A stretch of DNA of 64,000 nucleotides from Myxococcus eversor (GTDB lineage: Bacteria; Myxococcota; Myxococcia; Myxococcales; Myxococcaceae). Location: contig NZ_JAAIXY010000026.1 in the NCBI RefSeq assembly GCF_010894455.1, positions 1 through 64,000 of the forward strand, given 5' to 3'. Below the pieces are notes generated by a model that worked only from the letters and a program-made list of their open reading frames with translations, searched no databases and was not told the DNA's origin. Shown here piece after piece: positions 1 to 64,000 of the stretch (its first letter is position 1; the number at the start of each line of letters is the position of its first letter). The position numbers and the translations under genes were made by a program.

Positions 1-125
1 TCTCGGGTCGGGCGTGGCCACGTCCCTGTATTTCTAATCCGTCCTCGGTCCACGTCGAGCGGGGTGAGGCCCACCGTTCGCAGCCCAACTGGCCCCTCAG
101 GCGTGCACCACCCCGTGAACGCTTA

Positions 126-425
126 CGTGGCGCCTACTGGCTGACCTTCCTGGGAGAGCCCTTGCTCACACAACTCGGAGGGCTTGAGGCCCTCCAGCAG
201 CGGCTCGAAATGCCAGAGCTGTCCTTCCAGGTGATGGAATCTGAGCGCGTGCTGCTGACCTTGGGCGAGTGGCCTGATGCCATCGATACGGAGACCCAGT
301 CCGTCCCGGTCCAGTACCGGGAGCTGGCGCGAGTTCTCGAACTCTTCCTCTGCGAAGAGGAATCCAGTTGGCCCCCGTTCGATACGGCGATGTGGCACCG
401 CTGGCTTCGCAGGCTGTGCCCGTGA
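126..425 (+). pseudogene. 3' remnant of a DUF3396 (type VI immunity family) gene
   Basis: The frame reads GAYWLTFLGEP, then a segment with GEWPDAIDT and YRELARVLELFL and ends WHRWLRRL before TGA. I recognise this as the C-terminal third of the DUF3396 / type VI immunity proteins common in Myxococcus. The frame stays open to the left window edge, but the residues before about position 126 do not look like the family, so the gene seems cut by recombination rather than only by the window. Family knowledge: such proteins are putative immunity factors against type VI effectors. No partner effector is visible. It could still be the end of a divergent intact gene. Confidence 0.5.
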
Positions 426-830
426 CTCCAGCAGGGATGGCCGCGCGAACTTCGACCTGCTGCGTCGTCGAGTGCTTCTCGCTGTCTGAACTTTGGTGTT
501 GGCGGTTTACGTTAAGTGCGGGAGAGCCACGAAACTGGGGCAGGCTCAATGGGTCAATATAACACCAAGGGTCCTGTATAACCCGTGTTGCTATTCCTGG
601 GCTTTACGCCTCTTCGATTTGAGCGAGTGAGTCGTGCATGAAGCCTATAATGGCCCATGCCCTACGAGGGTCTAGTCTGCGGGTGCAGTCAACTGCCTCC
701 AGAGCACGCGGAGCAGCAGGCTTGCCTGTCAACGAAGATGCAAGTTGAGTAACCGTGATTTCCGCAGAACATCTTGCCGGATTGGCTATAATAGCGAAAA
801 CCTTAGCGCAAATAGGAGTGTAGGCACCAC
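426..830. other. intergenic region upstream of the island cassette
   Basis: About 400 bp with no convincing gene. It becomes visibly A+T-richer from about position 490, which marks the start of the foreign-looking segment. Two TATAAT hexamers are present (646-651 and 787-792); the second lies 39 bp before the first cassette gene. No inverted-repeat operator or terminator was recognised. Confidence 0.5.
787..792 (+). promoter_or_regulatory. candidate -10 element of the cassette
   Basis: A perfect TATAAT lies 38 bp before the ATG at 831. No good -35 hexamer sits at 16-18 bp spacing (TTGCCG at 774-779 is too close). The AGGAG at 814-818 is a plausible but distant ribosome binding site for that ATG. 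The assignment rests on the -10 match and position only. Confidence 0.3.
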
Positions 831-2762
831 ATGCCCCACCCCAGAAAAAACAACCCAAAGTCGGACACCGTTGCAGAGAGAGCAGCGGTTAAGGCAGGTG
901 GTGCACCTGCCTTGGATAGCATCGACTTTGTAGAAGCGCTCGCAAGAAAGCTGGAAAACAGGAAGTCAGGCAATAAGGCCTTGCTCACCATTCCAATTTG
1001 GGGGTGGACTGGTGATGGGAAGACCTGCTCGTTGCTGACGGCTATCCATTTTTGCGATCCAAATCAGCACCCTCTGGGATTCTTTCCTATTACGGATCGC
1101 GATGAACTTGTGTCGCTTGAAAATTCCGTTGAGGAGTACAAAGGGCTTAGCTTGGCCGCTACTGCTCAGGCTACTACTGAGAAGTTGAGAGCTTTGGGGG
1201 AGTTGTTCATAGACAATAACGAGTGGCCCCCTGGGACTGATGACCCGTCCGCCTATGTGTTGGCTGTGCGAAGTGTCAATTCGACGCTCGGCTATGCGCT
1301 GTTTCCAGATATCAAGGGAGGCAGTTTTCGGGAGTTGGATGAAACCGCCCGCGAAGTCCTACGTAATGCCCATGCCGCCATCTTGCTTGTGAATCCTGGA
1401 TTGTATGTGAGAAATACGACGGATGGGAGGCGGTATAGGAATGAAATACTGGATCGGTTGCAGAAATTTAATGAGTCGCAAACGCCTGTTTGCGTGATGA
1501 TTACGAAGGCGGATCTTAGTCAAGGGCCAAACGAGGCCACCGATACTACGCACCGACAGTTGTCAATGGCGGTTGATCGGCAGCCACATTTCAATGCCTT
1601 GGTGGCTAGGGTGTCGGTTGTTGGGTTAGACAAGAGGCTCGACGACAATAGGCTTCCTCCGGTTGATGAGCGAACGCCAGATGCACTGGTGAAAGCTTGG
1701 TTGTGGATTGCGACTCAGGCACTGTGTAGACCAGTTAATTTGAGTCGCGTCGTTCTTCCGCCTGTGAATATGCGTGCGATTGCTGCACGAGTGCCGATTG
1801 TTTCCCCTAAAGTTGTGCCCGAACTGCGTCAAGTCGGTGACTACAGTGATTCGCCAGGTGAGGTGTTGTGTGCGTGTGGTGATGATTCGCGTAGTGTTTC
1901 TTTTGCGTTTCTTTCGGGTGGTGGGGTGCTTCATGAAACTACGTTGAAGCCTGCAGTCGATGCAGAGCCGGCATTCAAGGAACTGGGGCGACTGGTTGAT
2001 TGGCCATCTGATGGAGTTAAGGAGATTCAGTCGCACTATCTCAGTGGCGAATTCATGATTGGCCCGAGACAGGAGTGCAATTTTGTATGGCAAGGGGGCA
2101 GAGGAGGGCATCTCCCTAAGGTTCCACTGCCATTCGAACTGGCGACATGGGTGCCGGTAAGTCCACAGCGGCTCGTGGGGTTAGACAAGACAGGTCGATT
2201 GCATTCGCTTCGTCAACAGGCGGGGAAGTGGATGCAGGACGACTATATTGAGGGATTTATAGGGCAGACCGGTCTGCTTAGAGTGGCGTTTTCAGACGCA
2301 GGCTCTCATGTGGTGGCTTTTAATGGCAATGCGGTCGAGGGTATCCTACTCGATGGGAATGGGCGGTTCGGTGCACGGGTGGCCACGGGGCTTGTTTGTG
2401 AGTATGACACATATCCTGCGGTGACCAATAGGATGGGGCTTTGTTTGGCTACGACAGAGTCTGCGGAGGCTGTTTTGAGCGGTGTTTCAAGGCAACATCG
2501 GTTGGGAGGTGTTGATGGCGAGATGCTGGTGTCGGTTGCATTGGCACCCATGTCAGCTGTCGCTGCGGTTTTTGGTGTTGATAAGAGGTTGTCGGCAGCT
2601 GTTGTTGTGGGAATGGAGTTGAAAAAGACAGCCGATGAGTACTCGCCTGAGTTGCATTCTGCACCTGATAGCATGTCGTGGACAAGGAGCGGCGATGCGC
2701 TGGTTGCCACCTTTAGTGATGGGACTTGGCGAGTATTTCGGCCTCATGGCTTGACTAGCTAA
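831..2762 (+). CDS. P-loop GTPase with beta-propeller-like C-terminal half (island cassette gene 1)
   Basis: 643 aa, cytosolic (no signal peptide or TM segment). The N-terminal ~330 residues are a TRAFAC-like GTPase: Walker A GWTGDGKT at 58-65, a DxxG switch (DIKGG) at 160-164 after a hydrophobic strand, and the base-specificity motif TKAD at 225-228. From ~350 to the end the protein is a run of short beta-rich units (for example VLCACGDD, FVWQGG, RVAFSDAG, LVATFSDGTWRVF) that resembles a degenerate WD40/beta-propeller. Family knowledge: GTPases of this sort occur in multi-gene bacterial conflict systems. It is followed 11 bp later by a kinase-fold gene with a GGGGGA ribosome site, so the genes are co-transcribed. 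Codon use is A/T-richer than in the rest of the window. Exact family not identified; the propeller is inferred from pattern only. Confidence 0.75.
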   Translation: MPHPRKNNPKSDTVAERAAVKAGGAPALDSIDFVEALARKLENRKSGNKALLTIPIWGWTGDGKTCSLLTAIHFCDPNQHPLGFFPITDRDELVSLENSVEEYKGLSLAATAQATTEKLRALGELFIDNNEWPPGTDDPSAYVLAVRSVNSTLGYALFPDIKGGSFRELDETAREVLRNAHAAILLVNPGLYVRNTTDGRRYRNEILDRLQKFNESQTPVCVMITKADLSQGPNEATDTTHRQLSMAVDRQPHFNALVARVSVVGLDKRLDDNRLPPVDERTPDALVKAWLWIATQALCRPVNLSRVVLPPVNMRAIAARVPIVSPKVVPELRQVGDYSDSPGEVLCACGDDSRSVSFAFLSGGGVLHETTLKPAVDAEPAFKELGRLVDWPSDGVKEIQSHYLSGEFMIGPRQECNFVWQGGRGGHLPKVPLPFELATWVPVSPQRLVGLDKTGRLHSLRQQAGKWMQDDYIEGFIGQTGLLRVAFSDAGSHVVAFNGNAVEGILLDGNGRFGARVATGLVCEYDTYPAVTNRMGLCLATTESAEAVLSGVSRQHRLGGVDGEMLVSVALAPMSAVAAVFGVDKRLSAAVVVGMELKKTADEYSPELHSAPDSMSWTRSGDALVATFSDGTWRVFRPHGLTS

Positions 2763-2773
2763 CTGGGGGATCG

Positions 2774-4102
2774 ATGAATCGCGACCCAAGAAACGACCTT
2801 CTCTTAGAACTTCCAGCCGGAGAGTGGGCTGATGTGAGGGTTCAGAGTCAGCCCACTGGGATGATGGCCTCTCGCGAATGGGCTATTCTTGCTAAGGCAA
2901 GATGGCTTCGCAAGGGAGGGAAGTCTGCGTTTATTAAATTTATAATTCCGGCAGCACGCGGAGCTGGGCCGGACACTGAATGGATCACGGGAAATAGTCG
3001 ACTCAAACAACTTGAGCAGCGGCTTCTTGCACTTCGTGAGTTGGGTGAGCGGATTCCGCTCGTGCCTCTACTTGAGGTTCGGCTTTCGGAGCGAGGCTTG
3101 TTGATCGCGATGGAAGAAATCACCCCACTGCAAGATAAGATCGAGCGAGGGGGGCAGCGCGAGCTGTCTTTGAAGGTCCTTGAATGTCTTGACCCCATGG
3201 CAGAGAGGGGCGCAGACTGGTTTCATTTCGACATCTGCCCTAATAATATTGGAGTGCTCCCGTCTGGGCGATGTGTGCTTATTGATGTTGAGAGCCTCTA
3301 TCTGAGGGAAGATGCCTGTTTTAGTGTGACGGTCCCTGCATGGAAATCGTTCCGGGCACCATCTTTTCTGGCGAATGAGGTGGCTGACGCCCTTGCAGCT
3401 AGAGGCCGCCCAGCTTTGCCAGGATTTGATGTTGCGCTGGCGCAAAAGAAGACCTGCTATGAAGTCGCTCTTGCAGCAGCAGAATGCGTGCTTGGTCCGT
3501 TGAGGTTGGCTGAGCGGCATCTCAGTGAAAGTGGCCTAGCTCAATGGGTGGCTGATTCTGATGATTCCGACCCAGTCGTCTTGTTCTGGCGACAACAGCT
3601 GCATGGCCTGGTGACTGGTGCGCAGACCCCCTCTATTCAGGCTCTTGCTCAGGAAATGCGTCAGGTGCTGTCGTCGAATCGACAAGTTGTCCCGTCGCCG
3701 CGTAGTCGGCAGCAGGTAAATTTTCCAAACAATCGACTTGAGGTGCTGCCGCCGACGCAAGAGGTCGTTTCCGCTGTGCTGCCTCAGTCGCAAATGGATG
3801 GGTGGGAGGCTGAGTGGAAGCTCATTCAGCCCAGAGCTCGTGCTCTTAGAGCGGGAAGATTAGGCTATGCCGAGGTTGCGGATTATAAGTTAATGCTTGA
3901 ACAATTGTCGGTTCGATACCCGGACCGAAGGGAGGTCTGGGATGAGTTGCTTCTGCTTTCGATTTCGTATTTGAAAGATCCTGCTGTGGCGGAATGGTTC
4001 GTCAAGTCTGCTCTTGAGAGAATCCCTGGTGACTTGGAGTTGGAGCGGCAGAAGACTATTATCCAAAACTGGGCGGCGGAGCGACGCAATGTCAATACAT
4101 AG
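2774..4102 (+). CDS. protein-kinase-fold protein with helical C-terminal tail (island cassette gene 2)
   Basis: 442 aa, no signal peptide. The first ~200 residues show a minimal kinase core: Lys in AFIKFI (K55), the catalytic loop HFDICPNN (H151, D153, N158) and a DFG-equivalent LIDVES with D171 intact, so it could bind Mg-ATP and transfer phosphate. The spacing is short, closer to small bacterial/aminoglycoside-kinase-like enzymes than to Pkn Ser/Thr kinases. A low-complexity linker (~300-345) leads to a helical, TPR-like tail (~350-440). Start at ATG 2774 with GGGGGA at 2765-2770. It sits between the GTPase and the third gene, whose start lies inside its last codons. Substrate unknown; phosphorylation of the GTPase or of gene 3 is only a guess. 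Confidence 0.7.
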   Translation: MNRDPRNDLLLELPAGEWADVRVQSQPTGMMASREWAILAKARWLRKGGKSAFIKFIIPAARGAGPDTEWITGNSRLKQLEQRLLALRELGERIPLVPLLEVRLSERGLLIAMEEITPLQDKIERGGQRELSLKVLECLDPMAERGADWFHFDICPNNIGVLPSGRCVLIDVESLYLREDACFSVTVPAWKSFRAPSFLANEVADALAARGRPALPGFDVALAQKKTCYEVALAAAECVLGPLRLAERHLSESGLAQWVADSDDSDPVVLFWRQQLHGLVTGAQTPSIQALAQEMRQVLSSNRQVVPSPRSRQQVNFPNNRLEVLPPTQEVVSAVLPQSQMDGWEAEWKLIQPRARALRAGRLGYAEVADYKLMLEQLSVRYPDRREVWDELLLLSISYLKDPAVAEWFVKSALERIPGDLELERQKTIIQNWAAERRNVNT

Positions 4103-4979
4103 TGGCGGGACGGCCAAGATTGCCTCGCTTCAGATTTGGGGGAAGGGATATCGCGTTACCGCGGATTCAGAGGAGTTTCAAAGATACATCCCGCATCAAC
4201 TCCCTCAAGCTCCATCGCTGGAGGCAGCGGCGAGTGGTCTGTCGTGGGGGAGGGTTCTGGAGTTGCTGTATCCGCTGACAGAACGAGAATTGGCTGGACA
4301 GAGATGTCTTTTGGTGGATCCTACAGGGCTCATAGCTTTCTCGTTCTCGCATTCCGAGGATAAGCATCGGCGGCCCAGTCTCGTTGTCACGGCTGCATTT
4401 GTTGCCATAAACTGGGAGGAGGATGACGGCCTGGGTGATATTGCGGCGAAGGCGGTTGCTCTTGCTCAGCGACTATCACTTGCGTATGCGGGCGTTTTTA
4501 AGGGGAATCCTGAAAATGTTAGCGTCCAATTGCGGCAGGGAGCGTTTTTGCCTTCCAGGTTTTTTGAGTTGATGGAGGAAGAAGCGGATCGAAGTGTTGA
4601 CTGGCACAGTGTGTTTTCGGCTGTAAAACAGTGGCGTGGAGTTGTTGGGGTTGCGACGACGAAGTTGCTCCCCCTTGGGGCGAACATTGTGTTGGGTACA
4701 CGCTTTGAGGCCGAGCGTGCGTTGCAGCAGTTTGCTGTTGATGGTTATTTTGATGTTCGGGAGAAGGAAATTCATCCGCTCTCCTCGGGTATTACGAAAT
4801 GGAAGTCCCCCTCCTCGCGCGAGCCTGTGTCCTTACAGCAGTTGTCGCCGACTGTGACGTCGGTCTCTGATTTGCGCCCTGTGGTTGAGGCTCTTCAGAG
4901 TATTAATCGTAGCTTAGATAGGCTGGTTGATGTGGCGACTCAGATTGTTGATGTTTTTCGCGACAAGAGGAAAAAGTAG
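4089..4979 (+). CDS. unrecognised protein, third gene of the GTPase/kinase cassette
   Basis: 296 aa from the ATG at 4089, chosen because GGAG at 4078-4081 is well spaced and because it overlaps the kinase gene by 14 bp, a translational-coupling arrangement; a longer frame from 4014 has no support. No family recognised. No signal peptide or obvious transmembrane segment. The body is mixed alpha/beta with aromatic and acidic patches (INWEEDDG, ELMEEEADR). The last ~35 residues form an amphipathic helix rich in Leu, Val and Ile and end in a basic cluster (FRDKRKK), compatible with oligomerisation or membrane contact. Coupling to a GTPase and kinase suggests it is the effector or target of the system; this is inference only. 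Confidence 0.65.
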   Translation: MSIHSGGTAKIASLQIWGKGYRVTADSEEFQRYIPHQLPQAPSLEAAASGLSWGRVLELLYPLTERELAGQRCLLVDPTGLIAFSFSHSEDKHRRPSLVVTAAFVAINWEEDDGLGDIAAKAVALAQRLSLAYAGVFKGNPENVSVQLRQGAFLPSRFFELMEEEADRSVDWHSVFSAVKQWRGVVGVATTKLLPLGANIVLGTRFEAERALQQFAVDGYFDVREKEIHPLSSGITKWKSPSSREPVSLQQLSPTVTSVSDLRPVVEALQSINRSLDRLVDVATQIVDVFRDKRKK

Positions 4980-5341
4980 AGTGTGCGTTTTAGGGTTGCG
5001 TGGGTTGGTTCGGAGGTTTGGGCTGCCAAGCGTGGGTGTGGGATGTGTTGATTGCAGTTGAGGCGTGTTGAAATGGCGGTAGGTGTCTCAAGTTTGAGTG
5101 GTTCTCATGTCGATTTCGATGATGGGGCTCAGCTCTCTTGCGAGGCGCTGACTGTTTCCACGCCTGGATTAGTCTGCGAAGGAACTGGCGCGGTGCCCAA
5201 TGCTCCGCCGTGTCAGATCCGCTGGAACCGACCGACGGCCGACGCTCTGAACTGGGGGGGGCCTGCCGGTTTACGCCGATAGGCGTAACCGACCGACGGC
5301 GGGCGTCCTGAACCGGGGTGGATGCGCCGGTTCATTCCATC
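4980..5341. other. non-coding segment between cassette and IS66 remnant
   Basis: No supportable gene; a 76-codon frame from a TTG at 5052 has no ribosome site and no recognisable content. The first ~200 bp are T/G-rich like the cassette. From about 5210 the sequence returns to high G+C and contains two copies of a ~47 bp unit, probably the outer part of the adjacent IS66-type element. Confidence 0.5.
5226..5333. repeat. two imperfect ~47 bp direct repeats upstream of the IS66 remnant
   Basis: Copies at 5226-5272 and 5287-5333. Both start AACCGACCGACGGC, continue through a TGAAC core and end in a CCGGTT motif. They lie just before the IS66-type tnpA start at 5342, so they probably belong to the end of that element or to its tnpA promoter region. 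Confidence 0.6.
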
Positions 5342-5629
5342 ATGCGGCGACCCAATCCGGATGAGTGGACGCAGTTGGTGAAGGAGCTCGAGGCGAGCGA
5401 GCTGACGTAAAAGGAATTCGCGGACAGGCACCAGGTCTCGCCCGAGGCCTTTCAGTGCTGGCTGTACAAGAAGTCGAGGGCCACGCCGGTTCGACGGTCC
5501 GAGACGGCGGGCAGCCCTCGGGCGGCGTTCCTTCTTGGACTCCCTCCGAAATGCACTCTCACGGCGCGGGAATTGAAGCGCAGCGGCCGACCCATCTCAC
5601 GCGACATCTCCCTTGATGCTCACCGGTCG
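5342..5629 (+). pseudogene. decayed IS66-type transposase accessory gene (tnpA-like)
   Basis: From ATG 5342 the frame reads MRRPNPDEWTQLVKELEASELT, then TAA at 5408-5410, then [21 protein letters not shown]. The helix-turn-helix pattern (EWxxLVxExExSxLT-KEFAxxHxVSxxxFxxWLY) is that of the small IS66 TnpA proteins frequent in myxobacteria. An in-frame stop interrupts the helix-turn-helix, and the later part does not look like the family, so it is non-functional. The same frame runs on without a stop into the yebC fragment. The larger IS66 genes (tnpB, tnpC) are absent. Confidence 0.65.
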
Positions 5630-5872
5630 ATGGGCGAGGGCACCGGCGAGAAGGGTGAGAAGCAGCTCATCATCCGCTGTGACTTCTCCGACTTCGGCAA
5701 GCTGCAGGCGGCGATTGAAGCCAAGGGCCTGACGCCCATCTCCGCCGACTCCGAGTACATCGCGGAGAACCTCATCGAGCTGCCCGAGGAGAAGGCCAAC
5801 GAGGTCCTCGAGCTGGTGGACTCGCTGGAGCAGGACGAAGACGTGCAGCGCGTCTTCCACAACCTGGGCTGA
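5630..5872 (+). pseudogene. yebC: 3' end of a YebC/PmpR-family gene, truncated by the island
   Basis: The translation ([20 protein letters not shown], then [32 protein letters not shown] and [12 protein letters not shown]) is the C-terminal ~75 residues of YebC/TACO1 proteins, which are normally ~240-250 aa. The N-terminal two domains are missing. Upstream the frame is fused to IS66-remnant sequence and no ribosome site precedes the ATG at 5630. Family knowledge: YebC proteins are DNA- or ribosome-associated regulators. The fragment is unlikely to work alone. The breakpoint lies somewhere between about 5610 and 5660. Confidence 0.75.
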
Positions 5873-5945
5873 GTGGGTTCGGGGCCCGGGACGGTGTGGG
5901 CGCTCCTCGTGAGCGTCCCCGTTGCCGGGCCTTGGCTGTCCCCGC

Positions 5946-6434
5946 TCACTTCACGTCGTAGACCTTGCGCAGCGGGGCTCCGTCGCGGTGCAGGTCCACC
6001 TCCAGCCGGCGGGCGGTCTTCAAGAGAGCGTAGGTCTCCAGCGCCTTCTCCGGCGTGTCGAGCGAGATGCCGTTGACGCGCTGGATGACGTCGCCGTTCT
6101 GGAAGCCCAGCTTGTCGTAGAGCGAGCCCTCCCGGATGGAGAAGAGCTTGAAGCCCTGGGACTTGCCATCCTTGAAGGCGGGGACGATGCGCGCCTGCAT
6201 CGCCGCCTCCGAGTGATTCGCGTGCTTCGCGTGCAAGGAGTCGACGAGCGGATCCTTGCTGGTGATTTCGTAGGCGTTCTCACCCACGCTGCGGATGTCG
6301 ACGCTGGAGTGGAAGTCGTTGAACGGGCGCCTGGTGAAGTGATGGAACGCGAACGCGGCGGCCACCGCCCCCGCCATGACGAGCAAGCCAGCCACGAACC
6401 AGACGGACTTCGGAAAGATGTCGAGCTTCATCAT
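5946..6434 (-). CDS. membrane-anchored PDZ protein, GspC-like
   Basis: 162 aa from the ATG at 6434, preceded by GGAGG on the minus strand; a longer frame to 6512 lacks a ribosome site. One N-terminal transmembrane helix (~11-32) is followed by a short periplasmic region and a PDZ-type domain (~80-162) with GFKLFSIREGSLYDKLGFQ and GDVIQRVNGISL. This resembles the C-terminal half of type II secretion GspC, which links the inner-membrane platform to the secretin. No other gsp genes are nearby, so it may be an orphan PDZ adaptor rather than GspC itself. Confidence 0.7.
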   Translation of the reverse strand: MMKLDIFPKSVWFVAGLLVMAGAVAAAFAFHHFTRRPFNDFHSSVDIRSVGENAYEITSKDPLVDSLHAKHANHSEAAMQARIVPAFKDGKSQGFKLFSIREGSLYDKLGFQNGDVIQRVNGISLDTPEKALETYALLKTARRLEVDLHRDGAPLRKVYDVK

Positions 6435-6650
6435 GTCCTGCCTCCTCCCCCTCAGGGGTGAACGGGACAAGAGCAAGCTCGATGCCAGGGCCGTGCGCGT
6501 GTCTGGCTTCACTCGGAGACGGCGTCGCGCCTGGGAGGGCCAGCGCCGTCATGCGGGCTCGAGAAGGCCACTCCTGTCACTCGGCGCGGATTCACGGGTG
6601 ACAGGGTGTCGTGACAGGTTGTCACGCCGCGCGATGGGGACAGCGAACCG

Positions 6651-7823
6651 TCAGGGGGTGTACGCGAACGCGCCGAAGCCTTGGATGCGCGCGGCCATCG
6701 AAATCTGGCGGTCCGTGAGGGTCGTGTTGCACGTCACCGTGGGGGTCTGGTGACACTGGACGATTTCCCCCAGCACTCCCGTGTATTCGACGACGTAGTC
6801 ATCGGGGTTCGTGGAGTAGCCTGTGGGCGGGCAGTCCTCGGGACCGTGGCAGATGCAGGTGTCGGGGATGGGCCCCTTCCCGCCAATCCGGCACGCCTGG
6901 CCGTTGATGCGGTTGATGAGGTTGACCAGGTTCTGCCGCGTCACGTGCATCCGGAAGAAGCGCAGGTCGGAGAACAGGGAGTTCGTCGTCAGCGCGCCCG
7001 TGTAGCGCACCGTCGACAGGTCCGTGTTGCAGAGTCCATTCCCCGTGAACCAGGCGCCCGCTGGATAGTCATAGCCGATGTTCCCCCAGCTCGAGGGGCA
7101 CGGCGGCACGGCGTTGTTCGCATACACGCCCCCCAGCACTCCGATGGGCCTCAGCGTGGGGTGGGACGTGTCTCGCAAGTAGGCGAACATGCTCAGCTGC
7201 GCGGCGCCGGAGTTGAAGACATCCGTCGGGCCGGACGGGTTGCTGATGGCATTCCAGGGTGCACTGGCGTGGGCCTGGTTCCAGCCTGTCACCACGGGCA
7301 CCGCCATGGTGCCCTGGAGGACCAGCTCCGTGGGCACTCGCACCGGGAGTTCACCCACCCACTTCAGCCGATTGAACGCACGGGGTCTGTTCGGCGGGCT
7401 CCAGGCGTAGCCATACATGTCATTGAAGCCGCCGCCTTCGACGAAAGTCCGGGGCGAAGTCCACGTGTTGAGCACCATACCCGCGTCGTGGCAGCTGACC
7501 TGCGCCGCCGCCGTCCCCAACGAACTCTCCGGCTGCTGCCCCCGCTGCCACGAGGAATAGGGAGCCGGGACGTTCAGCCCCGTGAAGGCCCCCACGTCGT
7601 ACGAGACGGGGTCCGATGCGTTGATGCCCTGCCACCGCATCAGCATGGACCACGCGTCCTGCCGGACGCCGTTGTTCGGGTCCAGGTACTGGCCCCCCGT
7701 GGTGAACAGCGGCGCGACGTTGGTGTGACACGTCGCCGGCGTCAGCGGATGGAACTCTTCCGCAAGCGCGGGGGTGGAGACAAGGACCGCGAGCGCGGCG
7801 CGGGCGAACCAAGGCAACTGCAT
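6651..7823 (-). CDS. secreted protein of unknown function
   Basis: 390 aa. Start at ATG 7823 with AGGAG upstream; the longer frame to 8183 is a shadow extension. The N-terminus is a clear signal peptide (hydrophobic core ending STPALA, cleavage before EEF). The mature part has several Cys residues (ATCHTN, VSCHDAG, DTCICHGPEDC) but no CxxCH haem site, plus Trp/Gly/Pro-rich stretches. No catalytic family recognised. It lies downstream of the GH3 gene on the same strand, 215 bp away, but probably has its own promoter. Secreted or periplasmic; function unknown. Confidence 0.7.
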   Translation of the reverse strand: MQLPWFARAALAVLVSTPALAEEFHPLTPATCHTNVAPLFTTGGQYLDPNNGVRQDAWSMLMRWQGINASDPVSYDVGAFTGLNVPAPYSSWQRGQQPESSLGTAAAQVSCHDAGMVLNTWTSPRTFVEGGGFNDMYGYAWSPPNRPRAFNRLKWVGELPVRVPTELVLQGTMAVPVVTGWNQAHASAPWNAISNPSGPTDVFNSGAAQLSMFAYLRDTSHPTLRPIGVLGGVYANNAVPPCPSSWGNIGYDYPAGAWFTGNGLCNTDLSTVRYTGALTTNSLFSDLRFFRMHVTRQNLVNLINRINGQACRIGGKGPIPDTCICHGPEDCPPTGYSTNPDDYVVEYTGVLGEIVQCHQTPTVTCNTTLTDRQISMAARIQGFGAFAYTP

Positions 7824-8038
7824 GACCGGGTGCTCCTGACGTGAATCGGCGGAATGCCAGGCACAGCATGCTCCCCGTGCCTGACAGGCCATGGCGTCCG
7901 ACAAGACGCCACGGCATCGCGCCGTCAGGGATTGCCCAGCCGTGTTGTGAATGCCGGGGCCCATGTTGGCCCCGAGACTCGAAGGGAAGACGGCCGCGAG
8001 GTCAGCCGCCGTCTTCCCCTCTGCCCGGTGCGGGCGAA

Positions 8039-11000
8039 CTACTTGGTGAAGGTGATGGGGCCGCTGGAGAGCGTGCTGTTGTTCGCTCCGTCGACCGCCC
8101 GCACCCGCCACGTGTGGCTGCCCGTGGCCAGGCCCGTCAGCGTCGTCTGCTCGGTCCCGACGCCGTACACCTCGAACTCCCACAGCGAGTACCCGTAGCC
8201 CGTGGCGCGCTGGATGCCCCGCATGCGCACGTAGCGACCCACGCCGCTCAGGTTGAGCAAGTCATCCTGCGCGCCGTTGCCGTTGGCCTCGGTGTACACG
8301 GCCCTCCACGTCGTTCCGTCCACGGAGGCCTCGATGGCGTACTGCCTTCCAAACGCCGCCTCCCAGTACAGGTTCACCCGCTTGATGGAGTACACCCCGC
8401 CCAGGTCCACGGTGATGGACTCCGTGTCGGGATTGGCCACGTCGTTGCGGCTGGACCAGCGCGTGGCGGTGATGTTGCCGTCCACCGCGTCGTTGGGGCT
8501 GCCGAACTCCGAGGACGTCGCGGAGACGTTCTTCCCCAGCGCCAGGTTCGTCGTCGGGCCCACGTAGGCCTTCGGCGTGACATCCGGCGTACGGTCCGCG
8601 CCGTCCACCACGAGCACGTACCTGGACACGCCCGCGCCCACGTCCGTCGTCTGCTCCCAGATGAACGTCGTGGACGCTCCCGGCACCGCCGCGCCCGCCG
8701 CGGGCACCAGTGCCGCGAAGGCCGCCGGAGGCGCCGTGTCATTCAGCGTGAAGGTCGCCGTGGCGGACTGCGTGACACCACCCGCCCAGTTGTAGGCCCT
8801 CACGAACCACGTGTGCGCGCCGTTGCCCAGCGCCGCGTTGATGACGGGCGCGGAGTTCGTGCGCGTCGTGGCGACGGGGAAGGGGCTGCCGTCCAGGAAC
8901 ACCTCGTAACGGTGGATGCCCGTCTGCGGGTCGCTGCTCGCCGTCCACGTGAAGTTCGGCCGCGTGGTGATGGTGGAGCCCGGCGCCGGCGTCAGCAACG
9001 TGAAGGCCGTGGGCGGCGTCGCGTCCGTCAACCCGAAGCCCTGGATGCCCGCGCCGTACTGGAACAGCGGGTTGCCGTAGATGGGAAGAATCGGCAGGCC
9101 CTGGGCAATGCGGGACTTGATGGTCGCCCGCTCGGCGGCGGTGGCGCCCAGGTCGAACGGCAGGTCCCACTGCTCCAACTGGTTGTTCTCCACGTCGGTG
9201 CCAATCTGGTCCATGCCTCGCGGCAACTGCCACGGCAGCTTGCCTCGCGGGAACACGTCGCCGAAGAGGATGTCCGCCACGGCCGGGCCTCCCGAGTCTC
9301 CAGGCCGGTACGCCGCCAGCAGCGCGTTGGTCTGCGGGACGACGTTGGTGAGGATGTACGGACGCGGCAGGATGAGCACCGTCGTCGTGGGGATGTTGCG
9401 CGCGCGGAAGCCGGTGATGAGGCCGTACTGGTTGCCCCACTTGGCATCATGCGCCGGGCCAATCGGGTCTCCCGGCAGGTAGGGCTTCTCCTTGTCCCAC
9501 TCGGTGCCGTGGGTGAAGTAGCTCTCGCCCACCACGACGATGGCCGCGTTGGGCGTGACTCCCGCCGGAGCGTTGTCCTTGTAGACGGTGATGCCAGCCG
9601 CCTCGGCGCGCTGCTTGATGGCCTGGTAGATGGTCAGGTCCCCGAACTCCGTGCCGTGGAAGTCCGAACGCCACGTCACCATGCAGGGGCCCGAATCCGC
9701 GCAAGGCCCCGCGATGACGATGCTCGAGCCCGCGCCCAGCCGCAGCGGCAGCGCGCCGTCGTTCTTCAAGAGCGTCAGCGCGTTCTGCGCCGCGCGCCGC
9801 GCCAGCGCCTTGTGGTCCGCCGTGTGCCACTCGGACGTGCCCGCGAGGCCCCTGCGATACGGGTCCTCGAAGATGCCCAGGCGGAATTTGAGGTCGAGAA
9901 TCCGGCGCACGGAGTCGTTGATGCGAGCGATGGGCACCGCCGTCTCGAAGTCGCCCATCTGCGCGGGGTTCGCCCCGCCCATGACGTCCGAGCCCGCCGT
10001 CGCCGAGCGAGTCCACGCACCCGACGGCAGCCAGTCCGAACAGATGACGCCCTGGTAGCCGAGATTCACGCGCAGGTAGTTGAGGATGCCCACGCTGTCA
10101 CCGGCGCCGTAGCCCTCCGGGCCCAACAGCCAGCTCCCCGCGTAGCCGGGCATGATGCCGCTGGTGCCCGCCTCCAGCGCCGCGTGCCACGGACGCATGT
10201 GGTAGTGGATGGTGGTGCCGTCATAGGTGATGCCGGCCTCGCCGCCCGCGCCCTGGCCGGGCCAGTGCTTGGTGGTGACCCAGATGGAGTGCGGGTTCAC
10301 CTCGGGGCCGCCCTGCAGGCCCGCGATGAGCGCGCGGGTGAGGCCCGCCGACAGGTCCGCGTCCTCGCCGTTGCCCTCCTGGATTCGCGGATAGAGGACC
10401 TTGGTGCCCACCTCCGCCAGCGGCGACAGGGTGCCTCGGCTGCCCACCGCGAGCTGCTCGCGGCGCTGCATGTCACCCAGCTCGTAGACGGTGTCCAAGT
10501 CGCGAGAGGCGGCCAGCGCCGGCTGCGTGGGCCAGCTCGTCTTGTAGCCGTGGATGGAGTCACCCGCGTCGACGTTGGGGATTCCCAGCCGCGTGCCCGC
10601 GGAGGCGCGCTGGAAGCTGACGATGTCCTCCGGGCTCAGGGGGCCCATGGTGAAGCCCGCCTCGGGGAACGTCTTGGCCTCGTAGAACATCTGGAGCGCC
10701 TTCTCGCGCGTCGTCATGCGAGCCATCAGGTCGTTGACGCGGGTGGCGATGGGGTTGTGCCAGTCCTCGTACGGGTCGATGACGCCGTTCTTGTTCAAGT
10801 CGCGCATGCCGTTGATGAGCGCGACGCCGTCCGCCGCCGTCTCGACTACCGGCAGGTACACGCTGAACTGGCGCAGGTCCGAGCGACTGGTGGCGCCGCT
10901 GCCCTGCGTGGCCACGACGTACCACTTGTACGTCCAGCGGTCCGGCAGGTCCTGCGTCAGGGTGAAGGACGTGCCCGTCGTCGTGGTCATCAGCGTGTAG

Positions 11001-12502
11001 CGGTCCAGCAGGCTGCCGGCGGCCATCCAGTCGTAGTCGACGCGGCTGATGTTCAGATACAGCTTGTAGTTGGCCGCGCCCGCGACGGCGGCCCACTGGA
11101 ACGTGGGACGGCGGGTGTTCGTCACCATGGCGTTGTTGGCCGGAGCCACGACGGCGAACGCACCGGCGATGGCGGGAGGCGCGGGCGCCTGGTACGGGTC
11201 CGGGATGATGGTGCGGTCTCTGCCGTCCGGAGGCCCGCCCGTGGTGAAGATTTCGACCTTCCACTCGGCGCCCTGCACCGCGAGCGAGGTGACGCTCTGG
11301 CCGCGCAGCACCGTGCCGCTGGACGTCGTCACCGCCAGCCGGATGTCCGTGTTGGGCGCGGTGGGCGAGAACTGGTTCTTGGAGAGGGTAATCGTCGTGT
11401 TGGGCGCGAAGGTCAGGTTGTAGGTGAAGGGCCCGGGCGGGTTGCGCACCGACGGCGTGGTGTTGCCTTCCTCGGGCGTGGGCGTGACGCTGATGGGCGC
11501 GGGCGAGACATTGATTTTCGCGTACGCCAGCTCCGGGAACATCAGCTTGATGGTCTGGTTTGTCGTCTGCGGCGGCGGCTCCTGCGGTCCTTCACCGGGC
11601 GCGTACACCTCGAAGTCCCAGAGGGAGATTCCGTAGCCCGTGCCTCGGGTGATGCTCCGGATGCGCACGTAGCGAGCGGAGCCGGACACGGTGACTTCGC
11701 GTCGGCCCGGCGCGCCGTCGGTGACGTTCGTCGCGAGCGGAGACCAGGTGGAGTCATTCGTCGAGCCTTCAATCGCGTAGCTCGACGGATAGGCGCCTTC
11801 CCAGTTCAGCACCACCTTGCCGAGCGTCTTGGCCGAGCCCAGGTCCACGCGAATCCACTGGCCATCCAGCGGGTCCGAGGACCAGCGCGTCGTCGTGTTG
11901 CCGTCCACCGCGTAGCCCGGCGTGAGGTGGGCCGCGTTGCCCTCCACGGTGGAGGCCGTGGCGGGACGGTTCTTGGCCAGGTCGCCGGTGGCGGTCGTGC
12001 CGCTGTAGACGGCGAACTCCCACAGCGAATAGCCGTAGTCCACCGCGCCGCGCACCGTGCCGAGGATGCGGATGTAGCGACCGGTGCCAGATACCGTCAG
12101 GTCATCCACCCCGCCGTCACCGTCGGTGATGGTGCGGATGTCCGTCCAGGTCGCCGCGTCGGGTGACGTCTGGATTTTGTAGCCGATGGCGTACGCCGTC
12201 TCCCACGTGAGCACCACGCGACTGATGGTGGTGCTCGCGCCCAGGTCGACGTAGATCCACTCGTTCGCGGTGAAGAGGCTGCCCCACCGGGTGCCTCCAT
12301 CTCCATCCACCGCGTAGTTGCCCGTGATGCCCTCCTGCGAGGAGGACGTCACTGTCGGCCGGTTGAGGGCGATGTTTCCGGCCTGGGCGTTCGCGTCCGA
12401 GCCGAACGCCATCACACCCACTGCTACTGCCACCGAGCACGCCCGCGTCAGGAGACTCCTGACACGGTGCGTGGCCTGCACAAGAGGGGTTGGTAATCGC
12501 AT
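8039..12502 (-). CDS. secreted multidomain glycoside hydrolase family 3 enzyme with discoidin/CBM32 modules
   Basis: About 1487 aa from ATG 12502; ATG 12556 in the same frame is an alternative and neither has a strong ribosome site. Signal peptide, then two F5/8 type C (discoidin, CBM32-like) domains (motifs ALNRPTVTSS, AVDGDGGTRW, YGYSLWEF), a ~200-residue Ser/Thr/Pro-rich and FN3-like stretch, then a GH3 core with TTKHWPGQG and the nucleophile motif VICSDW (Asp ~822), a C-terminal GH3 alpha/beta domain, FN3-like repeats and a third discoidin domain at the end. Likely an extracellular beta-glucosidase/glucanase-type enzyme that hydrolyses plant or microbial beta-glucan, consistent with a predatory or polymer-degrading life style. 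Exact substrate unknown. Confidence 0.85.
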   Translation of the reverse strand: MRLPTPLVQATHRVRSLLTRACSVAVAVGVMAFGSDANAQAGNIALNRPTVTSSSQEGITGNYAVDGDGGTRWGSLFTANEWIYVDLGASTTISRVVLTWETAYAIGYKIQTSPDAATWTDIRTITDGDGGVDDLTVSGTGRYIRILGTVRGAVDYGYSLWEFAVYSGTTATGDLAKNRPATASTVEGNAAHLTPGYAVDGNTTTRWSSDPLDGQWIRVDLGSAKTLGKVVLNWEGAYPSSYAIEGSTNDSTWSPLATNVTDGAPGRREVTVSGSARYVRIRSITRGTGYGISLWDFEVYAPGEGPQEPPPQTTNQTIKLMFPELAYAKINVSPAPISVTPTPEEGNTTPSVRNPPGPFTYNLTFAPNTTITLSKNQFSPTAPNTDIRLAVTTSSGTVLRGQSVTSLAVQGAEWKVEIFTTGGPPDGRDRTIIPDPYQAPAPPAIAGAFAVVAPANNAMVTNTRRPTFQWAAVAGAANYKLYLNISRVDYDWMAAGSLLDRYTLMTTTTGTSFTLTQDLPDRWTYKWYVVATQGSGATSRSDLRQFSVYLPVVETAADGVALINGMRDLNKNGVIDPYEDWHNPIATRVNDLMARMTTREKALQMFYEAKTFPEAGFTMGPLSPEDIVSFQRASAGTRLGIPNVDAGDSIHGYKTSWPTQPALAASRDLDTVYELGDMQRREQLAVGSRGTLSPLAEVGTKVLYPRIQEGNGEDADLSAGLTRALIAGLQGGPEVNPHSIWVTTKHWPGQGAGGEAGITYDGTTIHYHMRPWHAALEAGTSGIMPGYAGSWLLGPEGYGAGDSVGILNYLRVNLGYQGVICSDWLPSGAWTRSATAGSDVMGGANPAQMGDFETAVPIARINDSVRRILDLKFRLGIFEDPYRRGLAGTSEWHTADHKALARRAAQNALTLLKNDGALPLRLGAGSSIVIAGPCADSGPCMVTWRSDFHGTEFGDLTIYQAIKQRAEAAGITVYKDNAPAGVTPNAAIVVVGESYFTHGTEWDKEKPYLPGDPIGPAHDAKWGNQYGLITGFRARNIPTTTVLILPRPYILTNVVPQTNALLAAYRPGDSGGPAVADILFGDVFPRGKLPWQLPRGMDQIGTDVENNQLEQWDLPFDLGATAAERATIKSRIAQGLPILPIYGNPLFQYGAGIQGFGLTDATPPTAFTLLTPAPGSTITTRPNFTWTASSDPQTGIHRYEVFLDGSPFPVATTRTNSAPVINAALGNGAHTWFVRAYNWAGGVTQSATATFTLNDTAPPAAFAALVPAAGAAVPGASTTFIWEQTTDVGAGVSRYVLVVDGADRTPDVTPKAYVGPTTNLALGKNVSATSSEFGSPNDAVDGNITATRWSSRNDVANPDTESITVDLGGVYSIKRVNLYWEAAFGRQYAIEASVDGTTWRAVYTEANGNGAQDDLLNLSGVGRYVRMRGIQRATGYGYSLWEFEVYGVGTEQTTLTGLATGSHTWRVRAVDGANNSTLSSGPITFTK

Positions 12503-12939
12503 GGGGACGAAAAGCGGGCCGCTGGAGAAAGTAGGGGAGGGGGTGAGCCAGCGCATACCGAGACGGTGCTGCGTCCGAGCGGTCCTTTCCTTTCAAGTCA
12601 CGATTCTATTTCTTCGGACGGCAAAGAAAGTCAAACCAAGGACCGATAACGCGGCAAGTCGTGGAAAGCGTGCGGGCGGTGCCTCGGGCGCCGTGTTGAA
12701 GTTTCATCAGGTTACGCGGGTGCCGCGTTGCGTTGTCGACATGGGGTGCTTCGAGCTGGGGCACGCGCGTGTCGTCGGATGCCTTCGCGTCGGTGAGCTC
12801 GCTGTCGCGGCGAGGGCTGCATCATCGGCATGGCAGCGCCATCGTGCAGCCCGGGCCGGCGCGTGCGCGCAGGAGATGCCGAGTCAGGATGCAGCGCCGC
12901 AGCGCCGCAGCTCACTCCTCAGCGAGCCAAAATCACTGC
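12503..12939. other. intergenic region upstream of the GH3 gene
   Basis: No supportable gene; small frames on both strands are Arg/Ala-rich shadows. The segment 12590-12660 is A+T-richer and should hold the GH3 promoter on the minus strand, but I could not assign clear -35/-10 boxes. Confidence 0.4.
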
Positions 12940-13265
12940 TCATCCGACCGAAGCGCGCCCGCCAAGAAATTCGCTGAACGAGTCAGCAATCTTGGGGCAG
13001 TAGACAGGGTCCGGGAACGCTTCATTGTAGCTGCCCCTGAGCGGATACCGGCCCTCGTGCTGCTCGCTCACGTCGAGCAGGAGGTTGTTCGCGTAGCACT
13101 GCTGATGGATGTCCGGCAGCTCCTGGTGCAAGTCGCGCTGGAGCGGGATGATGTTGTTCCAGTCAGCAGTGCGTCAGCCCAAAATGGCTTCCGGCTCGCA
13201 CGATGGTGCCCTGGAAATTCATCTTCACGTCAGCCAGCCACATGCGGCCTTGAAGCGTGTGTCCG
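12940..13265 (-). pseudogene. frameshifted gene remnant of unknown family
   Basis: Two protein-like pieces lie in different minus-strand frames. The upstream piece (13163-13243) reads MWLADVKMNFQGTIVRAG and stops at TGA 13163. The downstream piece (to 12940) reads DWNNIIPLQRDLHQELPDIH, then NNLLLDVSEQ, GRYPLRGSYNEAFPDPVYC and ends ASVG. Both use ordinary, non-shadow amino-acid composition and would join with one frameshift near 13160. The 5' part of the gene is missing. I do not recognise the family. Confidence 0.4.
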
Positions 13266-13339
13266 CGCTGTCCGGACGTGGTGACTGACCAGGAGGCACG
13301 CGAAGTGCCTCCCGGTGCTCTACGTCACGGCCCCGTGGC

Positions 13340-13996
13340 TCAGGCGCTGACGCCCACGCCGATGGGGCAGCTCACGCCGGTGCCACCCAGACCGCAGTAC
13401 CCGCCGGGGTTCTTCTCCAGGTACTGCTGATGGTAGTCCTCGGCGAAGTAGTACTCGGGCGCCGGGATGATTTCGGTGGTGATGGTGTCCAGCCCCTTCG
13501 CGGTGAGCGCCTTCTGGTATGCGTCGCGGCTGGCCTCGGCGGTGCGCTTCTGGGCCTCGCTGGTGGTGTAGATGCCGGAGCGGTACTGCGTGCCCTCGTC
13601 ATTGCCCTGGCGCATGCCCTGCGTCGGATTGTGGCTCTCCCAGAAGACGCGCAGCAGTTGCTCGTAGCTGAGCTTCTTCGGGTCGAACACCACGCGGACC
13701 ACCTCGTTGTGGCCCGTCATCCCGCTGCACACCTCGCGGTACGTGGGGTTGGGCGTCAGGCCTCCCGCATAGCCCACGGACGTGCTGTAGACGCCGGGCG
13801 TCTGCCAGAACTTGCGCTCGGCGCCCCAGAAGCAGCCCAGGCCGAAGATGGCGACCTCGTGGCCCTCCGGAACAGGCCCCTTCAGCGGGGTGCCCAGCAC
13901 CTCGTGCTTGGTGGGAACGGACATCTCCTCCGTACGGCCCGGCAGTGCCTCCGCCGGGGACGGCATCCGCTGCTTCTTGGTGGAGTTGAAGAACAT
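13340..13996 (-). CDS. msrA: peptide methionine sulfoxide reductase MsrA
   Basis: 218 aa from ATG 13996. The active-site motif [11 protein letters not shown] is present, followed by VGYAGG, the conserved [32 protein letters not shown] and AEDYHQQYL, all classic for MsrA. It reduces methionine-S-sulfoxide in proteins, using the Cys of GCFWG as nucleophile; further Cys residues near the C-terminus ([16 protein letters not shown]) are the likely resolving cysteines. The N-terminal ~40 residues form an extra, non-hydrophobic extension, so the protein is probably cytosolic. Divergent from the M20 peptidase gene. Confidence 0.92.
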
Positions 13997-14129
13997 GCCC
14001 CTAGGAATAGCCTCCCGCCCGTCTGGTTTCACCCCTAGAAGGAGCAGGCGGCCAAACAGGCGGTGTTGGGGCCACAGGCCCTCCGCCAGGGTAGGACCGC
14101 CTGCCCCGCTGAAATAGGGTCTCCCCCAC

Positions 14130-15731
14130 ATGTGCCTCCCCACCGCCACGGCCTTGCTGTGTCTCGTCCCCTCCCTCGCGCTCGCTGGAGCGGACTCCCG
14201 CTGCCGCCCCAGCCGCTTCTCCGAGCAGGAGCTGAAGGGCGCCTCCGCCCAGGCGCGTCATGCCGCGTATGTGCAGGCATGTGCGCTCGATGAGGTGGTG
14301 GAGCTGACCAAGCAACTGGTGCGCTTCAAGACGGTCAGCAGCGAGGTGCCGCCCGCGAAGAGCCCCGACATCGCCGCCATGGGCCGCTTCCTCCAGAAGT
14401 GGGCCAAGGCCCACGGAATGGCGTACCGCGCCGTGGGCGGCAACGACGTGTTCGAGATTGCCTGGGGCGAGGGCGCGCCCACGCTCGGCCTCGTCTTCCA
14501 CGGTGACGTGGTCCCCGCACCCGCGCACGAGTGGAAGCGCCCGCCCTTCGAGCCCTATGTCCAGGACGGCCGCCTGTTCGGCCGGGGCGTGGAGGATGAC
14601 AAGGGGCCGCTCGCCTCCGCGCTGGTGGCGCTCGACTTCGCGAAGAAGCTCGGGCTCAAGCCCCAGGGCAAGGTGCTGGTCATCGTCGGCAACGGCGAGG
14701 AGAGCGACTGGAACGGCATGACGAGGTACGCGGCCACCGAGCCCAAGCCCACGCACGTCATCTCCGTGGACTCGGGCTACCCCGTCGTCGCCGCGCAGTC
14801 CGGCTTCGTCGCGTGGAACCTCGTCGCGCCCGTGGGGCCGGCTGGGAAGTCCTCCAAGGTCGCGCTGCGGCCGGTGGACGTGAAGGCCGGCGAGTTCCTC
14901 ACGCAGGTGCCCGGCACGGCCACGCTGAAGCTCCTGCCCGGTGAGGAGGGCTCGCTCGCCGTTGCCCTGGAGACCGTCCGGAGCGCCGTTGCCCATGAGC
15001 AGCAGACGCGCCCCGGGCTGAAGGCGGACGTGAAGGAGGAGGGTGGGGCGGTGGTGCTCACCGTCCACGGCAAGGCGGTGCATGCCTCCATCGCCGACGA
15101 GGGAAACAACGCGCTGTGGGGCCTGTCCGGTGTCGCGTCGTTGCTGCTCATGGAGGACAACGGCATCGCCGCCATGCTGCACGTCCTGGCCACGCGCTTC
15201 GACCACGACCACCACGGAGAGAAGCTGGGGCTCGTGTACTCGGATGACGGGCTGATGGGGACGCTCATCGTCGCGCCCACCGTGCTGCGCGTGGCGGATG
15301 GCAAGGTGAGCCTGGGCGTCAACATGCGCCGTCCCCGGGGGAAGGACGCGGTGGAGTTCAATGCCTCGCTGGACCATGCCGCGGCGCGCGTGAGCCAGGA
15401 CTCCGGAGGCCGCGTGAAGGAGGCAGGCGAGCGCTACGTGGGAGACGCGCACGTGGCCGACACATCCGGGCCGCTCGTCACCACGCTCCTGGACATCTAC
15501 AAGCGCCACAAGAACGTCCCGGACGCGAAGGCGACGTCCGTGCGCGGCGGCACCTACGCGCGCCTGTTCCCCAGGGCCGTGGACTTCGGCCCCGGCTTCC
15601 CGGGCGAGGAGTACACCGGCCACGCGCCCGACGAGTCCATCTCGCTGCAGAGCCTGGATTTGGGCACGCGCATGCTCGCGGAGGCCGTCCACACGCTGGC
15701 CCTCACGCCCGCCGCCAGCGCGGAGAAGTGA
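14130..15731 (+). CDS. exported M20-family metallopeptidase (dipeptidase-like)
   Basis: 533 aa with an N-terminal signal peptide. Metal-binding motifs of M20 peptidases are all visible: [10 protein letters not shown] (His and Asp ligands), [10 protein letters not shown] (bridging Asp), GNGEESDW (catalytic and ligand Glu pair) and SVDSGYP (Asp ligand). The insert between them matches the dimerisation/lid domain of PepV-like dipeptidases. It probably hydrolyses short peptides in the periplasm or outside the cell, in keeping with growth on protein. It is divergent from msrA (133 bp between starts) and ends 3 bp from the oppositely oriented histidine kinase. Confidence 0.87.
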
Positions 15732-15734
15732 CGG

Positions 15735-17798
15735 CTACGTCCGGAGTGCGCCCTTCGCGCGAGGCCAGTACACGCGGAACGTGGTGCCCTCTTCCTCCGA
15801 GGAGCGCACCTCCACGCGGCCCCCGTGCGCGCGGGCAATCTGGTGGACGATGAAGAGGCCCAGGCCCAGGCTGCGCTGCTTCTGGTACGTCGACGTGGAC
15901 TCTGACGTCGCCACTGGCGTCTTGAACGGGTCGAAGATGCGCGGCAGCAGCTCCGGGGGAATGGGCTCGCCCCGGTTGTGGACCTCCAGCAACACGTCGT
16001 GCGCCTCTCCGCGCACGTGGGTGTGCACCGGCGTGTCGCCGCCGCCGTGCTGGAGGGCGTTGGACACGAGGTTCCCCAGCACCTGCGCCACCCGGTCCGG
16101 GTCCCAGTCGCCCGACGTGTCTCCCGAGGACTCGAACAGCAGCGGACGCCCCGGGTGGCTCACCTGGAGCTCCTCCAGCGTCGCCTGACACACGTCCGCC
16201 AGGTTCATCGGCTGGGGCGAGACGGGGATGCCCTCGCCCAGCTTGCTGCGCGCGAAGTCGAGGATGTCCGTAATCATGCGTCCCATGCGCCCGGCGGACT
16301 TGCGGATGCGCTCCACCGCGCGGCGCTCTGGCGCCTCCAGGTCCTCCGCGCGCGCGAGCTGGAAGGCGGATGCGCTGATGGCGTTGAGCGGATTGCGCAG
16401 GTCATGCCCCAGCACGGCGAGCAACTGCTCCCGGAAGTCCACCGCCCGCTGGAGCGCGGCCTCCGCCTGCTTGTGCTGGGTGATGTCCACCACGACGCAG
16501 CCCATGCCCAGCAACCCCGCGCCCGTGGGCTCACGCACCGGATAGAAGGTCACCTGCCAGATGTGCCGGCCCTTCTTGGGCACCAGCGCGGGCGGCGTGG
16601 CGAACTCGAAGGCCTGCAGGGGCTCGCCCGTCCGCAGCACCCGCCACAGCAGGGGCTCCATCAGGTCGGCGACCTCCGGGGGCTGCATCTGCCGGAAGGT
16701 CCGGCCCAGGTGGTCCTCGGGTGGGAAGCCATTGATGTCCGCCAGTGTCTGGTTGATGCGCAGGTAGCGCAGCTCGTGGTCCAGGTAGGCCATGCCCATG
16801 GGCGTGGCCTCCAGGAGCGCGTCCAAGAGCGCCAGCGAGCGCTGGGCCTCCACGCGCGCGGCGCGCTCCAGGTCCTGCAGCCGCGCCTGGAGGATGTACG
16901 CGCCGGCGCGCTGACACATGGTGCGAAACAACAGCAGGTCCGCGTCGGAGAAGCCGAAGGACGTGCGCGAGCCCAGATACGCCACGCCCAACAGCCGCGT
17001 GCCTTCCACCAGGGGAACGCCATAGACGGCGAGCAGGCCCACCTCGCGCAGCACCGGCAACACCACGCGCGCGTCGGTGGAGGCCGAGCGCACCCCCATC
17101 GCCTCGCGCTTCACGGCGACCTCGCCCACGAGGCCCTGGCCCAGGGCCACCGAGCTGCCCAGGGCCGTGTCGCCGCCCAGTCCCACCGCGGCGCGCACCA
17201 CCAACTGAGTGCCCTCCAGCATCAACACGCCCGCGGCATCCACCGAGAGCGTCGACTCCATCACCACGTTGAGCAGGCGCGCGAGGAGCACGTCCACGGG
17301 AGGGCCGTCCAGCGTGGCCTGCGCCATGCGGTCCAGGGCCTGGAGGCTCCGCTGCCGCTCCTCCGCGAAGCGCTGCACCGTGCGCACCACCGTCCGGTCC
17401 AACACGCCTTCCAGGCGCTCCAGCTCTCCAGGAGCCAGGGGCTGGGGCCACGCCTCCAGTCGCCGGAGGACGCACTTGCGCAGGAGCGCGAACTCGGACA
17501 CCACCTCGCCCAGGTCGAAGCCCTGGTCCAGCCTCACCAGCGCGTGCTCGTCCGCCAGCGCGAGGTCGGCGCCCTGGTCCCCCTGCTCCAGCGTGTCCGC
17601 CAGCGCGAGGAGCAGTCCTGGCATGTGGTCCAGGAGCCACGAGGGCTTCTCCCGCACGCCGATGTGCAGCGCATGCATCGCGTGCTCCCATTCCGTCAGG
17701 AGCTCCTCTCGATTCGCGCGCAGGAAGTCCGATGCCCTGAGCGGTGTTTCCCGCTCGGGCTCATCGCGCTTCGTGGAGCGTGTTTCCGGCTCCAGCAT
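15735..17798 (-). CDS. sensor histidine kinase with RsbRD-like, GAF and PAS domains
   Basis: 687 aa, soluble (no TM helix). Start ATG 17798 has CAGGAGG at good distance. Order: helical N-terminal region (~20-150) like the RsbRD_N sensor module (RANREELLTEWE), GAF (~165-320), PAS (~325-445) with a PAC-like tail ending in VVVDITQHKQAE, HisKA with H-box GHDLRNPL (His465), and a complete HATPase_c with N-box VLGNLVSNALQH, G1-like NRGEPIP and G2 GLGLGLF. It should autophosphorylate and pass phosphate to an unlinked response regulator; no receiver gene is adjacent. It is an informative comparison for the degenerate kinase at 58.7-60.2 kb, which shares its HisKA/HATPase layout. Confidence 0.87.
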   Translation of the reverse strand: MLEPETRSTKRDEPERETPLRASDFLRANREELLTEWEHAMHALHIGVREKPSWLLDHMPGLLLALADTLEQGDQGADLALADEHALVRLDQGFDLGEVVSEFALLRKCVLRRLEAWPQPLAPGELERLEGVLDRTVVRTVQRFAEERQRSLQALDRMAQATLDGPPVDVLLARLLNVVMESTLSVDAAGVLMLEGTQLVVRAAVGLGGDTALGSSVALGQGLVGEVAVKREAMGVRSASTDARVVLPVLREVGLLAVYGVPLVEGTRLLGVAYLGSRTSFGFSDADLLLFRTMCQRAGAYILQARLQDLERAARVEAQRSLALLDALLEATPMGMAYLDHELRYLRINQTLADINGFPPEDHLGRTFRQMQPPEVADLMEPLLWRVLRTGEPLQAFEFATPPALVPKKGRHIWQVTFYPVREPTGAGLLGMGCVVVDITQHKQAEAALQRAVDFREQLLAVLGHDLRNPLNAISASAFQLARAEDLEAPERRAVERIRKSAGRMGRMITDILDFARSKLGEGIPVSPQPMNLADVCQATLEELQVSHPGRPLLFESSGDTSGDWDPDRVAQVLGNLVSNALQHGGGDTPVHTHVRGEAHDVLLEVHNRGEPIPPELLPRIFDPFKTPVATSESTSTYQKQRSLGLGLFIVHQIARAHGGRVEVRSSEEEGTTFRVYWPRAKGALRT

Positions 17799-18077
17799 CA
17801 CCGACCTCCTGAGGCCCCGCCCGCCCGTGCCGTCCCCGTCTTCAATGTGGGCACGTGGGCAGTTGTATGTATGTCCGAGCCTCCGATTTGGCGGGAGACG
17901 CGGACCCGAGGGCCACTCCGGACCCTCGTCGTCCGAGGGGACCGCGCGGCGCTCGCCGGAGTCGTTCGTCGCTCCCCGCTGGACGAGGTGGGCGTCCGTC
18001 CACCGCCAATCGCTTGGCCCCCGGGGGCGAAGTCGAGGGCTGGCGGAGCGCACGCGCTCGGTTAGGGTGGGCCGCAG

Positions 18078-19040
18078 ATGCGCACCCTCCTGTTGACCCG
18101 CTCCGATGTGTCTCGCAACCTCCAGGCGCTCACCCTGTTGGAGGATTTGCGAGAGGCCTTCCGTACCGACGCCCTGGCTCGCACCGTGGCGCCTCAGCGC
18201 GTGCGCGCGCCGCTGCACGCCGAGGGCACCGCGCTGGCGATGCTCCCCGGCTGTCTGCCCGGCATCCCCGCGTACACGGTGAAGGTGCACGCGAAGTTCC
18301 CCGCGCGGACGCCCGCCATCCAGGGCGTGGTGCACCTGAACGACCTCGTCACTGGCGAGCTGCTGGCGGTGATGGACTCCGGACACCTGACGGCGGTGCG
18401 CACGGGGGTGATGGGCGCGCTGGCGGCGGACGTGCTGGCGCGGGAGGACGCGAGCCGCGTGGCCATCATCGGCGCGGGCGCGCAGGCGGTGATGCAACTC
18501 AAGTCGCTGCGACTGGTGCGCTCGCTGTCCCACGTGCGCGTCCACGACACGGACCCCACGCGCGCCTTCGCCTTCGCCACGCGGATGTATCAGGAGCTGA
18601 ACCTGCCGGTGCGGCCCGCGGATTCGGTGGCGGAGGCGGTGGAGGACGCGGACATCGTCATCGCCGCGACGTGGAGCCGTCAGCCCTTCCTCCACGCCGG
18701 CATGGTGAGGCCGGGCACGCACATCACCACGCTGGGCGCGGACGAGCCGGGCAAGGCGGAGGTCTCCGCGGAGCTCTTGCGGCAGGCGCGCTTCATCTGC
18801 GACCACCGGGGCCTGTCCGTCGCGAGCGGCGCGGTGGGCAACGTGGGGCTGGGCGAGGACGCCATCCACGCGGAGCTGGGCGAGGTGCTCGCCGGACTGA
18901 AGCCGGGGAGGACCTCTCCGGACGAGGTGACGGTGTTCGGCGCGGTGGGGTTGCCCTTCCAGGACCTGGCCGCCGCGTGGCACGTGTTCCAAGCCGCGCA
19001 GGGAGATGACACCATCCACGGCATGGACTTCGGCGCATGA
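18078..19040 (+). CDS. ornithine cyclodeaminase / mu-crystallin family protein
   Basis: 320 aa. NAD(P)-binding Rossmann motif VAIIGAGAQA (~131-140) and the family signature GVVHLNDLVTGELLAVMDSG followed by HLTAVRTG identify the OCD/Mu-crystallin family, whose members are ornithine cyclodeaminases, alanine dehydrogenases or imino-acid reductases acting in the cytosol. Substrate not deducible from sequence. Its stop overlaps the ATG of the downstream transporter by 4 bp, so the two are translationally coupled; an amino-acid or related transport substrate is plausible but unproven. Divergent from the histidine kinase (279 bp between). Confidence 0.85.
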   Translation: MRTLLLTRSDVSRNLQALTLLEDLREAFRTDALARTVAPQRVRAPLHAEGTALAMLPGCLPGIPAYTVKVHAKFPARTPAIQGVVHLNDLVTGELLAVMDSGHLTAVRTGVMGALAADVLAREDASRVAIIGAGAQAVMQLKSLRLVRSLSHVRVHDTDPTRAFAFATRMYQELNLPVRPADSVAEAVEDADIVIAATWSRQPFLHAGMVRPGTHITTLGADEPGKAEVSAELLRQARFICDHRGLSVASGAVGNVGLGEDAIHAELGEVLAGLKPGRTSPDEVTVFGAVGLPFQDLAAAWHVFQAAQGDDTIHGMDFGA

Positions 19041-20404
19041 GGGTCTGGGACTCGCTCATGTCGCGGCTGGGGCTCACGCGGCCGGAGCTGCGCGCGTGGG
19101 CGATGTATGACTGGGCGAACTCCGCCTATGTCACCACCGTCATCGCGGTGGTGTTCCCCATCTATTACGCCTCCGTCGCGTCGAAGGGGCTGGAGCGCGA
19201 GGTGGCCACCAGCCGCTTCGCCGCCGTCACCGCCGTGGCGCTGGGCACTGTCGCGGTGCTGTCGCCGGTGCTGGGCGCGCTGAGCGACAGGGCGGGCCGG
19301 CTCAAGACGCTGCTGGGCGTGTTCCTGACGCTGGGGCTCTTGTCCACGCTGGGACTCGCGGGCGTGGGGCAGGGTGACTGGGTCTGGGCGCTGGTGTGCT
19401 TCGGCGTGGGCAACGTGGGGGTGACGGGCAGCATCGTCTTCTCCGACGCGCTGCTTCGCCACATCGCCAAGGACGAGGAGTTGGACCGGGTGTCCACCGC
19501 GGGCTACGCGCTGGGCTATCTGGGAGGCGGGCTGCTCCTGGCCGCGCAGCTCGTGTTGCTGGTGAAGCCCGGCTGGTTCGGACTGCCGAACGCGGCGGCG
19601 GCCTCGCGCGTGTCCTTCGTGACGGTGGCGCTGTGGTGGGGCGCGTTCTCGGTGCCGTTGTTCCTGCGCGTCCCCGAGCCTCGCCCCCAGAGTGGCGCGC
19701 CCCCGCCCCGGCTGTCGCTCACCGGTGTCTTCTCGCAGCTCGCGGAGACGCTGCGCACGCTGCGGAAGTACCGACAGGCGATGCTGCTGCTGGTGGCGTA
19801 TCTGCTCTACAGCGACGGCATCGGCACCATCATCCGCCTGTCCACGCTGTATGGGACGGAGCTGGGAATCGGCCAGGGCGCGCTGATGGGGGCGCTCCTG
19901 CTGACGCAGGCGGTGGGCGTGCCGTGCGCGGTGCTGTTCGGCCGGGCGGCGTCGAAGGTCGGCGCGAAGCCGGCGCTGATGTTCGCGCTGGCGGTGTACG
20001 TGGTGGTGACGTTCCTGGGCTACTTCATGAGCTCGCCCGCGCACTTCTTCGCGCTCGCGCTGCTGGTGGGCATGGTGCAGGGCGGCAGCCAGGCGCTGAG
20101 CCGCTCGCTGTTCGCGCAGCTGATTCCCCGGCACCGCGCGGGGGAGATGTTCGGCCTGTTCAGCGTCTTCGAGAAGGTGACGGCGGTGGCGGGCCCGCTG
20201 GTGTTCGCGGCCACGGTGGAGTTGACGGGCTCCAGTCGCCTGGCGGTGCTGTCCCTGCTCGCCTTCTTCGGCGCGGGCGCGGCGGTGTTGTGGCGCGTGG
20301 ACGTGGAGACAGGCCGGCGCGCGGCGCGCGACGCGGAGGCTCGCGCGGGCTGGAATGACGTCCCGCTGACGACCGCCGCTCCCGGGGCCGCGAGCGCGGA
20401 GTGA
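19037..20404 (+). CDS. MFS transporter of the Atg22/UMF1 type
   Basis: 455 aa integral membrane protein with ~12 hydrophobic helices. The N-terminal motif AWAMYDWANSAY is the hallmark of the Atg22-like/UMF1 family; the MFS loop motif appears as GALSDRAGRLK. Family knowledge: yeast Atg22 is a vacuolar amino-acid effluxer, while bacterial members are uncharacterised. The ATG overlaps the OCD stop by 4 bp (ATGA), so it is in one operon with that enzyme. The tail is Arg/Ala-rich and probably cytosolic. Confidence 0.85.
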   Translation: MRVWDSLMSRLGLTRPELRAWAMYDWANSAYVTTVIAVVFPIYYASVASKGLEREVATSRFAAVTAVALGTVAVLSPVLGALSDRAGRLKTLLGVFLTLGLLSTLGLAGVGQGDWVWALVCFGVGNVGVTGSIVFSDALLRHIAKDEELDRVSTAGYALGYLGGGLLLAAQLVLLVKPGWFGLPNAAAASRVSFVTVALWWGAFSVPLFLRVPEPRPQSGAPPPRLSLTGVFSQLAETLRTLRKYRQAMLLLVAYLLYSDGIGTIIRLSTLYGTELGIGQGALMGALLLTQAVGVPCAVLFGRAASKVGAKPALMFALAVYVVVTFLGYFMSSPAHFFALALLVGMVQGGSQALSRSLFAQLIPRHRAGEMFGLFSVFEKVTAVAGPLVFAATVELTGSSRLAVLSLLAFFGAGAAVLWRVDVETGRRAARDAEARAGWNDVPLTTAAPGAASAE

Positions 20405-20412
20405 CAGAGGGC

Positions 20413-20655
20413 TCAGTGCTCGACGGGGGGCACCTCGCGGGGCGCGGAGAAGAGGCTGTCGCGTCCATGGCGCAACACCACCTCCCCGTGGAGGACCTCT
20501 GTCACGTCGTCGAAGGACACCGCGAAGTCGTGTCGCCGAAGCAGGCCCTTCTCCACGATGAGCTCCTTCTCGGTGATGTCGATGATGCGGCCGATGGCGT
20601 GGCCATCATTGCCGCGGACCTTCATTCCCTTGTGAATCTCCGCTCGGCTGAACAT
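20413..20655 (-). CDS. small PRC-barrel-like (DUF2171-type) protein
   Basis: 80 aa from ATG 20655, preceded by AGGGAG; the longer frame to 20967 is a shadow. The sequence IHKGMKVRGNDGHAIGRI and ITEKELIVEKGLL is typical of the small DUF2171/PRC-barrel proteins (GMxVxxxDGxxIGxV, then a strand with VxKG). Such domains are small beta barrels found in the cytosol or attached to RNA-processing and photosynthetic proteins; the role here is unknown. It stands alone, convergent with the transporter and divergent from the GH15 gene. Confidence 0.65.
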   Translation of the reverse strand: MFSRAEIHKGMKVRGNDGHAIGRIIDITEKELIVEKGLLRRHDFAVSFDDVTEVLHGEVVLRHGRDSLFSAPREVPPVEH

Positions 20656-20956
20656 GGGAGCTCCCTGGGGGCGCGCGTGGGAAAGGCCCCTCCGCGCGAA
20701 GCTGGGGAGTGAGTTCGTCTCCCGCAGCACCCGCACGGTGAAACGGCCCCTCGGGGACTTTGCGGGAGACGGCTGCCCCCGCGACTCGGCGCCCGGCCGT
20801 GCGGGTGATGACGCGCGCCGGAGGAGGCAGGCGACCGGCGCATCCCATGGGGAATGCGTCCGCTCGCGAGCCTCCGGTTGCGCTCGCGCTCGCCCGTCCC
20901 CATCGGTGAAGGGTGTTGGTTGAAACAGGATGAGCCTTCCCGGGGAGGGAGCGTGG
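20656..20956. other. divergent promoter region without gene
   Basis: About 300 bp of uniformly G+C-rich sequence between the DUF2171 and GH15 starts. Small frames here are Arg/Pro/Ala-rich shadows. I see no operator repeat or riboswitch-like structure. Confidence 0.4.
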
Positions 20957-22897
20957 ATGCGACGCATCGCCGACTATGCCCTCCTGGGTGACTGTCATTC
21001 CGCGGCGCTGGTGGGACTGGATGGCTCCATCGACTGGGCCTGCTTCCCTCGCTTCGATGCGCCCTCGGTCTTCTGCCGCATCCTGGATGAGCAGCGGGGC
21101 GGCAGCTTCTGCCTGGCACCCGTGGGCCACTTCACCTCCACGCGCACCTACGTGGAGGACAGCAACGTCCTGGCCACCACCTTCACCACGCCGCGCGGAG
21201 TGCTGGAGGTCACCGACTGCATGCCCGTGTCGGCCAGCGGCGCCTCCAGCGGCACGAGCGTGAGTACACGGCATGCGTTGCTGCGACGTGTGCGCTGCCT
21301 CGCGGGCGAGGTCCACGTGCGCGTGGTGGTGGCTCCGCGCTTCGAGTATGGCTCCTTCACCCCTCGCGTGCGGCTGACGTCCTGGCGCACCGCTGAAGTC
21401 GTCGGTGGCGCGGACGCGCTGTGGGTGTCGTCCACGCGTCCCCTCATGGCGCAGGAGTCCTCCCTGCGCGCCCGCTGGTTGCTGCGCGCCGGAGACGAGG
21501 CGTGGATTGAAGCCGCGTGGACGCCGTCCTTCGTCGAGCGGGCGCCCGAGAAGGCGCCGGACCTCCACGACTTCCATCGCCGCCTGGAGGACACGCTCAC
21601 CTTCTGGCGGCAGTGGATTGGCCGCTGCTCGTACCAGGGCGCGCACTTGAGGGCGGTGCGACGCTCGGCGCTCACGCTGAAGGCCCTCACGTACGCTCCC
21701 ACCGGAGCGCTCGTGGCCGCGCCCACCACGTCGCTGCCCGAGCAGCTCGGAGGCACGCGCAACTGGGACTATCGCTTCACCTGGTTGCGGGACGCGTCAC
21801 TGACGCTCATCTCGCTCCTGGTGACGGGCTACCGCGAAGAGGCGGATGCCTTCCGACACTGGTTGCGGCGCACCAGCGCGGGGCGCGCGGAGGACGTGCA
21901 AATCATGTACGGCATCCAGGGCCACCGCCTGCTGCCCGAGGTGGAGTTGAGCCACCTGGCCGGACACGCGGGCTCGCGGCCGGTGCGCATCGGCAATGGC
22001 GCGGCGAAACAACTCCAGCTCGACGTGTCGGGTGAACTCCTGGAGGCGAGCTGGCTGTACGCGCGCGCGGGCGGGCTGGTGACGCCCACCAACTGGGCCT
22101 TCCTCTCCGGACTGGTGGAGGAGGTGTGTCGGCGCTGGCGACAGCCGGACCAGGGGCTGTGGGAGATGCGGGACGAGCCTCGGCACTTCATCCACTCGAA
22201 GCTCCTGTGCTGGGTGGCGTTGGACAGGGGACTGCGCCTGGCGCGGGAGCGAAACCTGCCGGCGCCCTTGGTGCGCTGGGCTCGGGAGCGCGCGGAGTTG
22301 CGGCGCTACCTCATGGAGTGCGCGGTGGACGGGTGGTTTCCCCAGGCCCGGGGCTCCAGCGCGGCGGATGCGTCCACCTTGCTGGTTCCCGCGCTGGGTT
22401 TTCTTCCCCTGGGGCATCCGCTGGTGCGCGGCACGGTCCAGAAGGTGCGCGAGCGGCTGGAGTCGGGCGGGCTCCTGTATCGCTACCTCGCGCCGGATGG
22501 CCTGTCGGGAGGAGAGGGCGCCTTCCTGCTGTGCTCCTTCTGGTTGGTGGACGTGCTGGCCCATGAGGGGAAATGGGAGGAGGCGGAGGCGCTGCTGTCG
22601 CGGCTCCTGGGCCTCGCCAACGACGTGGGGCTGTACGCGGAGGAGGCCGTGCCCGTCACCGGTGAGGCGCTGGGCAACTTCCCCCAGGCCTTCACTCACA
22701 TGGCGCTGGTGTCTTCGTGCGCGCAGCTCTCCGCGGTCCGCGCGCTGGAGCAGCGGCGTCCGCCCGAGGAGGCTCGCGACTTCGCGGCGGTCGCCCTGGA
22801 GTCCCTGCTGTCGTCACGACGACAGGGTGAGGCAGCGCGCGGGTCCGCGCAGGCCTCGCTCCCGTCCGTCGAGTCGGAGGCCCCGGCGCTCCACTGA
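20957..22897 (+). CDS. glycoside hydrolase family 15 protein (glucoamylase/trehalase-like)
   Basis: 646 aa; start at ATG 20957 because GGGGAGGGAG lies 7 bp upstream, while ATG 20930 in frame is less well placed. The N-terminus IADYALLGDCHSAALVG, then GSIDWACFPRFD, and the catalytic region TRNWDYRFTWLRDASLTL with GLWEMRDEPRHFIHSKLLCW and ADASTLLVPALGFLPLGHP are hallmarks of bacterial GH15 enzymes (glucoamylases, trehalases). Glu in GLWE is the probable general acid. No signal peptide, so it likely acts on intracellular glucan or trehalose; which one cannot be told here. Confidence 0.88.
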   Translation: MRRIADYALLGDCHSAALVGLDGSIDWACFPRFDAPSVFCRILDEQRGGSFCLAPVGHFTSTRTYVEDSNVLATTFTTPRGVLEVTDCMPVSASGASSGTSVSTRHALLRRVRCLAGEVHVRVVVAPRFEYGSFTPRVRLTSWRTAEVVGGADALWVSSTRPLMAQESSLRARWLLRAGDEAWIEAAWTPSFVERAPEKAPDLHDFHRRLEDTLTFWRQWIGRCSYQGAHLRAVRRSALTLKALTYAPTGALVAAPTTSLPEQLGGTRNWDYRFTWLRDASLTLISLLVTGYREEADAFRHWLRRTSAGRAEDVQIMYGIQGHRLLPEVELSHLAGHAGSRPVRIGNGAAKQLQLDVSGELLEASWLYARAGGLVTPTNWAFLSGLVEEVCRRWRQPDQGLWEMRDEPRHFIHSKLLCWVALDRGLRLARERNLPAPLVRWARERAELRRYLMECAVDGWFPQARGSSAADASTLLVPALGFLPLGHPLVRGTVQKVRERLESGGLLYRYLAPDGLSGGEGAFLLCSFWLVDVLAHEGKWEEAEALLSRLLGLANDVGLYAEEAVPVTGEALGNFPQAFTHMALVSSCAQLSAVRALEQRRPPEEARDFAAVALESLLSSRRQGEAARGSAQASLPSVESEAPALH

Positions 22898-22996
22898 GGA
22901 GGCGCCTGCCCGGGTGCTCGGCTGGCGTCCGGACAAAGAAGCCGGGCCAGTGGTCGCTCGCCGGAGCGTGTCCATCTTCGCCCTGGGGAGGTGCGC

Positions 22997-23287
22997 ATGG
23001 TCGTCGGCTTCATGGCATCGCGAGCGGGACGTTGGCTGCGTATCGTGACGGGCTCCTGTCTGGTGTTGGGCGGGCTGCGTGCCGGGACCTCCCGGGGCGC
23101 CGCGGTGGCCCTGTTGGGACTGGGGCCCCTGGTCGCCGCGTCCCTGGACCTGGTGGTGCTGGGGCCGCTCTTCGGCCTCCCCATGCGCGGCTCGGAGGTT
23201 CGCCGACGGCTGGGTGTCCCCGAGGAGGCCTCGCTGCTCAACGGCCACCGGCGCGCGACTTCTCGCGCCGACATGTTGCTTCACTGA
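22997..23287 (+). CDS. small DUF2892-type inner-membrane protein
   Basis: 96 aa from ATG 22997 (GGGGAGG at 22985-22991; an in-frame GTG at 22991 is too close to it). Two hydrophobic helices separated by a short loop, then a hydrophilic tail of ~35 residues. The first part (GRWLRIVTGSCLVLGGL) resembles the YgaP-like transmembrane domain DUF2892. No catalytic residues. Cytoplasmic-membrane location is likely; function unknown. It is 99 bp after the GH15 gene and may share its transcript. Confidence 0.6.
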   Translation: MVVGFMASRAGRWLRIVTGSCLVLGGLRAGTSRGAAVALLGLGPLVAASLDLVVLGPLFGLPMRGSEVRRRLGVPEEASLLNGHRRATSRADMLLH

Positions 23288-23310
23288 CGAGCGGCCCGCG
23301 GCGAAGGCGC

Positions 23311-24042
23311 TCAGCCCTTTCCCACCTGGAAGGGGATGTCGAGCGTCCCCAGCGACTCGCCGCTGTTCGCGTCCACGGGGTTGGCCCGGAGCACGACGCC
23401 GTTCTCCCGGCCGGTGACGACCTGGAAGTAGATGAAGCCCTGCACGGTGCCACCGTCCGCCAGCGTGCCTTCGGGCAGCGCCTTCTGGAGCATGTCCCGC
23501 GTGGGCAGGGGCTCCTCGCATTGGTAGGTCGTGTAGGGCCCCGGGTAGCCCCCCCAGCCGTAGCCCGGGTAGAAGGGATTGCCCCACCCGCCGCGCGGCC
23601 CGTAGCCGTAGCCGTAGCCGGTGCGCCAGCCAGGTCCCGCGCCGATGTACACCGAGCCGCTTCCCGAGCCGCCCGTGCCCTCCAGCGTCCCTTGCGTCGA
23701 CGAGGACGACACCATCGACTGTCGCAGGGTGAAGGGCGGCAGCGCGGAGTAGCTGAAGCGCGACTCGGTGCCGACGAGCGAGAAGTCCTCGTAGCGGATG
23801 CGCAGCGTCCTGCCGCTCTGGTTCTCCAGGCGGACGTAGACGGGCGTGAGGGTGCGCTCCAGGTTGGAAGGGCTGCCCTTCCACGCGGCGCCATCCGCCA
23901 CCAGCGTCACCCCCGAGGACTTCGCGATGGCGGTGTCCTTGTCTCCCTGGAGGACCTGGGCGTCCAGGGAGGGTTTCAGCTTCGATTCAGTGACACAGCC
24001 TGCCGCCAGCAAAAGCGTGGCGACGGGCACGAGCGCGCGCAT
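23311..24042 (-). CDS. predicted lipoprotein with Gly/Tyr-rich central segment
   Basis: 243 aa. Start at ATG 24042 with AGGAGG 6 bp upstream. Lipobox LLAAGC at residues 11-16 predicts a lipid anchor. The N-terminal half is beta-rich (VYVRLENQSGRTLRIRYEDF), like a periplasmic immunoglobulin-like domain that modulates surface or binding properties. The middle (~125-165) is a Gly/Tyr/Pro-rich low-complexity stretch, and the C-terminus (GFIYFQVV, GTLDIPFQVGKG) is again beta-rich. Family not recognised. Stands alone. Confidence 0.7.
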   Translation of the reverse strand: MRALVPVATLLLAAGCVTESKLKPSLDAQVLQGDKDTAIAKSSGVTLVADGAAWKGSPSNLERTLTPVYVRLENQSGRTLRIRYEDFSLVGTESRFSYSALPPFTLRQSMVSSSSTQGTLEGTGGSGSGSVYIGAGPGWRTGYGYGYGPRGGWGNPFYPGYGWGGYPGPYTTYQCEEPLPTRDMLQKALPEGTLADGGTVQGFIYFQVVTGRENGVVLRANPVDANSGESLGTLDIPFQVGKG

Positions 24043-24137
24043 GAGAGGCCTCCTTCTGTTCGAAGGTAGGCAGCGGCAATGCGCGGGGTGCGGCGCAAGC
24101 GGCGCCACCCTGGGACGTCACCAGGGGGCGCGGGGCC

Positions 24138-25064
24138 TCACTGTCCGCCAGGCGGGGTGGGCTCGGCGGCGGCGTGCGGCCAGGCGGGAGAGGTGAGCGC
24201 GCTCCAGTCCTGTTTGCGCGCCCAGTCCTCGAACGTGTGCCAGTGCAGGTCCGGATAGCTGTGGCGAAGCGTGAGGATGTCCGCGTGGTAGCCCACCCTG
24301 TCCAGCCACTCGTACATGGCGGCCAGGTCCTCGCTGCGCTCGCGGATGAAGTCCAGCGGGAGCTGCTCGAAGTGGATGCGGTGGCCGCTCACCATCGACA
24401 GGAGGCCCGCCGCCTGCTGGCCCGTCACCTCGTCGGAGGCCACGTCGATGCGCAGGTCCTCGTGGCGCTCCGCGTCCTCCAGCACCCGGACCGCGAAGGC
24501 GGCCAGGTCGTTTATCGACACCAGTTGGAGCCCTCGCGAGGCGGGCAGTCCGAAGGCGAGCACTCCCGCCCTGAGGCCCTCCTCGAACATGGGGCTGGTG
24601 AGGTTCTCCATGAAGAACGTGGGGCCGAGGATGGTGAAGGGCAGGCCGCTGCGGCGCACGTGCAGCTCCACCCGGTGCTTGCTGTCGAAGTGGGGGATGC
24701 CCGTCAGCCGGTCCGCGCCCGCCACCGAGGTGTAGACGAGGTGCTTCACCTCGGCGAGCCGCGCGGCGTCCACCTGGTTCATGCCGTGGCGTATCTCCGC
24801 CTCCACGCCTGACTCGAAGGGCGTGGCCATGGCGTAGAACGCATCCACGCTCTCCGCGGCCCGGGCGAGCGCGTCCACGTCGTCGAAGTCACCCACGGCC
24901 AGCTCGGCGCCCAGCGACTCCAGCGAGCGCGCGGCGGGCGACTGGGGTTGGCGGACATAGGCGACGACGCGGTGCCCGCGGTGGAGGAGTTGGCGTGCCA
25001 CGGCGCCGCCCTGGTTGCCGGTGGCGCCTGTGACGAGCACGGAGAGGGAGTGGGCCCTGGGCAT
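24138..25064 (-). CDS. NmrA-like NAD(P)-binding protein
   Basis: 308 aa from ATG 25064. N-terminal Rossmann motif VTGATGNQGGAVARQLL, followed by VYTSVAGAD, PFTILGPTFFMENL and SINDLAAFAVRVLED, all typical of NmrA/HSCARG-type atypical short-chain dehydrogenases. Members act as redox sensors or quinone/NADPH reductases in the cytosol; the catalytic Tyr-Lys pair of classical SDRs is not evident. The C-terminal ~50 residues are an alpha-helical cap. It stands alone, divergent from the coiled-coil gene. Confidence 0.85.
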   Translation of the reverse strand: MPRAHSLSVLVTGATGNQGGAVARQLLHRGHRVVAYVRQPQSPAARSLESLGAELAVGDFDDVDALARAAESVDAFYAMATPFESGVEAEIRHGMNQVDAARLAEVKHLVYTSVAGADRLTGIPHFDSKHRVELHVRRSGLPFTILGPTFFMENLTSPMFEEGLRAGVLAFGLPASRGLQLVSINDLAAFAVRVLEDAERHEDLRIDVASDEVTGQQAAGLLSMVSGHRIHFEQLPLDFIRERSEDLAAMYEWLDRVGYHADILTLRHSYPDLHWHTFEDWARKQDWSALTSPAWPHAAAEPTPPGGQ

Positions 25065-25261
25065 GTGTGAACCTCGCGACAGAGGGGTCTGTGGGATGTC
25101 GGGAAGTTGGGGACGATGGGAGTCGCTGGCGAGCGCGGGAAAGGGGCCGCCCGTGCCCATGGCCGGGCCCGCCGGGCAGGAGGGCAGGCGGGCCCTGGAT
25201 GTATCGCCCGTGAAGTCCTCGCCCCGTCGGCCCCTCGCGCGTGCCATGTTCCCGCCCGCCC

Positions 25262-25867
25262 ATGAGCAAGCGAGACAAGCCGCAGGACTCCGCGCTGGTC
25301 GAGGCCGCCCGCTCCCTCGATGAGGGACTGGAGCGCTTCGAGGCCCTGGCGCAACAACTCCAGGACGCCCCCCTCCAGGCGGAGAAGCATCTGGAGCGCG
25401 CCTCTTCCACCCTGAAGGCCCTGGCCGACATGGACGAGCAGCTCCGCGCCCGCGTCTCCGCGCTGGTGGGAGCCATCTCCCAGGTGCGTGACAGGCAGCA
25501 GGCCCAGGCCGAGGCCGTGCACGTGCGCGCGCAGGAGCTCCAGGCGCGCACCGAGATTTTCAAGGACCTGCTCGTGCGCTACGGCGCGTTGGGGCAGAGC
25601 GCCGCCGAGCTGAACGTGCGGATGCAGGAGTTCGCCGCCCAGCGCCAGAGCGCGAAGACTCCGGAGGAGCAGGCCGCGCTGGGCGTGACGTTCCAGTCGC
25701 TCCAGGACCGCATGTCGGAGGTGGCCGACGAGGCGCAGTCGCTCTCCCAGGCGGCCGAGCAGAGCGAGTTCAACGACATCGCCCGGCAGGCGGACTCGCT
25801 GCGCCAGCAGTTGTTGTCCGCGCGCAACAAGCTGGCGCTGTTGCAGAAGAGCTTCACCGGAGGCTGA
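25262..25867 (+). CDS. cytosolic coiled-coil protein of unknown function
   Basis: 201 aa from ATG 25262 (seven residues after an in-frame upstream ATG with no ribosome site). Almost entirely helical, with long heptad-like stretches rich in Ala, Leu, Gln and Glu (~20-195); Ala/Gln-rich like many myxobacterial coiled coils. No signal peptide, TM segment or enzymatic motif. Probably a structural or adaptor protein. Orthologous context is unclear; the neighbours (NmrA-like, DUF2203) are unrelated and lie on the other strand. Confidence 0.7.
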   Translation: MSKRDKPQDSALVEAARSLDEGLERFEALAQQLQDAPLQAEKHLERASSTLKALADMDEQLRARVSALVGAISQVRDRQQAQAEAVHVRAQELQARTEIFKDLLVRYGALGQSAAELNVRMQEFAAQRQSAKTPEEQAALGVTFQSLQDRMSEVADEAQSLSQAAEQSEFNDIARQADSLRQQLLSARNKLALLQKSFTGG

Positions 25868-25894
25868 AGCGCGCGGGGGTGGTGGAGCGCGACT

Positions 25895-26296
25895 TCAGCT
25901 GAGGTAGGTGGGGGCGAACTCCTCCGGACTGTCGATGGGACGTCGCCCCGAGAAGCCGTCGTACATCCCGTGCCAGTGCGAGACGGCGGTTTCTCCGATG
26001 CGCCAGCACAGATAGACGGGTTCATCGCCGCGGTGGGCTCGGAAGTCGACGAGCCCCAGCGCGCCTTTGATTTCCAGGCCCATCTCGTGGAAGTGGTGCA
26101 GTTCCAGGCGGACCTTCTCGAGCAGGGCGTCGCGCTCCTCGCGCAGCGACTCCTGGTTCGACAGGGCCTTGCCCTCGGGGGTGCCGAGGGTCTCCACGAG
26201 TTGCTGCACGCGCTCCACCCAAGGGCGGATGTGCTCGAAGGTGCGGCTGAGCAGCGGCACCAGTCGGTTGGCTTCGTCCACGCTGAAGTAGCGCAT
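25895..26296 (-). CDS. DUF2203 family protein
   Basis: 133 aa from ATG 26296; the long frame up to 27622 is a shadow extension. MRYFSVDEANRLVPLL at the N-terminus and the later LGLVDFRAHRGDEPVYLCW with SHWHGMYDGFSGRRPI at the C-terminus are the complete DUF2203 signature. The C-terminal Trp/His/Cys cluster is conserved in the family; function unknown, presumably cytosolic. It lies 103 bp downstream of the SprT-like gene on the same strand and may be cotranscribed. Confidence 0.85.
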   Translation of the reverse strand: MRYFSVDEANRLVPLLSRTFEHIRPWVERVQQLVETLGTPEGKALSNQESLREERDALLEKVRLELHHFHEMGLEIKGALGLVDFRAHRGDEPVYLCWRIGETAVSHWHGMYDGFSGRRPIDSPEEFAPTYLS

Positions 26297-26399
26297 GGCC
26301 GTGGAGCATGCAGTGCTCCGCCGTGTCGCCGCCATCGCTCGTTTTTCGGAGCGGGGACAACCGCACGGAGTGCGCGCGCGTGTGAAGACGGGACGACGC

Positions 26400-27266
26400 T
26401 CAGCCGCGCAGCAGGGAGGTGTGGTTGTCCTGCAGCCAGCGTTGGGCGGTGTCTCGCAGCGGGAAGGTGTCTTCACGCGCGAGGAACGCGGGCGAGTGGC
26501 CCGGAGCGCAGCGGCCCTCGCCGTCGAGGCTGGAGCCGCCCTCTTCGTGGAGGTCGGCGTGCAGCATGGAATGGAAGACGAGGTAGTCCACGACGAAGGC
26601 GGGGACGTGGGGGCGGTCCAGGGCGGGGTGGATGCGAATCTCGCGCAGTCGCGCGTCGTAGCCGCCCAGGTGGATGGTGCGCCGCCGTCCCTTGGTGGGG
26701 CGGCGTGCCCAGCCGATGTCCACGCCCACGCGGCCGTCGAACCAGTCCGTGTTGAGGCGCGCGTGTACGGCGCGCAGGTCGAAGCAGCGGCCCCGGGTGC
26801 GCAGCGCCTTGCCGGGCCTACGCTCGCGACGCACGAGGCCCTGGCGCTCGTGGGCGTAGGCTTCGAGCAGGGCACTGGAGCTGGCGTCGGACCGGACGGC
26901 ATAGCGGGCGATGGCGCGCACGACGTCGTCAGGGGCTTCGAGGAAGAGGTGGTGCACGCGCAGCCGCAGGCCCTGGGCGACGCGGCGGAAGCTGACCAGC
27001 GTGGCTCGGTTGTCGGTGAGCCGCAGGTGGACGGGGGCGCCGAGTTCCAGGGCCAATCGGCGGGCGAGGCTCGCGGCCTGGAGCAGCGCTTCCTCACGCT
27101 CGGGCAGACGGCGCTCGGTGGTGGGCTCGTCGTGCTCGGTGGTGCGAGGCGCGGCGGAGGGCTCGTCGAGTTCGGCGATGCGATGCGCTGAAGCGGGCTC
27201 CTGTGACGCGGTCCGTTCGGTACGCACCGTGTCGAACAGCCCGAGCTGTGAGGGGGGAACGCCCAT
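26400..27266 (-). CDS. SprT-like protein with altered zinc-protease motif
   Basis: 288 aa from ATG 27266. The C-terminal half has a SprT/M48-like layout: VDYLVFHSMLHADLH where HExxH is expected, followed by GHSPAFLAREDTFP where a downstream His ligand is expected. Both His of the motif are kept (H232, H236), but the catalytic Glu is Ser233; the DNA gives codon TCC. It may therefore bind Zn without peptidase activity. The N-terminal ~60 residues are Glu/Thr/Pro-rich and disordered. Family knowledge: SprT-like proteins are metalloproteases that process DNA-bound proteins. Paired with DUF2203 downstream. Confidence 0.6.
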   Translation of the reverse strand: MGVPPSQLGLFDTVRTERTASQEPASAHRIAELDEPSAAPRTTEHDEPTTERRLPEREEALLQAASLARRLALELGAPVHLRLTDNRATLVSFRRVAQGLRLRVHHLFLEAPDDVVRAIARYAVRSDASSSALLEAYAHERQGLVRRERRPGKALRTRGRCFDLRAVHARLNTDWFDGRVGVDIGWARRPTKGRRRTIHLGGYDARLREIRIHPALDRPHVPAFVVDYLVFHSMLHADLHEEGGSSLDGEGRCAPGHSPAFLAREDTFPLRDTAQRWLQDNHTSLLRG

Positions 27267-27564
27267 TGCCCCCGGAAGGTATGCCTCCAGAGGGGGCGGT
27301 TTCCAGGGGAACGCTCGCGAGCCCGGTCACCATCCGACAGGCGGGTGCCGAAGGCACGGGTGGAGCCACCCCTATTCGGGCAAACGGCTGTGGACGCCAC
27401 GCACGCCGAACGCCACCTCGGAGCAGTGATGCTGCCCTGTGCGTGGTGGCCGCAACCAAGGCCATCGTCACCAGCGCGCGGCGTGACATAACCTGTTCGG
27501 CGCTCTTCGGAGAACCCCGCGGCCTTGACCCCGCAGCACCTTGCTTGCTTGAAATGACGTGGCC
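27267..27564. other. intergenic region with two adjacent hairpins
   Basis: About 300 bp between divergent genes. Two short perfect hairpins occur in series: GTGCC/GGCAC with loop GAA (27345-27357) and GGGTG/CACCC (27358-27371). No U-tract follows, so a terminator is unlikely; a structured 5' leader for the toxin gene is possible. No known riboswitch class recognised. Confidence 0.35.
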
Positions 27565-28470
27565 ATGCGTTCCCGAACTTCCTGCGCACTCGTGCTCCTG
27601 CTGCTGCTCTCGGCCTGCGCAACGACAGAGTCGAGCCTCGGAGAGTTGGAGGCTCCGAATCCGAGATTCGCCAACCTTCAGCGGGCGGCGCAGTACCCCT
27701 GGACGGATGACGGGCATTGCGTGGTGCGGGAGGCGTCCAACGAGTGGCCTGTCCTGGCGGAGCGGTGCTTTCACGCTCTCGAACACGACAGGGTCCAGTT
27801 TCGCGATGTCACAGGAAGATGCGCTGTTGCCTATGCGGGTGCGGCTGCCGTGGGCGTGGGGCTCTGCATCTTTTTAGCACCGGAACTCGCCGTCGGTGCC
27901 GTGGTTGTTGTTGGCACGGTGATGGTGGCGGCCGCGATCCAGGAGGGGATTGATGCTTATCAACGGAACGCCTCCCGCGAGCGCGCGAAGCCCAAGACTC
28001 AAACGCAGCCGGCCAAAGAACCGTTAGCCAACCAGGCGCCTGCGTCAAAGGGTTCGAGCACCGGAGACATCTTCCCCCCACCGCCAGAAACCAATCCGCG
28101 CCGTCCGTCGTGCGAGCCCATTCCGGTGCGTCACGCGGGCGAAGATGTCCCGCATAACGAGTGCGCCGATAGGTTTCCGCCCAACCGTCACCCCGGCATG
28201 GACGTCTTCGTGGGCGGTGAGCGCTTCGATGCCCTGCAAGTCGGCGCGCGTGTGCTGTGGGAGATCAAAACCCATCGATTCGACACATATCCTGACTTCA
28301 TCCGGAGGCGGGAGATTGAGAGTGAGTTGGAGCAAATACAAGGGGAGCGAACCGCCGCGGCGGCATGTGGATATGACTTCGTCATTGGGGTGAGCACCCA
28401 AGCGCATAAAGACGCGCTGATTGAAGCGGATTTCACACTGAATGTCGTCGTCACGGGGTGCAAGCGATGA
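27565..28470 (+). CDS. DUF6310 toxin-domain lipoprotein (restriction-endonuclease fold)
   Basis: 301 aa from ATG 27565 (GTG 27559 is an alternative). Lipobox LLSAC (Cys18) indicates export and lipid anchoring. A hydrophobic Ala/Gly/Val segment (~88-125) could span or insert into a membrane. After a Pro-rich linker, the C-terminal ~110 residues match DUF6310: a Cys-containing NECADRFPPNRHPGMDVF, then FDALQ (D222) and VLWEIKT (E233, K235), the D-ExK layout of a PD-(D/E)xK nuclease, and CGYDFVIGVS near the end. Likely a polymorphic toxin that cleaves nucleic acid. The stop overlaps the ATG of the partner gene (ATGA). Confidence 0.75.
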   Translation: MRSRTSCALVLLLLLSACATTESSLGELEAPNPRFANLQRAAQYPWTDDGHCVVREASNEWPVLAERCFHALEHDRVQFRDVTGRCAVAYAGAAAVGVGLCIFLAPELAVGAVVVVGTVMVAAAIQEGIDAYQRNASRERAKPKTQTQPAKEPLANQAPASKGSSTGDIFPPPPETNPRRPSCEPIPVRHAGEDVPHNECADRFPPNRHPGMDVFVGGERFDALQVGARVLWEIKTHRFDTYPDFIRRREIESELEQIQGERTAAAACGYDFVIGVSTQAHKDALIEADFTLNVVVTGCKR

Positions 28471-29222
28471 CCAAACGTCAGGTCCTCACCCTCATTGTCT
28501 ACGCGCCTGCGCTCGCAGCCAAAGATGGCCGCACGCTCGCTGTCGTCCATGGGATGGAAAAGGCGCTCCCCGGCCTGCGCCTGGAGTGGGAAGTAGGCAA
28601 AGGAGGGCGCCCCATCGCATTGCCGCGGCGCGATGCGTGGCTCGTGGAAAGGACACAGGACGGAAGATTCCCTCTTCTGTGCAACGGGGACGAGCGTTAC
28701 CCCGTGACGGTCAACGGGAGGGGAAGACCTGGACTCCTTAGTCCAGGCGGCCAATCTCTGTCTGAAGTGCATGCGGAGCTGCCACTGGACGAGCCCGTGA
28801 GCGCGGCAGCGGCTGCTTTGCTTGAGGGCGTGGCGGAGGGGGCGCGCTCATTCTGGGGGCATGCGTCGCCGTATGGTTACGGCTCGGAAGTCGCGCAGCA
28901 GTTTCGCCGTTCGGCTCATGGGCCCGAGAGCTCACCCCGTGGACTCTCCATGCTGAACCTGCCAGAAAAAATCCCCGCGCCTGAGATTCCCTGGTTCCTC
29001 GGGTGGCTGAACTATTGGTCCGCCGCTGCCGCGCAGGCCATTGGGTTCCCGGACCTGGCCCGGGATGCGGAGCTGCTTTCACGGGCGTGGCGCACGTCAT
29101 CGGGCGGGTGGGTCGTGCAGCTCACGGACGCGCCGCTCGACCTGGACAATCCCGCCCACCTGGACGCGCTCCTGCGTGCCTACGCACGGTTCCCGGAGAT
29201 CGGCGGACGTGCAACGCCTTGA
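28467..29222 (+). CDS. DUF5953 protein, probable immunity partner of the DUF6310 toxin
   Basis: 251 aa from ATG 28467, translationally coupled to the toxin gene by a 4-bp overlap. No signal peptide, so cytosolic, as expected for protection against a nuclease. The N-terminal pattern (LTLIVYAPALA, then AVVHGMEKALPGLRLEW) and the later IPWFLGWLNYWS match what I recall as DUF5953 proteins, which in myxobacteria sit next to DUF6310 genes. Family name from memory; immunity role inferred from the pairing only. An alternative is an accessory chaperone for the toxin. Confidence 0.65.
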   Translation: MTKRQVLTLIVYAPALAAKDGRTLAVVHGMEKALPGLRLEWEVGKGGRPIALPRRDAWLVERTQDGRFPLLCNGDERYPVTVNGRGRPGLLSPGGQSLSEVHAELPLDEPVSAAAAALLEGVAEGARSFWGHASPYGYGSEVAQQFRRSAHGPESSPRGLSMLNLPEKIPAPEIPWFLGWLNYWSAAAAQAIGFPDLARDAELLSRAWRTSSGGWVVQLTDAPLDLDNPAHLDALLRAYARFPEIGGRATP

Positions 29223-29270
29223 CGTGTGGATGGTCTCGACGAAGCGCTGATGCTTTGTCACGAATCGTCC

Positions 29271-30446
29271 CTAGCCGCGCCGGGTGCGGAAGGGGCCCTT
29301 CACTTCGTATGTGACACCGCGCCTGTCCGAGCCGCGCTGGGAGCTGAAGTAGAGCCGCTTGCCATCCGGGCTGAACGCCGCGCCCGCCAGCTCCGAGCCC
29401 GCGTGTCCCATCACCTGGAGGAACGGCGTCACCTTCTTGTCCTGCGTCAGCAGGCACATCTGCATGTCATCCCCGTCCTCGCAGATGAACAGCTCACGCG
29501 CCTGCGACACGGTGACGTTGTCCACGCCGCGCAGGGGCGCGTTCGGATACGTGGCCGCGTCGTACAGCACCTCCAGCCGGCCCGTCAGCGGCGTGAGCGC
29601 CCACACGCGGTTGTCGTGCTTCGTGGTGAAGTACACCACGCCGCCGTCGTACCAACAGCCCTCACCTCCAGGGAACGCCGTGGTCTCCCGCCCCGCCGCC
29701 TGCATCGCGGCCGGAGCTTGCGGCGACACGGGCACCCACTGCACCTTCAAGCCCGTGCGAGGGTCTCCCGTCACGCGAGCTGCCTCCAGCGTGCCCTCCT
29801 CGAGCGAGGGCCACTTCGCGGAAGTGAAGCGGTAGAACCGGCCCGTGGGCGTGTCCTCCGTGAGGTACAGCCGCCGGCCCATCGGGTCCACGGCCACCGC
29901 CTCGTGCGTGAAGGCCCCCAGCGCGGGTCGCGCGACGCCCTGTCCCGGCCGCGACGGCTCACACTCCCAGACGAGCCCCTTCGGGTGCTCCTCGCAGGAC
30001 AGCCAGGTCCCCCACGGCGTGGGACCTCCCGCGCAGTTGACGTGCGTGCCAGAGAGGATGCGCCACGCGCCGGTGATGTTCCCCTTCGCGTCGAAGCGCA
30101 CCGAGGACACGCCACCGTCCGGTGACGTCTCGCTGTTGCACGCATAAATCCAACCGCCGTCCGGCTGCGCGAAACAGGCCCCACCATCCGGGGCCATGTG
30201 CCACGCGTAATCCGACCCCGGCACCACGTCACCCGTGCGAGCGATGACGCGAGACGTGAAGCCACGCGGCAGCCGGAGCCCCTGGGCATCCGGGCTCTCC
30301 GCCATCGGTCCGTAGGGCCCGGTGACCGAGCCCGGCGTGCTCGGCATGGCCGGCGCGGCGTACACGTTGCGCCAGAAACCGAGGCTCCCCAGGGCCAGCG
30401 TGCTGCCCCCCAGGGCGGAGAATCGCAGGAAGTGACGGCGGTGCAT
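29271..30446 (-). CDS. PhoX-like (DUF839) Tat-exported protein
   Basis: 391 aa from ATG 30446. The N-terminus MHRRHFLRFSALGG has the twin-arginine motif of a Tat signal peptide. The mature part follows the PhoX/DUF839 beta-propeller pattern: WGTWLSCEEHPKG, FTHEAVAVDPMGRRLYLTED, GVDNVTVS and FICEDGDD. Family knowledge: PhoX alkaline phosphatases bind Ca and Fe in the periplasm; this shorter DUF839 member keeps the CEE and EDG acidic motifs, but I cannot verify the full metal site. Upstream neighbour on the same strand, 100 bp away, is another beta-propeller. Confidence 0.8.
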   Translation of the reverse strand: MHRRHFLRFSALGGSTLALGSLGFWRNVYAAPAMPSTPGSVTGPYGPMAESPDAQGLRLPRGFTSRVIARTGDVVPGSDYAWHMAPDGGACFAQPDGGWIYACNSETSPDGGVSSVRFDAKGNITGAWRILSGTHVNCAGGPTPWGTWLSCEEHPKGLVWECEPSRPGQGVARPALGAFTHEAVAVDPMGRRLYLTEDTPTGRFYRFTSAKWPSLEEGTLEAARVTGDPRTGLKVQWVPVSPQAPAAMQAAGRETTAFPGGEGCWYDGGVVYFTTKHDNRVWALTPLTGRLEVLYDAATYPNAPLRGVDNVTVSQARELFICEDGDDMQMCLLTQDKKVTPFLQVMGHAGSELAGAAFSPDGKRLYFSSQRGSDRRGVTYEVKGPFRTRRG

Positions 30447-30546
30447 GACCCGCTTTGTCTCGCAGGTCCCGCTCCAGGGGAAGCGCTTCGGAGTCACGAG
30501 CCGATGGACTTTGGCCCCGGCCTCCCTCCACTCCGAGCAACCGGGC

Positions 30547-32463
30547 TCAGCGGCCCGACCGCAGGTAGCTCACTCGGAAGGACTCCTCCACGGTGCTCCC
30601 GGTGACGTGGGCCTCCACCAACTCGTAGCCCATCAGCGCGAAGATGCGCTCCCGGTAGAAGATGGGGCGCGCGTTGCCGTACCAGTCCGTGCACGACTTC
30701 CTGCACGCGTCATCGCCCGTCTCCACTGAAGCGCCCAGCGAGCCCAGCGTCGTCAACTCCAGCGTCGGGTCCACCCGCATGAAGGACACCTCCGCGGAGC
30801 CGTAGCGCAGCGAGCTCCACTCCCCACCCTCGTACCGCAGCGGGAGCCCCATCACCCCGCCGCCCGCGCCATCCGGCTTGAAGAAGAAGCCATGGCTGCG
30901 CGACTCGCCTTGCGTCGCTCCGGCGCGCAGCAGCGTGCCCCTCAACTCCGGGCCTCCTTCTCCGAGCGCCACCGTGGTGAGCCGCAGGCCCGCCCTGTTC
31001 TCGCCCACCACCAATGCGCCGCCCGTGCCCAGCGGCTCCAGGCGCGTCACCGTGTGGCCCAGCGCCAGCCGATGTGAATCCAGCGGAGCCCGCACGTCCG
31101 TCACCCAGACGGCGCGCTCACCCCGATTGGAGTCGTCGTCGAACCCCTCGCCCGAGCCCCACAGCACGTGGTGGCCCACGAAGCGATTCTGGAGCGTGCC
31201 CTCGACGGGCCCGGGCAGCAGGGTGAAGTGCTCCGACCGCAGGCCCGTCAGCTCCGGAGAGAACGCGTCCAGCGGCGCGCGCAGCAGCGCGAAGCGGCCG
31301 TCACCCCGGGTCACCTCGGGGCCCCACATCGAATCCCCCTGGCCCGACGTCACGAGCAGCGCATCCAGGTGCCCGTCCTCGTTCTGCCGGAAGGAGAACT
31401 GGTCCACCGGACCGCCGCGCGCGCGCAGGGCCCCGGGCTCGCCACCGTCCAACGGCAGCCGGTACACCACCGAGTCACGCGGCTTCTTCGGGTCGTACTT
31501 CTCGCCCTCCACCGTCCACGACTCGTAGCCCGGGGAGACCCAGAGGTACACCGCGTCGCGCGACACGTAGAAGGTCCGCGCGGGCGGCGCCATCAGCGAG
31601 CGGGCCGTGCAGGTGAACTCCGGCGAGTCCAAATCACAGCGCACCACCGTGTGCAGCGCGGGCCACAGCGTCGTCTGCACGGGCTTGAAGACGTCCATGC
31701 GCGTGAGGATGGGCTGCCACGAGGTCGTCTCGTTGCCGCGCACCCAGTTGCGCGTGGACGGCAACGACAGCTCGCTCCCCGACAGGTGGTACGGCATGTA
31801 GAAGACGAGGGTGCCGCCCACCAGCCGGCTCGCGTAGTTGCGGCTGGAGTAGTAGTCGTTGGAGCGCAGGAAGTGGGTGCTCTCATGCGTCAGCGCTCCC
31901 GCGTCATCCATGCGGAACAGGCTGACCTCCGTCGCGCTCAAGTCGTAGCTGTAGCCGATGACGATGATGCGACGGCCATACACGAGCATCTCGTCGTACC
32001 AGGTGCCGTGCGTGAAGCCCGGCGCGTAGGCGTCCGCCTGCTCCACCGGTTCCAACGCACCCTGCACCTGGCGCACGGTGAAGAGGCGGCCCCGGCGCAG
32101 CACCACGAACCAGTCCCCCACGGCCTTGACGATGTCGCCCTCGTCAACGCCGGCCTCCTGGTTGTTGGTGATGGAGGGGTCCGCCGGTGCGGGCTCCTGC
32201 GGCGAAGGCTCGCCGTCCGCGCTGGTGCCACCGCAGCCGACCACGGGGCCGCCGCCGCTCGACAGGCTCTCGCGAATCGCCTGGAGCTGCTTCACGTGGG
32301 CGTCGAATGCCTGCTCCGACTCGAAGCGCTCCAGCCGCGTGAAGGTGATGGAGGCGACCTCCTCACGGGTGAGCGGACGGCGCTCCGGAGGGCACGCCGA
32401 GATGACGAGGATGAGCAGCAGACCCGTGAGGAGGTGATGGCGCTGGACGCGGGGTGGGCGCAT
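30547..32463 (-). CDS. Beta_propel-domain lipoprotein
   Basis: 638 aa from ATG 32463 (the upstream 28 codons of the open frame lack a ribosome site). Lipobox VISAC. The signature NNQEAGVDEGDIVKAVGDW (~110-130) and the following repeated beta units over ~480 residues identify the Pfam Beta_propel family of secreted C-terminal-processed propellers. No catalytic motif; probably a periplasmic or surface structural/binding protein. It precedes the PhoX-like gene and may be cotranscribed with it. Confidence 0.8.
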   Translation of the reverse strand: MRPPRVQRHHLLTGLLLILVISACPPERRPLTREEVASITFTRLERFESEQAFDAHVKQLQAIRESLSSGGGPVVGCGGTSADGEPSPQEPAPADPSITNNQEAGVDEGDIVKAVGDWFVVLRRGRLFTVRQVQGALEPVEQADAYAPGFTHGTWYDEMLVYGRRIIVIGYSYDLSATEVSLFRMDDAGALTHESTHFLRSNDYYSSRNYASRLVGGTLVFYMPYHLSGSELSLPSTRNWVRGNETTSWQPILTRMDVFKPVQTTLWPALHTVVRCDLDSPEFTCTARSLMAPPARTFYVSRDAVYLWVSPGYESWTVEGEKYDPKKPRDSVVYRLPLDGGEPGALRARGGPVDQFSFRQNEDGHLDALLVTSGQGDSMWGPEVTRGDGRFALLRAPLDAFSPELTGLRSEHFTLLPGPVEGTLQNRFVGHHVLWGSGEGFDDDSNRGERAVWVTDVRAPLDSHRLALGHTVTRLEPLGTGGALVVGENRAGLRLTTVALGEGGPELRGTLLRAGATQGESRSHGFFFKPDGAGGGVMGLPLRYEGGEWSSLRYGSAEVSFMRVDPTLELTTLGSLGASVETGDDACRKSCTDWYGNARPIFYRERIFALMGYELVEAHVTGSTVEESFRVSYLRSGR

Positions 32464-32586
32464 GGGGTGGACCTTGAGAGCAAGGCCCGTACCAGGGGTA
32501 TGGCCTCTGTCTTCAGAGGGAAGCGGACCCACGGGCGAGCCGGACACCCGCGCGAGCGCGACGCGCGTGTCAGGGGTGAGGAGGGC

Positions 32587-33081
32587 TCACGACTCGCGGC
32601 ACAGCCGGTCCACGCGGCCCAGCAGGGTGGGCATGCGGGAGGGGCCGTGCATGCGCTGGATGTACTCGACGGCGGTGGGGGTGCTCAGGCCCACGGCGCT
32701 GACGAAGAGAGGGCGCTGGCTCTGGCCGCGCAGCACGGGGAGGGCCACGTCGCTGGAGTGGAAGGACGTCTTCGCCACACCGATGACGGGCACCGCGCGC
32801 CCGAGCGCCTCGTACAGGTGCGCACCCAGGCCGGGCTTGTCCTGGCCCAGCCACACATAGCCGTCGACGACGATGGCCTCCAACTGCTCCGGCACCAGTG
32901 CGAGCACGCGCAAGAGGTGTGGCAGCTCGCGGCGGTAGAACTGGCCGGGCTCATAGGCTGCCGCGGGAGGGCCCCGGTCCACGTGGTGCGCGGTCTCCGA
33001 GGCATCGGCCCAATCGCGAAACAGGACGCACGCGGCCACGGTGACGTCATCGCGGTAGTCCACGTCCACGCAGGCGAGCAT
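32587..33081 (-). CDS. nfi: endonuclease V family protein (short form)
   Basis: 164 aa from the ATG at 33081: GAGGAG lies 6 bp upstream, whereas the ATG at 33087 would sit directly on it. Motifs of endonuclease V: CVDVDYRDD at the N-terminus (first catalytic Asp), YEPGQFYRRELP (Glu of the xPGxxxxRE motif), VVDGYVWLG (second Asp) and GVAKT. The enzyme nicks DNA or RNA near deoxyinosine/inosine. It lacks the ~40 N-terminal residues of the E. coli enzyme (~220 aa), which precede the catalytic core. Solitary gene between unrelated neighbours; repair role inferred from family. Confidence 0.75.
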   Translation of the reverse strand: MLACVDVDYRDDVTVAACVLFRDWADASETAHHVDRGPPAAAYEPGQFYRRELPHLLRVLALVPEQLEAIVVDGYVWLGQDKPGLGAHLYEALGRAVPVIGVAKTSFHSSDVALPVLRGQSQRPLFVSAVGLSTPTAVEYIQRMHGPSRMPTLLGRVDRLCRES

Positions 33082-33151
33082 CGTCATCTCCTCGGGAGAA
33101 CGGCCCCCGGCTGACGCGGAGGCGTTCGGTCGGCTGACGTCGCGAAGGGTC

Positions 33152-34438
33152 TCAGTCGGCGTCGTACTCCGCCAGGTCCACCTGCGCGGCGCGCAATTGC
33201 TCCACCACCGCGTCCGACGGCCACCCGGTGGTGCGGTAGCGCGGCGGCCACAGCTCCGGCATCGGCGCGAGGTACGCGGAGGCCAGCCGCTTCACGTCCG
33301 GGAAGGCCACCATGAAGAAGTCCTCTTCGCCCGCCTGGATGGCCACGACCTCCGTCTCCGGCAGCATCGTGTCCACGTCCTTGCTCCAACTGGACCAGCT
33401 GATGGGGCGGCCGTCCTTCTCGCGGCCCATGGCGCCGAAGCTGGCGACGAACACGTCCACCTCCTCCGCTTCGTGCTGCGCCTCCAGCATCTGCTTCTGG
33501 GTGGCGTACTCACCCATGGCGCAGCGCAGGTGGCCCCGGCGCACCAACTGCGCGAGCTCGTCGTTGCCGGCGCGCCGGTACGGCACCACGCGCCCGGCGT
33601 CGTCCACGGTGTAGAGCGCGGGGGAGATGCCGCGCGTGCTGGCGTCGTGCTCGCGCTCGGCGAACTCGCACAGGCGTTTGAGCATGGCCGGGTCTCCATC
33701 ACCCCCGATGAGGAGCGTGGAGCGCGTGGGAATGACGGCGATGGGGCGGCCCTTCACGCGGTCGGCGAAGGACGCGAGGAAGCCCGGGTGCAGCAGGCGC
33801 GAGGCCTCATAGGTGTCGTTGGAGTCCACGGACCAGAGTGGGCTCGGCTCCTCGTCTTGGAGCGCCACGCCAGACTCGTGGATGAGGTCCAGGTTGGCGA
33901 AGGCCGACTCGAAGGCCTCCTCCTCGGAGACGCCCCACTCCTGGAGGTGCTGCTGCTGCACGTACATGGTGGCGTCGGGCAGGTCCAACACCAGCAGCTC
34001 GCGCAGGAAGGGGATGGTGCGCCGCTCCACCATGGGGCGCGGGCGGGACTCTCCCGGTGGCGCAATCATTCCGAACGTCGCCGAGCGCACCACGGGAAGG
34101 AGCTTCTCCTGCGCCTCCTCCCACGACAGCTTGCCTCCGCTGTCCCCGGTGAAGGCCGCCAGGAAGCGGCGGATCTGCTGGGCGCGCTCGTCGGGAGACA
34201 CCTCGCGCGTCTCCGCGAAGAGGTTGTCCAGGTACATCTGGACGACCTCCCCGTTCTTCAAGAACCGCAGGCCGTAGTCATCCGGCAACCGGGTGACTTC
34301 AGTCACCCGGGGGATGGACTTCAGCGCCGCCTCCACCTCGCGCCGCAGGTACTCGCGGGGGCTCACTGACTCAGGCGGGCTCGACGATGATTCCGAACCC
34401 GCCTTCTCCAGACCGAAAAGCTTCTTCCAGAAACCCAT
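33152..34438 (-). CDS. DUF1444-like protein
   Basis: 428 aa. Cytosolic, no signal peptide despite a short hydrophobic start. The central part (ERRTIPFLRELLVLDLPDA, then ESAFANLDL and the following beta-rich segment) follows the DUF1444/YtpQ pattern, here with an additional C-terminal ~150 residues. Function unknown. It starts 16 bp after the cytochrome stop on the same strand, so it may be transcribed from the upstream surface operon by read-through. Confidence 0.65.
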   Translation of the reverse strand: MGFWKKLFGLEKAGSESSSSPPESVSPREYLRREVEAALKSIPRVTEVTRLPDDYGLRFLKNGEVVQMYLDNLFAETREVSPDERAQQIRRFLAAFTGDSGGKLSWEEAQEKLLPVVRSATFGMIAPPGESRPRPMVERRTIPFLRELLVLDLPDATMYVQQQHLQEWGVSEEEAFESAFANLDLIHESGVALQDEEPSPLWSVDSNDTYEASRLLHPGFLASFADRVKGRPIAVIPTRSTLLIGGDGDPAMLKRLCEFAEREHDASTRGISPALYTVDDAGRVVPYRRAGNDELAQLVRRGHLRCAMGEYATQKQMLEAQHEAEEVDVFVASFGAMGREKDGRPISWSSWSKDVDTMLPETEVVAIQAGEEDFFMVAFPDVKRLASAYLAPMPELWPPRYRTTGWPSDAVVEQLRAAQVDLAEYDAD

Positions 34439-34453
34439 ATGCGGGCTTCCTTA

Positions 34454-35179
34454 CTACAGCCCCAGGTACGTGAGCAGCGCTCCCATGTCCGCGTCTGAGA
34501 GGGATTCCAGGCTGTAAGCGGGCATGTTGCCGCCGATGTGGAAGAACTGGCCGTGTCTCACCTTCTCGATGACGACGAGCGAGTGGGGGATTCCCGGAAA
34601 CAGCTCATCGTAGTCCTGGGTCACTTCCGGGAGGATGGAGGCCATCTCCGTCAGCCGTCCCTCACCGGTGTGAATGGCGCCGTGGCACTCCTGACACGCG
34701 GCTTGATACACGGCCTGTCCTCGCTCCGTGCTTCCGCGAGGCACTTCCTGGATGTCCTTCACCACGGTGTACGGCAGCGCGGGGGCCGTGGCATCCGGGC
34801 TGATGCTCACCAGGTACTCATACAGCGCGCGACTCTGGGGCGAGTCCTCCGGCAGCTTCTGCACGCCGCGCATGAAGCTGACGTAGCAGAAGTTCACCGC
34901 GTCCAGCAGGTTCGTCTCGTAGCCGCCCCACCAGTTGGGCCGTGAGGCCACGTTGTAGAGCGTGTAGCCGGAGTCCATCCGCCCGTTGAGCGGCGTGGGC
35001 GTCGTCGCGTGGCACGTCGCGCAGGAGAAGTCGTTGAACTGGCTCTCCGAGAAGCGCGCGTCGCGGAACAGCAGCTCGCCGTACTCCGCCGCGCTCACCG
35101 GCTTCGCCTCGTCACCGCAGGCGGACGCGAGGGTGACGAGCGCCACGAAGGGCAGCACCTTCCAGGCCGCGTGGCTCAT
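34454..35179 (-). CDS. di-haem cytochrome c lipoprotein
   Basis: 241 aa. Lipobox LASAC (Cys21) for a lipid anchor. Two haem-attachment sites: C53-ATC-H57 and C162-QEC-H166; further down, NMPAYSLESL supplies a Met that could be the second axial ligand. The layout of two ~90-residue cytochrome domains fits a di-haem cytochrome c involved in periplasmic electron transfer. Its ATG overlaps the stop of the upstream YVTN gene (ATGA), so it is translationally coupled to that propeller. Confidence 0.85.
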   Translation of the reverse strand: MSHAAWKVLPFVALVTLASACGDEAKPVSAAEYGELLFRDARFSESQFNDFSCATCHATTPTPLNGRMDSGYTLYNVASRPNWWGGYETNLLDAVNFCYVSFMRGVQKLPEDSPQSRALYEYLVSISPDATAPALPYTVVKDIQEVPRGSTERGQAVYQAACQECHGAIHTGEGRLTEMASILPEVTQDYDELFPGIPHSLVVIEKVRHGQFFHIGGNMPAYSLESLSDADMGALLTYLGL

Positions 35180-36417
35180 GGCTGCCCCCGGAGGATGCTC
35201 ACCGAGTCGGGGAAGATGCCGACCCGCACCGTGTTCACCACCGTGCCCTGCGCCACGTTCACCGAGTGCAGTGTGCCCGGGCGCACGTGGTCACCCTCGC
35301 AGACCACGAGCACGTGGCTCTCGTCTGGAGTCAGCCTGGCCTGGTGCGCGTTGAGACAGCCCGAAGGCGCCAGGTCCACCTCGCGCCGGATGAAGCCCGT
35401 GGCCGCGTCGATGATGGCCAGCGCCTCCACGCCTTGATACGGCATGTACAACGTCGTCCCGTCCGCGCCGATGTCACCGAACATCGGTGAGCCCGCGAGG
35501 CGAATCCGCCGAGTCGCGTTCATGGTGTGCGTGCGCGCTTCGAGCACCTGCACCTCGCGGCTCGCCATCGAACTGACGAAGACATCTCCCGTGGTGGGCG
35601 ACATCGTCAGCGCGTAGGGCTGGTGCCGGGGCGCCGTGGCGGTGCCCGGATTGGCGGCCACCTTCACGCGTTGAGCCTCCGTGGTGGGCGCCGAGAGGTC
35701 GACGATGGCCACCTCGTCCGACCAGCAGGCGATGTAGGCCGTGCGCTCGTCCGGAGACAGCCGGATGGCGTGCGGAGCGGGGCACACGTCCACCATGGCT
35801 TTGCGAACCATCGTCTTCGCGTCGATGATGGCCAGCCGCGCGAACATCTCCCGTTCGGTGCCGCCGCGACGCGCCACCTCGGCGATTTTCAGCGTGTCGA
35901 AGTGCGTCTGGTACAGCGTGTTCCCGTCCTTGCTGACGATGACGTCGCCGGGGTTCGGGTCCACTCGCACCGAGGACACCAGCCGGTTGTCGCGCGCATC
36001 CAGCTTCAGGCAGTAGCCATCATCGGCGCCGCTGCCGTGCGCGCCATGGGGCCCCGAGCCGCCGCCCGGCACGTAGTTGGAGATGCCGACGTAGTAGTGG
36101 CTCCCGTCCGGCGACACGGCGGTGTGGTGCGGTCCCTCCAGCTCCACCGGGTTGAGTCCCACCGGCACGCGCGCCAGCTCGCGCCAGCCCGCGCTCGTCG
36201 CGCCCTCCAGCTCCAGCAGGCTCAGCGTGTCGTCCAGGCTGTTGGTGATGAGGACGCGTCCACCAGGCCCGGGAGGCGGCACGCTCGAGCCCGCGCCCCA
36301 CGGCTCCGGGTGCGCGTACTCGATGTCCGCGGGTGGCTTCACGCCGTCGAAGGGATTCGAGTCGTCACTACAGCCCGCGAAGACGAGCCCCAGCGCGCAG
36401 ACCCACGCGTGTCTCAT
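35176..36417 (-). CDS. YVTN-type beta-propeller lipoprotein
   Basis: 413 aa from ATG 36417. Lipobox LVFAGC. Seven or so blades of the YVTN/NHL type: VLITNSLDDTLSLLEL, YVGISNYV, VIVSKDGNTLYQTHFD, AIRLSPDERTAYIACW, VFVSSMASREVQVL, TLYMPYQGVEALAIID, HVLVVCEGD. Such propellers are binding or scaffold modules at the outer surface. It is embedded in a four-gene cluster and overlaps both neighbours by 4 bp, so it is expressed in fixed ratio with the upstream lipoprotein and the downstream cytochrome. Confidence 0.8.
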   Translation of the reverse strand: MRHAWVCALGLVFAGCSDDSNPFDGVKPPADIEYAHPEPWGAGSSVPPPGPGGRVLITNSLDDTLSLLELEGATSAGWRELARVPVGLNPVELEGPHHTAVSPDGSHYYVGISNYVPGGGSGPHGAHGSGADDGYCLKLDARDNRLVSSVRVDPNPGDVIVSKDGNTLYQTHFDTLKIAEVARRGGTEREMFARLAIIDAKTMVRKAMVDVCPAPHAIRLSPDERTAYIACWSDEVAIVDLSAPTTEAQRVKVAANPGTATAPRHQPYALTMSPTTGDVFVSSMASREVQVLEARTHTMNATRRIRLAGSPMFGDIGADGTTLYMPYQGVEALAIIDAATGFIRREVDLAPSGCLNAHQARLTPDESHVLVVCEGDHVRPGTLHSVNVAQGTVVNTVRVGIFPDSVSILRGQP

Positions 36418-37040
36418 GGTGCCCCCTGGAGGCGGATGGTGACGGGCTGGGCCAGGGTGTAGGGACCCTCGGTGATGCGGTTCTGGAGCAGGTACGCGCT
36501 CACCACCTGGACGGAGAGGTCCTGTCCGGCGCTCGCCTTGAGGGTGTCCCACGTCGCGGCGTCGAGCTGCCACTCCAGATTGGACGTGAGCATCTCCACC
36601 GGGCACTCGCGGCCGGGCACCGTGACTTGCACCCAGTGGATGTCTCCGGTGAAGGGCGGCAGGTGCGCATGGGCCGTGGGCAGCACCCACTCGCCCACGC
36701 GCGCGAGCATGGAGCGGGCCGTGTCGAAGGGGCTCACCGGCGCGGGGCGCGGCTGCGCGCTCGCCAGGGTCGAGGTCCACGTCCACTTCGGCGGGGCGTC
36801 GTTGATGGAGTACGTGGTGCCCTGCGTGGGCAGCGCCAGATGCGCGGCCTCGGTGCTGTCCGTGGGCTTGCCCTTCGCGTCGACGAGCGCGCGCCAGGCC
36901 TCGTCGGTGGCGTCACCGCCGTAGAGGGGCTCGCCGCACTTCGACTCCGGCTCCTTGTCGTCGCCACAGGCCGTGGTCGTCAGGGAGAGCAGGGCGACGA
37001 GGGAGGTGGTCCAGAGCGTCTTTCGCGAGAGGGGCTTCAT
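36414..37040 (-). CDS. small lipoprotein of the propeller/cytochrome cluster
   Basis: 208 aa. Lipobox TTTAC (Cys25). The mature protein is hydrophilic with a C-terminal beta-rich part (GDIHWVQVTVPG, PYTLAQPVTIRLQG); one Cys pair besides the anchor. Family unknown. The stop overlaps the ATG of the YVTN propeller (ATGA) and the gene starts 12 bp after the MYXO-CTERM propeller, so it belongs to one operon with them. Confidence 0.7.
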   Translation of the reverse strand: MKPLSRKTLWTTSLVALLSLTTTACGDDKEPESKCGEPLYGGDATDEAWRALVDAKGKPTDSTEAAHLALPTQGTTYSINDAPPKWTWTSTLASAQPRPAPVSPFDTARSMLARVGEWVLPTAHAHLPPFTGDIHWVQVTVPGRECPVEMLTSNLEWQLDAATWDTLKASAGQDLSVQVVSAYLLQNRITEGPYTLAQPVTIRLQGAP

Positions 37041-37052
37041 GGGGCGACCTGT

Positions 37053-38399
37053 TCAATTCTGGCGCCGCCGACCACGGCGCGGCAGGGTGAGGGTGGAGAG
37101 CAACAGCAGGACGGGCACCATGTTCCCACCCATGGCCTCACATCCGCCCGAGCCCTTGGGGGCAGGCAATGGTTGGGGAGTGGTGCCTGCGTCCTCGGCC
37201 GTACCGGCGTCCTCGGGACTGCCCGCGTCGGGGGTGCCCGCGTCCACGGGGGGCTCCTCGACGGGGCCGGCCGGATAGAGCGGCGCCCCGAGCTGCTCCG
37301 CGAGCTGCGGCCACTGGGCCGGGCAGAGTTCTCGCACGGGAGTGCCTCGGGGGCAGTGGTGCGCGCCCTGGATTTCGTAGAGGCCGAACAGGGGCTGCCA
37401 GGTGCTGCCCTCGTCGGTGCTGCGCGCCAGCGCCCAGTCATGCAGCCAGGTGGAGCCGCAGCCGTAGAGCGTCTGCCCGTCGCGCAGCACGCACGCGTTG
37501 CCCGTGGGCAGCGACAGCATCTCCAGCGGTCCGGTGGAAGGGCCCCGGAAGAAGTGGTTGAGCGTCCCCACCCACGCCTTCTTCCCATCCGCGGACAGCT
37601 CCATGTTGATGAAGACGTCGTTGATGGTGGAGACGATGTTCAGCGTCTGGCCCGCGTCGTCGCTGCGCAGCAGGTACGTGGCGCCCTGGGAGGACACGCG
37701 CGCCCACAGCACGTCCGCGGATACCGGGTCCGCCATCTCCACGAGCAAGTCGTACGGCAAGAGCAGCTCCGACAGCGGGTGGACCACCTCGGTCCACGTC
37801 TCGCCCGCGTCGTCGCTGCGCAGCAGGAGCAACCGGCTCTCCTCCTTGCCACTCACGTAGAGGCGCTGGGGGTTCGCCGGGGACACGCGCACCGCGTTGA
37901 GCACCAGGCCCTGGCGCATGAGAGGAGAAGGGGCCCACGTCTCGCCGCCGTCCAGGGAGCGATAGACGCCGTTGGGTTTGCCGTGCCGGGAGGTGACGAC
38001 GTAGAGGATGCGGTCGTCGGTGGGATGCGCGGCCAGCCCCGACACCCAGGTGTCCTTGAAGAAGGGGTGGGTGTTCCAGGAGCAGCCGCCGTCGGGCGAG
38101 CGGAGCAGCGTGCTGCCGGTGGCCGCGAGGATGTCGCCCGCCTCACGCCACAGGTAGGCGTTGGGGTTCCAGCCGCCGTAGCCCATGGCCGTCGGGCATA
38201 TCCACCGGAACGTCTTCCCGCTGTCGCGCGAAATCACCGCGCCGAACGTCGCGCCCAGGAAGTAATCCTCCGGGTGGCCTCGGCGCAGGGTGACGTTGGA
38301 GGTCTCTGGCAGGCCCGCGTGCGCTCGCGCCGTCCCTCCGACACCCAGGGCACACAGGGTGGCGACGAGGCTCCAGCGGCGCATGTGGCGAGTCGTCAT
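37053..38399 (-). CDS. sialidase-like (BNR) propeller with MYXO-CTERM-like tail
   Basis: 448 aa from ATG 38399 (GGAG 8 bp upstream). Signal peptide, then repeated Asp-box units: SRDSGKTFRW, SPDGGCSWN, SLDGGETWAP, RSDDAGETWTE, RSDDAGQTL, STDEGSTWQP, each SxDxGxTW-like, as in BNR/sialidase or photosystem stability propellers. After a Pro/Ala/Asp-rich linker the C-terminus is GSGGCEAMGG, a hydrophobic helix, and the basic end RRGRRRQN. This Cys-TM-Arg layout is that of the MYXO-CTERM sorting signal, so the protein should be displayed on the outer surface. First gene of the four-gene cluster. Confidence 0.82.
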   Translation of the reverse strand: MTTRHMRRWSLVATLCALGVGGTARAHAGLPETSNVTLRRGHPEDYFLGATFGAVISRDSGKTFRWICPTAMGYGGWNPNAYLWREAGDILAATGSTLLRSPDGGCSWNTHPFFKDTWVSGLAAHPTDDRILYVVTSRHGKPNGVYRSLDGGETWAPSPLMRQGLVLNAVRVSPANPQRLYVSGKEESRLLLLRSDDAGETWTEVVHPLSELLLPYDLLVEMADPVSADVLWARVSSQGATYLLRSDDAGQTLNIVSTINDVFINMELSADGKKAWVGTLNHFFRGPSTGPLEMLSLPTGNACVLRDGQTLYGCGSTWLHDWALARSTDEGSTWQPLFGLYEIQGAHHCPRGTPVRELCPAQWPQLAEQLGAPLYPAGPVEEPPVDAGTPDAGSPEDAGTAEDAGTTPQPLPAPKGSGGCEAMGGNMVPVLLLLSTLTLPRRGRRRQN

Positions 38400-38635
38400 G
38401 ATTCGGGCTCCAGGGGGTGTGGGGGGCCGGCCCATCCCGGACGATAACGCCTGGACCGCCGACATATAGCGGCGAGCGTGGAAGCACGGGTGCGTTGCTT
38501 CGCCACATCCCGTGCGTGGAAGGTCATGCACCCACCACTTTCGTGTCGACGGGAGGAGGCGCGCGCGGAGGGCTCGCCTCCTGGCGGCCGGTCTGCTACG
38601 GACGTGGGAGACATTGCCGCAGGGGGGAGCACGAC

Positions 38636-39841
38636 ATGGCGGGGGCCGCGAAGGTGTCCGACCTCATTCCGGATGAGGGCGCCAAGGGGTGGGGTGTGCC
38701 CGTGGGAGCCCCCGGCCGCGCGGTGTGGGAGGCACTGATGCAGGGTGCGGTGGACGTGGCGGTGCGGTCCTACGAGGACCTGTCCCCGGTGCAGCGCGAG
38801 CGGGTGCTGGAGGAGTCCGGCAATGTGCCCGCGCAGGCGCGCTCGGCGCTGGTGGACGTGCTGCGGCGCGCGCGGGACTTCGCGGGCGCGGCCCGGCTCC
38901 TGGAAGCGCAGGGCGCGGACTCGGAAGCCGCGGCGCTGCATGAGCAGGCAGGCGCGCCGATGCTGGCGGCCGAGGCGTGGCTGCGCGCCGGAGAGCGGGC
39001 CCGCGCGGCTGCGGCCTTCGAGAGCGCGGGTGCGTTGGAGCGGGCCCTGGAGCTGTACCGCGCGCTGCATGCGCGCGAGTCCATGGCCCAGTGCCTCACG
39101 CGCTCGCAGCGCCCGCTGGAGGCCGCGGAGCTGTACCACGCGCTGGGCTATGCGCACGCGGAGCTGGAGGCGCTGCGCGGCGTGCCGCCCGAGCATCCCC
39201 GGCGTCGCGAGGCGGTGCTGCGCATGTGCGCGCTGCTCGACGAGCAGGGAGAGTCCTGGCGCGCGCTGGTGCTGCTGGCGGATGCGCGGCAGGAGTCGGC
39301 GGCCGCGCGCGAGGACGACGTGCTCCAGGCCGAGCACCTGCGCCTGTTGCGCCACCTGGGGCTGGGCGACGGCACGTCCGCGTTCCATGAGCCCGCGCCG
39401 GTGGCGAGCGCCGTGCCGGACGGGTACGAGTACCTCAAGGCCATCCCCATCTTCGGCGAGCTGGCGCTGGAGGATTTGAAGGACTTGTTCCGCATGGCGC
39501 AGCAGGTGGCCATCCCCGGGGACACCACGGTGCTGGAGAAGGGCGCGCGGGGCACGGGCCTGCTGGTGCTGCTGGAGGGCACGGTGGACGTATTCACCGG
39601 GCCGGGGCTGGACGCTCGCCAGCTCAACACGCTGGGGCCCGGCGCCTGGCTGGGTGAAATCTCCCTCATCCTGGATGGACCCACGTCCGCGCACGTGCGC
39701 TCACGCTCGTCCGTCCGCGCGCTGAGGGTGACGCGCGTGGACTTCCAGCATTACCTGGCCACGCACGAGGCTGCGGCCCTGCGCATCTACCGGCTGTTCA
39801 CCCACAACCTCGCGGAGCGGGTGCGCGCGTTGAGCGCGTAG
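38636..39841 (+). CDS. TPR-like / cyclic-nucleotide-binding domain protein
   Basis: 401 aa from ATG 38636 with GGGGGGAG upstream; the frame upstream of it is a shadow. Residues ~20-260 are a helical repeat region (Ala/Leu/Glu-rich, TPR-like units). The C-terminal ~120 residues are a cyclic-nucleotide-binding (cNMP) domain: IPIFGELALEDLKDLFRM, IPGDTTVLEKGARGTGL, GAWLGEISLILDGPTSAHV and the tail helices. The Glu of the phosphate-binding cassette is present (GEISL), but the usual RxAxV is SAHV, so nucleotide binding is uncertain. Followed 27 bp later by a second protein of the same kind. Confidence 0.82.
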   Translation: MAGAAKVSDLIPDEGAKGWGVPVGAPGRAVWEALMQGAVDVAVRSYEDLSPVQRERVLEESGNVPAQARSALVDVLRRARDFAGAARLLEAQGADSEAAALHEQAGAPMLAAEAWLRAGERARAAAAFESAGALERALELYRALHARESMAQCLTRSQRPLEAAELYHALGYAHAELEALRGVPPEHPRRREAVLRMCALLDEQGESWRALVLLADARQESAAAREDDVLQAEHLRLLRHLGLGDGTSAFHEPAPVASAVPDGYEYLKAIPIFGELALEDLKDLFRMAQQVAIPGDTTVLEKGARGTGLLVLLEGTVDVFTGPGLDARQLNTLGPGAWLGEISLILDGPTSAHVRSRSSVRALRVTRVDFQHYLATHEAAALRIYRLFTHNLAERVRALSA

Positions 39842-39868
39842 GACTCCATGTGGCGGTAGGATGGCGGC

Positions 39869-41047
39869 ATGGCGGACATGCACGTCGTGGGGAAGGAGCG
39901 GGCGGTGACGCTCGCGAGCCAGGGGAAGCTGGAGGAGGCGCTGGCCGAGTACCAGGGCCTCTCGAAGTCCACCCCGGACGACGCGGACGTGCACCAGCGG
40001 GTGGCGGAGTTGCTGGAGTGGCTGGGCAGGAAGGCCGACGCCGCGGCGGCCCACGAGACGGCGGCGCTGGCGTGGGCGAAGGTGGATGAGCCCCTGCGCG
40101 CGGTGGCCGCGTGTGTCGCCCTCGCCCGGCTGGGCGCCACCGACGCCATGAGGCTGCGCTGCGCGCGGGCGCTGGCCGAGCGCTTCGCCCTGTGTCCTGG
40201 CGTCGTCGCGGAGCGCCCCGTGCCGCTGTTCTCCCGGCTGAGCCGCGAGGACTTCGTGGCCCTGGTGGGAGTGCTGGAGGTGCGCGCCTTCTTCCCGGGA
40301 CAGGCGGTGGTGGAGGAGGGCGCGGCGGGCGCGTCCATGTTCGCGCTGGTGGAAGGCCGCGCGGAGGTGGTGCGCGCGCTGGAGGACGGCGAGCGCGGCG
40401 TGGTGGGCTCGGTGGTGCCCGGGGACTTCTTCGGCGAGCTGGCGCTGGTGTCGGAAGGGCCGCGCCTGGCCAGCGTCGTCGCCACCGAGCGCGCCGTGCT
40501 GCTGGAGTTGACGCGCGCGAGCCTGACGGCGGTGGCGGTGCGTCACCCTGGCGTGGGCGAGGTGCTGGAGGACTTCTACCGGCGCCGACTGGTGGACAAC
40601 CTGCTCCGCAGCAACCCGCTGCTCAGTCGGCTGACGGCGGAGCAGAAGGCGGCGCTCTCCCTCGACTTCCGGCTGCGCGCCGTGGTGCCCGACGAGGTGC
40701 TGATGGCGCAGGGCCAGCCGGGGGATGCCTTCTACGTGTTGCTGCGTGGCAAGTGCACGCCGTGGTTGGAGCAGCCGGGTGGCAGACGCATGCCGCTGGC
40801 GGAGCTGCGCGAGGGGGACGTCTTCGGCGAAATCTCCCTCCTGTTGGACAAGCCGGTGTCCGCCACGGTGCGCGCCGACGTGAAGGGCGTGGTGCTGCAA
40901 CTGCCGCGCGCCGCCTTCGAGAAGCACCTGCTCAGCCAGCCCGGCACGAAGGGCCTGCTCATGCGCATGGGCACGGAGCGGCTGCAGAACTCCGCGCGCG
41001 TGCTGGCCTCCGGCCGCGTGCTGCATGATGGAGATTTGCGCGTCTGA
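39869..41047 (+). CDS. TPR-like protein with two cyclic-nucleotide-binding domains
   Basis: 392 aa. Two or three N-terminal TPR-like helices (~10-110), then a first cNMP domain (~120-245; VPLFSRLSREDFVALVGV, VVPGDFFGELALVSEG) and a second (~250-375; NPLLSRLTAEQKAALSL, EGDVFGEISLLLDKPVSATV). Neither cassette has the canonical Arg, so ligand binding may have been lost or altered. Paralogue of the preceding gene and in one operon with it (27 bp). A regulatory scaffold for a signalling complex is likely; targets unknown. Confidence 0.82.
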   Translation: MADMHVVGKERAVTLASQGKLEEALAEYQGLSKSTPDDADVHQRVAELLEWLGRKADAAAAHETAALAWAKVDEPLRAVAACVALARLGATDAMRLRCARALAERFALCPGVVAERPVPLFSRLSREDFVALVGVLEVRAFFPGQAVVEEGAAGASMFALVEGRAEVVRALEDGERGVVGSVVPGDFFGELALVSEGPRLASVVATERAVLLELTRASLTAVAVRHPGVGEVLEDFYRRRLVDNLLRSNPLLSRLTAEQKAALSLDFRLRAVVPDEVLMAQGQPGDAFYVLLRGKCTPWLEQPGGRRMPLAELREGDVFGEISLLLDKPVSATVRADVKGVVLQLPRAAFEKHLLSQPGTKGLLMRMGTERLQNSARVLASGRVLHDGDLRV

Positions 41048-41068
41048 GCCGGACCCCTGAAACGACGA

Positions 41069-41099
41069 CGCCCGGGCCCCCATGAGGGAGACCCGGGCG
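41069..41099. terminator. hairpin terminator between convergent genes
   Basis: Perfect 8-bp inverted repeat CGCCCGGG / CCCGGGCG (41069-41076 and 41092-41099) with an inner CCC/GGG pairing. It sits between the stop of the CNB gene and that of the FadL gene and is symmetric, so it can act for both strands. No U-tract is present. Confidence 0.65.
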
Positions 41100-41147
41100 A
41101 AGAGGACATCCGACCCGCATGAATGCGGGCCGGACGTTTGACTGCGA

Positions 41148-42341
41148 TTACATCGAGTAGCCGAGCGTCAGGCCGAACACGTGCGCGGAGCCGTTGTACG
41201 TGCCGGAGATGCCCGGCGCGGAGCTCTCGTTGTCGGCCAGGCTGACGAACTGGTAGCCGAAGTCAGCGCGCACCGAGCCGAAGCGGTAGCCCGCGCCCAC
41301 GGAGACGCCGAAGCGGTCCGCGTCCGGGAGGTCCGGGGTCAGCGTGCCACCGGGACCCGGGGCCGGGTCCAGGATGAGGCCGGCGCGGACCTGGAGGGCG
41401 GGCGTCACGCCGTACTCGGCGCCCAGGTGGTAGTTCCACTTCGCGCGCCAGCGCTTGGGCAGCGGGTTGTTGATGGCCGGGTTCTCCGGGAACTCGATGG
41501 CGAGCTCCTGGAACGAGGACCAGTCCACCCAGTTGGCGTCGAAGGCGATTCGCAGGTTGTCCAACGGGGTGACGGCGATACCCCACGCCACCGTCGCGGG
41601 CAGCGTGACGTCACCCTCCACCGGACCGTCGGGCAGACGCGCCTGGAACTCCGCGGGCACGTTCTGGAAGTCCGCGTTGCCCTTGAAGGTCAGGTCCGCG
41701 GTGCTGCGGAAGTGCAGGCCCATGGTGACGTACTTGGGCAGCAGCACCGCCTGCACGCCCAGGTTGTAGCCGATGCCCCACGACGCGCCGCCCAGGTGCA
41801 CCTGGCCTTCGCTTTCGACGAAGCCCAGCGCGCGCTTGAGCTCCAGCGTGCCGCGGTAGATGTCCAGACCCGCGCCGACGCGGAACCGCTCGTGGAGCTG
41901 GAACGCGGCGGTGGGGTTGATGTTGTAGACGGCCATGGCCGACTCCTGGGCCTTGAAGCGGCCCACGAAGTCATCCACCCAGCGGCTGTTCGCGCCGAAC
42001 GGCGTGTACACGCCCACGCCCACCGCGAAGCGGTCGAAGGGCTTGTACACGGCGAACAGGTGCGGAGGCGGCGACAGCGTCGTCTTCTGGCCCTGCTCGG
42101 CGCCGTTCACCGGGGTGAACTTGATGCCGGGGAGGATGCCGGTGTCGCCAATCTGCACGTCCAGCTTGTTCACACCCAGGATGTTCGCGGCGTTCGAGTA
42201 GATGGCCGACGAGTCGTCCAGCCACGCGGCCGCCGCGTTGCCCATGCCCGTGGAGCGGGCGCTCTGGGTGTTGATCTGGAAGCCGGCGGCCTGGGAGGAG
42301 CCAGCGGCCAGCAGCGCTACGAGGGACAGTGTCTTCTTCAT
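41148..42341 (-). CDS. FadL/OmpP1/TodX-family outer-membrane transport protein
   Basis: 397 aa; start ATG 42341, since AGGGGA is well placed for it and too close to the ATG at 42350. Signal peptide ending GSSQA, then the FadL hallmark AGFQINTQSARSTGMGNA, the N-terminal plug region, and a C-terminal barrel with alternating hydrophobic strands ending in aromatic SM. Family knowledge: FadL transports long-chain fatty acids or other hydrophobics across the outer membrane. Its gene is 27 bp downstream of a lipase-like lipoprotein gene on the same strand. Confidence 0.88.
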   Translation of the reverse strand: MKKTLSLVALLAAGSSQAAGFQINTQSARSTGMGNAAAAWLDDSSAIYSNAANILGVNKLDVQIGDTGILPGIKFTPVNGAEQGQKTTLSPPPHLFAVYKPFDRFAVGVGVYTPFGANSRWVDDFVGRFKAQESAMAVYNINPTAAFQLHERFRVGAGLDIYRGTLELKRALGFVESEGQVHLGGASWGIGYNLGVQAVLLPKYVTMGLHFRSTADLTFKGNADFQNVPAEFQARLPDGPVEGDVTLPATVAWGIAVTPLDNLRIAFDANWVDWSSFQELAIEFPENPAINNPLPKRWRAKWNYHLGAEYGVTPALQVRAGLILDPAPGPGGTLTPDLPDADRFGVSVGAGYRFGSVRADFGYQFVSLADNESSAPGISGTYNGSAHVFGLTLGYSM

Positions 42342-42368
42342 GTGAGTCATTCCCCTGAGTCCTGTCCG

Positions 42369-45257
42369 TTACGGAGTGGCCGCGGTGCCCGTGTTGAGGA
42401 AGCTGACGACCTGGGCCTGGGCCGTGTCGCGCACGGACTTCAGGAACGGGTTGCCCGGGTCGGACGGGTCGGCGATGAGGAGGAACACGTGCCGCGTCGA
42501 CGTGGGCAGCAGGTCGACCTCGGCCATGTAGTTCTGCACCGTGCGGGTGCTGTCGCGGTTGGCCGCGGCGATGAGCCCCTGCGTCACCGGGTTCGGAATC
42601 ACCTCGTCACCCTTGATGTACTGGATGAACGCCTCGCGCTCGGCGGGAGCACCCTCGAGGTTCTCCAGCTTCCAGGCGTAGTTGCGAGGAGCGGCCGGGT
42701 CCAGGATGGTGCGAGCCAGCACGATGAACTCGTCGAACGCCGGGGTGCCGGGGATGCGGCCCACGGTGCCCAGGAAGTTCAGGAAGCCATCGCGGCGGGC
42801 GATGAACGTCGGGTTGGCGGACGTCAGGAGCACGTCGACCAGATCGCCGCCCGGGACATTGAGGACGGTGCGGCGCACGCGGGTGTTGACGGACGCGGAC
42901 AGCGCGCCCTGGAAGCCGCCCAGGCTCTGACCCACGTAGTCCACGGTGGCCGCGTTGAGCGTGGCGCCCGGGACGACGTTGCCCAGCTGCGTGCGCAGGC
43001 CGTCGCTGGCCAGCACGCGGGTGAACTGCGAGAAGTCCACCACGTGGTGGCGGAAGTTGTCGCGCGTGGCGAACAGGTTGGTGAGGTTGAGGAAGTTCCA
43101 GCTGGAGACGGCCGGCGGGGAGTTCGCGTTGGCGCGCAGGAAGTCGCCGCCCTCGCACTTGGCCGTCGTCACGCTGCACACGCCCTGGCCCATCGCCTGG
43201 CAGGACAGGTCGCCACCCGCCCCGGGGTTGCAGGCGCTGGCCGTCGCCGGAGCGACACAGCGGCCGTAGGTGGGGCTGTTGACCGTCACGTCACAGGTGG
43301 AGCCGGCGGCGCACGCCTGGTCCGGAGTGGTGATGGTGCCCAGGCCCGACGCGGCGGTGATGCCCGCGCAGCTGGTGCGCTCGCCGTGGAGCACGGTGTC
43401 CATGGCGGCCACCGCGTAGCCCGCCTCGTTGAGCTTGTTGACGATGGGGAGCACGGAGGTGCGGTTGCTGCCCAGGCCGTGACCGAAGACGACGACCTTG
43501 TAGCCGCCGGCCGGAGGCGCCGAGGCGGGCACGAACAGCCAGAACGGGACGTGGTCCAGGCGGGTGGGACGCGCGGGGTTGAGCGCGCCGTTGGTGTCAT
43601 CCAGGAGGTTGGGCGTCAGGAACGCGCCGACGAGGGCCTTGCCCACGTTGGTGTGCTCCAGGCCGTTGGCCGTCATGGCGCCGGTGAGCTGGGGCGTCTG
43701 GTCCACCAGGTAAAGCGGCGTGGTCGGCACCGGGGCGGGCGCCTGGTTCAGCGCGCCGAGCACGGTGTGGGTGCTCTGCGTGGTGAAGACCCACGCCAGC
43801 AGCACGTCCTTGCGCGCGATGTGCTGGGCCTCCAGCGAGTCGAACAGGGGCTTCATGCCCGCGCGGATGGGCTCCAGCGCGACGGCGTTGCCGTCCGGGA
43901 CGGCGGCGACCTGGCTCTTGCCGTCGATGGCCAGCGGCGCGGACAGACGCAGCAGGGCCTGGGGACCGGTGGGCGCGACGAAGTTGCCCTTCTCGTCCTT
44001 GGCGCCGCGCAGCAGCACCACCGCGTACTGGCTGGCGGGGTCGAGCGGAACCTCGGGGATGATCTGCAACTGCTGGGGCGCGGGGTCCGCCGGGGTGCCG
44101 TCGCGCTTGGTGCTGGAGGCGCAGTTGAGGCACACCTTGACCTTGGGCGTGGTGCCGCCTGGGGTCAGCTTGACGAACAGCAGCTCGCGGCCCAGCCGGA
44201 CGGTGTTCATGTCCAGCTTCGCGTCATTGTCGATGACGCCGCGGGTGACGCTGTTCTCGGAGATGATGGGCGCCGTCGTGGACCAGCCATCCAGGGTGTT
44301 CAGGCCCTTGATGAGGTCCACCACCGTGCCAGTGCCGGCGGGCACGGGCAGGTTCAGGTGCGCGGGCGTCGTGCCCGTCGCGGCCACGCGCAGCAGGTCG
44401 TTGGGGAAGGGGATGGTGCTGGTGCCCGGGTCGAACGTCGCCTCCGGCTGGCCCATGATGGTGAAGGTCCACGCCAGGACGATGTCGTCGCGGTTGATGG
44501 AGAACTTCGCCGCCGCCAGGTCGAGGACGTCCTTGTAGCCCAGGCGCAGCTGCTCCAGGCGCTTGGCGCTGTTGAGCTGGTCCGCCAGGCGCTCGGCCGG
44601 GTCCGACTTGGTGGAGGGGATGAGCTCCGTGGCGAGGGTGCAGTTGGGGGACGTCAGGTCCTGGCCCGGACAGTTGACGAGCGGCAGGCGCGAGCTGGCG
44701 AGGGACCACGTGGCCGAGCCGATGATGGGCTTGTTGTTCGGCGCGGCCGTCTTCAGGCCGTTCTGGCCACCGACGAGGACCACCGCGTAGCGGCCGCCCT
44801 TGGGCCAGCCCTGCGGCTGCGGCGGGATGACGGTGATTTGATTGCTGGCCTCGCGGTAGCCGATGGTCGGCGTCACGGGCTTCGCCAGCGGGGTGCCTTC
44901 GTACAGGTCGATGAACTTGACCGTCGTCGCGTTGACGGTCTCCGCGTTCAGGCCCTTCACCGTCGTCGTCGAGATGGCGGACGTCGGGAAGCCGTTGAGC
45001 GTATTGAGATAGTCCCGAGTGAACTCCTGCTCGGCGGCAGGCGAATTCGGATTGATGGGCGCCGCGACGATGTTCGAGCCATCCGGCAACTTGGCGATGG
45101 CCAAGTCATTCGGAGACGGCACGACAGCCGGAGACGCCGAGGGGTCGAACTCCGCCACGACGACGTCCGCGGCATTCGGCGGGTCGTCCTGCATGATGTC
45201 CGGATCACACGCTACCGTGCCCAGGGCCAGAGCCCCGAGGAACAACGCCTTTTTCAT
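42369..45257 (-). CDS. large lipase/esterase-type lipoprotein (virulence-factor lipase-like)
   Basis: 962 aa from ATG 45257 (GGAGGGGG 8 bp upstream). Lipobox LGTVAC. The N-terminal ~500 residues are two beta-rich repeats (each with a ...YAVVL(V/L)xG... strand) like the bacterial virulence-factor lipase N-terminal domain. The C-terminal third is an alpha/beta-hydrolase: oxyanion strand VVVFGHGLGSNR, a Cys-rich insert (VCSVTTAKCEGG), and nucleophile elbow GQSLGG (Ser ~778), with a C-terminal His region. Probably an outer-surface lipase releasing fatty acids that the cotranscribed FadL porin then imports. Confidence 0.82.
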   Translation of the reverse strand: MKKALFLGALALGTVACDPDIMQDDPPNAADVVVAEFDPSASPAVVPSPNDLAIAKLPDGSNIVAAPINPNSPAAEQEFTRDYLNTLNGFPTSAISTTTVKGLNAETVNATTVKFIDLYEGTPLAKPVTPTIGYREASNQITVIPPQPQGWPKGGRYAVVLVGGQNGLKTAAPNNKPIIGSATWSLASSRLPLVNCPGQDLTSPNCTLATELIPSTKSDPAERLADQLNSAKRLEQLRLGYKDVLDLAAAKFSINRDDIVLAWTFTIMGQPEATFDPGTSTIPFPNDLLRVAATGTTPAHLNLPVPAGTGTVVDLIKGLNTLDGWSTTAPIISENSVTRGVIDNDAKLDMNTVRLGRELLFVKLTPGGTTPKVKVCLNCASSTKRDGTPADPAPQQLQIIPEVPLDPASQYAVVLLRGAKDEKGNFVAPTGPQALLRLSAPLAIDGKSQVAAVPDGNAVALEPIRAGMKPLFDSLEAQHIARKDVLLAWVFTTQSTHTVLGALNQAPAPVPTTPLYLVDQTPQLTGAMTANGLEHTNVGKALVGAFLTPNLLDDTNGALNPARPTRLDHVPFWLFVPASAPPAGGYKVVVFGHGLGSNRTSVLPIVNKLNEAGYAVAAMDTVLHGERTSCAGITAASGLGTITTPDQACAAGSTCDVTVNSPTYGRCVAPATASACNPGAGGDLSCQAMGQGVCSVTTAKCEGGDFLRANANSPPAVSSWNFLNLTNLFATRDNFRHHVVDFSQFTRVLASDGLRTQLGNVVPGATLNAATVDYVGQSLGGFQGALSASVNTRVRRTVLNVPGGDLVDVLLTSANPTFIARRDGFLNFLGTVGRIPGTPAFDEFIVLARTILDPAAPRNYAWKLENLEGAPAEREAFIQYIKGDEVIPNPVTQGLIAAANRDSTRTVQNYMAEVDLLPTSTRHVFLLIADPSDPGNPFLKSVRDTAQAQVVSFLNTGTAATP

Positions 45258-45449
45258 GGGTACAACCCCCTCCGAGTCCAAGTTTGGACTTCAGGACTAG
45301 GTGACAGTCGCGTGGCGTACCACGTCCCTGGGTTGGCCGGAAGCGACGGGACTTGACGCGTTGTGTCACCCATGCTTCGGCGTACGCGCGAGTGGCACCG
45401 GCTGTCTTTGACACACTGCGCTGACGCCAATCACCGGTACGCTGAGCGG

Positions 45450-45974
45450 ATGAACCGACTGCTGGGTGTGCTGGTGATGTGCATGGCGATGGCGGCGTCC
45501 GCGGAGGAGGCCGGAGGACTGGCGTGGACGGCGCCCGCGGAGTGGGCGGCGCAGGGTGAGCGACCGATGCGCGCGGCGACGTACAAGCTGCCGGCGGCGA
45601 AGGGGGACACGGAGGGCGGGGAGTTGGCGGTCTTCTACTTCGGGCAGGGGCAGGGCGGCGCGGTGGACGCCAACGTGAAGCGGTGGCTGGGCCAGTTCCA
45701 GACGGCGGATGGCAAGCCGGTGGACAAGGTCGCCAAGACGAAGGCGGAGAAGCTCAACGGGATGCCGGTGACGACGGTGGACGTGAAGGGCACGTACATG
45801 GGCGGCGGGCCGATGATGGGCCCCTCCACGCCGAAGCCCGGATTCCGTCTGCTGGGGGCGATTGTGGAGGGCCCCGAGGGCGCCCTCTTCTTCAAGCTGA
45901 CGGGCCCGGAGAAGACGGTGGCGGCCTCGGAGAAGTCCTTCCGCAAGCTGCTGGAGTCGGTGAAGAAGAAGTAG
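45450..45974 (+). CDS. small secreted protein of unknown function
   Basis: 174 aa from ATG 45450. Signal peptide (hydrophobic core, ending AASAEEA). The mature protein has a two-layer pattern: LAWTAPAEWAAQGERPMR, LAVFYFGQGQGG, GMPVTTVDVKGTY and FFKLTGPEKTV, resembling small periplasmic proteins with one alpha+beta domain. No known family. Stops one base before the end of the OmpA-type gene on the other strand. Confidence 0.65.
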   Translation: MNRLLGVLVMCMAMAASAEEAGGLAWTAPAEWAAQGERPMRAATYKLPAAKGDTEGGELAVFYFGQGQGGAVDANVKRWLGQFQTADGKPVDKVAKTKAEKLNGMPVTTVDVKGTYMGGGPMMGPSTPKPGFRLLGAIVEGPEGALFFKLTGPEKTVAASEKSFRKLLESVKKK

Positions 45975-46790
45975 CTAGCGCGTGTCCCGGGCCGTCTTGA
46001 GGGCGGCCTTCTTCGCGGGCAGCTCCGGAATCAGCAACACCTCGATGCGCCGGTTTCGCGCGCGGCCCTGAGGGGTGGCGTTGGCGGACACCGGCCGCGT
46101 CTCCCCGTAGCCGGCGGCGATCATCCTGCGAGAGCGCACGCCGCCCTGTTCCTCCAGGAAGCGCACCACGTTGACGGCGCGCGCCACGGACAGCTCCCAG
46201 TTGGTGGGGAAGGTGGCCTGAAGCTTCTGCGACGGCGGCGAGTCATCCGTGTGGCCCGACACCTGGATGGCCTTGTCGTCGACCTTGGCCAGCACGCCGC
46301 CCAGCCGCTTGAGGACCTCCTGGCCGCGCTTGCTGATGCTCGCGTCGCCGGAGTCGAAGAGCACCTTGTCCACCAGGTCCACCTGGATGCGACCCTTGGC
46401 TTGAGACAGCTTGATGGCGCCCTCGGCAATCTCGGCCTTCATCTTGTCCTGCAGGTCGTCGTAGGTGTCCTTGAGCTTGGCCAGCTCCGCCTCCTGCTCC
46501 TGCACCGTCTGGGAGAGCTGCTCCTTCTCCGTGCTGAGCTGCTCCTTCTCCGAGGACAGCTTCGCGTGCTCCGCCTCCAGCGCGGCGTACTTCTCCTCCA
46601 GTTGCTTGCGCGCGGCCTCCGCGTCACGCGTGCGCGCCGTGGCCTCGTCCGCCAGCTTGCGTGCTTCCTCCGCCTGGGCCTGCGCCTGCGCCGAGCCCCG
46701 GTGCGCCAGGTACAGCACTCCGCCCGCGAGCAGCACCACCAGCACCGTCACCAGCCAGGGCACCCAGGCCCGCCCTCGCTCCGCTTGCAT
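45975..46790 (-). CDS. OmpA/MotB-type peptidoglycan-binding protein with coiled coil
   Basis: 271 aa; ATG 46790 preferred (GGGAGG 6 bp away). One N-terminal TM helix (~12-32), a coiled coil with Glu/Lys/Leu/Ala heptads (~35-130), then an OmpA-like domain with DLVDKVLFDSGDASISKRG, VSGHTDDSPP, the NWELSVARA motif and GARNRR-like GRARNRRIEV. This resembles MotB-like or Pal-like proteins that tether an envelope structure to peptidoglycan. Inner-membrane anchor with periplasmic domain inferred. No partner stator gene is adjacent. Confidence 0.85.
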   Translation of the reverse strand: MQAERGRAWVPWLVTVLVVLLAGGVLYLAHRGSAQAQAQAEEARKLADEATARTRDAEAARKQLEEKYAALEAEHAKLSSEKEQLSTEKEQLSQTVQEQEAELAKLKDTYDDLQDKMKAEIAEGAIKLSQAKGRIQVDLVDKVLFDSGDASISKRGQEVLKRLGGVLAKVDDKAIQVSGHTDDSPPSQKLQATFPTNWELSVARAVNVVRFLEEQGGVRSRRMIAAGYGETRPVSANATPQGRARNRRIEVLLIPELPAKKAALKTARDTR

Positions 46791-46833
46791 CAAGACCTCC
46801 CAGGGGGATGTATGCGAGCCACCGTAACGACGA

Positions 46834-46864
46834 CACCCGGGTGCGCCTCAAGGCGTCCCGGGTG
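46834..46864 (-). terminator. probable terminator downstream of the patatin gene
   Basis: Perfect inverted repeat CACCCGGG / CCCGGGTG (46834-46841 and 46857-46864) with nested GCC/GGC pairing, 58 bp beyond the patatin stop on the minus strand. No strong U-tract. Confidence 0.5.
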
Positions 46865-46921
46865 CGTGAAGGTGTCTGGAGGTTCAACCTTGCAGCGGGG
46901 GCGCAAGCCCCGCACGGTGTG

Positions 46922-48916
46922 TCAGAAAGGGAACCAGGAAGGACGCACGCTGCGCACGTCACTCAGCGTGTGAGACAGCTGGGCGCCGAAGTCGTTGAAC
47001 GCCTGGCCATCCAGCCAGATGGACTCAATCTGTTTCTGGCCGAGCTTCACTTCGTGACGTTTGCCATTGGCGGCGGTGGCGACGACGGTGTCTCCGCCGT
47101 TGTACGTGACCTGGAACTTCTCGCCCCAGATTTCGACGGGCTCGCTGAACTTCAGGTCCTTGGGGACCTGCGTCACCATGTTGGTGCCGCGCGAGCCGGG
47201 GACCTTCATGTCGTCCATGAACTCGCGGAGGAAGTCGCGCGTCACTTCGCGCGTCTGTCCATCCAGGATGGGGTCCACCTTGTTGTCGTAGCCGAAGCCC
47301 AGCACGCTGTTGGACTGCTTGGGGTTGTCCAGGTTCCACGTGGGGACGCTGAGCATGAACTGGTTGGCGCCCGGCTTCGCCTTGTCGCGCCAGTCCTGGG
47401 CCTCGGTGGCGTTGTCCTTGAGCAGGGCCAGGCCGTTGAAGCCGTTCCACACCACGTCATCCGTGTCGAGCTGGCCGGTGGGCAGGGGCTTGGGCTGGGC
47501 GGTGCCGTTGGACGGGTGCGTGCCGCCGCGCGTCTGGAGCGACGCGCCAATCTGCGGCAGGTCGTTCTTGTTGTAGCCCATGGGCAGGTTGTCCAGCGTG
47601 CCGCCGTCCACCAGGTGCATCTGCCGACCGGTGACGGGGTCCACCAGTTGCACGGGCTCGAAGACGCCGGGGATGGCCATGGAGGCGCGCATGGCGAGCG
47701 CCACGGGCGTGTCCGGCGTCGTCTCCTGGCTGAAGACGAAGATGCGGTCCTGCGCGCTCTTGAAGCCGCCGTTGGGGACGGCGCTGTCGTAGGCCTTGGC
47801 GGCGACGAGCTGGAGGGGAATCTTGAGGTCGGCGAACGTGACGGGCCGGTCGGTGATTCCGGTCAGCTCGCGCAGCTTCTGGTCGAAGAGGTCATACGCG
47901 GCCTGGCCGTTGAGCAGGCCACCGTCGTTCATGTCCAGGTCGAGGTCATACAGCTTGCCCAGGCGCGGATCCTTGGCCACGTCCTCCACCTGCTTCGGCG
48001 TGGCGCCCGTGGCGGCGAACGCGGCGGCGATGGAGCCGGCGGACGTGCCCGTGAGGCTCACCGGCACCACGCCCATCTCGCGCATCTCCGTCAGCATGGC
48101 CGCGTAGCGCTTGCCCTTGCCGCCACCGCCCTCCAGGCTCAGGTGCACGCCCATGGGCTCGCCGCCCTGCACCGGCATGCCCGCCTCGGCGCGGTTCTGG
48201 GCGACGGAGGCGGTGTACTCGGCGGCCTTCTTCGCGTCGCCCCCCGCGACGATGTCCAGCGCCGCGGGCGGCTTCGTCACCGGCGTGCCCGTGGGGAAGC
48301 GGCTGGCGTGGACCTGGCCGTTGGGAAGCTCCTTCGCCAGGAACTGCGGGTCCAACCAGAGCGAGCCCGGGCGCGGCGCGGTGGCCTTCGTGTAGCCCGT
48401 CTGCTGCGTCAGCGCCCCTTCCGCCTTCTCCAGCGCCGCCTTCACCTGCGCGTAGCGCGGGTGCGTGGAGGGCAGCATGTCCAGCTGCGCCGACAGCGAG
48501 CGCACCTGGCCCAGCGTGTCGCGGAACTGCTGGGTCTGCTCGACGAGCTGCTTGCCCTGCTTGTCGTCAATCTTGGGGGGCAGGACGCGCTCGAGGACCT
48601 TGCGAAGGTCGCCCAGGTCCACGTCCAGCAGCTTGTTGAGCGGAATCTGGAGCGGCTTGCCGGTGAGGGTGATGCCCTCCCAGGGCTTGCCGCCGGTGCC
48701 GGCGAGCTGGGGCAGGCCCAGCTTGGAGAGGTCCGGCAGCTTCGCCTCGAAGCGGTCCACCACCTGGTTGGCCACGCGGGCGACGTTCTGCAGGCCCTGG
48801 CCCATCCGCTCAATCAGGTTGGGCTTGGGGGCCTCCACCTTCTGCGGCTGCACGGGCTCCGGGGCTCGACGCGGTGCGGCGGAAGGCGTGGAGGAAGGCG
48901 GGGTCTTGATGCTCAT
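46922..48916 (-). CDS. patatin-like phospholipase without signal peptide
   Basis: 664 aa. The patatin core starts with the oxyanion loop EGGGGKGKR (~262-270), the nucleophile elbow G290-T-S-A-G294 (Ser292) and the catalytic Asp in LVDGGTLDN (~435). The first ~250 residues are a Pro-rich and helical extension, and ~550-664 is a further tail; both are unusual compared with ~300 aa patatins. No signal peptide, so it either acts on cytosolic membranes/lipids or is exported by a one-step machine such as type VI or III secretion. The N-terminal extension could be the export signal or a regulatory domain. Confidence 0.85.
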   Translation of the reverse strand: MSIKTPPSSTPSAAPRRAPEPVQPQKVEAPKPNLIERMGQGLQNVARVANQVVDRFEAKLPDLSKLGLPQLAGTGGKPWEGITLTGKPLQIPLNKLLDVDLGDLRKVLERVLPPKIDDKQGKQLVEQTQQFRDTLGQVRSLSAQLDMLPSTHPRYAQVKAALEKAEGALTQQTGYTKATAPRPGSLWLDPQFLAKELPNGQVHASRFPTGTPVTKPPAALDIVAGGDAKKAAEYTASVAQNRAEAGMPVQGGEPMGVHLSLEGGGGKGKRYAAMLTEMREMGVVPVSLTGTSAGSIAAAFAATGATPKQVEDVAKDPRLGKLYDLDLDMNDGGLLNGQAAYDLFDQKLRELTGITDRPVTFADLKIPLQLVAAKAYDSAVPNGGFKSAQDRIFVFSQETTPDTPVALAMRASMAIPGVFEPVQLVDPVTGRQMHLVDGGTLDNLPMGYNKNDLPQIGASLQTRGGTHPSNGTAQPKPLPTGQLDTDDVVWNGFNGLALLKDNATEAQDWRDKAKPGANQFMLSVPTWNLDNPKQSNSVLGFGYDNKVDPILDGQTREVTRDFLREFMDDMKVPGSRGTNMVTQVPKDLKFSEPVEIWGEKFQVTYNGGDTVVATAANGKRHEVKLGQKQIESIWLDGQAFNDFGAQLSHTLSDVRSVRPSWFPF

Positions 48917-49088
48917 CGCGGAGGCTCCACGGGGGGCGCGTCGAGGGGGTGGCGGTCTGCCTGGGGATTATCGCGCGGAAGGCGCCCCGGGTTGTGTGTC
49001 GCCTTTCGGAAGTCGCATCGGCCCGGCAAGGCCCTTGCTTAGGGATGGATCAGAGGCGCCTGACGCCTGCTTTTTCTGGAGGCCTTCC

Positions 49089-49412
49089 GTGACGATGTGC
49101 CGCAGCCCTGAGTTCGAGATGCTCGTTGCCCATGCCGTGACGCTCTTTCCCGAGGACACCGTCCTCTCGGCGCTTCAGGTGATGCACCGCCACGGGGTGC
49201 ACGCGCTCCCCGTGGTGGATGGCCACAACGGAGCGTGGTTGGGCGAGGTGTCCCAGCACGAGCTGCAGCGCCTGTCGGCCTTCGCGCCGCTGGCGCGGCT
49301 GGCTGAAATTCTGACCGCCAAGGCGCTGGCGAGCACGGAAGAAAAGACCGCCGTGTCCACGCCGGCCTCGGCGCTGCTGCTCCACGCGCCCGCGCAGCGG
49401 TGGCTGCATTGA
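49089..49412 (+). CDS. small CBS-domain protein
   Basis: 107 aa from GTG 49089, chosen because TGGAGG at 49077-49082 is well spaced; ATG 49095 is in frame but too far. One CBS-type unit: MLVAHAVTLFPEDTVLSALQ and MHRHGVHALPVVDGHNGAWL, with helix after it. Family knowledge: CBS motifs bind adenosine nucleotides in pairs; a single motif would need dimerisation. Function unknown, cytosolic. It precedes the putative riboswitch. Confidence 0.65.
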   Translation: MTMCRSPEFEMLVAHAVTLFPEDTVLSALQVMHRHGVHALPVVDGHNGAWLGEVSQHELQRLSAFAPLARLAEILTAKALASTEEKTAVSTPASALLLHAPAQRWLH

Positions 49413-49540
49413 GCCGCGCGCGAGCAGGTGGCCGGGGGACACAGGAGGCGAGCCTCCGGGGTGGTACGAACGAGCAGGCGGCCCGTGCTCCTTCCGGCAC
49501 CGCTCGCGCGACCTCGCGCTCCTCTCAGGAGGCTCGCGAA

Positions 49541-49620
49541 GTGACTGGGGACCGGCTGACGGCTAGCACCGGGGGGTGGGCTCAAAAACCACCGGGGAGA
49601 CCACAGCCTGTTCCCGGTGG
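49541..49620 (+). promoter_or_regulatory. candidate ZTP(pfl)-like riboswitch upstream of the nucleotidyltransferase
   Basis: The leader contains GTGACTGG (49541-49548) and, further on, the hairpin GGTGG (49575-49579) / CCACC (49589-49593) followed directly by GGGGAG (49594-49599). GGTGGG-loop-ACCACCGGGGAG matches the conserved core of ZTP riboswitches as I remember it. A closing stem GGCTG (49554-49558) / CAGCC (49604-49608) encloses it. The 3' pseudoknot strand (CCGCCTGGGC in the known class) is not clearly present. The match could be chance in G+C-rich DNA. Confidence 0.4.
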
Positions 49621-49669
49621 CCCCGGGCCAGCTGGCACTCGATTCCCCGGGGGACGGAGGAGGCTTGGT

Positions 49670-50365
49670 ATGAAGGCAGTGGCGATCATCCTCGCAGCGG
49701 GCGAGGCCCGGCGGATGGCCCACCCCAAGGCGCTCATCCTGCACGAAGGCGACAAGAGCTTCCTTCAGTCGCTGGCGTCGACCTTTGGCAAGGCGGGATG
49801 CAGTGTGCTGGGTGTGGTGGGGAAGGATGCTGAGGCCGTGCGCGAGCAGCATCCGGGGCTGGACCTGGTGGAGTCCGAGCAGTGGAAGGACAGCCAGATG
49901 GTCTCGGTGAAGGTGGGGTTGGACGCGGCGATGGAGGCCGGAGCGGACGTCGTGCTCCTGCATCCGGTGGACATGCCAGCGCTCCGCGCCACCACGGTGA
50001 AGTCGTTGCTCAAGTTGATGGGGGAAGCGGAGGAGGCGCTGCGTCCGGAGTTCGAAGGGGCACCTGGCTGGCCGGTGTTGCTGTCGCGCGCGGCGGCGGA
50101 GCGGCTGCGCGCTGAGTCGGGCGAGCAGCTCGAGGCGGTGCTGAAGAACATGAAGGTGCGCCGGGTGCCGCTGAAGGACCCGGGCGTGATTGTGAACATC
50201 AACGGGCCGGAGACGTACGAGCGGTTGTTCGGCTCGGAGCCGAAGCTGGCGCCGCCTCCCAAGCGCCGAGGCACCGGCAAGCGGCCGTCCTCGGGGCTCA
50301 CCACGGTGGCGGACATTGGCGGTGGGGGCGGTTCGGTCCCCATGGCCGCGGCATCTGACGAGTAG
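49670..50365 (+). CDS. MobA-like nucleotidyltransferase family protein
   Basis: 231 aa from ATG 49670 with GGAGGAGG 8 bp upstream. N-terminal nucleotide-binding motif AIILAAGEARRMAHPKAL, close to the LAAGxxxRMGxxK of MobA/MocA-type enzymes, then VVLLHPVDMPALR for the metal-binding Asp region and GWPVLLSR. The C-terminal ~45 residues are Pro/Arg/Gly-rich and extra. Such enzymes transfer nucleotides to molybdopterin or sugar phosphates; the exact substrate cannot be deduced. Located just behind the candidate riboswitch leader. Confidence 0.78.
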   Translation: MKAVAIILAAGEARRMAHPKALILHEGDKSFLQSLASTFGKAGCSVLGVVGKDAEAVREQHPGLDLVESEQWKDSQMVSVKVGLDAAMEAGADVVLLHPVDMPALRATTVKSLLKLMGEAEEALRPEFEGAPGWPVLLSRAAAERLRAESGEQLEAVLKNMKVRRVPLKDPGVIVNINGPETYERLFGSEPKLAPPPKRRGTGKRPSSGLTTVADIGGGGGSVPMAAASDE

Positions 50366-50417
50366 AAGCTGGAGGGCCGGGGCTCCCTGTCGTGGGCGGC
50401 TCCGGCCCGCCGTGTTG

Positions 50418-51341
50418 CTAGAAGGTCAGGCCCAGGCCGAAGTACGGCCCGCCGAAGCCTTCCTCGTGTTCGACGCCGTCCACGTGTCCGGCGTCGTTGA
50501 GGTACAGCGCGCGCCAGCCGCCGCGCAGGTTGAAGGTGCCCAGGTGCAGGGCGAGGCCCGCCTGGGCGTCCACCTGGCGGTGCGGAAAGGGCGTGGCGTT
50601 CAGACGCGCCTCCAGGTCAATCGGCGAGGCGCCGATGCAGGCCTCCACGGACGCGCCGAAGCTGGGGCCCACGAAGATGATGTTGGCGGCGTGGGCGCTC
50701 GTCAGGCCCGCTTCCACGCGCATGCGTCCCCGGGAGCTGGCCCACAAGGCCGCCGTCACCCGCGCGCTCAGGAGCGTGATTCGGTCCACCTTGTCGGAGC
50801 CGTCGTCCGCGTCGAGCGTCATGCCGGTGATGCGGGTGTCCAACCCCATGCGCCGGCCCTCCATGGCCATGAAGACGCTCATGGCGCCTCCATCCTTGAG
50901 CCAGTCCGTCTGCGCGCCCAGGCGCACCAGCAGCGGCACGGGCTCATCTCGTCGGCGCTCGGCGCGGGCGGTGGCGTTCAGCCGGGACGAGGAGGCCGCG
51001 GCCCCCGCGATGCCCACGCCGACGATGCCCGTGCTCGAGGGCACGTGGGCCCGTCGCCGCCTCCGGGGCGCGTCGTCTTGTTGTGCGTCACGCTCCTTGC
51101 CGATGGCCGTGGCGGGGTGCTCGCGCGCCGTGCGCCCGGCGTTGGAGTCCTGACCGGCGGGCGAGGCGGGGTGCTCCCGGGGGGGTGCGTCCGGGCGGCT
51201 CGCGCTCCGCTCCGGGCGGGAGGGTCCTCCGCTGGAGGACGTGGGGGTGGAGCGCTTGCCGAAGCGGGCCTCGGCGGGGGCTGAGCCCAGCAGGAGGGTG
51301 GCGGTGAGCGCGGAGCCGAGCACGGCCTTCGATGAGGGCAA
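50418..51341 (-). CDS. exported protein of unknown function, paralogue 1
   Basis: 307 aa, starting at TTG 51341; GAGGAG lies 6 bp upstream, and the paralogue at 52.1 kb has the same arrangement with GTG. Signal peptide ending APAEA, then RFGKRSTPTSS, a basic low-complexity linker, and a C-terminal ~190-residue beta-rich domain with alternating strands (VFMAMEGRRMGLD, EACIGASPIDLEARLN, GFGGPYFGLGLTF) that looks like a small outer-membrane beta-barrel. About half the C-terminal domain is shared with the paralogue. The two flank a response regulator. Confidence 0.7.
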   Translation of the reverse strand: MPSSKAVLGSALTATLLLGSAPAEARFGKRSTPTSSSGGPSRPERSASRPDAPPREHPASPAGQDSNAGRTAREHPATAIGKERDAQQDDAPRRRRRAHVPSSTGIVGVGIAGAAASSSRLNATARAERRRDEPVPLLVRLGAQTDWLKDGGAMSVFMAMEGRRMGLDTRITGMTLDADDGSDKVDRITLLSARVTAALWASSRGRMRVEAGLTSAHAANIIFVGPSFGASVEACIGASPIDLEARLNATPFPHRQVDAQAGLALHLGTFNLRGGWRALYLNDAGHVDGVEHEEGFGGPYFGLGLTF

Positions 51342-51681
51342 GGTCCACTCCTCTTCCTGGCGGGGGACAACGGGGGAGCGACATTCAAGGGTCGCCGGCC
51401 CCGCGCGGCCATGGCCCCCGGGGGTGGGCGGGCGTTGTCCAATCGCGCTTGTATGACTTCGGGCAGCGGGGCGCGCGTCGAGTGAGCACGGCCCGACACG
51501 TGGGAGGAATTGCCTTTCACCGGCCGACGCTCGCCATGCATCCCTGGCCTCGGCGCCCCATCTCTGCCTCCATGGGGGACCGGGCCTATGTGCCTGTCCG
51601 GGGCGGGCGGATGCTCACGGTTCGACAGTGAGCGGAAGCCCGGCGGCGTGACACGTGTCAGCGAGCGACGGAGGCACTAGG
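51342..51681. other. intergenic region between the paralogue and the response regulator
   Basis: About 340 bp, divergent promoter region. No gene supported; short frames are Pro/Arg shadows. No operator repeat recognised. Confidence 0.35.
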
Positions 51682-52092
51682 GTGGCAATCGTGACCCATG
51701 TGGTGATGCAACCAACCGTGCTCCTGGTGGAGGACGACCCGGACCTGCGGGGGGTGATGGCGGAAGCGCTCCAGGACGAAGGCTACGAGGTGGCCATGGC
51801 CATCAACAGCCGTGAGGCCCTGCGCGTGCTCGTGTCGCTGGAGGTGCCGTGTCTGGTGTTGGTGGACCTGGAGACGCCGCGCGTGCAGGGGCTGGGCCTG
51901 CTTGAGACCTTGGGCAAGGATTCGCGCTTCGCGCAGTCGCGCGTGGTGGTCATGTGCGCGGAGTCGAGACCCTGTCCGGAGGGCGTGGTGGCGATGTTGC
52001 GCAAGCCGGTGCGGCTCAAGGACCTGCTGGCCGCGGTCCAGGCGCACTGCCCGGGGCCCCAGCCTGAGGTGTCCCGAAGGGTCAGTAGGTGA
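51682..52092 (+). CDS. stand-alone receiver-domain response regulator
   Basis: 136 aa; GTG 51682 has GGAGG 7 bp upstream, ATG 51706 is the alternative. Receiver features: acidic pair in LLVEDDPDLR, phosphoacceptor D62 in VLVDLETP, and the Lys of MLRKPVR. No output domain, so it acts by protein contact or as a phosphate relay. It is flanked by the two exported paralogues on the opposite strand; its 3' end overlaps that of paralogue 2 by 11 bp. Confidence 0.85.
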   Translation: MAIVTHVVMQPTVLLVEDDPDLRGVMAEALQDEGYEVAMAINSREALRVLVSLEVPCLVLVDLETPRVQGLGLLETLGKDSRFAQSRVVVMCAESRPCPEGVVAMLRKPVRLKDLLAAVQAHCPGPQPEVSRRVSR

Positions 52093-52951
52093 GGCCCAGG
52101 CCGAAGTAGGGGCCGTGGAAGCTGTCGCGGTGGGCGACGCCGTCCACGTGGCCCGCGTCGTCCAGCAGCATGCCCCGGTAGCCGCCGCGCAGCACCAGCG
52201 CGCCCAGGTGCAGCGCCAGCGCGGCGCTCGCGTCCACCTGGCGGTAGGGGAAGGGCGTCACCTGCGTGCGCGCCTCGAAGTCCAGCGGGCCGGCCAGGCA
52301 CGCCTCGAACGACATGCCCAGGCTGGGGCCCACGAAGGAGATGTCCGGCGCGCTCGCGGTGCTCACACCGGCTTCCGCGCGCAGGCGGACGCGCTCCAGG
52401 GAGACGAGCGCCCAGGTGAGGTGCGCCTCGAACAGGGTGATGCTGTCCGAATCAGAGGAGCCGTCGTCGGCGTCCACGCTGATGCCGGTGACGCGCGCGT
52501 CCACGCCGAAGCGCCGGCCCTCCAGGCCGATGAAGAGGTCACCCGCGCCGCCGCTGTTGACGGGGCCGGCCTGGAAGCCGACGCGGAAGGACAGGGGCGC
52601 CGCGTGACGCTCCTGCCGCACCTCACCCCGGTGCCGGGGCTCGTCCACCACCATCAACCGGTGGTTGCCGCCGGTGAGCACGAAGGCGAGGAAGCCGATG
52701 CCGTCCGCGACGTCCGACGCGACATGACGGCTGTTGTTGTTGCGGCGCCGGCGTGGCCGGTCGTCGTCATCGTCGGAGTCCGACTGGCCCACCGGCGTGG
52801 CCTCGTGCGTGTCGTCCTTCTTGTCGTCGTCCTTCTTCGAATCGCTCTGCGAAGGACGGGAACGCTTGCCGAAGCGCGCCTCGGCGGACGTCGAGCCCAG
52901 CATCAATCCCAGGGCAAGCACGGCGCTCAGGACGGAACGGAAAGGGAACAC
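52082..52951 (-). CDS. exported protein of unknown function, paralogue 2
   Basis: 289 aa from GTG 52951 with GAGGAG 6 bp upstream. Signal peptide ending TSAEA, then RFGKRSRPSQSD, a strongly charged linker (Asp/Lys-rich, then RPRRRRNNN), and a C-terminal beta-rich barrel-like domain ending HGPYFGLGLTY. It aligns with the gene at 50.4-51.3 kb in leader (EARFGKRS), domain layout and tail (AGHVDGV, GPYFGLGLT). Local duplication is the simplest explanation. Outer-membrane location is inferred from the alternating strands and aromatic end. Confidence 0.72.
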   Translation of the reverse strand: MFPFRSVLSAVLALGLMLGSTSAEARFGKRSRPSQSDSKKDDDKKDDTHEATPVGQSDSDDDDDRPRRRRNNNSRHVASDVADGIGFLAFVLTGGNHRLMVVDEPRHRGEVRQERHAAPLSFRVGFQAGPVNSGGAGDLFIGLEGRRFGVDARVTGISVDADDGSSDSDSITLFEAHLTWALVSLERVRLRAEAGVSTASAPDISFVGPSLGMSFEACLAGPLDFEARTQVTPFPYRQVDASAALALHLGALVLRGGYRGMLLDDAGHVDGVAHRDSFHGPYFGLGLTY

Positions 52952-53153
52952 GGTGGACTCCTCGGCGGGGTGGCCGGAACCAGGCAACGCGAGTCAGGAC
53001 GACTGACCGCCTGCTTTATTCATACACCCGGGGTGTACGGGATGCGCACCGCCCCCCTGGCCGGACGCCTTCCTCGCGGGCCCACCGCGCCCAGGTGCCC
53101 GGGAGGTTCAAACCGACACCCCCGGGCCCGGCTTGGAGCCTGGAGCGGGGCTC

Positions 53154-54656
53154 CTACTTCCTGTAGCAGAGCTTGGGGTTCTTCACGCAAGCCACGGCCA
53201 GGCACTCGCTGGCGGAGCGCTGGGCGCAGCCCTTCTTGCACTTGCCGGGCGTGGTGCTGAAGTCGCAGGTCGGGTCGTCGCACGTGTTGCGCTCGGCCAC
53301 GGTCAGCGCGTCGCAGGGACTGTTGAGGTAGGTGCTGATGGGCTCGGGGTGGGACACGCCGTCGTCGTCGCTGCAGGCCTCGAAGTCGCCGTCGCCCTGG
53401 ACGAGGGGGCCATCATTCACGGCGCAGCGGGGCGCCTGGGCGCTGGAGCTGCCGGGCTCACAGGGGCCCACGGTGCGGGCCAGACAGCCATAGGCCCTCA
53501 CCCCGCTGACGACGGCGTTGGCGCAGATGCGCGAGGCCAGGTGCTCGTCCCCGGCAATCCAGTCCTTGGCGAAGCAGGCGTGGACGTTCTGGTACGGGTA
53601 GCCGGTGAAGTTCGGCTTGGTGAGCTGGGGCAGGTAGGTGTCCATGTTGATGAAGACCTCCACGGCCAGGGCCTTCATGTCGAAGAGGTTCCCGAAGAAG
53701 GCGCCCTCTCTGAAGGTGAACGCGCCGAAGGACGCGGCGGGGTAGCGGCCGAGCGTCGCGGCGGGGCTCACCCACGAGCCCGGCGCGGACGTGCGGTCAT
53801 AGGGCGCGGACATGACGCTGTACTTGCCGTTCCGGGGGCAGGTGAACGTCGCGCTGGGGGCGTCTCCGCCGCAGTCGTTCTTCTCCGCCGCGGCCAGGGC
53901 GCGGCTGGCCTCGCAGCCGTAGAGCTCCTTGCACACGCGCAGCACGCGGCGGCCCGAGCCGGAGCCGAGCGCTCCAGTGCAGGTGCCCGGCCTCGGCGCG
54001 CCCCCGCCCACCGTCACCTGCGTGCCCGCGGCGCAGCTACCCACGCCCTCGCCCACCCAGCCACACTCCTCATTCAGCCCGGAGCCGCTCCTGTCACAGG
54101 GCAGGAACATGGGGTGCCACTGCTTGGGGTCACCGGTGGGGTTGAAGGTCCGGTCGTCCCGGGGGTCCTCTCCGCGCAGGGAGATTTCCACCGTGTGGCC
54201 ATAGGCGTTGTTGCGAGCCAGCAGGCACGCGCTCACGTAGCCCAGGCACTCCTTGCTGGGGGCCTGGTACTCCCACTCCGAGCACAGCCCCGCGCCTCCG
54301 GTGAAGGTGTACACGTCGCCCCGGCGGTCCTTCCACTCCACCACGGACGTCGCGGGCAGCGCGCATTCGACCAGGTAGTGCATGACGTTGCGCGCGGCCG
54401 GGTCCTCGAGCTGGTACCGGAGGCGCGCGTCACTGGCGAAGGAGCGCGAGGTCAGCGGCTCCGAGGTGAGCGCCTCGATGGAGCGCGCGTTGGTGGTGAG
54501 CGCGTTGAAGGCCAGGTCCGCGGTGGAGAGCGAGTTGAGGATGCGGATGCCCGGCTCGGCGTCGGCGCGGGACAGCGGCAGCAGCGCGGCCAGGCACACG
54601 AGGGCGGCCAGCACGGGCCGGAAGGGGGCTCGGAGTGACATGCGGAAGGAAGACAT
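53154..54656 (-). CDS. secreted Cys-rich protein of unknown function
   Basis: 500 aa from ATG 54656 (GAGG upstream; the frame to 54704 is an extension without support). Signal peptide, then a protein with more than 20 Cys spread over its length (CSEWEY, CDRSGSGLNEECGW, CKELYGCEAS, CPRNGKY, CANAVV, CLARTVGPCEPG, CKKGCAQRSASECLAVAC), suggesting many disulphides. A hydrophobic stretch with AFFGNLFDMKALAVEVFIN lies in the second half. No family recognised; no CxxCH haem site. Probably an extracellular, structurally rigid protein. Confidence 0.65.
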   Translation of the reverse strand: MSSFRMSLRAPFRPVLAALVCLAALLPLSRADAEPGIRILNSLSTADLAFNALTTNARSIEALTSEPLTSRSFASDARLRYQLEDPAARNVMHYLVECALPATSVVEWKDRRGDVYTFTGGAGLCSEWEYQAPSKECLGYVSACLLARNNAYGHTVEISLRGEDPRDDRTFNPTGDPKQWHPMFLPCDRSGSGLNEECGWVGEGVGSCAAGTQVTVGGGAPRPGTCTGALGSGSGRRVLRVCKELYGCEASRALAAAEKNDCGGDAPSATFTCPRNGKYSVMSAPYDRTSAPGSWVSPAATLGRYPAASFGAFTFREGAFFGNLFDMKALAVEVFINMDTYLPQLTKPNFTGYPYQNVHACFAKDWIAGDEHLASRICANAVVSGVRAYGCLARTVGPCEPGSSSAQAPRCAVNDGPLVQGDGDFEACSDDDGVSHPEPISTYLNSPCDALTVAERNTCDDPTCDFSTTPGKCKKGCAQRSASECLAVACVKNPKLCYRK

Positions 54657-54849
54657 GGGGAAGGACCTCGCGCGGAAGAAGACTCGAGGGACGCGAGGTA
54701 GCACACGCCGGGCCGACGCTCATGCCGCAGTATTTCCGTGAGGTTGCGCGTGGCGGGCCCGGTGCCCTGTTGCCCCCAGGTCCACAGGTGCCGGGACAGG
54801 TGTGGACGTGGAGGCCACGCCGGAGCGGGGGCCCGGGGCTCCCGGCCCG

Positions 54850-55230
54850 TCAGCGGCGCGTGCCCTTCTTGCCCTTGGCCGAGCCCGCGCGTCGCGGCTC
54901 CGAGCGTCCCTGGCTCTGGGGTGGCTCGGCGGGGGCCACGGAGCAGGCCGCCGCGGCATTCAGGGCCTCCGCCCGGGCGCTCTGGTGTTGCTGCTCCAGC
55001 ACGCGCAGCCGCCGGGACATGGCCTCGCGCAGGGCCTGCAGCTCCGCCACGCGGGCCTCGGACTCGGCAGCCTCGCGCTCCAACTGGGCGCCGCGCTCGG
55101 CCAGCGCGGACACAGAGCGGGTACTGGCCCAGGTCGCCGTTCCACCCAGCAGGCACACGCCCGCGAGCAGACCCCAGGGCAGCCACGCCCGGCGCCACCG
55201 CGCCGCCTCGTTTCGCCGCGTCGCTTCCAT
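54850..55230 (-). CDS. small membrane-anchored coiled-coil protein
   Basis: 126 aa. One TM helix (~17-36), then a coiled coil rich in Ala, Glu, Leu and Arg (~40-85), and a basic tail (GSAKGKKGTRR). Bitopic inner-membrane protein with a periplasmic or cytosolic coiled coil; resembles LapA/FtsB-like small proteins only in layout. Function unknown. Confidence 0.55.
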   Translation of the reverse strand: MEATRRNEAARWRRAWLPWGLLAGVCLLGGTATWASTRSVSALAERGAQLEREAAESEARVAELQALREAMSRRLRVLEQQHQSARAEALNAAAACSVAPAEPPQSQGRSEPRRAGSAKGKKGTRR

Positions 55231-55294
55231 GCCCGCCCAAGGCTAGCGAGCCACCCGCTGTAGGCCTCAAGGCGACGGCCCTGCCACTTGGGGA

Positions 55295-55325
55295 TTTACA
55301 GGGCGGCCTCAAGTTTACAGGGCGG
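55295..55325 (+). repeat. direct repeat TTTACAGGGCGG upstream of the HAD gene
   Basis: Two exact 12-bp copies at 55295-55306 and 55314-55325, spaced by 19 bp start-to-start, about 85-115 bp before the HAD gene start. Spacing near two helical turns would suit a repeated protein-binding site. No other copies noticed nearby. Confidence 0.45.
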
Positions 55326-55408
55326 AAATGAAGTCACGGGCTTGATTCGGACGCCCGGCCGGGGCGTCATCCGGCCCCTTTCCTCCAACTTCGGGAGTCG
55401 GTGGGCTG

Positions 55409-56257
55409 ATGGCGATTGCTTGCGTGGTGCTGGACTTCGACGGGACCTTCACGGACGTGGCGACGGAGAGCGCGCCCTTCTTGAAACACTTTCGTGACGG
55501 ACTGGTCCGCGCACTGGGGCAGGGGGTGGAGCAGGCCTGGGAGGAGGAGGTCTCAGCGCTGCGAGCGGGAGCCGACCTCCTGGGGTGGAACCTGGGCGGC
55601 AAGGTGGTGGCGCCCGCGACGGCGGACCCGTACCTGACGGCCACGACGGCGGCGCACCGCATCTTCCAGCGCCTCTCCGTGGGCACCGACGAGGCGACGC
55701 GCTCGGAGGCCGTGCAGACGATGTATCGCGAGTCCTACGTGCACTCGGCCACGGCCTTCAAGCCGGAGGCGAAGGAGGTGCTGGAGGCGCTGCTCGCCAC
55801 GGGCCTGCCCGTCACCGTGGTGACGAACGCGCACACGGAGCTGGTGGAGAAGAAGCTGGACACCCTGGCGCCCAAGGGCCGCGAGCGGCTGAAGGTCTCC
55901 GGCGACGCCCGCAAGTTCCTGTTGGACCCGCCGGACGTGCCTGACGCGCGCTTCGACCCGCTGCCGGAGACGCAGGTGCTGGAAGGCGTGCTGCGCCGGC
56001 CCATCTACCTGCGCCGGGGTCGCTACTTCGAGGCCCTCAAGCACATCTGGGACACCACCGGCACGCGGCCCGAGGACACGCTGGTGGCCGGCGACATCTA
56101 TGAATTGGACCTGGCGCTGCCGGCCGCGCTGGGCGCGCACGTGCAGCTCGTCGCCCGCGACAACGTGTTGCCGTACGAGCTGAAGGCCATCGACGCGCTG
56201 GGGGCTCGCGGTGGCGTGGACAAGAGCCTGCTCGCGCTCCTGCCGCGCCTGCGCTGA
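55409..56257 (+). CDS. HAD-superfamily hydrolase
   Basis: 282 aa. Motif I VVLDFDGTFTD, motif II TVVTNAHTE and the C-terminal AGDIYELDLALPAALG for the metal-binding acidic residues identify a HAD phosphatase-like enzyme with an all-helical cap (~20-130). Cytosolic; substrate unknown. It is preceded by the TTTACAGGGCGG repeats and followed by a lipoprotein gene on the same strand. Confidence 0.83.
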   Translation: MAIACVVLDFDGTFTDVATESAPFLKHFRDGLVRALGQGVEQAWEEEVSALRAGADLLGWNLGGKVVAPATADPYLTATTAAHRIFQRLSVGTDEATRSEAVQTMYRESYVHSATAFKPEAKEVLEALLATGLPVTVVTNAHTELVEKKLDTLAPKGRERLKVSGDARKFLLDPPDVPDARFDPLPETQVLEGVLRRPIYLRRGRYFEALKHIWDTTGTRPEDTLVAGDIYELDLALPAALGAHVQLVARDNVLPYELKAIDALGARGGVDKSLLALLPRLR

Positions 56258-56355
56258 AGCAGCCCCCGGCGATATGCGCCCCAGCGGCGCGGCGTTGACG
56301 AGGCTGTCGTCCGCCGCGCCCTTTTCGTTGGGGCCTGAATGCCTGGGAGCCCGCC

Positions 56356-56898
56356 ATGTCCGTCCGCCGCTCGCTGTCGTCATGCCTCCTGGCCGCCTGC
56401 GTGTCCGCCTGCGCGACGTCTCGACAGGTGGCTCCGGAGGCGCCTCCCGTCGTCGTCCAGAGACTGGCGAGGGAGCCCGGCTGCGCGTTCGAGGTCTTCG
56501 AGGAGCGTGAGCCCCCGCGTCCCTATGCGGAACTCGGCACCCTGACGATGACGGGCAACGAGTGGCTGGGCGCGAAGGGCCGCAAGGAGCTGCTCCAGGA
56601 GACCGTCTGTCTGATGGGCGCGGACGCCGTGCTGCTGCCTCACCCCGCGGAGCGGAAGCTGGCCAGCGGCCATGGGGCCGGCGGCCAGCGCCTCAGGGAG
56701 TACGAGGCCCGCTTCGTGGCCTGGACGGATGTGCCCGCCCGCGTGGCGCGGCTCGAGGATCCGCCGCCCCTCGACCAGCGCCCCCCGCTCACGGCGGAGG
56801 ACGGCTACCTCATCATCCCCGTGGACCCGGAGTGGACCGGCGAGTCCATTGGCACCGCGGTGCGCGAGGTGAAGCCCGCCGACGCCGCGAAGCAGTAG
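56356..56898 (+). CDS. lipoprotein of unknown function
   Basis: 180 aa. Lipobox CVSAC near residue 19 within a Leu/Ala-rich leader. The mature part has a beta-alpha pattern with CAFEVFEEREPPRPYAELGT and ETVCLMGADAVLLPHP, resembling small outer-membrane-associated lipoproteins in myxobacteria; no family recognised. It ends 41 bp before the atpA terminator on the other strand. Confidence 0.65.
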   Translation: MSVRRSLSSCLLAACVSACATSRQVAPEAPPVVVQRLAREPGCAFEVFEEREPPRPYAELGTLTMTGNEWLGAKGRKELLQETVCLMGADAVLLPHPAERKLASGHGAGGQRLREYEARFVAWTDVPARVARLEDPPPLDQRPPLTAEDGYLIIPVDPEWTGESIGTAVREVKPADAAKQ

Positions 56899-56938
56899 CC
56901 GGGAAGCTCCAGCGCACGAGCACACGCTGGAAACACGA

Positions 56939-56971
56939 AGCCCCGCGTCCCAGGGAAGGGAGCGCGGGGCT
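56939..56971 (-). terminator. intrinsic-type terminator of the atpH-atpA transcript
   Basis: Perfect 9-bp inverted repeat AGCCCCGCG / CGCGGGGCT (56939-56947 and 56963-56971), 30 bp beyond the atpA stop. On the minus strand it is followed by TCGTGTTT, a modest U-rich stretch. It can also serve the lipoprotein gene from the other side. It shows that no further atp gene follows atpA in this transcript. Confidence 0.7.
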
Positions 56972-57001
56972 CGGTGCGACGGGCCTTGGGAGCCGGGAGT
57001 C

Positions 57002-58549
<1,548 letters not shown>

Positions 58550-58676
58550 GGGCGTTTTGCGTCCTCGAACAGGGGGCGGGCCGGGTCGGTTCGGGTCCGC
58601 CGAAAGCTAGAAGTCGGGGCCCCTTACCATGCACCCCTACCCACTGCAATGCGCACGACATTCGGGGCTTGGGGGC

Positions 58677-60152
58677 CTAGCGGCCGGGGGGCTCTCGGGG
58701 CAGCCAGACGACGAAGCGGGTGCCCCCTTGGGAGGACTCCACCGTGAGGCGTCCCCCATGGGCCACGGCCACCTGCCGGGCGATGTACAGCCCCAGGCCC
58801 AGGCCCTCCGCGCTGGCGGGGCGGCCCCGCCGGAAGGGCTCGAACAGGGTGGCGTGGTCCTCCACCGGCACCGTCAGCGAGTCATTGCGGATGGAGAGCG
58901 TCACGCCCCCCACCGCGCCCACCAGCTTCAGCAACACGGGCGTGGTGTCCGCGCTGTGCTGCAGGACGCTGCCCAGGAGGGTGTCCGCCAACTGCGTCAG
59001 TCGCGTCTCGTCCCAGTGGCCGCGCAAATCTCCCTGCGTCTCCATCAGCAGGGTGCGGCCGGGGTGGGCCTGCCGCCGCTCCTCCAGCACCCGCTCCACC
59101 AGCCGGTCCAGCATCAGCGACTCCGGGCGCACCGGCAGTCCGCCGGCCAGCCGGGCCCGGGTGAAGTCCAGCAGCTCGTGGATCATCCGCTCCATCCGCC
59201 GGGCCGCCTGGGCCATGTGCCCCACCAGCCGCTGCTGGGGCTCCTCCATCCCGCCGAGCCGCTGCAGGGCCCCGGTGCCCATCTGGATGGTCTGCAGGGG
59301 CGTGCGCAAGTCATTGCCCACCACGCCCAGGAGCTGCTCCCGGAAGTGCTCGGTGCGCTCGGCGCGCTCCTCCGCCGCCTTGCGCCCGCTGATGTCCCAG
59401 ATGGCGGCCAGCCGCACCTGCCGGCCCTCCCACGTCACGTGCTTGCCCAGCACCTCCAGGGGGATGCGCTGGCCGTCCCGGCGCACGCACAGCACCTCGT
59501 AGGGTGTCTCCACCCCCCGGGCGACGGCGGACATGACGGCGGGGCGGTACTCCGGCGCCACCCACTCCACCAGGTGGTGGCCGATCAGCTCCCGGGGCGA
59601 GTCGTGGCCCAACAGGTGCGCCAGGGCGCGGTTGGCGTCCAGGACGACGCCATTCTCATGCAGGAAGTGCCCGTCGCAGGCCACGTCCGCGAGGCTGCGC
59701 ATGTGCGACTCGCGCTCCTGCAGCCGCGTCTCCTCGCGCACACGCTCCGTGTCGTCGCGCAGCCACAGCACCACGCCCGCGAGCACCCCGGCCTGGTGCG
59801 CCGGAGACAGGCCCACGCGCAGGTGGAGCTCCCCGCTCGCGGGCGACAGCACGCCCGTCAGCGGCGCCTCCACCACGTTCTCCCCGGACAGGGCGCGCGA
59901 CAGCAGCGGGGCCAGGGACACCGCGACCCTGGGCCATACGTCGACGAGGGGACGTCCCAGGTGCGCCCGCACCTCCATGCCCGACAGCGCCGCCAACGCG
60001 CCATTCACCCACACGGGCCGCAGCTCCCTGTCCAGCAGGGCGATGCCACAACCCGTCGCGTTCAGCAGCGCGCCAAGGAAGGGCCAGGCCTCTTCGGGGG
60101 CGACCGCGAAGAGCGGGCCACCGGGAAGGGGGTGAAACAGGGACTGCGGCAT
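58677..60152 (-). CDS. PAS-domain histidine-kinase-like protein with degenerate catalytic motifs (pseudokinase)
   Basis: 491 aa, soluble. Two PAS-type domains (~20-130, ~150-255), then a HisKA/HATPase_c layout. The H-box reads VVGNDLRTPLQ with Asn280 in the place of the phosphoacceptor His (codon AAT). The N-box reads QLADTLLGSVLQHS, lacking both Asn of NLxxN (T391, S395), and the G1 region is NDSLTVPV rather than DxGxGI; only G2 (GLGLGLY) is kept. The paralogous kinase at 15.7-17.8 kb keeps all of these. It should therefore not autophosphorylate at the usual site. It lies between atpH and atpA on the same strand, so it is probably made together with F1 subunits. Confidence 0.85.
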   Translation of the reverse strand: MPQSLFHPLPGGPLFAVAPEEAWPFLGALLNATGCGIALLDRELRPVWVNGALAALSGMEVRAHLGRPLVDVWPRVAVSLAPLLSRALSGENVVEAPLTGVLSPASGELHLRVGLSPAHQAGVLAGVVLWLRDDTERVREETRLQERESHMRSLADVACDGHFLHENGVVLDANRALAHLLGHDSPRELIGHHLVEWVAPEYRPAVMSAVARGVETPYEVLCVRRDGQRIPLEVLGKHVTWEGRQVRLAAIWDISGRKAAEERAERTEHFREQLLGVVGNDLRTPLQTIQMGTGALQRLGGMEEPQQRLVGHMAQAARRMERMIHELLDFTRARLAGGLPVRPESLMLDRLVERVLEERRQAHPGRTLLMETQGDLRGHWDETRLTQLADTLLGSVLQHSADTTPVLLKLVGAVGGVTLSIRNDSLTVPVEDHATLFEPFRRGRPASAEGLGLGLYIARQVAVAHGGRLTVESSQGGTRFVVWLPREPPGR

Positions 60153-60307
60153 GTTGAGGTCGTCCAGAAAACCCGGGGTTACCCCGCGTTCCCTTGAGTA
60201 TACCTCTGACCCAGGCCTACTGGAAATGCCGGTTTGCCCCGGACTGCGGGGTCCAGGGACGACCTGCGGAGTGGGCCACCAGGCGGCGGCCCGTACTCCG
60301 GGTGTTG

Positions 60308-60853
60308 CTAGTGGCGCTTCAACTCGCGGCGCATCTCCTCCAACTGGGTGCGGAGGCTGCCGTCGTAGAGGATGCTGCCCACCTGGGCGGAGACGCCACC
60401 GAGGAGGCTGGGGTCCACGCGCGTCTCCAGGATGACGTCGCGCTGGGTGATCTGCTGGAGCGACTGGCGGAGCTCGGCCAGGGTGTCGGCGGGCAGCACG
60501 GCGGCGGTGGTGACGTTGCCGCGCACGCGTCCGGCCCGGGCGTCGGCCATGTCGCGGAAGACGCGGGCGATGTCGGCCACGTAGGGCAGGCGGTTGCGGT
60601 CCACCAGCAGCCGCAGGGTGTTGGCCAGCACGGGCTCCAGGTGGGGGACCAGCTTCATGACCCCTTCCACGACCTGGGCACGCTGGGCGCGCGAGTAGAT
60701 GGGGTTGTGAAGCACGTCCGCCATCTCCGGGTTCTTCGCGAAGATATCCGCGAAGGAGGAGAGCTGCTCGGATACGGCGTCGATGCGGCCCACCTCCGAC
60801 GAAACGTCGAGGAGGGCACGGGCGTAGCGGCGGGCAATGGACACGTTCACCAT
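60308..60853 (-). CDS. atpH: ATP synthase delta (OSCP) subunit
   Basis: 181 aa from ATG 60853 (the frame upstream to 61015 is a shadow). The family start [17 protein letters not shown], the central [18 protein letters not shown] and the C-terminal [19 protein letters not shown], then [10 protein letters not shown], are typical of the delta/OSCP stalk subunit. It connects F1 to the peripheral stalk. Usually followed directly by atpA; here a kinase-like gene of 1.5 kb intervenes. No atpB, atpE or atpF gene lies upstream; a divergent Hsp70 gene does. Confidence 0.93.
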
Positions 60854-61009
60854 GGCGGTCGCGCCCTTAGCATGGTGACCCAGGGCCGTCCACCTCCGCC
60901 GCCAACGTGCTCGGACGGACAGGGAAGCGACGTGCGGAGGGCAGGTCTGACGAGAGGGGGCTTGGCGAGGAGGCGGCAAGACCCGTACCGTGGGGTCCCG
61001 ACCGCCCCC

Positions 61010-62833
61010 ATGCACGACCCCGTCATCGGCATCGACCTGGGTACCACCAACAGCGCCGTCGCCACCGTGGAGGACGGCCGACCGCGCCTCATCCCCTCAC
61101 GCGCGGGAGGCCGCCTCACGCCTTCCGTGCTCGGTGTGACGAAGGCCGGCGAGCGCGTCGTGGGGCAGCAAGCCCAAGCGCTCGCGGAGGAGCATCCCGA
61201 CTCCGTTGTCTGGGCCACGAAGCGTTTCCTTGGCCGGCGCTACACGCCGGAACTGGTGCAACAGGCAAAGGCTCTCGTTCCCTATCCATTGGTCGCCGGC
61301 CCCTCGGGCGACGTGCGCGTGAAGCTGGCCGGGCGCGTGCTGCCCGTCACCCAGGTCTCCGCGATGATTCTCGGCGAGCTGGCACTCGACGCGCAGGCGC
61401 ACTTCGGCCGCACCGTCACCAAGTGTGTCATCACCGTCCCCGCCAACTTCGACGACAACCAGCGCCAGGCCACGCGTGAAGCGGCCACCATCGCCGGGCT
61501 GGATGTCGTCCGGTTGGTGAACGAGCCCACCGCGGCGGCGCTCGCGTATGGCCTGTCGCGCGGCTTCGAGGGCAGCGCGCTGGTGTTCGACTTGGGCGGC
61601 GGCACGTTCGATGTCTCCATCCTCGACGTGAAGTCCGGCGTCTTCGAGGTGCGCGCCACCGGTGGTGACCCGCGCCTGGGTGGAGAGGACTTCGACCAGC
61701 GCATCGTCCAGTGGTTGCTGGCGCAGGTGGATGACGAGCTCCGCCACGTCGTGTCCCAGGATGCGCAGAGCCTGCGGCGCCTGAAGGTCGCGGCGGAGGC
61801 GGCCAAGCGCGAGTTGACGGAGCACGAGGAAGCGACTGTCACCGTGTCGGGGCTGGGCGACCATTCCGCGGGTGGGCGGCGCACGGAGCTGGAGACGGTG
61901 CTCACGCGCTCCTTCTTCGAGACGTTGTCGGAGCCGCTGTCCCGCCGCTGCCTGGAGGTGTGCCAGGGCGTGATGCGCGAGGCGAAGATGGACCCGCGCT
62001 CGGTGGACGTGGTGCTGCTGGTGGGTGGCATGACGCGCGTGCCGCTGGTGCGCCGGCTGGTGGCGGACTTCTTCGGCCGCGCGCCCTCCACGGACGTGCA
62101 CCCGGACGAGGCGGTGGCGCTGGGCGCGGCGGTGCAGGCGGACGAGCTGCTTCGCCAGTCGGGTCAGGCGCTGCTGTTGGACGTGGCCAGCCAGAGCCTG
62201 GGCGTGGGCGTGCTGGGCGGACGCGTGAAGCGGCTCATCGCGAAGAACACGGGCGTGCCCGTCGTCGCGCGGGACATCTTCTTCCCCGGGACGTCCGGCC
62301 AGGCCGAGGCGCGCATCCCCGTGTACCAGGGCGAGAGCGAGTTCCAGGACGAGAACCACAAGCTGGGTGAAGTGGTGCTCAAGCACCTGCACGTGGCCGC
62401 GCGTGGTGACGTGCCGCTGGAGGTCGTCTTCGAGCTGTCCGGCGAGGCGATTCTTTCCGTGAAGGCCACGGACCTGACCACCGGCAACATGGAGACGGTG
62501 CGCCTGGAGGCGCGCGCGGGCCTGCCGCACGGCGAGGCGGAGAAGCTGGGCGCGGAGCAGGCGAACTACGCGAAGTCGCAGGGCGTGGTGGATGCGAAGC
62601 GCGCGGAGGAGCTGTTCCGCAAGCTGCTGGAGCGCGGCGAGAAGCTGGCGCGGATGCTCCAGAAGAGCGCGCAGGAGAACCCCAGTCCTGAGGCGGAGGC
62701 CGCGGTGGGCACGGTGCAGCGGCTGCTCGACGGCGGGCGCACCGCGCTGGAAGGCAAGGACGCGGCGAAGTGCGCCGCCATCGCCCGGCAGCTCACGCAG
62801 TTGTTGTCCGGCAAGCAGGAGCCGCGCGCCTGA
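61010..62833 (+). CDS. Hsp70-family chaperone (DnaK paralogue)
   Basis: 607 aa from ATG 61010. ATPase domain with [50 protein letters not shown] and the [14 protein letters not shown] motif; then the substrate-binding beta sandwich and a helical lid. The C-terminal tail is Ala/Glu-rich and ends GKQEPRA, without the EEVD-like or DnaK Gly/Asp tail, so it is probably a specialised DnaK paralogue rather than the housekeeping one. Divergent from atpH; its stop is 2 bp before the next gene's ATG, so it is operonic with the receiver-PilZ gene. Confidence 0.92.
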
Positions 62834-62835
62834 CC

Positions 62836-64000
62836 ATGAATGTCCCCACCTCCACCACGCGCGAGGCCGTGTTCGTGGTGGATGACTCGCGCACCGCGCG
62901 CGAGGTGGTGAGGCTGCATCTGGCCAGGCTGGGCTGCGAGCCGGTGACGCTGGACGGCGGCGAGGCGTGTCTGTCCGAGCTCGCGCGCCGCGCGCCCATG
63001 CTCATCCTGATGGACCTGCGCATGGAGCGCATGCAGGGCGATGAGGTGTGCCGCGCGGTGAAGGCACACCCGGCCGGCCGCAACGTGCCCGTCATCATGT
63101 TCACCTCCGCGGGCGAGCCGCACGAGGTGATGCACTGCTGGCGCGCGGGCGCCGACGACTTCCTGCCCAAGCCCGTGGCGCTGGAGGCGCTCCAGGCGAA
63201 GCTCGTGGCCGTGCGCGGCGCGAAGGAGCGCGCGAAGGAAGGCCCGCCGAAGGGGCGCCGCATGCTGCTCGTCGAAGGCGGGCGCTTCCTCCACACCTTC
63301 CTGGGCGGCGCGCTGGAGCAGGAGGGACTGCACGTCCTCTACGCGCGTGACGCGGTGGACGCGGAGAAGCTCGCGAACGAGCACGCCGCGCAGTTGGACG
63401 GCTTCCTCGTGGATGTCTCTCGTGCGCCGCGCGAGACGCTGGCCCTGGCCGCGCGGCTGCGCGACGCGAACCCGAAGAAGCCGCTGGTGCTGTTGTCTCG
63501 CGCGGAGGAGTCCACGGACGTGCTCGCCCGTGCGCAGGCGCTCGCCGGGGCGCCGCTGTTGGAGAAGCGGCACCTGGGCGCGGATGAGTTGCTGGGGCGC
63601 GTGCTGTCGCGGCTCGTCCCGGAGCGCGTGCCCCTGCGGGCCGCGGAGCGTGTGCCCTTCTTCACCGTGGTGGAGTTCGCCCCGGTGGGCGGTGGCGCGA
63701 CGTTGACGGGCTTCAGCCACGACGCCAGCCCCGACGCCCTCTTCGTGCGCACCCTCACCCCCGCGCGCGAGGGGACGAAGCTGACGCTGAAGGTGCTGCT
63801 CGCCGGGCAGCGCACGCCCTGCTCGGCCGAGGCCACCGTCGTCTGGTCCAACCCGCCCCGCACCCCAGGCCCCTTCCGTGCTCCCGCGGGCATGGGCCTG
63901 CGACTGGAGCGCATGGACCCGGCGCTGACGCAGCAGTTCGTCCGCTTCGTGCCCAGGACCCACGGTTTTTCCCCCTCGGGGACTCCTCGCTCCTCAGGTT
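62836..64000 (+). CDS. receiver-PilZ response regulator (truncated by window edge)
   Basis: At least 388 aa; open at the right edge. Receiver 1 has the acidic pair VVDDSR, phosphoacceptor D60 in LILMDLRM, Thr in IMFTS and Lys112 in LPKPV. A second, weaker receiver-like module follows (~135-255; MLLVEGGRF, FLVDVSR). From ~265 on, the sequence with VVEFAPVGGG, ALFVRTLTPAREGTKLTLKV and GMGLRLERMD is the PilZ-like Myxococcus domain (TIGR02266 type), a c-di-GMP-binding fold. It starts 2 bp after the Hsp70 stop and is translationally coupled. Probably links a phosphorelay to c-di-GMP-controlled motility or chaperone activity. Confidence 0.85.
   Translation, partial: MNVPTSTTREAVFVVDDSRTAREVVRLHLARLGCEPVTLDGGEACLSELARRAPMLILMDLRMERMQGDEVCRAVKAHPAGRNVPVIMFTSAGEPHEVMHCWRAGADDFLPKPVALEALQAKLVAVRGAKERAKEGPPKGRRMLLVEGGRFLHTFLGGALEQEGLHVLYARDAVDAEKLANEHAAQLDGFLVDVSRAPRETLALAARLRDANPKKPLVLLSRAEESTDVLARAQALAGAPLLEKRHLGADELLGRVLSRLVPERVPLRAAERVPFFTVVEFAPVGGGATLTGFSHDASPDALFVRTLTPAREGTKLTLKVLLAGQRTPCSAEATVVWSNPPRTPGPFRAPAGMGLRLERMDPALTQQFVRFVPRTHGFSPSGTPRSSG

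Follow-up and report, generated by a model that had tools for sequence, protein, structure and literature searches.

RetS tunes GacS by heterodimerisation, and the nifL gene typically adjoins nifA. NifL combines PAS sensing with protein contact: it binds ATP and ADP without hydrolysing them and controls NifA directly, and the C-terminal domain of the Klebsiella pneumoniae protein, which lacks nucleotide-binding features, still binds NifA (accessible parts of PMC12540587 and PMC9866876). In DivL, as excerpts of PMC4211667 describe, a Tyr is conserved (Ala in one species), the N, G1, F and G2 boxes are retained, and DivK~P sits on the receiver-docking module. A ChrS pseudokinase works through ChrS-HrrS heterodimers, according to the portion of PMC9491836 available.

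Here we describe a gene derived from a histidine kinase, located between atpH and atpA in a 64,000-nucleotide stretch of the Myxococcus eversor genome (contig NZ_JAAIXY010000026.1, positions 1 to 64,000; hereafter the window). Among the matches listed from open-licence PMC papers, we recognised no earlier report of this gene.

Domains, motifs and paralogues

The reading frame runs from an ATG to a TAG (Table 1), and Pfam recognises in its product PAS_4, PAS_9/PAS, HisKA (38.7 bits, cut-off 26.9) and HATPase_c (67.3 bits, cut-off 26.4), all above cut-off. An antisense frame at 58629-60197 (+) was taken as a high-GC shadow. An earlier note on this DNA, made from the sequence alone, had reported Asn for the H-box His, loss of both N-box Asn, and survival of the PAS domains and G2, and all of this was borne out. 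The H-box reads LLGVVG-N-DLRTPL, with Asn280 where the acceptor His is expected; the N-box is QLADTLLGSVLQHS, from which both Asn are gone (T391, S395); two PAS domains are recognised, and the F-box (LFEPF) and G2 (GLGLGL) are unbroken.

Table 1. Positions of the gene, its motifs and the neighbouring features in the window
Feature	Coordinates	Strand	Basis or remark
PAS-PAS-HisKA-HATPase_c pseudokinase gene, 491 aa	58677..60152	-	ORF, Pfam, motif reading, AlphaFold2 model
Codon 280, AAT (Asn), phospho-acceptor site	59313..59315	-	Sequence reading
N-box residues 391-395, TLLGS	58968..58982	-	T391 and S395 replace two Asn
G2 box GLGLGL, residues 450-455, kept	58788..58805	-	Motif reading, orthologue columns
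atpH (ATP synthase delta/OSCP), upstream neighbour	60308..60853	-	Pfam
atpA (ATP synthase alpha), downstream neighbour	57002..58549	-	ORF, Pfam
Promoter-like element TTTCCA - 18 nt - TATACT, atpH-kinase gap	60197..60226	-	Pattern reading
Dyad AGGTCGTCC (60257-60265) / GGACGACCT (60157-60165), minus-strand reading	60157..60265	.	Exact in part of genus only
Intact paralogue RsbRD_N-GAF-PAS-HisKA-HATPase_c, control	15735..18200	-	Pfam; start approximate

The same genome supplied a yardstick for these losses. It contains 145 kinase-core matches, of which the nearest 29 besides the protein itself were compared. Like the window protein, these 29 and the paralogue at 15.7 kb belong to the HisKA-HATPase_c subfamily, and Asn is common among them at the first G1 position (N in 17 of the 29, D in 12). 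Unlike it, the nearest 29 of the 145 keep the acceptor His in 29/29, the second N-box Asn in 29/29 and the first in 28/29. The earlier note had also argued that the intact paralogue at 15.7 kb throws the loss into relief, and it does: its best matches in 27 genomes have His and both N-box Asn in 27/27, a control set in which two members (L115, L116) align only from residue 440 on and are perhaps not strict orthologues.

The canonical G1 motif has Asp at the position where the window protein (SIRNDSLTVP) has Asn, and the next Gly has become S425. Every one of the 27 sequences that best match the 15.7-kb paralogue carries NxG in G1, so Asn in this box is ordinary in the subfamily, whereas the other losses are not. 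The view that G1 as a whole had been lost thus applies only to the Gly after this Asn. Set against an active HisKA-type kinase, the protein has the F-box, G2, the HisKA and HATPase_c domains and the fold, and lacks the acceptor His and both N-box Asn. With Asn at the acceptor site and both N-box Asn lost, the protein of the window lineage very probably cannot autophosphorylate.

Orthologues and the atpH-atpA junction

We searched 96 genomes of the family for full matches at E <= 1e-100 and obtained 61 orthologues, each in its own genome and within 8 of 26 genera; three of the orthologues come from Myxococcus qinghaiensis, M. dinghuensis and M. llanfairpwllgwyngyll... None of the 61 has an internal stop codon. 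The count leaves out L030 (G028, on a contig of 3.9 kb, with 44% across residues 263-491) and four weak, distant matches. Within the eight genera, 3 of 64 genomes lack a full match; all belong to genus g31 (L070, L071, L073), and in each a contig ends near atpA, with part of a kinase visible in L071. Among genomes without the gene, atpA was matched in 26 of the 27 searched, and 20 stretches upstream of it were examined. In 16 of these no match to this kinase was found upstream of atpA, the rest being the three g31 contig ends and the short L077; atpH falls inside the stretch in three of the 16 (L072, L084, L087). A tblastn search of the stretch near atpA in G034 found no remnant of the kinase, and an opposite-strand ORF lies in the gap.

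Asn also occupies the acceptor site in relatives that are 98% and 93% identical. Together with the presence of the gene in 61 genomes, this rules out the sequencing artefact or strain quirk that the earlier note had named as a way in which its reading could fail; another part of that proviso, that orthologues keep His, is true of 21 of the 61.

The gene order anticipated by the earlier note, atpH-kinase-atpA, was seen in 58 of 61 loci. On the same strand, atpH lies upstream in 61/61 orthologues and atpA downstream in 58/61, the other three (L042, L045, L061) reaching a contig end first. The kinase gene is separated from atpH by 108-170 bases and from atpA by 123-365, excluding L050, whose atpA match begins at residue 182. 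At nine loci from the eight genera, hsp70 lies upstream of atpH in 9/9 and atpA is followed by a HAD hydrolase gene in 8/9, so that the whole block is syntenic. In the window, the Hsp70-like gene (61010-62833, +) is divergent from atpH, which it adjoins at all nine loci and in L072.

The gamma-subunit gene is located on a different contig. In the kinase-less L084 (459-2558) and L087 (971-3055), a protein with Ser/Thr kinase and TonB_C domains is encoded between atpH and atpA, which makes another signalling kinase at the same junction, and in L072 the place is taken by an opposite-strand ORF of 195 aa. Upstream of atpA in L078 (G106, a genome without the gene), positions 974-2797 encode a 607-aa protein with two Pkinase stretches.

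The gap between atpH and the kinase gene contains a promoter-like element, conserved in the genus; the first T of its TATACT (60197-60202) stands 50 nt before the kinase ATG in the window. Throughout the window's genus, g1, TATACT (24) or TATAGT (3) occurs 50-56 nt before the ATG (27/27). Neither hexamer was found in any of the 11 members of g8, g32 and g4, where TATGGT was seen in the four rows viewed. The kinase-atpA gap holds a separate conserved block, also promoter-like. Two dyad arms about 100 nt apart, AGGTCGTCC and GGACGACCT, straddle the promoter-like element of the first gap, the right arm ending 4 nt before the ATG; this dyad is a possible operator. A search of the gaps for RNA elements returned only four Rfam matches, with E up to 0.5 and far under gathering scores.

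Catalytic residues, docking face and selection

Across the 61 orthologues, the acceptor residue is H in 21, N in 12, T in 9, D in 7, A in 4, Q, S and V in 2 each, and G and P in 1 each; Tyr occurs in none (0/61). His is kept throughout g8 (6/6), g32 (4/4), g4 (1/1) and g34 (1/1), in 5/7 members of g33, 1/13 of g31, 0/2 of g30 and 3/27 of g1. The three g1 members that retain it (L004, L005, L009) render the loss incomplete even in the window's own clade, where the 27 residues are T 9, N 7, A 4, H 3, V 2, Q 1 and S 1. With His still present in 21 of the 61, an ordinary kinase is the probable ancestral form.

The N-box has followed a course of its own. His and both N-box Asn are present in 11/11 members of g8, g32 and g4. 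In g1, N391 is found in 13/27 and N395 in 2/27, never both together; g31 has N391 in 0/13 and N395 in 12/13; and g30 has lost His and kept both N-box Asn, a protein that may still bind ATP. The earlier note had asked whether the window's own replacements are conserved. Within the genus, S395 is present in 24/27 and T391 in 9/27, and Asn280, shared by 7/27, is not a conserved replacement.

Phylogenetic reconstruction, in which the root and the direction of change were assumed with the His-keeping g8, g32 and g4 as outgroup, points to repeated change. A kinase tree built with the motif columns removed requires at least 5 changes between His and another residue and 16 residue changes, and a DNA tree of atpH and atpA yields identical counts (at least 5, and 16). 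If His was never regained, there were 10 losses on the kinase tree and 10 on the atpH-atpA tree.

In g1 and g31, the two largest His-losing genera, only one of the 223 kinase-core columns varies more than position 280, which is invariant in g8, g32 and g4. We took five HK853 interface positions from the titles of structures 4jas and 4jau and aligned them to residues 288, 291, 295, 312 and 315; the HK853 rewiring letters in these titles agree with the alignment used for mapping. In both g1 (p 0.00012) and g31 (p 0.0008), these five and 280 together have a higher mean entropy than DHp columns drawn at random; the p values serve as guides only, the test having been designed after 280 and 291 had been seen on top and the sequences being related. 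Without 280 the p values are 0.002 (g1) and 0.011 (g31). The same test of all six positions gave p 0.44 in g8, g32 and g4 and p 0.86 for the control paralogue; with the His-keeping L057, L058, L060 and L062 added to these three genera, p was 0.23 with 280 and 0.12 without it. R283, P285 and L286 are invariant in g1, and some receiver contact is therefore possible. Our reading of these patterns is that receiver docking and transfer would no longer be selected, while the dimer and the CA scaffold still would be.

Codon-model estimates (GY+F3X4) were used from 18 of 20 fits, the g31 values for PAS1 and PAS2 (exactly 1.000) being excluded; omega ranged over 0.04-0.19, and over 0.04-0.11 for HisKA and HATPase. 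The values for HisKA, HATPase, PAS1 and PAS2 were 0.044, 0.085, 0.094 and 0.080 in g1, 0.057, 0.080, 0.187 and 0.109 in g8, g32 and g4, and 0.087, 0.082, 0.151 and 0.101 in g33 and g34; g31 gave 0.098 for HisKA and 0.113 for HATPase. On this model, the g1 core is as constrained as that of the His-keeping genera, and the g31 core may be somewhat relaxed.

Simple counting gave a more varied picture. Comparing the window sequence with the two N-bearing relatives nearest to it gave dN 0 and dS 0.14 for HisKA (three sequences, 72 codons). Counted dN/dS for HATPase was 0.09 in the window group, 0.24 in the A/V/S group, 0.28 in the T clade, 0.33 in L023/L027, 0.48 in seven D-bearing g31 members and 0.30 in the His-keeping g8 and g32; for L065/L066, HisKA came out at 1.43, a figure that depends on a dS of 0.02. 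We are inclined to trust the codon model over the counts, because the counts take no account of base composition, extreme in these sequences, and some relaxation in certain clades is possible. The window protein fits a pseudokinase derived from a histidine kinase, with the fold kept, catalytic residues lost and the frame under purifying selection whose strength varies by method. It does not look like a pseudogene, given 61/61 open frames and omega of 0.04-0.19 in 18 of 20 fits.

Structural relatives and competing explanations

An AlphaFold2 model, built with 56 of the 61 orthologues as input (L017, L024, L026, L042 and L061 left out), shows both PAS folds, two DHp helices and a CA domain at a mean pLDDT of 82.0 and a pTM of 0.45, which leaves the domain arrangement unsure. 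Foldseek placed the NifL-NifA structure 9qq6 second among the matches of the model, with a whole-length rmsd of 21.4, presumably because the domain arrangements differ. DivL (4q20) and RetS structures, including the co-complex 7n0e, were also listed. The model superposes on DivL 4q20_B with Z 21.5 and rmsd 5.2 over 221 aligned residues, and on the ordinary kinase ZraS 9jfj_C with Z 22.1 and rmsd 4.6 over 227. Ordinary kinases match equally well, so the fold alone gives no basis for choosing. As a separate observation, C159, D160, G161 and H165 of PAS2 (residues 159-165) are invariant in 61/61 orthologues, a possible ligand or cofactor site.

The explanation we favour, with a probability of about 60%, is a selected PAS-PAS sensor pseudokinase that signals by protein contact, in the manner of NifL, to a putative partner. 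The eight Myxococcaceae genera would share an ancestor in which an ordinary, orphan histidine kinase already stood at the atpH-atpA junction; the phosphotransfer residues of this kinase have been lost repeatedly, with frame and fold kept under purifying selection. We infer that a PAS ligand or the redox state may shift the dimeric DHp-CA module, which would act on a partner by contact as NifL does, through a surface likely to differ from the canonical receiver-docking face. We consider unlikely a heterodimer with an active paralogous histidine kinase, which the pseudokinase would tune in the style of RetS-GacS or ChrS-HrrS. The predicted dimer fold, the conserved core, the His in 29/29 of the nearest own-genome paralogues (best 29 of 145), the RetS structures among the fold matches and the ChrS-HrrS precedent (PMC9491836, in part) are all consistent with such pairing, but the gene neighbourhood points to no partner kinase.

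More improbable is the proposal of the earlier note that the protein touches the F1 part of ATP synthase and thereby monitors or modulates it. The place between atpH and atpA is fixed in 58 of 61 loci and kept down to 47-50% protein identity; this adjacency is real, yet it is weak evidence for an F1 link, because the hsp70 and HAD neighbours are equally fixed, the kinase gene has its own promoter-like element, relatives have other genes at the junction and the gamma-subunit gene is located elsewhere. What stands of that proposal is contact rather than phosphotransfer as the likeliest mode; F1 monitoring has nothing positive beyond adjacency. It seems slightly less probable still that a PAS-gated pseudokinase, in parallel across several lineages and once its phosphotransfer face was freed, came to couple redox or energy state to ATP synthase through binding to the F1 subunits encoded beside it. 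A decaying gene heading for loss is very improbable: there is drift at the acceptor, N-box and docking sites, 13 of 56 members no longer give a HisKA match at E 0.001 and counted dN/dS is raised in some clades, but all 61 frames are free of internal stops, no loss is shown in the eight genera (in the 3 of 64 genomes that lack a full match, contigs end at that place), model omega for the core is 0.04-0.11 and HisKA is unchanged in amino acids in the window group, so that neutral decay is disfavoured. There is equally little to recommend another enzymatic activity, be it phosphorylation of a partner in trans by the CA domain or the use of T, S, D or N as the acceptor; the F-box and G2 are kept and some clades have Thr, Asp or Ser, but Ala, Val, Gly, Pro and Gln are among the replacements, and the window protein is without either N-box Asn.

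One gene at one locus carries all kinase motifs in some genera and encodes a pseudokinase in others. If contact signalling is the right description, the acceptor site, which has changed 5 to 10 times and shows nine replacement residues, amounts to a natural replicate experiment in turning a kinase into a contact signalling protein, and Myxococcus is a genus with laboratory genetics.

In RetS and, as far as the accessible text goes, the ChrS pseudokinase, a histidine kinase core acts on a partner kinase through a heterodimer, as the less likely pairing hypothesis would have it here. The ChrS variant differs from the window gene in having arisen by laboratory evolution through a frameshift in its CA domain (PMC9491836, in part). 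With NifL of Azotobacter vinelandii and Klebsiella pneumoniae, in so far as it is described in the parts available, the protein shares the PAS-PAS-H-GHKL layout, seen both by Pfam and in the model, and 9qq6 is the second Foldseek match. Azotobacter NifL has kept a conserved His along with its N, G1, F and G2 motifs (same parts of PMC12540587 and PMC9866876); the window protein has lost the acceptor and the N-box, and where nifA would be expected next door the window gene has hsp70, atpH, atpA and HAD as neighbours. Caulobacter crescentus DivL is likewise a pseudokinase derived from a histidine kinase, has PAS domains, has its acceptor His replaced and matches the fold (4q20). DivL is marked by an acceptor Tyr with the other boxes intact; the window protein has Asn and a lost N-box, and its family, in contrast to DivL as the excerpts present it, combines a hypervariable acceptor with N-box loss and drifting docking sites. 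In DivL the Tyr is nearly fixed, whereas here an invariant acceptor has become almost the most variable site of a core whose fold is still constrained.
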